A DNA stretch of 35,277 nt from Leptolyngbya sp. 'hensonii' (lineage in GTDB: Bacteria; Cyanobacteriota; Cyanobacteriia; GCF-001939115), in the NCBI RefSeq assembly GCF_001939115.1, contig NZ_MQTZ01000002.1, forward strand, positions 33,555 to 68,831, given 5' to 3'. Each line of letters starts with the position of its first letter. Position 1 is the first letter of the stretch. Below are positions 1 through 35,277 of the stretch, piece after piece. A program made the translations under genes and the position numbers. A model generated the notes under the pieces. The model saw only the letters and a list, made by a program, of their open reading frames with translations, was not told the DNA's origin and made no database searches.

Positions 1-540
1 AGAGGGGGGCATATCCTCCCGATCGATCAGGGGGAGGGGAGGGGGGGCATCGGCAGTGGGTTGGGCCAGTTGACGGAACAGATCAGCTACGATCGCTGCA
101 TCTTCCTCATAATCTAAGTCTGCTTCAGTCGGGTAGGGCTGATCTGCTGGTGATGGTTGCCAATCTTCTTTGTAAGAATGCAGCACCGTCACCTTGAAGC
201 CGGGGTATTGCGATCGGAGATAGGAACTGATGTTTTCCCAGGGAAGATACAGCAACGCTTCATCGGCCAGTTCTATCTGAAGTTCCAGGGATGCCTGCTG
301 TTGCCAGACCTGTTGTTGCAAGGGAAGCCATTGGGTCAGGATCGCTCCTTGAAAAAGGGCCTCGCACAGGATCTGACCCATGCGTTCTGGTGGTGTTGCA
401 GCTAACTGTTGCAGCCAATCTGTAACAGGCCAGGTGAGTTGCTCAACTACAACCGAGCCATTACCTGAAGACAGCTCGGCTTGCACTAGATACTCCTGTG
501 CTGCTACCGGAATTACAGAAATATGGAATTCCTGCTTCAC
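1..540 (-). CDS. Unrecognised protein, N-terminal part only (runs off the left edge)
   Basis: A minus-strand reading frame stays open from a GTG start at 540-538 to the window edge, giving about 180 residues. The GTG is preceded by an AGGAGA ribosome-binding site 5-10 bases upstream, and the codons look cyanobacterial, with GCGATCG words in frame. It begins VKQEFHISVIPVAAQEY. The middle is Gln/Leu-rich and contains ALLYLPWENI, and the visible end is acidic and Pro-rich. I do not recognise the family. The LPWE stretch is slightly reminiscent of the LPWE(L/Y) motif found ahead of CHAT-type domains in cyanobacteria, but one short match is weak evidence. There is no signal peptide or membrane segment in the visible part, so it is probably cytoplasmic. 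The C-terminal domains, which would decide its function, lie outside the window. Confidence 0.6.
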   Translation of the reverse strand, partial: MKQEFHISVIPVAAQEYLVQAELSSGNGSVVVEQLTWPVTDWLQQLAATPPERMGQILCEALFQGAILTQWLPLQQQVWQQQASLELQIELADEALLYLPWENISSYLRSQYPGFKVTVLHSYKEDWQPSPADQPYPTEADLDYEEDAAIVADLFRQLAQPTADAPPPLPLIDREDMPPS

Positions 541-654
541 AAACCTTCTCCTGGAGATACACCTGACTGGTCAGACCCCTCGTTGGCTGAGTTCTCCTCA
601 CCAACAGCGTAGATGAAATCTTACAGTCCGGCTAGCAAGTAGTTGTCTTCACTT

Positions 655-840
655 CAAATCAAAGGGAGGTGATTCCACTCCCCTCTTAAGACGTAAATCC
701 GGCTAAAAAGTTACACCGGAAAACTTATGGCAGATTGGGAACAAACCTTCCGGATGGGCATCCCCCAAGCTGAAAAGTGTAGTGGTAGATGCACCCTGAT
801 TAATTTTCCGGCTCAAAAACTTGAGTCGGAATTTTTTTTG
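655..840 (+). ncRNA. Candidate small structured RNA upstream of the thioredoxin-like gene
   Basis: No convincing protein is coded here, but the plus strand can fold into a row of hairpins. These are GGGAG/CTCCC near 663-685, TCCGG/CCGGA near 698-721, and GGATG/CATCC near 753-765. They are followed by a strong intrinsic terminator at 808-839. The order of hairpins then terminator, ending 80 bases before the next start codon, suggests an independent short transcript rather than a leader. A GGAAAAC and a GGGAACA lie in the middle part and loosely recall the repeated loop motif of the cyanobacterial Yfr2 family, but the match is not good enough to name it. An alternative is the 3' end of a leader or an antisense transcript. 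Confidence 0.3.
808..839 (+). terminator. Rho-independent terminator
   Basis: A nine-pair stem (CCGGCTCAA with TTGAGTCGG, one G-T pair) closes a four-base loop and is followed by A then eight T. It reads on the plus strand and would end any transcript from the 640-800 region before the thioredoxin-like gene. Confidence 0.8.
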
Positions 841-921
841 TAATGGTTCCTCCAGGCGCTACATTAAGAATCTAAGACCATGAATCCGATCATGGGGATA
901 ATATTTCCTGGAGAGAAATCC

Positions 922-1236
922 ATGAATCGCGCTGTCATCAAATTTTCTTCAGAAGATTGTGGAATTTGCCACAAAATGTCTTTTTACGACGAGAAAGTAA
1001 CTGAGGAATTGGGATTACGCTTTGTCAGTGTCAAGATGCAGGATACTGCTACCTATCGACAGTATCGCAAGATTCTTCTGACTCAATATCCCGATAAGGC
1101 TGAAATGGGCTGGCCCACCTACATCCTCTGTGATGAACCGGAAGGGGAATTTAAGATTTTAGGTGAGGTAAAAGGCGGGCACCCGAAGGGAGAGTTTCGC
1201 CAAAAGTTGCAGGAAGTTCTGGCTGGGCTGGAATAG
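922..1236 (+). CDS. Small thioredoxin-fold protein (CGIC active site)
   Basis: 104 residues when started at ATG 922, which has a GGAGAG ribosome site 7-12 bases upstream. An in-frame ATG at 880 would add 14 unconserved residues and is rejected. The N-terminus reads beta-strand, then EDCGICHKM with the redox pair Cys-Gly-Ile-Cys at about residues 14-17, as in thioredoxin-like proteins. A cis-proline-like segment (GWPTYIL) follows near residue 65, and a helix closes the fold. It lacks a signal peptide, so it should act in the cytoplasm as a thiol-disulfide oxidoreductase or redox sensor. CGIC differs from the classical WCGPC, so substrates may differ from those of the thioredoxin at 3717. It converges with the DUF296 gene 29 bases downstream. 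Confidence 0.85.
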   Translation: MNRAVIKFSSEDCGICHKMSFYDEKVTEELGLRFVSVKMQDTATYRQYRKILLTQYPDKAEMGWPTYILCDEPEGEFKILGEVKGGHPKGEFRQKLQEVLAGLE

Positions 1237-1265
1237 GGGGGGATCCCACACAGGCTCTGACCGGA

Positions 1266-1676
1266 TTATGGCAATCGATCGGGGGCAGGTTGAATGTACA
1301 ATTCCCGGAACCCAGTCTGTTCGTCAGGCTGTCGCAGGAAAATATAGTCTGGCGTGCTACCAATGACAATTTCTGCTGTTGTGTAGATGGGGCAACCCTC
1401 CTGGAGATGCCCCCCAATGGTGGCTCCCGTTTCATCGGCCAGAGATAGGTGCAGATGCAATCCGTGGATGGAAAGGGTTCCAACCAGAGAAACAATCTCA
1501 AATTTGCCCTGGAAGACCTGGGGCTCACGTTGGTTGGCTAGCCGGAGCGTTGCCTGCCGCAGGCTACCCACAGCAGTCAGGATAAAACCAGCCTGGATCT
1601 GATGGGCCTGGGTGAACTCCCTCAGACTCTGACGCAGGTCCTGGTGAGGACCTAACCGCAGGGGCAAGACGTTCAT
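1266..1676 (-). CDS. DUF296 / PPC-domain protein
   Basis: 136 residues from ATG 1676, whose first bases overlap the TGA stop of the upstream gene (ATGA), so translation is probably coupled. The whole protein is one PPC (DUF296) domain. It has an N-terminal strand and helix, AGFILTAVGSL, a second strand-rich half, and the histidine-rich segment LHLHLSLADETGATIGGHL, where family structures place metal-binding histidines. Bacterial DUF296 proteins are compact trimers of uncertain function; in plants the same domain is attached to AT-hooks and acts in DNA-binding regulators. No AT-hook is present here. Coupling to the acidic repeat protein with an HTH-like tail suggests the two proteins work together, which is inference. 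Confidence 0.85.
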   Translation of the reverse strand: MNVLPLRLGPHQDLRQSLREFTQAHQIQAGFILTAVGSLRQATLRLANQREPQVFQGKFEIVSLVGTLSIHGLHLHLSLADETGATIGGHLQEGCPIYTTAEIVIGSTPDYIFLRQPDEQTGFRELYIQPAPDRLP

Positions 1677-3553
1677 CGGGGAACAAATCGGCCATCTGGA
1701 CGACAGATCCAGGCAATCCCATCTGGATCGAGCGAACGACTCCACTCCCCAAAGTCTTCCCGTTCTTTACGGCGACTAACCGTACTGGAATTAACCTTTA
1801 ACCTGCGGGCCAGGGTTCTACCAGAGAGGGATCCGGCATCGGCATTGTCCACCTCAGCCAGAATCTCCAAATAAGCCTGCCAGAAGATCAGGAACACCGC
1901 CATAACCAGCATCAGCAAAGACTCAGGTTTGCGTAAAACCTCACGCACACTGGAGCCTGAAGGATGTCCCGCCGTCAGGGCATTCTCTTCTGATTCTGCA
2001 TCCACAACCTGGACTTCCCGGGGAATGGCTGGAGCCTCAGGCACAGTGGCAAGAGAAGTAACAGGCTCCTGAATCTCTGGAATGGCGGCAATTTCCGCTC
2101 CAGGAGGAATGGCCATCGCCTCAGAAGCATCATCACCTGCCTGGGGGATGAGTTCCGGCTCTGCAAGCAGGTCACTCTCCCACCGATCGAGATTCAGGGC
2201 CGGTTGTTCCAGAGTTTCCGTGAAGCCATCCTCCGGAAGGATTTCTGAGCTGTCAATGCTTAGCTCAGCAGACCCCAGGAAATCGGCTAGACGATCGTCC
2301 AGGTTGAGGCTGGGGGAAGCCATCTCCGTATCCCACGAATCCGGGGCTGAGTTCGATCGCTCTGGTTCATAAACATCCAGTTCCGGCTCTTCCAGCGCAT
2401 CCATGAGGCTGTCCTCTGGACTGCACTCTGGTTCATAAACATCGAAACCGGGTTGTTCCAGGGTATCCACCAAGGCATTGGCCAGGCTGATCTCCGGCTG
2501 ATCAAAGTCCAGGCTGGGTGCTTCCAACCCCTCCTCCAGCGCATCTTCCAGGCTTAACCCCGGTTCATCAACACTCAGATCAGAGGCTTCCAGCACGTCT
2601 TCCAGGCTTAATTCTGGTTCATCAACATCCAGATCAGAGGCTTCCAGCACGTCTTCCAGGCTTAATTCTGGTTCATCAACACTCAGATCAGAGGCTTCCA
2701 GCACGTCTTCCAGGCTTAATTCTGGTTCATCAACATCCAGATCAGAGGCTTCCAGCACGTCTTCCAGGCTTAATTCTGGTTCATCAACATCCAGATCAGA
2801 GGTTTCCAATGCATTTTCCAGGCTTAATTCTGGCTGATCACAGTCCAGGCTGGGTGCTTCCAACCCCTCCTCCAGACTGAATGCCGGTTCAGCGTCAACC
2901 AAATCAGCCAGAATCTCATCTTCCGGCTGACCCCGTTGTGAGGTCTGCTCAAGAGCGATTTCCAGATCAGGGGCAGGGAGATCCTGGGGGGACTCTGCTA
3001 CCACTTCCGAGTCAAGAACATTGAGCGCGATCGGGGGATCTGCCATCAGTTCCTCTGACTCAGACAGGTTCAGATCAGCCTCCCCTGCCTCACTCCCAGG
3101 CAGTTCCTCCCCCAGGGGCAAGGTTACAGATGAATCCACAAGCGGGATCGGGTCAGACTCAACGGCTGGCTCTCCAGGATCTGTCATCAGCAGAAATTCA
3201 GCATCGTCTACCCTTTCACCCAAAGGTTCAGCCTCTACTGTGGCAGCATAATGGGCCAGTTCCTCTTGTTTCACTTCTCGATTCCAGTCAGCCACTTTCT
3301 CTCCCAGGCGTCTCCAGTAAATTCGGACCGCTTGGACAGAGAACGTATGGAGTCGGAGCAGACCCTGGGAAACCAGTGCCACCATCAGATTCTGATCCGG
3401 GGGTTGGCCAGATTCCAGCAGCACATAAAGGGCTTCTCCCTGACGGGCCACCCGGACTATTACACCATGGGCCAGGGTGGATTCGCTAATAACAGATGCG
3501 ATCGCCTGGGGGTCGCCTTGATTGGCGCGTTCCAAAACCTCCTCCAGTGACAT
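1673..3553 (-). CDS. Acidic tandem-repeat membrane protein with C-terminal HTH-like segment
   Basis: 626 residues from ATG 3553. Residues 1-90 (LEEVLERANQGDPQAIAS onward) form a small alpha/beta domain that I recognise as recurrent at the N-terminus of cyanobacterial proteins of unknown role. Residues 110-520 are very acidic and low in complexity. They include at least five near-identical 18-residue repeats (DVDEPELSLEDVLEASDL) and several diverged ones. A single hydrophobic segment near residue 550 (LLMLVMAVFLIFWQAYLEIL) could cross the membrane. The last 60 residues contain LARRLKVNSSTVSRRKERED, an HTH-like pattern, followed by DPDGIAWICRPDGRFVPR, also seen at the end of other cyanobacterial proteins. 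No signal peptide is visible, so the acidic part is probably cytoplasmic. Function unknown; scaffold or regulatory roles are both possible. The stop overlaps the start of the DUF296 gene. Confidence 0.8.
   Translation of the reverse strand: MSLEEVLERANQGDPQAIASVISESTLAHGVIVRVARQGEALYVLLESGQPPDQNLMVALVSQGLLRLHTFSVQAVRIYWRRLGEKVADWNREVKQEELAHYAATVEAEPLGERVDDAEFLLMTDPGEPAVESDPIPLVDSSVTLPLGEELPGSEAGEADLNLSESEELMADPPIALNVLDSEVVAESPQDLPAPDLEIALEQTSQRGQPEDEILADLVDAEPAFSLEEGLEAPSLDCDQPELSLENALETSDLDVDEPELSLEDVLEASDLDVDEPELSLEDVLEASDLSVDEPELSLEDVLEASDLDVDEPELSLEDVLEASDLSVDEPGLSLEDALEEGLEAPSLDFDQPEISLANALVDTLEQPGFDVYEPECSPEDSLMDALEEPELDVYEPERSNSAPDSWDTEMASPSLNLDDRLADFLGSAELSIDSSEILPEDGFTETLEQPALNLDRWESDLLAEPELIPQAGDDASEAMAIPPGAEIAAIPEIQEPVTSLATVPEAPAIPREVQVVDAESEENALTAGHPSGSSVREVLRKPESLLMLVMAVFLIFWQAYLEILAEVDNADAGSLSGRTLARRLKVNSSTVSRRKEREDFGEWSRSLDPDGIAWICRPDGRFVPR
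2548..2817 (-). repeat. Five tandem 54-base in-frame repeats
   Basis: Units begin at 2548, 2602, 2656, 2710 and 2764, each exactly 54 bases and nearly identical. They alternate DLDVDEP and DLSVDEP versions of an 18-residue acidic unit. Diverged units continue on both sides. Near identity at the DNA level indicates recent expansion or homogenisation by slippage or recombination. Confidence 0.95.
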
Positions 3554-3716
3554 AGCTGTAGCCTTGGATTGTGTTTCGATTAGGTCAGTCCCATCTTACC
3601 GGGAATCCAGAGCACTATGACGGGGATTGATCAACCTGGTGCATTCGTGGTTCGGTTTTGTTCAGCTCGTTGTAGTCTTAACCGCCAGAGCCCTTGCAAA
3701 TATCTCAGGGAAGATC

Positions 3717-4043
3717 TCAGGGCAAATGGCGTTGTAAGGCACTGCTAAATTCCTCGTAGGGCTTGACCCCGATCAGGGTTTCCATCAGCTCACCCTGCTT
3801 AAAAAACATGACAGCCGGAATACTTCTAATTCCAAATCGTTTGGCCACAGGTTTGTTACTGTCCAGATCGAGTTTGAAAACTTTGACCTGATCGCCATAC
3901 TCCTCTGCCAGTCGATCCATCAAGGGGGCCACAAGTTTGCAGGGACCACACCATGTTGCGGTGCAATCTACAACCAACAGAGATTCATTGCCCAGAAGGG
4001 AATCCAGTTCAGCTTCATCTTGAATAAACGTAGCTGTGCCCAT
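3717..4043 (-). CDS. trxA: Thioredoxin
   Basis: 108 residues from ATG 4043, with a GGAG ribosome site 10-13 bases upstream; an upstream in-frame ATG at 4082 is less likely. The protein is a complete thioredoxin with the active site WCGPC (Trp31, Cys32, Cys35), the cis-proline segment SIPAVMFF, and the buried acid in VVDCTATWC. It reduces disulfides in cytosolic targets using electrons from ferredoxin- or NADPH-dependent thioredoxin reductase. The extra cysteine in VVDCTATW resembles the x-type (TrxB) cyanobacterial thioredoxins more than the m-type, but that subtype call is from memory of the family and not tested. It stands alone on the minus strand, with 163 bases to the next gene. Confidence 0.93.
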   Translation of the reverse strand: MGTATFIQDEAELDSLLGNESLLVVDCTATWCGPCKLVAPLMDRLAEEYGDQVKVFKLDLDSNKPVAKRFGIRSIPAVMFFKQGELMETLIGVKPYEEFSSALQRHLP

Positions 4044-4711
4044 ATCTATAGTCTCCAGTGTCAATATTGCGTAATGGTGCAATGGCTGAGGATCAACTGT
4101 GTTGCCGAGGATCGACGATTGGCCAAATAGCCAGGGATAGCCTGCTGAAGCAGGGCATTCCCCCGATCGCTACTATAAAGGGGTGTCCAGAGTTTCTGGG
4201 GTGAAATTCCAGACTGAGCAAACCCTGGAAATCTTCTTCTCAGCGTCTTAATGACTCAGCGTTTTGCTGTATCGAAAAATCATTGACGGCCCAGGGCTCC
4301 TTAAAATCATGGAATCCTGATCTTTTACCTGTAACGTTCCTCATAATACACCGAAGTCTGAGCAAAACCTCTACAGATCTGGACCTAAGACTGCCATACC
4401 CCATAAAGCCCATCTGGAAAGCATGGGAGTTTAGGGAAAGCAGCATGGGTCGATCGTTGAGTTAAACATCATCAAGATGGTGCAAATTATGGAGTAGTAT
4501 TCCTGCTGTCTTTCAAGGCACTACTAATGCTACGAGTTTGTTCATAGTTAGAACAAAATTTTGGCTTGATGAAGCAAATTCAAAAAACAAGATTAATCGG
4601 ATTCAATAACTTTCATCTGGGCTTCACAGAGCATAGCTCTGAGGCATTTTAAAATAGAATTGTTGGGATAATAACCCTTTAAAGACCTGTCCTCGTGCCC
4701 CACCAGTCACA
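4044..4711. other. Long spacer without a recognised gene
   Basis: About 670 bases. Short open frames at 4240-4446 (minus) and 4283-4465 (plus) overlap each other, lack ribosome sites and look random. An AT-rich stretch around 4480-4690 precedes the gene at 4712 and probably carries its promoter; TAAAAT at 4650-4655 and TATAAA-like words nearby are possible -10 elements. A short hairpin (CAGAG...CTCTG) lies near 4627-4641. I see no known RNA. Confidence 0.5.
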
Positions 4712-5035
4712 ATGAACACAATAATACTCTTAGGGGTTGCTGTAATTGCCATTTTCTTCCTCCTGATCGTTATTGTTTATGAAGTTCAAAAACAGCAACT
4801 CGGTGGGCCAGGGTTATCCAACCCCCGAATGCCAGCAAAACGATCTCCCTCCAAACCTCGCTTCTCGAGTAATCGGCATGCTCAACTGCATCGAAAACTG
4901 GTGACAATGGTCGGCCATGAAGAAGCGGCCCGCCGCTTATTGCTCTTAGTGCGGGAACGTCATCCGCAAAAATCCATTGAGTGGGTATACGAGAAAGCTA
5001 TTTTTGATCTGGAACGAGATCGGGGCCGATATTAA
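4712..5035 (+). CDS. Small membrane-anchored protein, cyanobacterial hypothetical
   Basis: 107 residues. Residues 3-23 form one N-terminal membrane segment (IILLGVAVIAIFFLLIVIVY). A basic, Pro/Ser-rich linker follows (residues 28-52, with RMPAKRSPSKPRF), then a compact helical tail with LVGHEEAARRLL-like spacing ending in WVYEKAIFDLERDRGRY. The tail pattern (AARRLL, REHP, W..EKAI.DLERDR) looks conserved in cyanobacteria, but I know of no assigned function. The topology predicts a cytoplasmic helical tail held at the membrane. It is monocistronic: the next feature downstream on its strand is a GC-rich hairpin repeat that may serve as its terminator. Confidence 0.75.
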   Translation: MNTIILLGVAVIAIFFLLIVIVYEVQKQQLGGPGLSNPRMPAKRSPSKPRFSSNRHAQLHRKLVTMVGHEEAARRLLLLVRERHPQKSIEWVYEKAIFDLERDRGRY

Positions 5036-5068
5036 GGATCGTGGATTTAATAACTCCGAAATTTTCAG

Positions 5069-5174
5069 CCCTCACCCCCAACCCCCAACCCCTCCCCCTC
5101 TCCCAGCGGGAGAGGGGGCAGGGGGGTGAGGGCAATCAGGAGTTTATCGGTGTTATTTAATTCTCATTCCTAAG
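5069..5174. repeat. Dispersed GC-rich palindromic element, copy A
   Basis: Contains a perfect 11-base-pair hairpin (arms 5094-5104 and 5108-5118, loop AGC) made of CCCCCTCTCCC and its complement, flanked by C-rich and G-rich tracts. The right end (5141-5174) is identical over 34 bases, in inverted orientation, to 15547-15580, the left end of copy B. It lies between the small membrane protein gene and tRNA-Pro, where its hairpin may also end transcription. Confidence 0.8.
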
Positions 5175-5272
5175 ACCCAGGTTTTTCGTCTGGGCACCAG
5201 TCTATCCATACTTGAAGGATTGAGGCATTAGAATCCAATGCTTCTGCTTCTTAATTGACATCACGACAACTC

Positions 5273-5307
5273 AAAAACCGGGTAGGACTCTAAAAGTCTT
5301 ACCCGGT
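5273..5307 (-). terminator. Terminator of tRNA-Pro
   Basis: Read on the minus strand, ACCGGGTAAGACT pairs with the AGTC...TACCCGGT arm across a short T-rich loop, followed by five T. It starts 13 bases after the tRNA 3' end and is oriented to end its transcript. Confidence 0.85.
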
Positions 5308-5320
5308 CCTAAAATCCAAA

Positions 5321-5394
5321 TCGGAGCGGCGGGATTCGAACCCACGACCCCTACTACCCCAAAGTAGTGCGCTACCAAGCTGCGCTACGCCCCG
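5321..5394 (-). tRNA. tRNA-Pro (anticodon GGG)
   Basis: 74 nucleotides with a complete cloverleaf. The acceptor CGGGGCG pairs with CGCTCCG (one G-T pair). The D-arm is GCGC/GCGC, the anticodon stem CTACT/AGTAG closes the loop TTGGGGT, and the T-arm GTGGG/CCCGC has loop TTCGAAT. Loop positions 34-36 are GGG, reading CCC/CCU proline codons; a TGG reading would shift the loop and break the stem. The discriminator base is A, and CCA is not encoded. Confidence 0.95.
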
Positions 5395-5480
5395 ATGTGC
5401 TTTACAACTATACCATACCTCTAGGACGATCGTGATTTCGGCCAGAATCCCGATCGAGGGGGGGAAGCCCCTCCAGAGAC

Positions 5481-5511
5481 TATCTGGCCAGATAGGGGCA
5501 GTCTGCCCCTA
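5481..5511. repeat. Overlapping perfect hairpins
   Basis: TATCTGGCCAGATA (5481-5494) is a perfect palindrome and overlaps TAGGGGCA-GTC-TGCCCCTA (5493-5511), a perfect 8-base-pair hairpin. AGGGGCAG-type hairpins are a common dispersed repeat in cyanobacterial spacers. No transposase or target duplication is seen here. Confidence 0.6.
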
Positions 5512-5693
5512 CTCTTCCTGTCCCCGGAATCATGCCAATTGGGGGCACATGGCAGTATAGTTGTGACCAACTGAATCGCGATCGTCCCTACCTGCCGGAC
5601 ACCGCTGAAATGCTTAGGGCATGATGAAGTCAATTCACAGTTGCGATTGTTACTAGAAGTCGGACGGACGTTTATTCCCCCAGGTCACCCACC

Positions 5694-6065
5694 ATGAATA
5701 ACTCCCCCTTTGAGAATCTCACGAAAAAAGACCTCATCGCCTCCTTCAAAATCTGGTTGATGATGGAGCTAACCGGTTTTGTGATTTTTCCAGTTCTGCG
5801 GCTGATTCAAAACCTGGAGAAACTCCAAAACTGGTTTTTGATCAGCCTGCCTCTGGGAATCGGGGGCATGCTTTTGATCGCAGCCAGTTCTCAGTTCATC
5901 AGCACAGTCAGTGAGCGTCATGCTAACCGCACCGATAAAGGACTGTCCATTTTGGTGGGGCAAGTGGGGGGATGGGTCGGTTCTGCCGGGATTATGTTTC
6001 CCCTGATTGTGGTGGTGAGCCAATTCCTGACAGAAGTCTCGTCTCAAGTTGGCAAGGTAAAATGA
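5694..6065 (+). CDS. Small integral membrane protein of unknown function
   Basis: 123 residues. Hydrophobic segments lie at about residues 20-38 (IWLMMELTGFVIFPVLRLI), 47-65 (FLISLPLGIGGMLLIAASS) and 88-112 (VGQVGGWVGSAGIMFPLIVV), giving two or three membrane crossings. The start ATG 5694 follows a weak ribosome site. Its TGA stop overlaps the ATG of the helicase gene (ATGA), so the two are translationally coupled. I do not recognise the family. Coupling to a UvrD-type helicase is unusual and does not by itself reveal a role; it may simply be a conserved local order. Confidence 0.7.
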   Translation: MNNSPFENLTKKDLIASFKIWLMMELTGFVIFPVLRLIQNLEKLQNWFLISLPLGIGGMLLIAASSQFISTVSERHANRTDKGLSILVGQVGGWVGSAGIMFPLIVVVSQFLTEVSSQVGKVK

Positions 6066-8368
6066 TTTCTGAGCAAGATCTGCAGACGATTCGTAACAGT
6101 CTGAGGTCAGGCCAGCAAGAAATGACAGACTGGCAGTCAGGGCCTCTAGCTGTGTCTGCGGTACCGGGGTCTGGAAAATCTACAGGGATGGCTGCTGCTG
6201 CCGCGATCGCGATCGTCCGCCATCAGCTTCACAATCGGCGGCAGCTCATGATCGTGACCTTTACCCGATCGGCGGCAGCCAATATCAGGGCCAAGGTTCG
6301 GGCTTATCTGCAGAACAAATCCCCGGTCCTGAATGCATTTACAGTTCATACCCTGCATGGTCTGGCGTTGAATATTGCCACGCGCCATCCTAATCTGTCA
6401 GGGATGAGCCTGGATCGGTTGACGCTGGTGACGCCAAACCAGAATCATCACCTGATTCGGACCTGTGTGGAACAATGGATTGCCGAAAATCCTCAGCCCT
6501 ATCAACGCCTGCTAGAGGGGTTGCAATTTGATGGGGAGGAAACCGAGCGGCTGCGCCGTCAATCGGTCTTGCGAACTGAAGTGTTACCTGACTTGGCTCA
6601 GACGGTGATCCATGAGGCCAAGAGTTCGGGCTATCTCCCCGCTGATCTGAGGGAACTACAAACCAGTGCCGACAGGGATGCCATTGCGGATGATTACGGC
6701 GTGCTGGCGATCGCGGCTGGTCTCTATGACCGATATCAAGATCTGCTGCGTATCCGGGGTTGGATTGACTACGATGATATGATTCTGGGGGCCAGACGGG
6801 TTCTGCAGGACGAGACAGCCCGTCAACTGTGGCAGGATCAGGTGTTTGCTGTGTTTGAGGATGAGGCTCAGGACTCTACACCGCTGCAAACTGAACTGTT
6901 GGAAATTTTGGCCGCTGGGACTGGAGGGGCCGATCGACCCAATCTGGTCCGGGTTGGTGATCCCAATCAGGCGATTAACTCCACCTTCACGCCAGCCGAT
7001 CCAGTCTATTTTCGCCAGTTTTGCGATCGTTGCAGCCGCGAGGGCCGACTGGTCGTCATGGACCGGGCTGGCCGCAGTAGCCCCAGAATTATGGAGGCGG
7101 CCAATTTTATTCTGGAGTGGGTGAACCACAAAATCCGGGAAATGGGCCGATTACAGGCTCCGACTGACTTGCCTTTTCGCTTGCAGACCATTCACCCGGT
7201 GGCAGGGGATGATCCTCAAGCGGATGCGAACCCGCAACCAGCGGGGCGGGGACTGGAACTTTGTCTACCTGAGGATATTGATCACACTGCCGCATGGATT
7301 GGGTCACGGGTGATAGAACTGTTTGCTGACCACCCAGAGGGGCGGGCAGCAATTTTGGTGCGGGAAAACAGACAGGGGCGGTTTCTGGCTGAGGCCCTGG
7401 GCTATCTGGAGGCGCAGGGCATCCAGGTTTATGATGTCAGTCGCCGGGAGCGCTACTCCAAGGTTCCCGCAGAGATTCTGGCTCTCTTGCAGTTTATGGA
7501 CCGACCCCATTCGTCAGAATATTTGAAAGGGGCGCTGGCCGTGCTGGTTAACCGGCAGTTGATCCCGACGCAAGATCTGAATGCGATCGCAGCCCTGCCC
7601 GAACGCTTCCTGTACCCTGGCCCCTTAGATCCGCCCCAGGCAGATGCTGTGCGGCAGGCCCGTCGTTACTGCACTGGGCTCTTGCGGGCGCGATTGGAAT
7701 TACCTTACTACCAGTTGATTCCCTTTCTCTCTCTGACCTTAACCTATGATCAGTCCGAACTGGCGACCGCTGATAAGCTGGCCGAAAGGGTTGCCCGTCA
7801 GGTCTTGCGGGAAGAACAGCCCCAAAGGTATGCGCCAGCCATGGGCTCAATTCTGACCATTCTGCGGGAAATTGTTGGTTCGGAACGATTTGAGCCCGTG
7901 GAAACAGAGGATCCGGAGTCCCGCTATGTTCGCCCCGGACAACTGACCATCATTACGATGCATAAAGCGAAAGGGCTGGATTGGGATTATGTGTTCCTGC
8001 CCTTTCTGCATGCACAGTTAATCCCTGGTAGTTTGCGAGTTCCCCTACAGGCCCAGTTTCTGGGCAACTTTACCCTGGCTGAAGTGGCCAGAGCCCAGAT
8101 TCGGGCTGGACTGCACAATCAGTTTCCGTTACCGGATGTTGGTAGTGCCTGGGAACGGGCACAACAGTTGAAAACTGCCGAGGAATACCGCTTGCTTTAT
8201 GTGGCCATGACTAGGGCGAAGCGGTTGCTCTGGATGGCAGCCGATCGACGGGCTCCCTTTACCTGGAGTAACCTGGATAACCTGGAGGAAAAACAACCCT
8301 GTCCGGCATTAACTGCCTTGCAAGAGCGGTTTCCCGATTCGGTTATTATCGCCAGACCCAACCATTAA
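6062..8368 (+). CDS. UvrD/Rep-family (SF1A) DNA helicase
   Basis: 768 residues from ATG 6062, which overlaps the stop of the upstream gene; the 30 extra in-frame residues upstream are not needed. Motif I is AVPGSGKST (residues 33-41), Ia is VTFTRSAAANI, motif II is DEAQD (267-271), III is VRVGDPNQAI, V is ITMHKAKGLDWDYVF, and VI is LLYVAMTRAKRLL. This is the full set of SF1A 3'-5' helicase motifs. The GLDWDYVF form replaces the usual GLEFPVVF and is typical of a cyanobacterial UvrD-like subgroup distinct from PcrA. The likely role is ATP-driven unwinding in DNA repair or replication restart. No nuclease domain or PcrA-type C-terminal tail is apparent. Its last 23 bases overlap the convergent oxygenase gene. 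Confidence 0.93.
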   Translation: MISEQDLQTIRNSLRSGQQEMTDWQSGPLAVSAVPGSGKSTGMAAAAAIAIVRHQLHNRRQLMIVTFTRSAAANIRAKVRAYLQNKSPVLNAFTVHTLHGLALNIATRHPNLSGMSLDRLTLVTPNQNHHLIRTCVEQWIAENPQPYQRLLEGLQFDGEETERLRRQSVLRTEVLPDLAQTVIHEAKSSGYLPADLRELQTSADRDAIADDYGVLAIAAGLYDRYQDLLRIRGWIDYDDMILGARRVLQDETARQLWQDQVFAVFEDEAQDSTPLQTELLEILAAGTGGADRPNLVRVGDPNQAINSTFTPADPVYFRQFCDRCSREGRLVVMDRAGRSSPRIMEAANFILEWVNHKIREMGRLQAPTDLPFRLQTIHPVAGDDPQADANPQPAGRGLELCLPEDIDHTAAWIGSRVIELFADHPEGRAAILVRENRQGRFLAEALGYLEAQGIQVYDVSRRERYSKVPAEILALLQFMDRPHSSEYLKGALAVLVNRQLIPTQDLNAIAALPERFLYPGPLDPPQADAVRQARRYCTGLLRARLELPYYQLIPFLSLTLTYDQSELATADKLAERVARQVLREEQPQRYAPAMGSILTILREIVGSERFEPVETEDPESRYVRPGQLTIITMHKAKGLDWDYVFLPFLHAQLIPGSLRVPLQAQFLGNFTLAEVARAQIRAGLHNQFPLPDVGSAWERAQQLKTAEEYRLLYVAMTRAKRLLWMAADRRAPFTWSNLDNLEEKQPCPALTALQERFPDSVIIARPNH

Positions 8369-9272
8369 TCGTAAATCGGCTGTCTGCAAATTGTTGAGAA
8401 GGGCAGTTGACTTTCAATACTTCATGGGAGTAACGGCTCAGGAAAAAGACAATACTGTTGTTGCGAGGGTCTACATCCCGGTAAGATTCTGCTGGAACAT
8501 ACATATCATTGTCAATCTGGCTATCGTAGATGCGAAGTTCCCCGCCTGAGAAGGACTTGGGTTCCCGGTAGAAGTAGTAGACGTAGGTCAGTTCTCGCAG
8601 CGCTGTATCAGGACTACCGTTATCATTGTGCTCCCGATAGTAATTGCCATCGTTGTGGGCTGTTAACTGGGCTTCCACCTGGGAAATGGGAAAGGGAGTA
8701 ATTTTCAACTTCCGCAGGATATCCGGCATAATGGCCTGAATTCGTCTGCGGATTAAGTCTTCAAATTCAGGGAAAGCATAGAGGACAACCGATTTGCGGT
8801 AATCAGCTTCATCCGTAGAGGTGGAGGTGGGGACGAAATTAGCCTCCTGTTCCAGCACATAGCTCAGAAGGCGTTTGTGCTCATCCCGAGTCAGAAAATT
8901 ATCAATTTGCCAGTACTCTGAAATCAATACTTCTGGCGACAGGGGGCTCGTCGTGCTGAGGGGTGAAGAGGCATCTAATTCCCCAGGAACCTTCATTTTA
9001 AATGGCGGCTCAGTCACGATCCCCACCAGATGTTCTCCGGGAAAACAGAGGGAAGCGATGCCGCCTTCCAGGGGAATTTGGAAAATGCCACAGGCTCCAC
9101 GGGTTTGCCCCTGAGAGTGCAGCATTAGAACATCTTGCAACTTTCGCAGCAGGGGATCATCCGATCGCAGATGAATTGTGTACTGATATCCACCCAGAAG
9201 CAAGAGTTGCACTTTAATCAAATTGTGTGCAAACGGTTGTGGCTCTGACTGGACAACGAGGTTCTGCCACAT
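8346..9272 (-). CDS. 2-oxoglutarate/Fe(II) oxygenase (prolyl 4-hydroxylase-like)
   Basis: 308 residues. The N-terminal 110 residues are a separate alpha/beta region without an obvious family. From about residue 118 the double-stranded beta-helix domain begins (YWQIDNFLTRDEHKRLLSYV). The metal ligands are His215 and Asp217 in YYREHNDNGS and a distal His283 in RYSHEVLKV. Arg299 in DSRFTINGW should bind the 2-oxoglutarate carboxylate. GGELRIYD is the family GG.L..Y segment. It would hydroxylate a protein or small molecule, with the substrate unknown. The start ATG 9272 has no clear Shine-Dalgarno. It lies 23 bases downstream of the VKOR-thioredoxin gene on the same strand, so it is probably co-transcribed, and its 3' end overlaps the helicase gene. 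Confidence 0.9.
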   Translation of the reverse strand: MWQNLVVQSEPQPFAHNLIKVQLLLLGGYQYTIHLRSDDPLLRKLQDVLMLHSQGQTRGACGIFQIPLEGGIASLCFPGEHLVGIVTEPPFKMKVPGELDASSPLSTTSPLSPEVLISEYWQIDNFLTRDEHKRLLSYVLEQEANFVPTSTSTDEADYRKSVVLYAFPEFEDLIRRRIQAIMPDILRKLKITPFPISQVEAQLTAHNDGNYYREHNDNGSPDTALRELTYVYYFYREPKSFSGGELRIYDSQIDNDMYVPAESYRDVDPRNNSIVFFLSRYSHEVLKVNCPSQQFADSRFTINGWVWR

Positions 9273-9295
9273 AGGAAAGGAGAATGGGTAATCGC

Positions 9296-10225
9296 TTAGG
9301 GGCCAGGTAAGGTGTTCTGGAAGTTACGAGGACCATCATAGCCAGACAGTTTAGAGAGCTCTTCCAGGGATTTGGTACCGGAGTAGAACTTACCCTTAAT
9401 TTCCCAGGTGGGGAAATACTTCAAATTTTCCCCCTGGGCTCTACACACATCAGTCTGAGAGCTTTTCCCTTCTGGCGCACACTCAATATAGGGAAGTTTG
9501 GTCACGGCCTGACTGCCAAACAGTTCTTTCTGGTCATGGCAGTGGGGACACCAGTAAGCCCCGTAGAACTTAGCTCCTGACTGGGTCAGGTATTCGGCTA
9601 GAGCAATTTCCGCTGATCCAGAAGTGGCGACGATCGGCGGTCCAGAATTACCAGCGGATTGAGGGGCTTTATTGATGCCTGAGTAAATCCCCAGAGTGCC
9701 CGTCAAGGTGACAACCGCCACAATAATTCCAATAAAGAAAAGTTGTCCCCCATCTTCCCAGGCCCGTCCCAGTAATGACAGAAGGAACAGGCTCCCAGCA
9801 AACAGAGCCGAGGCAATGCAATAGGGACAGAATGCTTTCAGTTGGGTGGCGAGAATGTACATCAAATACCCACTGAAGACGGCCATAGCCGCACTGCCCA
9901 TGAACAGACCTAACCAGGTCAGATCCTCCAGTTTACGGCGCAGGTCTTTCTGGGTATCTGGGTTGATCAGCAACGGCCCGATCGCCATTGTTCCCATGGC
10001 GATATAAGCCAGTAAGCCAAATAGGGCCAGAGGTTGGCCCAAGACAGTGGCATAGGCGCTGGCTAGAACAGTATCACAGCCACCGCTGGGGCAACCAGCA
10101 GTCCCACCGGCAAACTTCTCATAGGTCAGGTAGCCCGTGTTGAGGGCCCCCAGGGTGGCGATCGCCCCAATGATCGGGCGAGACCAGCGTTGGATCCACG
10201 GAGTAGAACGACGGCGACTGACCAT
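9296..10225 (-). CDS. VKOR-thioredoxin fusion, disulfide-forming membrane oxidoreductase
   Basis: 309 residues. The first part is a vitamin K epoxide reductase homolog with four to five membrane segments. Loop cysteines Cys45 and Cys50 (GCPSGGC) and the quinone-side active site Cys133-Pro-Tyr-Cys136 are all present. After a short linker, residues 205-300 form a periplasmic/lumenal thioredoxin-like domain with WCPHC (Cys226, Cys229) and the additional pair Cys249/Cys261. This is the cyanobacterial architecture related to plant LTO1. It oxidises cysteines of exported or thylakoid-lumen proteins and passes electrons to quinone. ATG 10225 has a GAAGG site upstream. It neighbours btpA, a photosystem I accumulation factor; plant LTO1 is needed for photosystem assembly, so the proximity is suggestive but not proof of joint function. 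Confidence 0.95.
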   Translation of the reverse strand: MVSRRRSTPWIQRWSRPIIGAIATLGALNTGYLTYEKFAGGTAGCPSGGCDTVLASAYATVLGQPLALFGLLAYIAMGTMAIGPLLINPDTQKDLRRKLEDLTWLGLFMGSAAMAVFSGYLMYILATQLKAFCPYCIASALFAGSLFLLSLLGRAWEDGGQLFFIGIIVAVVTLTGTLGIYSGINKAPQSAGNSGPPIVATSGSAEIALAEYLTQSGAKFYGAYWCPHCHDQKELFGSQAVTKLPYIECAPEGKSSQTDVCRAQGENLKYFPTWEIKGKFYSGTKSLEELSKLSGYDGPRNFQNTLPGP

Positions 10226-10353
10226 AGAACCTTCTATCTAATTTCCCGATTTGGCTAAATTATCAGAGAATACCTGCTCAGCTCAGCTATCTGATGGGGA
10301 TACTCTGTCTGGGCAAGACGCCTCCAGTTTAACCTGAGATCGGGGAGAACGAC

Positions 10354-11211
10354 TTACTCAGGGCAGGGGGATAGCTCAGCCGGAAGTGCACCCGGTTTAC
10401 GGGCTGGCTCAGCCAGACTGCGACGGGTGGCCTCGACAAATCGGCTGACTCGAATCGGGTCGATCGGCTGATTGATTCGCCCATGGCGTTTCAGCGAACT
10501 GGAAACAATCACCCCATCGGCGGCCTGGATCAGGGTATGGATATTCTCCCAACTGGCCCCGCTGCCGATGAAGACAGGCGTTCCGCCAGCAGCGGCCCTG
10601 GCCAGTTCCAGGTCTTCCAGGGTGGGAGGGCTACCGGTGGCCCATCCAGACAGAATAATGGCATCGGCCAGACCGCGCTCGATCGTGTCCTGTACGGCCA
10701 CAGTGAGATTAGGGGAGCCCAGGGGACGGGCATGCTTGACTAGGACATCAGCCAGGATTTTGACCTCGCTGCCCAATTCCCGCCGGTACCGCAGGAGATC
10801 GTAAGCGCAACCTTCAATCAGCCCCTGATCGGTTGCCATGACCCCAGTCAGAACGTTGACCCGGATAAATGCGGCCCGAACACAGGTGGCAATGGCCATG
10901 GCGCTATGGGCATCATTTCGCAGGACATTGATCCCAACGGGAATCGTGACCAGGTTCATCAATCGCTGCACCACCACCGTCATGGCACTGATCACTGCAG
11001 CATCCACCTGATCCTTAGGGAATGGGGCATCGAAAAAGTTCTCAACGATAATCCCATCTACCCCGCCCGCAGCCAGAGCAGTAGCTTCTTGTTCAGCGCG
11101 ATCGATGACAGCTTTGAGGCTACCTCCCCAACGTGGGGATGCAGGTAGAGGGAGTAGATGAACGACTCCAATGATGGGGTTCGGAGTTTTAAAGGTTTGA
11201 TATAAGTCCAC
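10354..11211 (-). CDS. btpA: BtpA family photosystem I biogenesis protein
   Basis: 285 residues when begun at GTG 11211 (VDLYQTFKTPNPIIGVVHLL), matching the usual start and length of cyanobacterial BtpA; the frame stays open upstream to 11334 but that extension is basic and not family-like. Sequence features are the (beta/alpha)8-type segments GVVHLLPLPASPRWGG, GGVDGIIVENFFDAPF and GINVLRNDAHSAMAIA, and near the end IGSGASWENI. BtpA is known in Synechocystis as an extrinsic thylakoid protein required to stabilise photosystem I reaction-centre proteins. Related archaeal/bacterial members look like TIM-barrel enzymes, so an enzymatic role is possible. The gene is divergent from rimO, with about 200 bases between starts that must hold both promoters. 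Confidence 0.95.
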   Translation of the reverse strand: MDLYQTFKTPNPIIGVVHLLPLPASPRWGGSLKAVIDRAEQEATALAAGGVDGIIVENFFDAPFPKDQVDAAVISAMTVVVQRLMNLVTIPVGINVLRNDAHSAMAIATCVRAAFIRVNVLTGVMATDQGLIEGCAYDLLRYRRELGSEVKILADVLVKHARPLGSPNLTVAVQDTIERGLADAIILSGWATGSPPTLEDLELARAAAGGTPVFIGSGASWENIHTLIQAADGVIVSSSLKRHGRINQPIDPIRVSRFVEATRRSLAEPARKPGALPAELSPCPE

Positions 11212-11419
11212 GTGCTTGATTAATCGGACTCGTTTGTAAGGCTTGGATATACAAAATAATAACTTTTTAGCGGACTTGTAAATTCCCAATCTCAAATTAT
11301 TGCCTTTTCTGTCAGGGGCAGGGCACATCCCCATTCCTACTTTTCCCCGATCCGGGAATCCTGCGTTAGGATCATCTACTGTGGCTTTTATCGTTTAATT
11401 ATTTTTGGTTATTTTTGGC

Positions 11420-12757
11420 ATGGGCATGAAGCCGACGATCTCTGTAACGCATCTGGGATGCGAGAAGAACCGGATTGACACCGAGCACATGTTGGGGTTG
11501 CTGGTGGAAGCGGGCTACCCGGTAGACCTGGATGAAGAACAGGCTGATTACGTCATTGTTAATACCTGTAGTTTTATCCAGGCGGCTCGGGAAGAATCGG
11601 TCCGGACTCTGGTAGAACTGGCAGAGGCCAACAAGAAAATTGTGATCACAGGCTGCATGGCCCAACATTTCCAGGATGAATTGCTCCAGGAATTGCCGGA
11701 AGCAGTAGCCCTTGTCGGAACAGGGGACTACGCCAAGATTGTCGATGTCATCAACCGGGTTGAGCAGGGAGAGCGGGTCAAAGAAGTTTCGCCAGAGCCC
11801 ACTTACATTGCTGACGAAACCCTGCCTCGTTATCGGACTACGGCCGAAGGAACGGCTTACTTGCGTGTGGCCGAAGGCTGTGACTACCGTTGTGCCTTTT
11901 GCATCATTCCCCACCTGCGGGGAAACCAGCGATCGCGCTCAATTGAGTCGATCGTGGCTGAAGCGGAGAAATTGGCCATTGAAGGGGTTCAGGAACTGGT
12001 TTTAATTTCTCAAATCACGACCAACTATGGGTTGGACTTATACGGCGAACCCAAACTGGCGGAGCTGTTGCGGGCGCTGGGTCAAGTAGATGTGCCCTGG
12101 ATCCGGATGCATTATGCCTATCCCACTGGCCTTACCCCTCCCGTGATCCGGGCAATTCAGGAGGTGCCCAATATCCTGCCCTATCTGGATTTGCCGCTGC
12201 AACATTCCCATCCTGCCGTCTTGCGGGCGATGAATCGTCCCTGGCAAGGGCAGGTCAATGATGACGTGATTGACCGGATCAAAACAGCCCTGCCACAGGC
12301 GGTCCTGCGAACCCAATTTATTGTGGGATTTCCTGGAGAAACAGACGAACAGTTTGACCATCTGTTACAGTTTGTCCAGCACCATGAGTTTGATCACGTT
12401 GGGGCCTTTACCTTTTCTCCGGAAGAGGGTACACCAGCCTACGATCTGCCTAATCAACTCCCTCAGTCAGTGATGGATGAACGGCGAGATGCCCTGATGG
12501 CGGCTCAACAGCCTATTTCCCTGAAAAAGAATCAGGCTCAAGTCGGTCAGGTGGTTGAGGTCTTGATTGAGCAAGAAAATCCTGCTACAGGAGAATTGCT
12601 GGGTCGATCGGCCCGATTTGCCCCCGATGTGGATGGCCTGGTTTATGTGCAGGGTCAGGCAAGGCTGGCCTCGATCGTCCCAGTCGAGATCACTGGCTCT
12701 GATGTTTACGATCTGTACGGCCAGATCAGGGAACACCACGACTTTTTTCAGGGCTAA
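11420..12757 (+). CDS. rimO: Ribosomal protein uS12 methylthiotransferase RimO
   Basis: 445 residues from ATG 11420; a second ATG lies two codons later and a TTG five codons earlier, and no Shine-Dalgarno distinguishes them. The N-terminal methylthiotransferase domain has the three [4Fe-4S] cysteines Cys14 (HLGCEKNR), Cys50 (NTCSF) and Cys79 (TGCMAQ). The radical-SAM domain has Cys154-x3-Cys158-x2-Cys161 (CDYRCAFC), and [16 protein letters not shown] is a RimO/MiaB signature. A TRAM domain ends the protein from about residue 375. It adds a methylthio group to the conserved aspartate of ribosomal protein S12, consuming SAM and sulfur. The opening [18 protein letters not shown] favours RimO over the tRNA enzyme MiaB. 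Confidence 0.96.
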
Positions 12758-13186
12758 TCCTGACAGAACAAGGTTAATCTCGAAAGAAATCCTAACAATT
12801 TTGTGATCCCGATCGGGGGAAGGTAGACAATTTCGTTAACAATATTGTAAGATTTCTTCATATTCGATAACGCATCAGCAGCACAAGCATCGGTTGATGG
12901 TAGAGCCGTGAACACACGGGTTCCGACTGCAAATCTCGGTTAACGGTTACGCATTGAGGGCGTAATTTGTTCGATGGGTAGGCTTTCCTAACTTTAGGAG
13001 AAGCATCCAAGGTAGGGCGGGGCTTGACATGGTTCTGGTAGCAGATTTTTTCTGTTGCCGATTAATTATCCAGGACTGTAGAGGTTAGCGTTGGCAGTTC
13101 ATAGAGGGCTGCAACCTGGACATCATCCGTGTGATTGCAAGATGGCCTCAGCCAAGATTTCAGTATCCTTACTACCCAGTGAATTC
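12758..13186 (+). promoter_or_regulatory. Long spacer/leader ahead of the DEAD-box helicase
   Basis: About 430 bases without a convincing gene. AT-rich sequence at 12830-12875 could hold a promoter. After it lie several possible stem-loops, such as CCGTG-AACA-CACGG at 12906-12919, and a purine-rich AGGAGAAG at 12997-13004 with no obvious start behind it. Cyanobacterial RNA-helicase genes of the CrhR type are known to be regulated through their 5' regions, so a regulatory leader is plausible here. The sequence alone does not show it. Confidence 0.3.
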
Positions 13187-14590
13187 ATGACACTCTCGTT
13201 CAAAGACCTCGGTATCTCAGAAGCACTCGTACAACACCTGGAAGCGATCGGCTTTGTCTCCCCAACAGCGATTCAGTCCCAGGCTATTCCTCACCTCCTG
13301 GCCAGTCGAGATGTGTTGGGCCAGGCACAGACCGGAACGGGTAAAACAGCCGCTTTTTCGCTGCCCATTCTGGAGCGGCTTGACCCAAACAATCCTGCAG
13401 TGCAAGCCCTGGTGTTAACCCCGACCCGTGAACTGGCTCTCCAAGTCTGTCAATCTATTCGTAGCTTTAACAACGACAATCGGATTCGGGTTGTGCCCAT
13501 TTATGGAGGGCAGGCCATCGATCGGCAGTTGCAGCGTTTGCAGCAGGCCGCTCAGATCGTCGTGGGCACCCCTGGGCGTGTGCTGGACTTGCTCAGCCGG
13601 GGGGACTTGAAACTGGCTCAGGTAAACTGGCTGGTGTTGGACGAAGCCGATGAAATGCTGAACATGGGCTTTATTGATGATGTGGAAAAGATCCTCAGTC
13701 AGGCTCCTGCCGAGCGACAGACTGCTTTCTTCTCTGCCACCATGCCCCTGACAGTGCGCAGACTGGTGAATCGCTTCCTCAAGTCGCCGATAACTGTAAC
13801 GATCGAGCAACCCAAGGCCGCCCCCAATCGGATTAACCAGGTTGCTTATCTGGTTCCACGGGGGTGGACCAAGATTAAGGCCCTGCAACCCATTCTGGAG
13901 CTTGAAGATCCAGAGTCAGCCCTGATCTTTGTCCGCACTCGTCGCACAGCCGCTGAACTGACCAATCAACTTCAGGCTGCAGGTCATAGCGTCGATGAGT
14001 ACCACGGTGATCTGAGCCAGGTGCAGCGGGAGCGCCTGCTGCTCCGGTTGCGCCAGCGTCAGGTGCGTTGGGTTGTGGCGACTGATATCGCCGCTCGGGG
14101 GATCCATGTGGAAGACCTGAGCCATGTGATCAACTTTGATCTGCCCGATAGCCTGGAGAACTACGTACACCGGATTGGCCGCACGGGTCGGGCTGGAAAA
14201 GAAGGGACGGCAATTTCCCTGATTCAACCCCTGGAACGGCGTAAGCTCAGAGATATTGAGCGTCACGTTCGCCAGTCCCTGGAAGTGCGCTCGATTCCGA
14301 CCCGGACTCAGGTTGAGGCCCGTTATCTGGAGAAGCTCCAGGGTGAACTGCGGGAAGCGCTGGCTGGTGAGCGGATGGCATCCTTCTTGCCGATCGTGTC
14401 CCAACTGGGTGAAGAATACGATCCCCATGCGATCGCGGCGGCAGCCCTCCAGATGGTTTACGATAAGACCCGCCCCAACTGGACTCAGGCAGACTACTAC
14501 CCTGAGGAATCATCCGCTACCCGGGATAGCCAGGCTCCTAAGCCCAAGCCCGTGAAGCGCTCCAAAACCTCTGCCTCCCGCAACAGCTAG
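13187..14590 (+). CDS. DEAD-box ATP-dependent RNA helicase (Crh type)
   Basis: 467 residues from ATG 13187 (MTLSFKDLGISEALVQHL), the typical start of this family; in-frame starts at 13142 and 13091 would add unconserved residues. It carries a Q motif, motif I AQTGTGKT (47-54), PTRELA (79-84), TPGR (128-131), DEAD (152-155), SAT (183-185) and HRIGRTGR (329-336). After the helicase core comes a 100-residue extension (ASFLPIVSQL...AAAALQMVYDK) of the sort found in cyanobacterial CrhR-like enzymes, then a basic Lys/Ser/Pro tail. The role is ATP-dependent RNA remodelling in ribosome assembly or mRNA turnover, with cold or redox induction known for CrhR in Synechocystis. I call the subfamily with moderate confidence and therefore give no symbol. 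Confidence 0.94.
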   Translation: MTLSFKDLGISEALVQHLEAIGFVSPTAIQSQAIPHLLASRDVLGQAQTGTGKTAAFSLPILERLDPNNPAVQALVLTPTRELALQVCQSIRSFNNDNRIRVVPIYGGQAIDRQLQRLQQAAQIVVGTPGRVLDLLSRGDLKLAQVNWLVLDEADEMLNMGFIDDVEKILSQAPAERQTAFFSATMPLTVRRLVNRFLKSPITVTIEQPKAAPNRINQVAYLVPRGWTKIKALQPILELEDPESALIFVRTRRTAAELTNQLQAAGHSVDEYHGDLSQVQRERLLLRLRQRQVRWVVATDIAARGIHVEDLSHVINFDLPDSLENYVHRIGRTGRAGKEGTAISLIQPLERRKLRDIERHVRQSLEVRSIPTRTQVEARYLEKLQGELREALAGERMASFLPIVSQLGEEYDPHAIAAAALQMVYDKTRPNWTQADYYPEESSATRDSQAPKPKPVKRSKTSASRNS

Positions 14591-14615
14591 GCCATCTTCC
14601 TGAGTAAAGGCGATC

Positions 14616-14645
14616 AGTAAAGACGCGATTAATCGCGTCTTTACT
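14616..14645. terminator. Perfect 30-base palindrome, probable bidirectional terminator
   Basis: A perfect inverted repeat centred on GACGCGATTAATCGCGTC and ending in TTTACT on each strand. It sits between the convergent helicase and trpA genes, 25 bases after the helicase stop and 28 bases past the trpA stop, so it can end both transcripts. The same core recurs at 33684-33703. It matches a dispersed palindrome that is common in cyanobacterial spacers. Confidence 0.75.
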
Positions 14646-14673
14646 ATGTACAGCACTATATAGAGTGAGGGCT

Positions 14674-15474
14674 CTAGTCCTGGACGATCGCCCGTTTGAG
14701 GGTACTACAGAAGTCTCCGATCGCCTGCAATCCTGTTTTGGGATCAGCCTCGGCCAACCGCTTGACGAACGCACTGCCAACGATGACCGCATCTGCACCC
14801 CAGTCTTTGACCTGACGGGCATGTTCGGGCTGAGAAATGCCGAAGCCCACTCCGATCGGCTTGTCGGTCACAGTCCGCAATTCCATGACCAGATCCCGCA
14901 CCTGCTCTCCCAATTGGGTCCGAACTCCCGTTACGCCTGTGACGCTAACCAGGTAAATGAAACCCTGAGATTGGCGGGCGATCGCAGCAATCCGCTCTTT
15001 AGGACTGGTCGGGGCCACCAATAGCACCACTTCAATCCCAATTTCTGCTGCTGGCTTCATCAGGGACTCTGCTTCTTCCAAAGGTAAATCTGGCACAACC
15101 AGTCCCTTGACCCCAACTCCGACAAGCTTACGCAAAAATGGCTCAATGCCCTGATTCAGGATGGGATTGTAGTAAGTAAACAGAATGATGGGCGATCGCA
15201 AGGTTGGACTGACCTGCTGCACCAGATCCAAAACCTGGTCCAATTTTGTTCCCTGTTGTAAAGCTCGGGTTGCGGCAGCCTGGATCACGGGACCATCCGC
15301 CAGGGGATCAGAATAGGGAACGCCCAATTCGATCAGATCGGCTCCACTCTGATCCAGGACCTGCAGGGCTGCGGCTGTGGTTTCCAGGTCCGGATCTCCG
15401 GCTGTGATAAAGGGGATCAGGGCACATCCACCCCGATCCCGCAACGCTTCAAATTGCTCTGATACAGTGACCAT
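14674..15474 (-). CDS. trpA: Tryptophan synthase alpha subunit
   Basis: 266 residues, the full family length. The catalytic acids are in register with the Salmonella enzyme: Glu49 ([11 protein letters not shown]) and Asp60 (LADGPVIQ). Further family segments are [10 protein letters not shown] at the start, [33 protein letters not shown], and the phosphate-binding [11 protein letters not shown] and [11 protein letters not shown]. It cleaves indole-3-glycerol phosphate to indole, which is channelled to TrpB. In cyanobacteria trpA often follows ndhL and a DUF3007 gene, as here, rather than trpB. In this genome the gap to DUF3007 is enlarged by a nested pair of repeat elements, which may have separated trpA from its original promoter. 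Confidence 0.97.
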
Positions 15475-15546
15475 TATTTATTCTTCTGCAAAATATCCTG
15501 CATACAACGGCTCCAGTTCGGCCCTTGTCCTCATCATCAGCGTATC

Positions 15547-15863
15547 CTTAGGAATGAGAATTAAATAACACCGATAAACTTTTGCTTGCCTTCATCCCCC
15601 TGCCCCCTCTCCCGGCCTACTGTGTACCCATAATCCCCTCCTGGGAGGGGTTAAGGTGGGTTCAACGATCCTGCTCCCGTTCCTAGACCCACCCTCGGCC
15701 CTGCGGGCCACCCCTCCCAGGAGGGGATTTCACGCGAGTCTGCTGACTTGAGCCAAACTTTTCAGAGAGCTGTATACGCGGTAGCTCCCGGCGGGAGAGG
15801 AGGAGGGGTTGGGGGTGAGGGTAGTCAGGACTTTGGCACTTGATTTAACTCTCATTCCTTACG
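15547..15863. repeat. Dispersed palindromic element, copy B, split by a second element
   Basis: The outer ends are inverted copies of each other (AAGGAATGAGA(A/G)TTAAAT at 15548 onward and its complement near 15843-15861). The left arm to 15616 and the right arm from 15785 together resemble copy A at 5069-5174 in reverse orientation; 15547-15580 is identical to the complement of 5141-5174. The G/C-rich central hairpin is interrupted by the 168-base element at 15617-15784. Without the insert and one target copy the element would be about 141 bases. Its right end supplies the stop codon of the DUF3007 gene. Confidence 0.85.
15617..15784. mobile_element. Miniature inverted-repeat element, copy 1, nested
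   Basis: 168 bases beginning CTACTGTGTACCC and ending ATACGCGGTAG; the ends are imperfect inverted repeats. It is flanked by the direct repeat CTCCCGGC (15609-15616 and 15785-15792), as expected of a target-site duplication. Inside, a 19-base arm at 15632-15650 is perfectly complementary to 15711-15729, so the element can fold on itself. It has no coding capacity and would need a transposase from elsewhere. The second copy is at 33715-33881. Confidence 0.85.
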
Positions 15864-16185
15864 ATTCCGTTTTCCCGGATGCTTCCTTGCGCTCCTGTTC
15901 AATCTCTGCCTGAAGTTTTTCCAGCTCTTCGGGTGTTAGTTCTTCCAGGCGTTTCTGGAGCACAGCATCCTGATAATCCTTAAGCTGCTGGTTGTAGGTC
16001 ATATTCTGGGTCAGGGCTCGCGCCAGATAGGTAACCAGCCAGACGATCAGCCCACCCACCAGAATGGCCTGACTCCAGACTCCGGCATCCTGACTGGTCA
16101 GGCCGAGAGCCTGCAATGCCACATAGAAGATACCACCGGCCAGAAAAATCCCCAAGCCAATTCCGATCGCATCAATTCGTCGCAT
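15859..16185 (-). CDS. DUF3007 family membrane protein
   Basis: 108 residues. Two membrane segments lie at about residues 6-28 ([22 protein letters not shown]) and 37-57 ([21 protein letters not shown]). A charged helical tail follows ([19 protein letters not shown]), probably coiled-coil. This matches the cyanobacterial/plastid DUF3007 family, which sits next to ndhL in many cyanobacteria and may act with the NDH-1 complex or thylakoid membrane; function is not established. The start overlaps the end of ndhL by 14 bases, so they form one operon. The stop codon lies in the terminal inverted repeat of the mobile element downstream, so the C-terminus may have been altered by the insertion. Confidence 0.88.
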
Positions 16186-16393
16186 GAATTTGTCGTTTCT
16201 GAGGACGGAAGTTTAACAGGGGACTCAGGAGCAACAGACCAGGGAAGAACAGAAACACCATGAAATACATCAACACGCGCTCGATCGATCCGGCAGTATA
16301 CCAGCGCAGATTCAAGTAGGTGAGGATGGCAACCGGAACGACCAGCAGGTAAGCACCAGCAAGGGCAGCATAAAGGGCAAGAACCAGGATCAT
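16172..16393 (-). CDS. ndhL: NAD(P)H-quinone oxidoreductase subunit L
   Basis: 73 residues with two membrane helices (about residues 4-25, [23 protein letters not shown]-like, and 40-59, [19 protein letters not shown]) separated by the family segment [16 protein letters not shown] short basic tail, NFRPQKRQ, follows. NdhL is an oxygenic-photosynthesis-specific subunit of the thylakoid NDH-1 complex; it helps ferredoxin-dependent cyclic electron flow and CO2 uptake, and was first found as IctA in Synechocystis. No clear Shine-Dalgarno precedes ATG 16393. It is first in the order ndhL, DUF3007, trpA. Confidence 0.94.
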
Positions 16394-16554
16394 AACGGGA
16401 TGTACAGCATTGGTTAATGGATGACGCTCTCTATAGTACCGCTTCCGAACTCCCTAAGGGGATGGTTCCGAGAATCTACTCGATAAGAAGTACCTGACGC
16501 AGCCATTGACGCTGTACAATGTATCTTCCATGGATTCAAATTTGAATCTGACTG

Positions 16555-16637
16555 GGGGGCATGGCGGAATGGCAGACGCTACGGACTTAAAATCCGTTGA
16601 CCGCAAGGTCGTGTGGGTTCAAGTCCCACTGCCCCCA
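16555..16637 (+). tRNA. tRNA-Leu (anticodon TAA), without intron
   Basis: 83 nucleotides with acceptor GGGGGCA/TGCCCCC, anticodon stem ACGGA/TCCGT closing the loop CTTAAAA, a long variable arm (GACC-GCAA-GGTC) and T-arm GTGGG/CCCAC with loop TTCAAGT. The long variable arm and TAA anticodon identify leucine. The anticodon loop is continuous, so the group I intron that splits this gene in many cyanobacteria is absent. No CCA is encoded. Confidence 0.96.
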
Positions 16638-16735
16638 TTTAGAAGAATAGCTAATTTCAGCCGCTCATAAGGTGTTCAGGCTGTTTAATCAGGCAAAAGG
16701 GGCAGAATTAGAGGGAGCTACTGGAGGGATAGGCC

Positions 16736-17290
16736 ATGGTTGCAACCGTAAAAAGCCTGACGCTGGAAGAGTTCTTACAGCTTCCAGAGACAAAGCCCAC
16801 ATCCGAGTTTATTAATGGAGCGGTGATCCAGAAGCCCATGCCCCAGGGAGAGCATAGCCGCTTGCAGTGGAAACTGTGCGAAGCCATCAATCAAATCGCA
16901 GAGCCACAAAAAATAGCCTGTGCCTTTCCAGAATTACGCTGCACCTTTGGGGGCAATGCGATCGTGCCTGACATATCCGTATTCCGGTGGGACAGGATTC
17001 CCCGGCAGCCTTCGGGACGAGTCGCCAATCGGTTTGACCTCCATCCGGATTGGGCGATTGAAATCCTTTCACCCGACCAAAGCCAAACCAAAGTCTTAGG
17101 CAATTTGCTCCACTGTTCTCAGCACGGTACCGAACTGGGCTGGCTACTGGACCCAGCCGAAGCAAGTATTTTAGTGGTCTTTGCTGATCAGCGGGTGCAG
17201 TTGCTGAGGGCAGAGCGCCCACTCCCTGTTCCCAATGGCATTTCCTTATTCCTGACGGTGGAGCAGGTGTTTGGCTGGTTGAGTGTGTGA
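16736..17290 (+). CDS. Uma2 family (DUF820) putative restriction-fold nuclease
   Basis: 184 residues from ATG 16736, with a GGAGG site 8-12 bases upstream. It opens with the Uma2 pattern (SLTLEEFLQLPETKPTSEFINGAVI). The PD-(D/E)xK catalytic core is visible as VPDISVF and HPDWAIEILSPDQS, where Asp and the downstream Glu with its nearby polar residues would bind metal. Uma2 proteins are expanded in cyanobacteria, often near transposons or toxin-antitoxin genes, and are predicted endonucleases of unknown biological role. It follows tRNA-Leu by 98 bases and starts an accessory patch that includes a VapBC45-like pair and a decayed second Uma2 copy. Confidence 0.92.
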   Translation: MVATVKSLTLEEFLQLPETKPTSEFINGAVIQKPMPQGEHSRLQWKLCEAINQIAEPQKIACAFPELRCTFGGNAIVPDISVFRWDRIPRQPSGRVANRFDLHPDWAIEILSPDQSQTKVLGNLLHCSQHGTELGWLLDPAEASILVVFADQRVQLLRAERPLPVPNGISLFLTVEQVFGWLSV

Positions 17291-17900
17291 TACAACCGGA
17301 GCCACAAAATTTAAAAACTAATATTTCTTGGTAATCCCTAGCATCACTGAATTTTGCTTTTTTACAGAGGAAAACCTATTTTTAAGTTGATGTTATCTTA
17401 TGCTTTAAAGAGCGGGTGTTTCTACGCAAAATCAATGTGAAATTTAGCTGTTCTACCATTACATAGCAGTTTTCATTCATGTGAGGTACATCAAGACCGT
17501 TGATTAATAAGCTTTTAATCTCTAATGCATGTACCTTATCCGGTAGATAAATGCGATGACATCTCAACCCGCTTCTTAATACAAATATACTATAAGACGT
17601 CTGAAATCTCTTAAGGGTTTGAGTAAAGTTTTTGGTAACCGTGGCCTGAATCCGAATAAGTAGGTTGGCATAATTAAATCGAGGATAAATGCCGGGTATG
17701 TGACCTTGAATGGAATGTGACCAAAATTGGAGATTACCTGCGCTACAAATGGCTAGGCAAAGGCTGGGTGAATATCAGTATCTAGATGAATAGCTAGTTT
17801 CAGCAGAATGCAGGTTCTATGGGTTCGCTTGGTCAGACTATTCCACCTCTTGACACCTCAAGCTAAACTGCTATCTAGAATCCGAGTTTTATAGTTGAGT
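17291..17900. other. AT-rich spacer without a recognised gene
   Basis: About 600 bases with lower GC than its neighbours. The only open frame above 60 codons (17382-17567, minus) has no ribosome site and no recognisable protein. No transposase remnant, tRNA fragment or terminator with a T-run is evident. The composition suggests degraded or acquired DNA between the Uma2 gene and the toxin-antitoxin pair. Confidence 0.5.
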
Positions 17901-18608
17901 GTGACATTCAAAGATCACAAGCTAGATTTCCGTAATATTCCGACCTACTCGATCGTTGATGCTGCCCGATATTTGACGATTCCAGTGGGAACTTTGAGAT
18001 CGTGGCTTCAGGGGCGTTATTACCCGGTAGAAGATGGTAAGCGTTTTTTTGAACCTCTTATCCAACGACCTGACCCTGACATACCGCAGCTTTCCTTTAC
18101 CAACCTGGTAGAAGCCCATGTATTGCGGGCGATTCGTGAGATTCATGGCGTTCGACTAGACAAGGTTCGGACAGCTCTAGATTATATTGACCAACAGTTT
18201 GATATTCCCCATCCTTTAGCCCGGATTGAATTTCAGACGGATGGCATTAGCTTGTTTATTGAATCAATGGGGCGGCTCATCAATGCTTCTGAAAAGGGGC
18301 AACTGGAGATGCAAAACGTTCTGAAGCATTTGCTAGAACGAATTGAGTGGGATAAAGGCGGTATTGCTGCCCGCTTGTTCCCCTTGACTCGAATCAAAGA
18401 TCAGAATGCTCCTAAAATCCTGGTCATTGATCCTCGAATCTCGTTTGGTCGTCCGATCTTGACGGGAACAGGAATCCCAACTGCAATCCTGGCTGAACGA
18501 TACAAGGCAGGGGAGGCAATGGATAACTTGGCTGAAGATTATGGCTGCGATCGGCTTCAAATTGAAGCGGCAATCCGCTGCGAGTTGACGATGCAACAGG
18601 CTGCATGA
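17901..18608 (+). CDS. VapB45-like antitoxin (HTH plus DUF433)
   Basis: 235 residues from GTG 17901; a TTG two codons earlier is an alternative, and neither has a clear ribosome site. Residues near 15-50 (YSIVDAARYLTIPVGTLRSWL) form a MerR-like helix-turn-helix. The middle is helical with VEAHVLRAIREIHGVRL. The C-terminus from about residue 170 (ILVIDPRISFGRPILTGTGI) is a DUF433 domain, with GTGIPTAILAERYKAGE as its core. This is the layout of VapB45-type antitoxins. It would bind and neutralise the downstream PIN-like protein and repress its own promoter. Its TGA stop overlaps the ATG of the partner gene (ATGA), typical of coupled toxin-antitoxin pairs. Confidence 0.85.
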   Translation: MTFKDHKLDFRNIPTYSIVDAARYLTIPVGTLRSWLQGRYYPVEDGKRFFEPLIQRPDPDIPQLSFTNLVEAHVLRAIREIHGVRLDKVRTALDYIDQQFDIPHPLARIEFQTDGISLFIESMGRLINASEKGQLEMQNVLKHLLERIEWDKGGIAARLFPLTRIKDQNAPKILVIDPRISFGRPILTGTGIPTAILAERYKAGEAMDNLAEDYGCDRLQIEAAIRCELTMQQAA

Positions 18609-19042
18609 CCGAAGAAGCTCAGAAACCGATATTCTTTATCGATCGGGCATTGGGTAAAAAATTTGTGGCAGATGCCTTGAGAAGTGCAGGAGCAGTGGTC
18701 GAGGTTCATGAGGATCACTTTGCTCCTGCTGCTCCCGATACAGAATGGTTGCCTGAAGTTTCTCGACGGGGTTGGATTACTGTGACCAGAGATGCCAAGA
18801 TTGGGCTAAATCTCCTGGAGCAGGTTGCGATCGCTAGTTCAGAAGCCAGGGTATTTGTGTTGTCTGTTGACCAGGCAACCGGGGAGGAGATGGCCAAGGC
18901 GGTAGGAGCAGCTCTTCCTAAAATGGAGCGACTGATCGTGAGCCATTCAGCCCCCTTCATTGCCAAGATCTTTGAGTTTGGTCAGGTCAGGATGTGGAAG
19001 GATCGGAAGAAGTTGTTAAAAACCTTGAAGATAAGTAGGTAG
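18605..19042 (+). CDS. VapC45-like PIN-fold toxin
   Basis: 145 residues starting inside the stop of the antitoxin gene. IFFIDRALGKKF places an early acidic residue (Asp13), and GWITVTRDAKIGLN gives a second (Asp63). The order and spacing fit the VapC45/DUF5615 branch of PIN-like nucleases rather than classical VapC. The later strand ARVFVLSVDQATGEE and a basic tail (RMWKDRKKLLKTLKISR) complete the domain. The expected activity is metal-dependent RNA cleavage that slows growth when the antitoxin is lost; the RNA target is unknown. All visible acidic residues appear intact, so the toxin may be active. Confidence 0.82.
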   Translation: MTEEAQKPIFFIDRALGKKFVADALRSAGAVVEVHEDHFAPAAPDTEWLPEVSRRGWITVTRDAKIGLNLLEQVAIASSEARVFVLSVDQATGEEMAKAVGAALPKMERLIVSHSAPFIAKIFEFGQVRMWKDRKKLLKTLKISR

Positions 19043-19092
19043 ACCTAATTATTTCTAGGATGGGTAGAGCGAAGTAAAACTAATGTGGGTGC

Positions 19093-19113
19093 TGGGTTTC
19101 ATTCTTCAACCCA
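19093..19113. repeat. Hairpin from a dispersed cyanobacterial repeat
   Basis: TGGGTT and AACCCA flank a nine-base loop within a degenerate stretch from about 19060 to 19118 that resembles the widespread cyanobacterial spacer repeat ending in GGGTTTCATTCTTCAACCC. It sits just beyond the toxin gene and may help end its transcript, although there is no T-run. Confidence 0.5.
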
Positions 19114-19118
19114 ACCGA

Positions 19119-19402
19119 CTAGCTCAACCCGTCCTCAAATTCTGCCAATGCCCGACTGTATCCGATCGTTTGGGCTTTCTCGATCGTCTGACAGACCATT
19201 TCAATCATGGGTAAGTCTGGAAAAGTAGGAGTAAAGGGGACATAATTTCCAACGTTCCATTGCAGTAGTTGATCCGGGGAACCCGACGATCTTCACCCAG
19301 TTCTCCCAATAGTTCCTCATATTACTACCAGGGCACCTTTGGAATCAGGACATGACTTCCGGGAGATAACTCGATGGCTTTAATCGGGATGGCAACTGTC
19401 AT
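19119..19402 (-). pseudogene. Decayed Uma2 (DUF820) gene
   Basis: Read on the minus strand from ATG 19402 it gives MTVAIPIKAIELSPGSHVLI and then a Uma2-like continuation, but codons 26 and 27 are TAG TAA where the family usually has two glutamines (W-Q-Q-Y-E). The frame continues as YEELLGELGEDRR...INYCNGTLEIMSP, a clear Uma2 N-terminal half. The catalytic middle is then missing. After a frame change the sequence resumes with a Uma2-like C-terminal part (FPDLPMIEMVCQTIEKAQ) and stops at 19119. An intact protein would be about 180-240 residues, so this is a remnant with stops, an internal deletion and a frameshift. Confidence 0.8.
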
Positions 19403-19454
19403 ACGCTGACCTCAGTTTTTGGGAGGAATGCCCTTATTGTATTTTTAGCTCACT

Positions 19455-20672
19455 TTATGCTGCGCATTGCTCCCGGCTCAGTTTCTGCTCACAAGCGGTT
19501 TGCTCAGATGCATTCAGATTGTCCACATCCCGGCGCAGGATCATCCCATTGTGAGCCGTCAAGAATCGAGGTAGTTGGTCATACTGAATCAGTTGCAATG
19601 TCTGCATGTCGTAGGTGGTATAGGTGGTCAACTCCGGGCCATTGAAATTGATATCCACTACCGTCAGAGACTTACCGGGAGGAACATTGCCTTCAATCAA
19701 GGGACGGGGACCGGCACCCAGAATCCCCATGTGCAGCAATTGGAGTTTGCCTTTGTGGGCCGGATAGTAGGCATGGTGATGCCCACTAATATAGGTACTA
19801 ACCTTGTATTTCTCCAGCATGGCCCGAAGCTGGTCAGCATTTTCCAGGACTTCGCCCGGTTCATCCCGACCGATCGCCACCCCATACAGAGGCAGATGAC
19901 CCAGGAGAATTCGCATTTTGGCCTGCTGAGCTTTGGGACTGGCGAGACTTTTCTCCACCCAGGCCAGCTTTTCCTTCGAGATTTTGCTGGAGGAGCCATC
20001 CCACACCAGGAAGAAAATGTCTTTGTGCTCGAAGGTGTAGAAGAATGGGAAATCATTGCGATCGACGAACTGCACCCCCGGATCATGCTCCGGTTGCTTC
20101 CAGAATGCAGCCGTTACATCCCGTTCCGTCTGAAACAGGAACTGACCCCTTACCCCCAGGGCACTAGAGGCATCGTGGTTGCCGACGGTAAAGCCAAAAG
20201 GCACTTTCGCCCGACGCATGGGAGCGGCGATCCGCTGGTCAAAGGCAGTCCACATGGCCTTCATATTGGCCTGGGTCAATCTGGGGTCCTGACCCGCCAC
20301 CATATCCCCGCCGCAGACGACCAGATCTGGTTGCCAGAAGGGAATCAAGGCTAGGCCCTGATCAACTTCCGGGTCATAATCCGTCGAGCCATAGGCACTA
20401 TTAAGATCGCTGATCACCAGCAGGCGAACATCCCCTCTGGGCGGGTTGTACAGCCCCTTGGGGCCAGCACTGGCCACGATCGCGGCAGTTTCGGGGGGAA
20501 GGGCGATCGGAGAAGGGGAGATCGACGGTTTTGGCGATGACTTCGGCTGTGATGGCACCACCGTAGGCGCATTGTCAGAAGCCGTGTTCTGGACATTAGC
20601 AGCAGCACAGGCCACGCAAATACTGAGAATCAATCCAAGCAGGGAGAAGAAGAAAAATCGCCACCAGCGCAT
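19455..20672 (-). CDS. Secreted calcineurin-like metallophosphoesterase
   Basis: 405 residues. An N-terminal hydrophobic segment (residues 5-25, FFFFSLLGLILSICVACAAA) is a signal peptide or lipoprotein signal; the cysteine spacing is not a good lipobox, so cleavage type is open. A Ser/Pro-rich linker (residues 32-60) leads to the catalytic domain. The metal-binding motifs are SDLN (Asp89, with Asn in place of the usual His), GGDM (Asp123), GNHD (Asn165-Asp167), GHLPLYG, and GHHHAYYP. It should hydrolyse phosphate esters in the periplasm or outside the cell; the substrate cannot be told. The C-terminal 60 residues, with cysteines in TACEQKLSREQC, form a possible disulfide-bonded tail. Confidence 0.9.
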   Translation of the reverse strand: MRWWRFFFFSLLGLILSICVACAAANVQNTASDNAPTVVPSQPKSSPKPSISPSPIALPPETAAIVASAGPKGLYNPPRGDVRLLVISDLNSAYGSTDYDPEVDQGLALIPFWQPDLVVCGGDMVAGQDPRLTQANMKAMWTAFDQRIAAPMRRAKVPFGFTVGNHDASSALGVRGQFLFQTERDVTAAFWKQPEHDPGVQFVDRNDFPFFYTFEHKDIFFLVWDGSSSKISKEKLAWVEKSLASPKAQQAKMRILLGHLPLYGVAIGRDEPGEVLENADQLRAMLEKYKVSTYISGHHHAYYPAHKGKLQLLHMGILGAGPRPLIEGNVPPGKSLTVVDINFNGPELTTYTTYDMQTLQLIQYDQLPRFLTAHNGMILRRDVDNLNASEQTACEQKLSREQCAA

Positions 20673-20801
20673 AGGACTACCTGACTTTGTGTAGGTGATT
20701 AACCAGACTGTGCCAACGCCTGCCTCAGATGATAGGCTGTGGGTTGAGTTACCGGTAAGAATTTACCCTGTTTACTGCTTCTTGTGTAGGTTTCTTCCTG
20801 T

Positions 20802-21731
20802 ATGTCAGAGCAACTGCCCCCACCCCCAGAATCAGAACCGCCTGCGGCAACACCCCCTGCCCAGTCCCGACCAACTCGCTCTAGTTCAGAACTGGAACAA
20901 TTGACCCAGATTTTGCAAGCCACCTGGAAACGAGCCAGACCCATTCTGGCTGGAATTGGAGCAGTAGTTTTGGACCTGATGATTCAGCTTTTGAACAGGG
21001 TGCAGCGGCAACTGGAAGCAGAAACTGAGAAGTCGGCAATTCAGCGATCGTCATCAGAGGCCAGTTCCACCCCAAACCCCGCACCGCCTGAGGGCGCAGT
21101 GCCCCAACTCCTGTATCGCCTGCAGGAAATCTGGCAGATTGTCCTGGGGCTGGTCCGCTCCCGCCTGCCCAAACCTCTGCGCCAGACTCTCCCAGACGGA
21201 GTCCTCACGATCGGAATTTCGGCTCTGCTGGCGATCGTCCTCTGGACCACCTCCTCTATCCTTCCTGGTGGACAGCCGCAATCCGTAGCGAAAGCTCCCT
21301 CGGAACCTGCGGCTCCCCCGGCCCTGACCTCCCCGGAGTTGGGAGAGCCGATCGCCGTGGAACCTCCCCTGGCCGATCTGCCCCTGCCCTCGATCGCGCC
21401 TCCTGTAGAGGAACCCCCTCCTCCCCTGCAACTGACCCCAGAGCAACAGTTGATTGCCCGGATTCAGGATCAGGTGGCCGAAGTCACCGATCACTATGCG
21501 TCGGGGCTGATTCAGTCGGTACAGGCCAACTTCAAGCGTAGTCGCTTAACGGTGAAGGTGAGTGATGGCTGGTACGAGTTGGGCTTCGACCAGCAGGATG
21601 GGCTGGCCAATGAAGTGTTTCAGCGATCGCAGACCCTGGATTTTGAAAAGCTGGAATTACTGGACAGTGCCGGGACACTGTTGGCCCGCAGTCCAGTGGT
21701 GGGAGATCGGATGATTGTGCTGCAGCGATAG
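20802..21731 (+). CDS. Membrane-anchored protein of unknown function with Pro-rich linkers
   Basis: 309 residues. The N-terminus is Pro/Glu-rich (PPPPESEPPAATPPAQ) without a signal peptide. A hydrophobic helix near residues 45-65 is amphipathic and uncertain. The clear membrane segment is near residues 130-150 (GVLTIGISALLAIVLWTTSSI). A Pro-rich stretch follows, then a compact C-terminal domain of about 95 residues (LIARIQDQVAEVTDHY onward, with VKVSDGWYELG and KLELLDSAGTLLARSPVVG). That final domain looks conserved in cyanobacteria, but I cannot assign a function. Orientation is likely with the last domain in the periplasm or lumen. It stands between two minus-strand genes, with weak ribosome binding at ATG 20802. 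Confidence 0.72.
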   Translation: MSEQLPPPPESEPPAATPPAQSRPTRSSSELEQLTQILQATWKRARPILAGIGAVVLDLMIQLLNRVQRQLEAETEKSAIQRSSSEASSTPNPAPPEGAVPQLLYRLQEIWQIVLGLVRSRLPKPLRQTLPDGVLTIGISALLAIVLWTTSSILPGGQPQSVAKAPSEPAAPPALTSPELGEPIAVEPPLADLPLPSIAPPVEEPPPPLQLTPEQQLIARIQDQVAEVTDHYASGLIQSVQANFKRSRLTVKVSDGWYELGFDQQDGLANEVFQRSQTLDFEKLELLDSAGTLLARSPVVGDRMIVLQR

Positions 21732-21798
21732 GGGATTAAAGGCTGGGTTGACCCCATCTCCAGTTGCGGAATGTAGGTGGAGTTGGATTGTGATGTTG

Positions 21799-21832
21799 TC
21801 TGAATCTTTTCCATATCTGAATCTTTTCCATA
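21799..21832. repeat. 17-base tandem duplication
   Basis: TCTGAATCTTTTCCATA occurs twice in direct succession (21799-21815, 21816-21832) in the spacer between the two convergent genes, probably a slippage product. Confidence 0.9.
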
Positions 21833-21837
21833 ACAAA

Positions 21838-21859
21838 GGGCACGACCTTTGCCGTGCCC
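21838..21859. terminator. Hairpin between convergent genes
   Basis: GGGCACG pairs perfectly with CGTGCCC across an eight-base loop. On the minus strand it is followed by TTTGTTAT, a weak T-tract, so it may end the PEP-CTERM transcript. On the plus strand no T-run follows. Confidence 0.5.
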
Positions 21860-21987
21860 TGATTAGATGCTGAGATTGGGACTCAGAGAATTCTCAGAGA
21901 TCGATCGACTAAATTGCAATCAAATTACAGTTGTCCCTGAGGGAATACGGAAATGCAACCTGGTCGATCAACACACAAGCCAGGTAC

Positions 21988-22785
21988 TTATGCCTTTTTC
22001 ATCCGCCGACGCTGCACCATCAAACCACCAAAGCTCAACAGACCGAGTACCATCGCCGGTTCAGGTATGGGCTTCACGGTACCCAAGGACTTACCCTTGA
22101 TAAGTACAGCAGAGTCAAAAATCCCATCTCCCACATCTTTGATCTTGATGCTGAGGGTATTCTTGGCATTTTTGTTCAACAATCCTTCAAATGTAAGGAC
22201 TGTGCTATATCCATCCAATTGAGTTCCTGGGGAGCCAGGAGGATTGCTGATAAAATCAGGGCTACCTGAACCCAGATTATCAACCGTTACCAAATCGCCA
22301 TTGTTCAATTTAGCCAGATTGACACCATTTAACAAGAGTTCGAAGGAGTCGTTAAATCCCTGCTTAACAAACTCTGGAAACTCTTCCGAACCAAAGACGT
22401 AGGAGAAGAAAAGCTTATCTGCTGTTGCATCGGCATCAAAACTGATATCGAGAGAGATATCATCCCCCGCTACCCCTGTAGCTCCAAAATCAAAAGACTC
22501 ATTAGGAGCGTCGTTAGGACCTACCACATCAACCACTTCTCCAGTGCTTAAGACAATGCCATCAGTCAAACCAAAGGGGTCTGCACTGAAGAGGCCAAAT
22601 GCCGCAGCGCCACCTGTAGGTGTAACTGAGAAATTGCTCAGGCCCGTGGTGGTACCCAGCAGGGCATTCAGGAGGTCAGTGCCATTGTTGTTTGGCGTAA
22701 TCGTGAATGCCATGGCTGAAGAACCAATGCCCACGGTGGCAGCAGTAACAGCAAAGGCAGTTGCGAGTGTGTGCAAAGCTTTCAT
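21988..22785 (-). CDS. PEP-CTERM sorted, choice-of-anchor L-like secreted protein
   Basis: 265 residues. The signal peptide covers residues 1-26 (LATAFAVTAATVGIGSSAMA). The central domain has the choice-of-anchor L pattern: FGLTDGIVLSTGEVVDVVGPN, an aspartate-rich DISLDISFDADATADKLFF, and VFGSEEFPEFVKQGFNDSFE. The tail PIPEPAMVLGLLSFGGLMVQ followed by RRRMKKA is a PEP-CTERM anchor, recognised and processed by an exosortase. It is therefore exported and placed at the cell surface or in exopolysaccharide. ATG 22785 has GAGGG upstream. No exosortase gene is in the window. The aspartates may bind calcium, which is inference. Confidence 0.9.
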   Translation of the reverse strand: MKALHTLATAFAVTAATVGIGSSAMAFTITPNNNGTDLLNALLGTTTGLSNFSVTPTGGAAAFGLFSADPFGLTDGIVLSTGEVVDVVGPNDAPNESFDFGATGVAGDDISLDISFDADATADKLFFSYVFGSEEFPEFVKQGFNDSFELLLNGVNLAKLNNGDLVTVDNLGSGSPDFISNPPGSPGTQLDGYSTVLTFEGLLNKNAKNTLSIKIKDVGDGIFDSAVLIKGKSLGTVKPIPEPAMVLGLLSFGGLMVQRRRMKKA

Positions 22786-23250
22786 ATCTATCCCTCAGGA
22801 GAAAATGATTTCTTGAGAAGCATTTCAGGAAATTTACACAGACTTTATCAAGCAATCAGGAGAACACACGCAAGTTTTAACAATTCTGTGTATTTTTTGA
22901 GTGCTTCTACTGATGAGCTTGCCATTGTTATCCCTGCTGTGGGAGGTAGCTTCAACAACAATTCATTGAAACTTCATATTTCTCCCTGGAGATTGTACCT
23001 TTCATAAAATCCACTTTTGCTGTCCGGAAATAGCTCAGGATCGTACTTCTGGCCAGTCAAGGTATTCGATCGAACACCCTACTTGCAGGCAATATAAATC
23101 TGCGATCGGGCTGGCTTCAATACAAATTCATCATTAAAGCCTGCTTTCAAGAGGTCACGGTGGTTAAAACCGCCATAACCATATCAACGAAATCCACCGG
23201 CAGGGATTTCTGTGACCGGGCCAATCCCTGGGACCATGACGGTCCTCAGT
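22786..23250. other. Spacer without a recognised gene
   Basis: About 465 bases. It holds the promoter side of the PEP-CTERM gene and the 3' flank of the FecR gene. Small inverted repeats are present (GGTGGTT...AACCGCC at 23159-23174; GGACC-GTCAT-GGTCC at 23231-23245), but neither is followed by a T-run. Short open frames on the plus strand lack ribosome sites and family resemblance. Confidence 0.5.
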
Positions 23251-25023
23251 CTAAGGATTAGAGGTTTGAGATTGGGTCCCTGGTAGGATTACATCCACAA
23301 CAGGTGGAGTAATCGTGGCATTGAGATTATTTCCCAGGGGTACTTGTACATCTACCGAAACAGCAGGTTGCACCAGATCCACCACAGGGGGAGTGGGTGG
23401 GTTGACATCCGCATTGGCCCCAGGGAATTGTCCTCCCGTTGCGCCACTCCCAGGAAACTGTCCCCCTGTGGCACCCCCCCCAGGGAAAATACTGGTTCCA
23501 GGGTCAGGGGAGGGACTCACTGGAATGATCGGGCTGGGGGAGGGTCCCACTGGCAGCACAGGGGCTGGAGAAGGAGTGACTGGGAGAATTGGGCTGGGGG
23601 AAGGGTCTACCGGCAGCACAGGGGCTGGAGAAGGATTAACTGGGAGAATTGGGCTGGGGGAAGGGTCCACCGGCAGCACAGGGGCTGGAGAAGGATTAAC
23701 TGGGAGAATTGGGCTGGGGGAAGGGTCTACCGGCAGCACAGGGGCTGGAGAAGGATTAACTGGGACAATCGGGCTAGGGGAAGGGTTCACCGGCAGCACA
23801 GGAGCCGGTGAAGGACTGACCTTAGGAGGGCTGGGGTCTGGCGTCACTGGGACTCCACCACTTGATCCAGGAGAACCACTGGGAGGAGGATTATTCAAAC
23901 CGCCACTGGGGACAATGGGAACAATATCAATCGGTTTGATAGTTGATACAGTCGGAGAAGGCCCAGTCACAGGAGGTGATTGGATCTGAACTGAAATCTT
24001 GACAGGTTTCAACAAGAATTGATTCGCTGCCGTCAGTTGATCCAGAGTGAATTTGCTTCCTCCCAGCCCCCAGTTATTCGTAATATCCAGAAGGGTAGAA
24101 GCTTCCAGTACTTCAACTGTGAAATTCGGACTCAATAACCCTGGACTCGCTGCTACAGGTTGATTGGTAGGAAGTTTGAGTGCCGGTAAGTTCTCATAAA
24201 TGGGTTTATTGTTGTCCAACGGTGAGAGGTTCTGGAGGGTTTCAAGAATCTCCTGCCGGACTTGAGCCATGTCGATATCCAAATCTGTTGCATCAGGCGG
24301 TTGATTTAACTTCAACCCCTTCACAAGATCTGCCGACTGCAAAAATTCTTGCACATCATAGCGAACCACTTGAATCGTATTCCCAGACACGATCGCCATT
24401 TCCCCGCCACAAATTTCTTTCTTTTGAGATCCGTCAGATGTGGCGATTTCCATGGGCCGCCCCGGATTACAACCGATCGCACCCATAATGGTGACGAAGT
24501 TCTTACTCTCTACTCCTTCAAAGTCCTGTTCACTGGCCTGCTCTGAAGGAGTTGATCCACCATTCAAGACATAGGTGCGGATAAAAAAGGAGGAGCCTTT
24601 GATCCCAGCCGTCGCGTTCGGGGTACGCACACGGGTTGTGCCCCGGCCCGGTGGAATAAGGACCAGAACTGTTCCGTTAGACAAATGAAAGGTTCGCGTC
24701 TTGGGCACAAAGCGGAAAACTGCCTGCTCGCCAATTCTGGCTAGGGAACCATCGTTAAACCGTAACTCGGCCAGGGATGCTAGGGCTGTTGCAAGGGCAT
24801 CACCAGGAATCATCACATCTGCAATCCGGGCCGATCGACGGGCCTGATTGCGAGGGATCAGGCTCACCTGATTGCGGATACTCTGGACAGTAGCCCGGGT
24901 CAAAGGCACCGGTTGGGCGATCGCCGTGGCTGATAGCAATACGCCAGTAATTCCCAGCCCAAGAGCCGAGAGTTTGATTTTATCGCTGTTGGATAGAGAG
25001 CCTGATACCCTATGACGGAACAT
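23251..25023 (-). CDS. FecR-domain exported protein with long Pro-rich repeat tail
   Basis: 590 residues from ATG 25023 (MFRHRVSG), chosen because AGGAGTGT lies directly upstream; an in-frame ATG at 25044 is less well placed. The signal peptide ends around residue 36 (LLSATAIA, then QPVP). Residues 40-190 form a FecR domain: LRFNDGSLARIGEQAVFRF, FHLSNGTVLVLIPPG, RVRTPNATAGIKGSSFFIR. In this domain family a jelly-roll-like fold senses or transmits envelope signals. Between about 190 and 380 is an unassigned region. Residues 390-500 hold five 20-residue repeats of the form PSPAPVLPVNPSPSPILPV, then Gly-rich FPGGGATGGQ units and a final strand-rich segment. It is divergent from the beta-barrel gene at 25148, with which it probably shares a control region. 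Confidence 0.87.
   Translation of the reverse strand: MFRHRVSGSLSNSDKIKLSALGLGITGVLLSATAIAQPVPLTRATVQSIRNQVSLIPRNQARRSARIADVMIPGDALATALASLAELRFNDGSLARIGEQAVFRFVPKTRTFHLSNGTVLVLIPPGRGTTRVRTPNATAGIKGSSFFIRTYVLNGGSTPSEQASEQDFEGVESKNFVTIMGAIGCNPGRPMEIATSDGSQKKEICGGEMAIVSGNTIQVVRYDVQEFLQSADLVKGLKLNQPPDATDLDIDMAQVRQEILETLQNLSPLDNNKPIYENLPALKLPTNQPVAASPGLLSPNFTVEVLEASTLLDITNNWGLGGSKFTLDQLTAANQFLLKPVKISVQIQSPPVTGPSPTVSTIKPIDIVPIVPSGGLNNPPPSGSPGSSGGVPVTPDPSPPKVSPSPAPVLPVNPSPSPIVPVNPSPAPVLPVDPSPSPILPVNPSPAPVLPVDPSPSPILPVNPSPAPVLPVDPSPSPILPVTPSPAPVLPVGPSPSPIIPVSPSPDPGTSIFPGGGATGGQFPGSGATGGQFPGANADVNPPTPPVVDLVQPAVSVDVQVPLGNNLNATITPPVVDVILPGTQSQTSNP
23521..23820 (-). repeat. Five tandem 60-base in-frame repeats
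   Basis: Units of exactly 60 bases at 23521, 23581, 23641, 23701 and 23761 encode 20-residue Pro/Ser/Val units. The middle three are almost identical and the outer two are diverged, which suggests growth from the centre. There are no unique spacers, so it is not a CRISPR array. Confidence 0.95.
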
Positions 25024-25147
25024 ACACACTCCTGTGCAGCGCATCTAATATGGATGTAACCCTAGCACCAACAGACCACACGAGAAAAACAGGTTATCTC
25101 TTGCTAGCATTCAACTTGGAACCTTGCAACCATCCTATGGTAGATTC

Positions 25148-26353
25148 ATGATTTTTTGGACCTACACCCCAGTTTATGCTGCAGTACATTCCTTTCCCGA
25201 TCAGAGGGTCTTGAATAGAACTGTTTTCCATAAATGGGTTAGTGGTGAAGAGGAGCATATCCCCCAGGAAGGCAAGGCTGTCACGCCTGAGGTAGTTATT
25301 CCAAGCGTATGGGCCAAGAGCAGGCTGACCAATGCAGCAGCTCTGTTTCCCTCCGTTGAACTACAGTCCCTGACAGCAACCGTTGAATCCTTTACATTCC
25401 CTAGCATATCTTTTGTATCTGCCGATAAAACTTTTAGTAAAGATTCTGCCTGGAATGGGATTGCTGGCAACCAGCAGGTTGTTTCCTCCATTGCGCCGCT
25501 AACCGGTCTCCTCAGTCAAGCTCCAGATCCGGACGCCACGAGAGACGCTTCCCAGCAGCCAGCTACCCCCAGCAATCTAACGGCATCCCCTGGTGACCCA
25601 GAATTGGGAAATCTGCGCTTGCAACAAATTGCACCACCCTCCAAAGCTCCGCCCGTATTCTATCTACTCGGACGAATCAATTACTTTCGTAGCGACAACA
25701 TCTTTTCTGCGATCGATCCCATTGGCGATCATTTAGTTCGAATGGGTCTCTCCCTCTATCTAGTTCCAAAACTGGGGCCATCGACCTATCTTGTTGCCTC
25801 TGTCAATGGCAATCTGATCCGATACCTGCAAGAGCCAGAAGTCAGTTACAACGAATTTCAAATCACTGCTGGCTTTTATCAGCAGATTACGCCCAGTATG
25901 TATACTCAGCTGGGCTGGTCCAATCAGCAGTTGTACTCAGCCGAAACAGGGGAGCAATTTCTGAATGATCACACGGTTCAGCTAGATTTAGGGCGGGTAG
26001 ACAAACTGGCTGATCAGCTTACCCTCAGCATGAATTACCAGTTACGCTTCAGTTTCACCAGCCCCACTGAACGAAATCGGCTGGTTAACTACATCAGTGC
26101 CTCTCTGGCCTATGAGATTTTCCCAGCTTTACAAGCAGCGATCGACTATCAGATTGTGATCAGTTCTTTCACGCAGCAAACCCGAGAAGATACCTATAAT
26201 CAATTGGTTGGACGACTGACTTACCTTTTAACACCTGAAACACGGCTTAGCCTGGTTGGCGGCATTAGCTTTGGCAATTCCTCTAACCCCAACATTAAAT
26301 TCAATAGCTCTGTTGTAAGTATTAATGTGGACTTCAGCCTACCTTTGTTCTGA
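25148..26353 (+). CDS. Probable outer-membrane beta-barrel protein of the FecR/cyclase locus
   Basis: 401 residues from ATG 25148; TTG 25124 is possible, and the true start is unclear because no signal peptide or ribosome site is visible. Residues 1-150 are low in pattern and include a Pro/Asp-rich stretch (SQAPDPDATRDASQQPATPS). From about residue 170 the sequence alternates polar and hydrophobic residues in barrel-like strands: VFYLLGRINYFRSDNIF, HLVRMGLSLYLVPKLG, STYLVASVNGNLIRYL, and ITPSMYTQLGWSNQQLY. It ends SVVSINVDFSLPLF with the C-terminal phenylalanine typical of outer-membrane barrels. A barrel could anchor or receive the FecR proteins encoded on both sides; that is inference from context. 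The missing export signal means that either the start is mis-set or the N-terminus has decayed. Confidence 0.72.
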   Translation: MIFWTYTPVYAAVHSFPDQRVLNRTVFHKWVSGEEEHIPQEGKAVTPEVVIPSVWAKSRLTNAAALFPSVELQSLTATVESFTFPSISFVSADKTFSKDSAWNGIAGNQQVVSSIAPLTGLLSQAPDPDATRDASQQPATPSNLTASPGDPELGNLRLQQIAPPSKAPPVFYLLGRINYFRSDNIFSAIDPIGDHLVRMGLSLYLVPKLGPSTYLVASVNGNLIRYLQEPEVSYNEFQITAGFYQQITPSMYTQLGWSNQQLYSAETGEQFLNDHTVQLDLGRVDKLADQLTLSMNYQLRFSFTSPTERNRLVNYISASLAYEIFPALQAAIDYQIVISSFTQQTREDTYNQLVGRLTYLLTPETRLSLVGGISFGNSSNPNIKFNSSVVSINVDFSLPLF

Positions 26354-26788
26354 GCGGTTGATGCCAGCAGCGATTGATGTCTGATTGACTGGAACCTTTG
26401 GGGAATTTCTGCATCTATGAGGGCAGGGCCATAGCATCCGAGTTTTTACAGGTCCTACGTCACATTCTAAAAATGGGTTCAAGCCCGATCGAAAGTAAAG
26501 CCCATACGGGGCCAATGCAGTCACACCCCGACTAAACAATGGATTTTAGGGTAGCGGTAGGTTGACCAGATTGTTGATCCGTAAATTCTCGGGATTTGTA
26601 GCCGTTCCTACTGAATCCTTAAGTATCTATTTACAGCCGTTTCCAGGTGAATGGAGCCCAATGAAATTGGCTGTAAGTTTTGGGAATGGCTCCCCTGTTC
26701 ATATTGAGACTTGGTATTAAGACACAGCATTTGCTTATGGGTGCATCCAGGAACGTCCCTCTGGTATCTATGAAGGAGATTTTTTCCC
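26354..26788. other. Spacer ahead of the second FecR gene
   Basis: About 435 bases with no convincing gene; minus-strand frames at 26339-26539 and 26608-26838 run across the ends of real genes and lack ribosome sites. The stretch directly before 26789 has AAGGAG at 26773-26778. A regulatory leader is possible, but no known motif is recognised. Confidence 0.5.
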
Positions 26789-27763
26789 ATGTCCATCAAA
26801 CCCATCCAAAAATATAGACCTTTATTCAGGCAGCTCATGCTGGTTCTGATGGGCAGCTTATGCCTGTTCCTAGTGGTCCTGTTCCAGCGAACGCCAACTG
26901 TTGCCCAGAGCGGGATCCAAAGTGCAGTTGTGGCCGAAATTGTCGATGGCAGCCAGGTCTTTATCCAGAATCAACAGGCAAGGGTGAATGACGTTGCCGG
27001 TCTGGGTCAACGGGTTCGTACAGGGCAGGCCCGCACCCAACTTGTCTTTAATACCGGTGCTGTGGCGCGACTAGCACCTAATTCTTCGTTGACCGTGGGC
27101 CAGAAATGTGCCCGTTTGCAGCGGGGAACTCTTTTGATCAATGGGGTTGCTAACGGCTGCACTAACTCTGTGGCGACTGGGGTTCGAGGCACCACCTATC
27201 TCTTAGAAGTGGATGAGAATGACCAGACTCAGGTCAAGGTATTGGAGGGGGAAGTTACCATCTCCAAACCAGATCCTCTGGCTGCACCGGAAGTTCCGAT
27301 CGTACCCCCTACCCCCAGCTTGGCCCCAACTCCAGCTCCGACTCCCAGCAAATCTCCCGCACCGACCAAATCTGTGCGAACCAAATCCACGCCCAAGCCC
27401 ACCGTTAAACCAGCATCCTCCCCCACGCCCAATCCGTCTCCGCTTCCTGCGCCCCCCTCTCCAGCCCCACCCCAACTTCCAGGTGGAGAGCAACGCAGTC
27501 TGGATCAGCCGATCGTCCTGTCCTCTGGGCAGAAAGCCCTGATTCCGCCTGGTGCCAATCCTGTGATTGGACAGATGACGCAGCAGGAATTTGAGCAAAT
27601 TTTGAAGGGCGTGTTATTTAATGGCTATAGTGTGCAAATTCCGGGTCTCAGTGAAGTCAAGAATTCTTTCAGTCAGCTATTCCCAGGAATTCCCTTTCCG
27701 ATCGATATTCCTGGCCTGTCCGTCCCAGGAATTCCTGGGATTCCTGGAATCCCATTCTTCTAA
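26789..27763 (+). CDS. Second FecR-domain protein with Pro-rich linker and PGI-repeat tail
   Basis: 324 residues from ATG 26789, with AAGGAG 11-16 bases upstream. A hydrophobic N-terminal segment (LMLVLMGSLCLFLVVLF) ends near TVAQ and should direct export. Residues 45-155 are a FecR domain (VDGSQVFIQNQQARVNDVAG, GAVARLAPNSSLTVGQ, VATGVRGTTYLLEV, KVLEGEVTI) with Cys107 and Cys124 as a possible disulfide. Next comes a Pro/Ser/Lys/Thr-rich linker (165-240), then a short globular region. The last 25 residues are PGIPFPIDIPGLSVPGIPGI followed by PGIPFF, a Pro-Gly-Ile repeat ending in two phenylalanines. The gene lies 73 bases upstream of the CHASE2 cyclase and probably forms one transcript with it. 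Confidence 0.88.
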   Translation: MSIKPIQKYRPLFRQLMLVLMGSLCLFLVVLFQRTPTVAQSGIQSAVVAEIVDGSQVFIQNQQARVNDVAGLGQRVRTGQARTQLVFNTGAVARLAPNSSLTVGQKCARLQRGTLLINGVANGCTNSVATGVRGTTYLLEVDENDQTQVKVLEGEVTISKPDPLAAPEVPIVPPTPSLAPTPAPTPSKSPAPTKSVRTKSTPKPTVKPASSPTPNPSPLPAPPSPAPPQLPGGEQRSLDQPIVLSSGQKALIPPGANPVIGQMTQQEFEQILKGVLFNGYSVQIPGLSEVKNSFSQLFPGIPFPIDIPGLSVPGIPGIPGIPFF

Positions 27764-27836
27764 TTAACGCTCAGGGGCATCTTCTAAATTCAGACCGGTC
27801 TATTACATTGCCCAAGCCTCCACCGAGAATTACCCC

Positions 27837-29849
27837 ATGCTGCATCGATGGCAATTTTGGCAACGCTCCCCTGCTTCCCAGGGCATCCCATCCAGAAGTA
27901 AGCCTCAGCGCTTTGCGGTACCGGCCCTGCTGGGGTATGCCCTAATTGGTTTTTGGTCCGTGAGCGGAGCAATTGCCACCGCTGTTGATTGGGATCGAGC
28001 CCAACAATTGGAGTTGACCCTACAGAGCCGGTTTCAGGAGATTCGCAATTCGATTACCCATCCAACCCCACCGAACAATCTCATTATCCTGGCAATGGAT
28101 GATGATTCCTTCGTTCAGGCTGCAGAATTCTACAGAAGTGACCCCAAAACCTATGCCAGTCTGGGCAATATCCAGGTCTGGCCCTGGAAACGGGCAGCCT
28201 ACGCTGAGGTGATTGAAAAGCTGATGCAGGCTGGAGCCCGATCGGTAGCTCTGGATGTCATCCTGGCAGACCCCAGTGACTCGCCGGAAGACGATCGGCG
28301 ATTACAGGAGGTCCTGCGCCGCTATGCCGGACGGGTTGTTCTGGCTGCTCAGTTCACGTCCTCCGATACTCCTGCTGGGATGAAGCAGGCGCTGGTTACT
28401 CCCACCGATCTTTTTCCCAATGTGCCCCTGACCCTGGGATTAATTAACTTTCAACTGGCTGCTGACCAGCGCCTACGGCACCTGCCCGATCAGATACAGG
28501 CTGAGGTTTTGCGAGATCTGGGGTTGGAGCAGCCCATCCTCCCCTTTTATCGGTCAGTGCTGCAAATATCCAACCTGCCCCAGGCCGAATTCCATCCCGG
28601 AGACTTTATCTTTTACTATGGACCGGCAGGTAAGACGTTTCGCCATGTTCCTTTTTGGGAAGTGCTGCATCCTGGCAACTGGCAGGTTCACCTGAAACAG
28701 CAAACCTTTAAGGACAAAGTCGTGCTGATTGGGCCAACTGCCCTTGATCTGCAGGATTTTCAACTGACCCCCGTGGGTAAGATGGCCGGAATTGAGATCC
28801 ACGCTAACGCCATGGCAACAGCCCTGGAAAATCGGGCTTTGTCTCAGGGCATTCCCGACCCCCTGTTCAGAGGATTGTTAGTCCTGATTGGTGCATTGGG
28901 CGCAGGCATTGTCCTCAGCACTATTCCTAAACGGCCAGCGGGTAACTTTCTCTGGGCCATGGGTATTACGATCGCCTGGGGTACGCTGAGTTACTTCAGC
29001 TTCACCTATAATCGGCAGATCTTCCCGACCGTTGTCCCCATGCTCACCATCTTCCTGAGCGGAATTACCTCCCTGACTACGGGGGCAATCAGTAGTCAGA
29101 TGGAACAGCGTCGGTTGCAACGGACTCTAGAACGGTATGTGGCCGCCCCGATCGTCCAGCAAATTCTGCTGAATTACTCCAATGATTTTCAGTCGCTGTT
29201 GCAGGGGCGAAAGGTCAAAGCCGCCATCATGTTCTGTGATATCCGGGGCTTTACTACCCTCTCCTATAAGCTGGAACCAGAGCAGTTGATCAACCAGCTG
29301 AATGACTACTTTGATGCCATGGTCAACGTTATCCTGGCTGCTGGAGGGACTCTGGATAAGTTTATTGGGGATGCCGTCATGGCTGAATTTGGTTCTCCCC
29401 TTTCCAGTGGGGAACATAAAGATGTCATGAACGCAGTGCAGGCGGCTTTGGGTATGCGGTATGCCCTCTGTGAATTACGGAAACAGTGGCAACAGGAGGG
29501 AAAGATCCTCTTTTTCAATGGCATTGGAATTAATTTTGGTGAGTTACTGGTTGGGGATATTGGGTCTGACAAGCGTCGGGAATTCGCCGCGATCGGAGAC
29601 GCTGTCAACGTAGCCAGTCGGGTCGAAAGCATGACCAAAAACTTCGAGACCGATATTCTGATTACGGACTCCGTTTACGAACTGGTTCGGGACGAGGTAG
29701 AGGTTCAAGATGTCGGTAAACATGCCCTCAAAGGGCGGGAAGAACCCGTTCAGCTCTACATTCTGATTGGCCTCAAAGGAAAAGACCAGACTCTCTACAA
29801 ACAGGTACAAGAAGACCTGCACATGTATCTCAGTCAGGCTAAAGAATAA
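27837..29849 (+). CDS. CHASE2-domain adenylate cyclase (class III)
   Basis: 670 residues. A membrane helix at about 27-48 precedes an extracytoplasmic CHASE2 sensor domain (residues 50-340: ILAMDDDSFVQ, WPWKRAAYAEVIEKLMQAGA, VALDVILADPS, DKVVLIGPTA, GIEIHANAMATAL). Three helices follow (343-362, 370-390, 397-418), then a cytoplasmic class III cyclase domain (460-650). Metal-binding Asp468 (FCDIRGF) and Asp512 (DKFIGDAVM) are present, as are Lys508 and Asp588, which select adenine over guanine, and the transition-state residues Asn591 and Arg595. The product should be cAMP, made in response to an envelope signal sensed by CHASE2. ATG 27837 follows the FecR stop by 73 bases. Confidence 0.95.
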   Translation: MLHRWQFWQRSPASQGIPSRSKPQRFAVPALLGYALIGFWSVSGAIATAVDWDRAQQLELTLQSRFQEIRNSITHPTPPNNLIILAMDDDSFVQAAEFYRSDPKTYASLGNIQVWPWKRAAYAEVIEKLMQAGARSVALDVILADPSDSPEDDRRLQEVLRRYAGRVVLAAQFTSSDTPAGMKQALVTPTDLFPNVPLTLGLINFQLAADQRLRHLPDQIQAEVLRDLGLEQPILPFYRSVLQISNLPQAEFHPGDFIFYYGPAGKTFRHVPFWEVLHPGNWQVHLKQQTFKDKVVLIGPTALDLQDFQLTPVGKMAGIEIHANAMATALENRALSQGIPDPLFRGLLVLIGALGAGIVLSTIPKRPAGNFLWAMGITIAWGTLSYFSFTYNRQIFPTVVPMLTIFLSGITSLTTGAISSQMEQRRLQRTLERYVAAPIVQQILLNYSNDFQSLLQGRKVKAAIMFCDIRGFTTLSYKLEPEQLINQLNDYFDAMVNVILAAGGTLDKFIGDAVMAEFGSPLSSGEHKDVMNAVQAALGMRYALCELRKQWQQEGKILFFNGIGINFGELLVGDIGSDKRREFAAIGDAVNVASRVESMTKNFETDILITDSVYELVRDEVEVQDVGKHALKGREEPVQLYILIGLKGKDQTLYKQVQEDLHMYLSQAKE

Positions 29850-30106
29850 ATCAATCTTCCCTCTGGGGTGAATCTTTCCTTGGCGTCTCTGCGGTGATGG
29901 CTTGAGTGTGGTAACCCGTTATTTTAATAATTATTCTGGTTTGATCGGCAGGCACGGGTTGTGAGGAGGCGATTCCGGACGGCAATACGTATCCAGAAAG
30001 CCGTGAACACCGATCCAGATTGCTGAAGCAAGCCCCCTTAAAATGGTGGGGTAAGGTAGGGTCATGATCCTGCCGATTAGATGAATTGCTATGGAAGGGG
30101 AGAGCT

Positions 30107-32728
30107 ATGCAACCCACAAACCCCAATCAGTTTACAGAAAAAGCCTGGGAAGCTATTGCCCAGACGCCAGATATTGTTAAGCAGGCGCAGCAACAGCAAA
30201 TTGAGACGGAACATCTGATGAAGGCGTTGCTGGAGCAGGAAGGGCTGAGCGTCAGTATCTTCAATAAATTAGGGATAGCTGTGCAGCGGTTGCGCGATCG
30301 CACGGAGGACTTTATTAAACGGCAACCCCGGATTTCGGGCAGCGGCACCTCGGTGTATATGGGGCGTAGCCTGGATCAACTCCTGGACCGGGCTGATGCC
30401 TACCGGAAGGAATTTGGGGATGAGTACATCTCGATCGAGCACATGTTGCTGGGCTATGGGAAGGACGATCGCTTTGGACGGGCCTTTTTCCAGGAGTTCA
30501 AACTGGATGAAGCAAAGCTGAGAAAGGCAATTGAAGAGATTCGGGGGAGTCAGAAAGTGACCGATCAAAATCCAGAGGGAAAATACGAAGTCCTAGAGAA
30601 ATATGGGCGTGACCTGACCGACTTCGCCCGCCAGGGGAAACTGGACCCGGTGATTGGTCGGGATGATGAGATCCGACGCACGATTCAAATTCTCTCCCGA
30701 CGTACCAAGAATAACCCGGTGCTGATTGGGGAACCTGGAGTGGGCAAAACGGCGATCGCCGAAGGATTGGCCCAGCGGATTGTCAAAGGGGATGTGCCGG
30801 AATCTCTGCGAGACCGTAAGCTGATTGCCCTCGACATGGGAGCGCTGATCGCAGGGGCCAAGTTCCGGGGTGAGTTTGAGGAGCGGCTGAAAGCCGTCCT
30901 GAAAGAAGTGACGGAATCCAATGGCAGTATTATCCTCTTTATCGACGAGATTCATACGGTGGTCGGGGCTGGCGCAACCCAGGGGGCCATGGATGCGGGC
31001 AACCTGCTCAAGCCCATGCTGGCCAGAGGGGAGTTGCGTTGTATCGGAGCCACCACCCTGGATGAATACCGCAAGTACATTGAAAAGGATGCAGCCCTGG
31101 AGCGGCGGTTTCAGCAGGTCTACATCGACCAGCCTAGCGTGGAGGACACGATCTCGATTTTGCGGGGTCTGAAGGACCGCTATGAAACCCACCATAATGT
31201 CAAGATTGCCGACAGCGCTCTGGTGGCAGCAGCCACCCTATCCAACCGCTATATCTCCGATCGCTTCCTGCCGGATAAAGCGATTGACCTGGTGGACGAG
31301 GCAGCAGCCAAACTGAAGATGGAGAGCACCTCCAAACCGGATGAACTGGACGAAATTGATCGCAAGATCCTGCAGTTGGAGATGGAACGGCTCTCTCTGC
31401 AGAAGGAAAGTGACCCGGCCTCCCGCGATCGACTGGAGCGATTGGAGCGGGAACTGGCAGACCTCAAGGAGGGACAGTCCGGCCTGAATGCCCAGTGGCA
31501 GGCCGAAAAGGAAGTCCTCGATCGGCGCAAAACCATTAAAGAAGAGATCGACCAGGTCAATATCGAAATCCAACAGGCCGAGCGAGACTATGACCTGAAC
31601 CGGGCCGCTGAGTTGAAGTATGGGAAGTTGACGAACCTGCAGCGCCAACTGGAGGAGACGGAAGCCAAGCTGACCCAGACCCAGAAGACGGGTAAGTCCC
31701 TGTTGCGGGAGGAAGTCACCGAGTCGGATATTGCCGAGATTATTTCCAAATGGACCGGCATCCCCCTGAACAAACTGGTGGAATCGGAGAAGGAAAAATT
31801 GTTGCACCTGGAAGAAGAACTGCACCAGCGGGTGGTGGGTCAGGCAGAAGCGGTAACGGCTGTCGCTGACGCCATTCAACGGGCACGAGCAGGTCTGGCT
31901 GATCCGAATCGACCCACAGCCAGTTTCATCTTTCTGGGACCTACTGGCGTGGGTAAGACAGAACTGGGCAAAGCCCTGGCCGCTTATCTCTTTGATACGG
32001 AAGAGGCTATGGTCCGGATTGACATGTCGGAGTACATGGAGAAGCACTCGGTCTCTCGGTTGATTGGGGCTCCTCCCGGTTATGTGGGCTATGAGGAAGG
32101 GGGCCAACTGACGGAAGCGATTCGCCGCCGTCCCTATGCGGTCATCCTGTTCGATGAAATCGAGAAAGCTCACCCGGATGTGTTCAATATCATGTTGCAG
32201 ATCCTGGATGATGGTCGGGTGACGGATTCCCAGGGCCACACGGTGGACTTTAAGAACAGTGTCATCATCATGACCAGTAACGTCGGCTCCCAGTTCATTC
32301 TGGATGTGTCTGGGGATGAATCTCGTTATGATGAAATGCAATCCAGGGCTCTGGAGGCACTGCGGAACAGCTTCCGACCAGAGTTCCTGAACCGGATTGA
32401 TGAGATCATCATCTTCCATACCCTGCAACGGAGTGAACTGCGCGAGATCGTCAAGTTGCAGGTGAAGCGGCTGGAGCAGCGGTTGAGCGATCGGAAGATG
32501 GCCCTCAAACTCTCGGATGCTGCCCTTGATTTTCTGGCTGACGTGGGCTACGACCCCACCTATGGGGCTCGTCCTTTGAAGCGGGCGATTCAACGGGAAC
32601 TGGAAACCCAGATTGCCAAGGCCATCTTGCGAGGGGAATTTGATGACGGGGATACGATTTATGGGGATGTGGAGAACGAGCGGCTGTCCTTTAAGCGGCT
32701 ACTGGCTGAGTTGTTGACCACCCCATAA
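30107..32728 (+). CDS. clpB: ATP-dependent disaggregase ClpB
   Basis: 873 residues from ATG 30107, with an AAGGGGAGAG ribosome site; an in-frame TTG at 30086 is rejected. The order is Clp-N repeats (10-150), NBD1 with Walker [10 protein letters not shown] (208-216) and Walker B ILFIDE, a middle coiled-coil domain (about 410-530), and NBD2 with Walker [10 protein letters not shown] (611-619) and Walker [12 protein letters not shown] (679-689). Together these are a hexameric Hsp100 that pulls proteins out of aggregates with DnaK. There is no ClpP-binding tripeptide loop, which argues for ClpB rather than ClpA/C. The NBD1 pore loop reads GAKFRGEF where the family nearly always has GAKYRGEF. No CIRCE operator is seen upstream. 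Confidence 0.97.
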
Positions 32729-32749
32729 GCGCTCAGGATTCATCCTATT

Positions 32750-32803
32750 AGATGAGGAAATAAGGGCTCAAATCGGCTGCGGATTGGGTCTACTTCCTCA
32801 TCT
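32750..32803 (+). terminator. Long hairpin after clpB
   Basis: AGATGAGGAA (32750-32759) and TTCCTCATCT (32794-32803) are perfect 10-base inverted repeats with a 34-base loop. It lies 21 bases after the clpB stop and 22 bases before the next start. A short T-rich stretch (TGTTTATT) follows, so it may act as a weak terminator or processing site. Confidence 0.45.
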
Positions 32804-32825
32804 GATGTTTATTGGATGAAGTCCT

Positions 32826-33683
32826 ATGCAGAGCTCCTGGTGGTTTAAACCTAGTTTATTGCCGATCGCATTGATGGGCCTTCTCTCAGCCCGTCCGATC
32901 GGCCTAGCCGCAACCCAGGGCAACCCTACCAATCTCCCGACCCGGCCTCCCTTAACCTCATCTATAGCCCGCAAGGTTCTTCCCAGACCGACTACCCTAC
33001 CCCAGGGGACGCAAAAGAAAATTCTCCAGAAAATTGCTCAGGATTTAGCAATTCCGATCGATCAGCTTAAACTGACCGCTGCCCGATCTGCGGTATGGGA
33101 TGGATGTCTAGGGGTGGCTGGGCCAATGCAGGCCTGCACCAAGATTGCCATTTCTGGCTGGCAGGTAATTATCGCGGGCCCCCAACAGTACTGGGTTTAC
33201 CACACGGACCAGAATGGGTCTCGGATTAAACAGAATCCCACCACCAGTGGCAAAGGCAGAATTGTTCCTACTTTCTGGACGTTCAATCCCCGTTCATTCA
33301 GCACGGATATCAGTGACAATGTGGTGTTTCAATCCATCACCACAGGGGGGATTGCAGGGGTCAGTTACAAGACCATCTTGCTGCAAAATGGGCAGGTACT
33401 GCGATCGGACCTGCGGGGAAATACGATGACGCCGCCCCAGGTGGTTCGCAAACTGTCACCGCAGCAGGTACAAATTTTTGTCCAAGCTCTGCAACAACAT
33501 GAGCTGGGGGACTTTCTGGGGTTCAACTACCCGGCAGTGCAGGGGTCGGCGGATTATTTCACGGTGACGCTGATGGTTCCCTACGGACGTAAGGGGGTTC
33601 AGTATGCTGATATTATTCAGAACCAGCTTCCTGTTAGGTTGCAGCAGGTGATTCAGACCTGGGAGATGATCAGCAGTCCATAA
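32826..33683 (+). CDS. Secreted protein, cyanobacterial hypothetical
   Basis: 285 residues. The signal peptide is residues 1-29 (SLLPIALMGLLSARPIGLAA). A Pro/Thr-rich linker follows to about residue 60. Residues 62-135 form a first domain (ILQKIAQDLAIPIDQLKLTA, AVWDGCLGVAGPMQACTK with two cysteines likely disulfide-bonded, WQVIIAGPQQYWVYHTDQNG). The remainder is a second strand-rich domain (GGIAGVSYKTILLQNGQVL, QVQIFVQALQQHELGDFLG). I have seen similar two-domain exported proteins in cyanobacteria, but none has a function I know. The stop lies one base before a palindromic repeat and 31 bases before the second miniature element. Confidence 0.75.
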   Translation: MQSSWWFKPSLLPIALMGLLSARPIGLAATQGNPTNLPTRPPLTSSIARKVLPRPTTLPQGTQKKILQKIAQDLAIPIDQLKLTAARSAVWDGCLGVAGPMQACTKIAISGWQVIIAGPQQYWVYHTDQNGSRIKQNPTTSGKGRIVPTFWTFNPRSFSTDISDNVVFQSITTGGIAGVSYKTILLQNGQVLRSDLRGNTMTPPQVVRKLSPQQVQIFVQALQQHELGDFLGFNYPAVQGSADYFTVTLMVPYGRKGVQYADIIQNQLPVRLQQVIQTWEMISSP

Positions 33684-33703
33684 AGACGCGATTAATCGCG
33701 TCT
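33684..33703. repeat. Perfect 20-base palindrome (second copy)
   Basis: AGACGCGATTAATCGCGTCT matches the core of the palindrome at 14616-14645. Here the left flank TAAAG is kept, but the right flank reads CCCC instead of TTTA. It lies directly beside the left target repeat of the miniature element. Confidence 0.85.
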
Positions 33704-33714
33704 CCCCAGGCTGG

Positions 33715-33881
33715 CTACTGTGTACCCATAATCCCCTCCTGGGAGGGGTAGGGGTGGGTTCAACCCTTCTGCTCCCGTTCCTAGACCCACCCCGGCCCTG
33801 CAGGCCACCCCTCCCGAGAGGGGATTTCACGCGAGTCTGCTGACTTGAGCCAAGCTTTTCAGAGATCTGTATACGCGGTAG
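33715..33881. mobile_element. Miniature inverted-repeat element, copy 2
   Basis: 167 bases beginning CTACTGTGTACCC and ending ATACGCGGTAG, closely matching the copy at 15617-15784 along its length. The direct repeat CCCCAGGCTGG (11 bases) flanks it at 33704-33714 and 33882-33892. Internal arms 33730-33748 and 33808-33826 are complementary with two mismatches. It is non-coding; short frames crossing it are not genes. Confidence 0.88.
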
Positions 33882-34115
33882 CCCCAGGCTGGAGGGTGTC
33901 CACGACAAAAGTGTGGGTTTTCCCTACCGCAGTTTCCCGGAGTGATCTGGCAGGATCAGGGTGGGATGGAGAGGAGGAGCAAGAACACTTCTATTCCGCC
34001 CTATCTCCCAAAAAGCTATCTCAGAAGCGGCTGATGGTTGCAGTGTGATCATCCAGGACGCAGATTTGAGGTTGGCTTTGCTCTGAAATCTGGAGTCCTG
34101 TCGAGAGGAGCAACT

Positions 34116-34508
34116 ATGGCTGAACCGATTAACAATGGCAGTCCCACTGACTCGGAACCGGTCAAGGTGACTGCAAGCGCACGGCTTGATCGCATCCGCA
34201 AGATTATTCAAGCGGCTGCAGTCCAGACGATCGTGGAGTTCAAAGCGGGTTCTGAAGATTTTCGCACGATCGCAGTAGAGACGCTGCGCCAACCCTATCA
34301 GGCTCTGCGGCAGCGTCTGCAGTCCCTGAATCTCTGGTATGACAACCTTGCAGCTCAGGCTCAGTCCCAGGAGGTTACCCATCTGGAACAGAAGCAGGCA
34401 GAGTTGGAGAGCAAGGTCGGTGATGTGGGTGCTGCTGTGGCCCAGCAGGAACAACGTATCCGCCAACGGGTAAAACAATTTCTGCAAGTTGTTGCAGCCC
34501 GACTCTAA
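34116..34508 (+). CDS. Small soluble helical protein of unknown function
   Basis: 130 residues from ATG 34116, with GAGAGGAG just upstream; the open frame extends further 5' but without a start that has a ribosome site. After a polar N-terminus it is mostly helical (LDRIRKIIQAAAVQTIVEFK, AVETLRQPYQALRQRLQSL). A Gln/Glu-rich predicted coiled coil runs from about 78 to 125 (QSQEVTHLEQKQAELESKVG, VAQQEQRIRQRVKQFL). There is no membrane segment. The family is unknown to me, but it looks conserved-cyanobacterial in style. Confidence 0.75.
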   Translation: MAEPINNGSPTDSEPVKVTASARLDRIRKIIQAAAVQTIVEFKAGSEDFRTIAVETLRQPYQALRQRLQSLNLWYDNLAAQAQSQEVTHLEQKQAELESKVGDVGAAVAQQEQRIRQRVKQFLQVVAARL

Positions 34509-34570
34509 CGGTTTCAGGTTTTTGGTTTCCCATCATTTTTCATCATTTAGCCCTGTGAGGTATTTCTGAT

Positions 34571-34759
34571 ATGCAAGTCATTCGCATTATTGCTGCTATT
34601 CTGCTGCCCCCCCTCGGCATTTTTCTCACCTACGGATTAGGACCGACCCTGCTGGTTAACATTTTGCTGACCCTGTTGGGTTGGGTACCCGGAATTATCC
34701 ATGCCCTCTGGGCGATCGCCAAGCATGAAGAAGTTGCCAAACGGCAAGAAACCGCCTGA
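34571..34759 (+). CDS. YqaE/Pmp3 (UPF0057) family small membrane protein
   Basis: 62 residues, nearly all membrane. The first helix contains the family PPLG signature (IIAAILLPPLGIFLTYGLG). The second is LLVNILLTLLGWVPGIIHAL, with the conserved W-x-PG-x-IHA, and the protein ends in a charged tail (KHEEVAKRQETA). Pmp3-like proteins are stress-linked membrane proteolipids that influence membrane potential or ion leakage; the molecular function is not settled. A TGAGG site precedes ATG 34571 by a short distance. Confidence 0.92.
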   Translation: MQVIRIIAAILLPPLGIFLTYGLGPTLLVNILLTLLGWVPGIIHALWAIAKHEEVAKRQETA

Positions 34760-34861
34760 TACCAGAACAATACTGGCCACCGAGGTCCTGCTATCCCCTT
34801 CGGACTATCGTTCAGGACCCAGGCTCCAACCCAAATTCCAACGTAAGCAAGGAGAACCAAA

Positions 34862-35263
34862 ATGCTCGGATTCTTTCTCACGACTCTGATTACGGCCCTC
34901 AGCCTGCTGATTGTTGACCTGGTTGTTCCAGGAGTTGATATTGCCACATTTGCCGCTGCCTTACTGGCTGCCGTCTCCATTGGATTTGTGAACGGAACGA
35001 TCAGGCCAGTCCTGTTTATTCTGTCGTTGCCGATTAACCTGCTTACCCTGGGGGCCTTTACCCTGGTCCTGAACGGGGTGTGTTTCTGGCTGGCTTCCCT
35101 GCTGGTGCCTGGTTTTGCAGTCCATGGGATCATCGGCTTCATTCTGGGACCGATCGTGCTTTCCCTGGGCAGCACCTTCCTGAGCAAATACTTTGCTGAG
35201 CGGGGCACGGGTCAGGGATTGGCTGGCAGCTCCACCGGGGTCACCCTGGAAGCCGAGAAGTAG
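34862..35263 (+). CDS. DUF360 / phage-holin-4-superfamily membrane protein
   Basis: 133 residues from ATG 34862, with AAGGAG upstream. Four membrane helices are visible at about 4-24, 30-50, 53-76 and 85-108. The family segments IGFVNGTIRPVLFILSLPIN, LTLGAFTLVLNGVCFW and GFAVHGIIGFILGPIVLSL are present. The C-terminal 20 residues are polar. PF04020-type proteins are annotated holin-like by similarity, but in cyanobacterial chromosomes they are not in phage regions, and the role is unknown. It lies 102 bases after the YqaE gene and may be co-transcribed with it. Confidence 0.9.
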   Translation: MLGFFLTTLITALSLLIVDLVVPGVDIATFAAALLAAVSIGFVNGTIRPVLFILSLPINLLTLGAFTLVLNGVCFWLASLLVPGFAVHGIIGFILGPIVLSLGSTFLSKYFAERGTGQGLAGSSTGVTLEAEK

Positions 35264-35277
35264 TAAAACTCGTGGAA

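Follow-up and report, generated by a model that had tools for sequence, protein, structure and literature searches.

The window analysed here, a stretch of 35,277 nucleotides from the cyanobacterium Leptolyngbya sp. 'hensonii', raises the question of which enzyme could have moved a short repeat that it contains twice, and of how the sites of insertion were chosen. An earlier note on this DNA had reported two copies with common ends, each between a different pair of direct repeats, had pointed out a long internal inverted repeat, and had concluded that a non-autonomous element had transposed. Both copies were found where they had been placed: they share the ends CTACTGTGTACCC...ATACGCGGTAG and are bracketed by direct repeats of 11 bp (copy A) and 8 bp (copy B), and the internal inverted repeat is borne out by a calculated DNA fold of -39.3 kcal/mol (z = -5.1 vs shuffles). 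In all likelihood, we are dealing with an IS4-family MITE of the IS50 (Tn5-like) type, which was moved in trans and pasted at palindrome axes with a stagger of 8-11 bp. The features that bear on this reading are as follows.

33715..33881, plus strand: MITE copy A, 167 bp
33704..33714, unstranded: left target-site duplication (TSD) of copy A, CCCCAGGCTGG
33882..33892, unstranded: right TSD of copy A, CCCCAGGCTGG
33715..33733, plus strand: left terminal repeat of copy A, CTACTGTGTACCCATAATC, 14/19 identical to the end of a full-length IS in another cyanobacterium (genome G076)
33863..33881, minus strand: right terminal repeat of copy A, reading inward as CTACCGCGTATACAGATCT, with 7/7 positions of the IS50-subgroup end consensus
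33730..33827, plus strand: internal long hairpin of copy A (element positions 16-113)
15617..15784, plus strand: MITE copy B, 168 bp
15609..15616, unstranded: left TSD of copy B, CTCCCGGC
15785..15792, unstranded: right TSD of copy B, CTCCCGGC
15590..15616, unstranded: left half of the palindromic repeat (CCCCCTCTCCC/GGGAGAGG) into which copy B is inserted
15785..15823, unstranded: right half of the same palindromic repeat

The search for further copies that the earlier note had called for covered the 5.94-Mb draft genome (77 contigs, 99.98% complete) and returned 47 matches, of which 11 are full length (167-168 bp). These full copies are 91-98% identical in pairwise comparison and differ from their consensus by 1-8 substitutions each, so that amplification of the MITE is probably over. 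Several copies of 92-93 bp lack the inner ~75 bp, and others are truncated; the difference between the 92-bp and 167-bp forms is bounded by 7-bp repeats (CCCCTCC), which would permit a deletion through slippage. The MITE has short, imperfect terminal inverted repeats (CTACTGTGTAC vs CTACCGCGTATAC, CTAC...GTAG), and no open reading frame spans the copies, save for a 150-aa frame at copy A that has no Pfam match. The element thus combines terminal inverted repeats and TSDs with short size, many copies and no coding capacity, as is usual for a MITE. Its internal hairpin overlaps a second repeat that is dispersed independently: the right half also stands alone as a ~43-bp half-unit in more than 20 places, some of them in tandem, and a 98-bp version of the hairpin without MITE ends is found at G000:C45:4092-4189. 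The 167-bp form is therefore a mosaic. A tandem ~40-bp half-unit was also seen outside the MITE at G000:C20:122081-122177 (L025). The same genome contains a sister element of 165 bp (C38:15681-15845) with the ends CTACTGTGTACACACAAGT and CTACCTTGTACACACAAAT.

Among 16 insertions examined, 12 have perfect TSDs (8 bp in one, 9 bp in four, 10 bp in three and 11 bp in four), two (L002 and L005) have TSDs with one mismatch each, and two have none. When the left flank of one copy was combined with the right flank of another, no duplication was seen in 235 of the 240 pairings; the exceptions probably come from flanks of one common palindromic repeat or from overlapping assembly. The table of duplication lengths and the swap control together establish transposition. 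Observations that had been expected to speak against mobility, namely a lack of direct repeats at other copies or a constant gene context, were not made: most other copies have a TSD of their own, and the gene contexts vary from copy to copy. The very stable fold and the intergenic positions might also suggest a conserved structured RNA or a transcription terminator cassette that was spread by recombination or descent. However, both the TSDs and the variable contexts contradict such an origin, only 1 of the 42 predicted pairs shows a compensatory change while many pairs are broken, and the element has no match in Rfam, which makes this explanation very improbable. In other strains, a pattern scan of the contigs of named relatives for the MITE core found none; at the orthologous site, which adjoins a 285-aa gene, no MITE is present in Pantanalinema sp. 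GBBB05 (53% identity), the closest of the named relatives, and this relative is too diverged to show an empty site.

The unequal length of the duplications had been expected to narrow the class of the enzyme, and indeed it points to the IS4 family, where 8-11 bp is within the one helix turn. The same ends also bound another 15 elements, 131-347 bp long, in other genomes, and the TSDs of these measure 9-11 bp. The duplications also bear on a quite different mechanism. A GTAG-tagged REP/BIME palindromic repeat, moved by a RAYT (an IS200/IS605-like HuH transposase) and not by a DDE enzyme, would likewise have the GTAG end, the strong hairpins and the intergenic position, and GTAG-tagged REPs have been described in cyanobacteria (PMC3733652). 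Yet the inverted CTAC/GTAG pair of ends and the TSDs of 8-11 bp contradict this mechanism, which is recognized by the absence of TSDs, and a DDE-type IS bounded by the same ends exists, so that a RAYT origin seems very improbable. HuH-type insertion is not known to yield target duplications.

Identification of a DDE enzyme of the IS50 type came from the element ends. The longer end of the sister element resembles the Tn5 outside end. In a sample of 96 genomes from the same class, this end (CTACTGTGTACACACAAGT) was searched for with up to 3 mismatches and with the reversed pattern as a control. The terminal motif CTACNGTGTACACACAAGT is present in 44 of these genomes, with up to 51 sites per genome vs 0-2 for the control; in G014 the counts were 23+28 vs 0. 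A complete IS of 1478 bp was found in G076 (L129:459-1936). It has two facing ends, both CTACCGTGTACACACAAGT, and is flanked on both sides by GACCTAGAGG, a 10-bp TSD; its interior holds one transposase frame, which an in-frame stop divides into two adjacent pieces. Both pieces match the IS4-family model NF033590 (E = 4e-59 and 1e-42), and the transposase also matches the Tn5 transposase in the PDB (8e-11) and contains the YREK motif, Y(2)R(3)E(6)K, as YRWRWRIEQLFATLK. The end consensus of the IS50 subgroup, CW------Y---CA-A--W- (PMC2266710), is matched at 7/7 positions by the G076 IS, at 6/7 by the left end of the MITE and at 7/7 by its right end, and the size of the IS is inside the 1350-1550 bp reported for the subgroup. 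An autonomous relative with ends of this type is thus present in G076; the left end of the MITE agrees with the IS end at just 14/19 positions and lacks the AAGT box. The G076 element is the sole complete IS found with CTAC-type ends and a matching TSD, and its gene carries the stop.

Could the IS50-like ends be a chance resemblance, in a MITE that belongs to another DDE family with duplications of 8-11 bp, such as ISAs1, IS1, IS256 or IS66? The absence of a helper from the genome and the divergence between the MITE ends and the IS ends found would agree with this. Against it, the 165-bp sister element has an exact 19-bp end of the IS type together with the same kind of target, locus L013 carries CTACTGTGTACACACAATC, and a target type common to the MITEs and the IS50-type ISs links the two, which makes assignment to another DDE family unlikely. 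The earlier note had found no transposase near the copies, and the matching type was not found anywhere else in the assembly either. In the 77-contig draft, NF033590 gave one weak match of 24 bits, below the cut-off. The eight PF01609 transposases of the same genome were considered as helpers and rejected, since none had a pair of MITE-type ends at the loci inspected. The proposed search for a full-length IS with the same terminal repeats found the same kind of ends on an IS in another cyanobacterium, and on none in the element's own genome. With no matching transposase there, the MITE looks orphaned; the helper IS would have been lost from the lineage, or may be hidden in assembly gaps or at a contig break. 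Orphan MITE populations seem to be common. G014, with its 51 end-motif sites, has no match to NF033590, and in four genomes (G014, G007, G022 and G023) we observed 24-51 such sites each and no NF033590 transposase above the cut-off.

The insertion sites have a feature in common. The reconstructed empty sites are palindromes, mostly of the form CTCCC-loop-GGGAG in the element's own genome and often CCTT-loop-AAGG in other genomes. Complementarity around the TSD centre peaks at offset 0, with 6.1 pairs in the own genome and 6.0 in 16 elements from other genomes, and is ~2-3 pairs at 10 bp from the centre; when window positions were resampled, 6.7 complementary pairs were observed vs 3.98 expected, and none of 20,000 means was as high. 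For 24 of the 29 sites to which a single best axis could be assigned, palindrome axis and TSD centre are no more than 1 bp apart. We also considered that the parity of TSD length might track that of the palindrome, which was unsupported (19 to 10, p = 0.14). Besides the own genome, insertions at hairpin axes were seen for other MITEs that share these ends and, elsewhere, for full-length IS50-type ISs. In G056, 12 copies of such an IS (1490-1491 bp, ends CTATCCATTAGGCAMAAGT) were read, and the targets resemble CCCTCTCCC...GGGAGAGGG palindromes; all 7 copies with intact TSDs, of 8 or 10 bp, are inserted in palindromes resembling CTCTCCC...GGGAGAGG. The other five (among L254-L265) have mismatched flanks from similar palindromic repeats with G/C runs, which suggests recombination between IS copies. 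For yet another full-length IS50-type IS, in G012, two copies were seen with TSDs of 9 and 8 bp. Survivorship could contribute to the intergenic location of the targets, insertions between genes being tolerated, but would not account for centring on the axis. In the window, copy B splits a CCCCCTCTCCCGGC/GGGAGAGG palindrome, and a related repeat stands unsplit at 5070-5174. An inverted pair of 68 nt, 93% complementary, is formed by 5107-5174 and 15547-15614 and belongs to a family of GC-rich palindromic repeats, one of which is split by copy B.

Multiple copies, TSDs, palindromic targets and matching ends on a full-length Tn5-like IS of another cyanobacterium were all observed directly, and the following mechanism is the probable one. 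A DDE transposase of the Tn5-like type, working in trans, would bind both ~19-bp ends of the MITE, excise it and insert it on or close to the axis of a palindromic hairpin (typically CTCCC...GGGAG or CCTT...AAGG); the stagger of the cut, roughly one helix turn, would give rise to TSDs of 8-11 bp, and the helper IS would then have been lost from the lineage. We infer mobilisation in trans, and also the cut-and-paste chemistry, which is taken from what is known of the IS4 family. The IS50/Tn5 subgroup (PMC2266710) resembles the present elements in its transposase family (NF033590, Tn5 homology, YREK), in its 5'-CT ends and end consensus, and in size, the cyanobacterial ISs being 1478-1490 bp long. 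It differs in that most listed members are proteobacterial, in the palindrome-axis targets seen here, and in its duplications of 8-9 bp, a range exceeded by the MITE (8-11 bp), the G076 IS (10 bp) and the related G056 IS (8-10 bp). Insertion at a symmetry axis is not new for the IS4 family: all copies of ISRm22 from Sinorhizobium meliloti were reported to lie at such an axis, in GC-rich REP palindromes (PMC1525189), and the present case extends this known behaviour. Unlike the elements described here, ISRm22 is mentioned under the IS4Sa subgroup (PMC2266710) and was reported with 6-bp direct repeats and no MITE (PMC1525189). The MITEs of Anabaena sp. 90 are mostly found between genes, with no matching IS reported in that genome (PMC3542288). 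Going by their descriptions, Nezha and other cyanobacterial MITEs are also short and non-autonomous (cited in PMC10969869; PMC3542288). No paper describing MITEs of the IS50 subgroup was found in the part of the literature searched. IS231, also of the IS4 family, has TSDs of ~10-12 bp and a target with G/C runs at both sides, GGG(N)5CCC, whereas its 5'-CAT ends have no similarity to those of the MITE.

These results name an enzyme class for a type of MITE that is spread over many cyanobacteria, though this genome seems to have lost the enzyme or never to have retained it, and give a target rule, the axis of intergenic palindromic repeats, for a family of Tn5-like transposases. Tn5, the founding member and a standard laboratory tool, has nearly random targets. 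It is quite possible, and we put it forward as a tentative proposal, that a widespread cyanobacterial branch of Tn5-like (IS50-type) transposases, specific for hairpin or palindrome axes and not for sequence and with a stagger of 8-11 bp, seeded large and now mostly orphaned MITE populations into intergenic palindromic repeats. Three other features of the window deserve mention. The cyanobacterial sRNA NsiR1 (nitrogen stress-induced RNA 1) has an Rfam match of 57.4 bits at 783-839, as a single unit in the window; tandem repeats of 54/66 nt occupy 2360-2894 within the reading frame 1673-3553, and four tandem 60-nt repeats lie at 23499-23820 within the reading frame 23251-25044.
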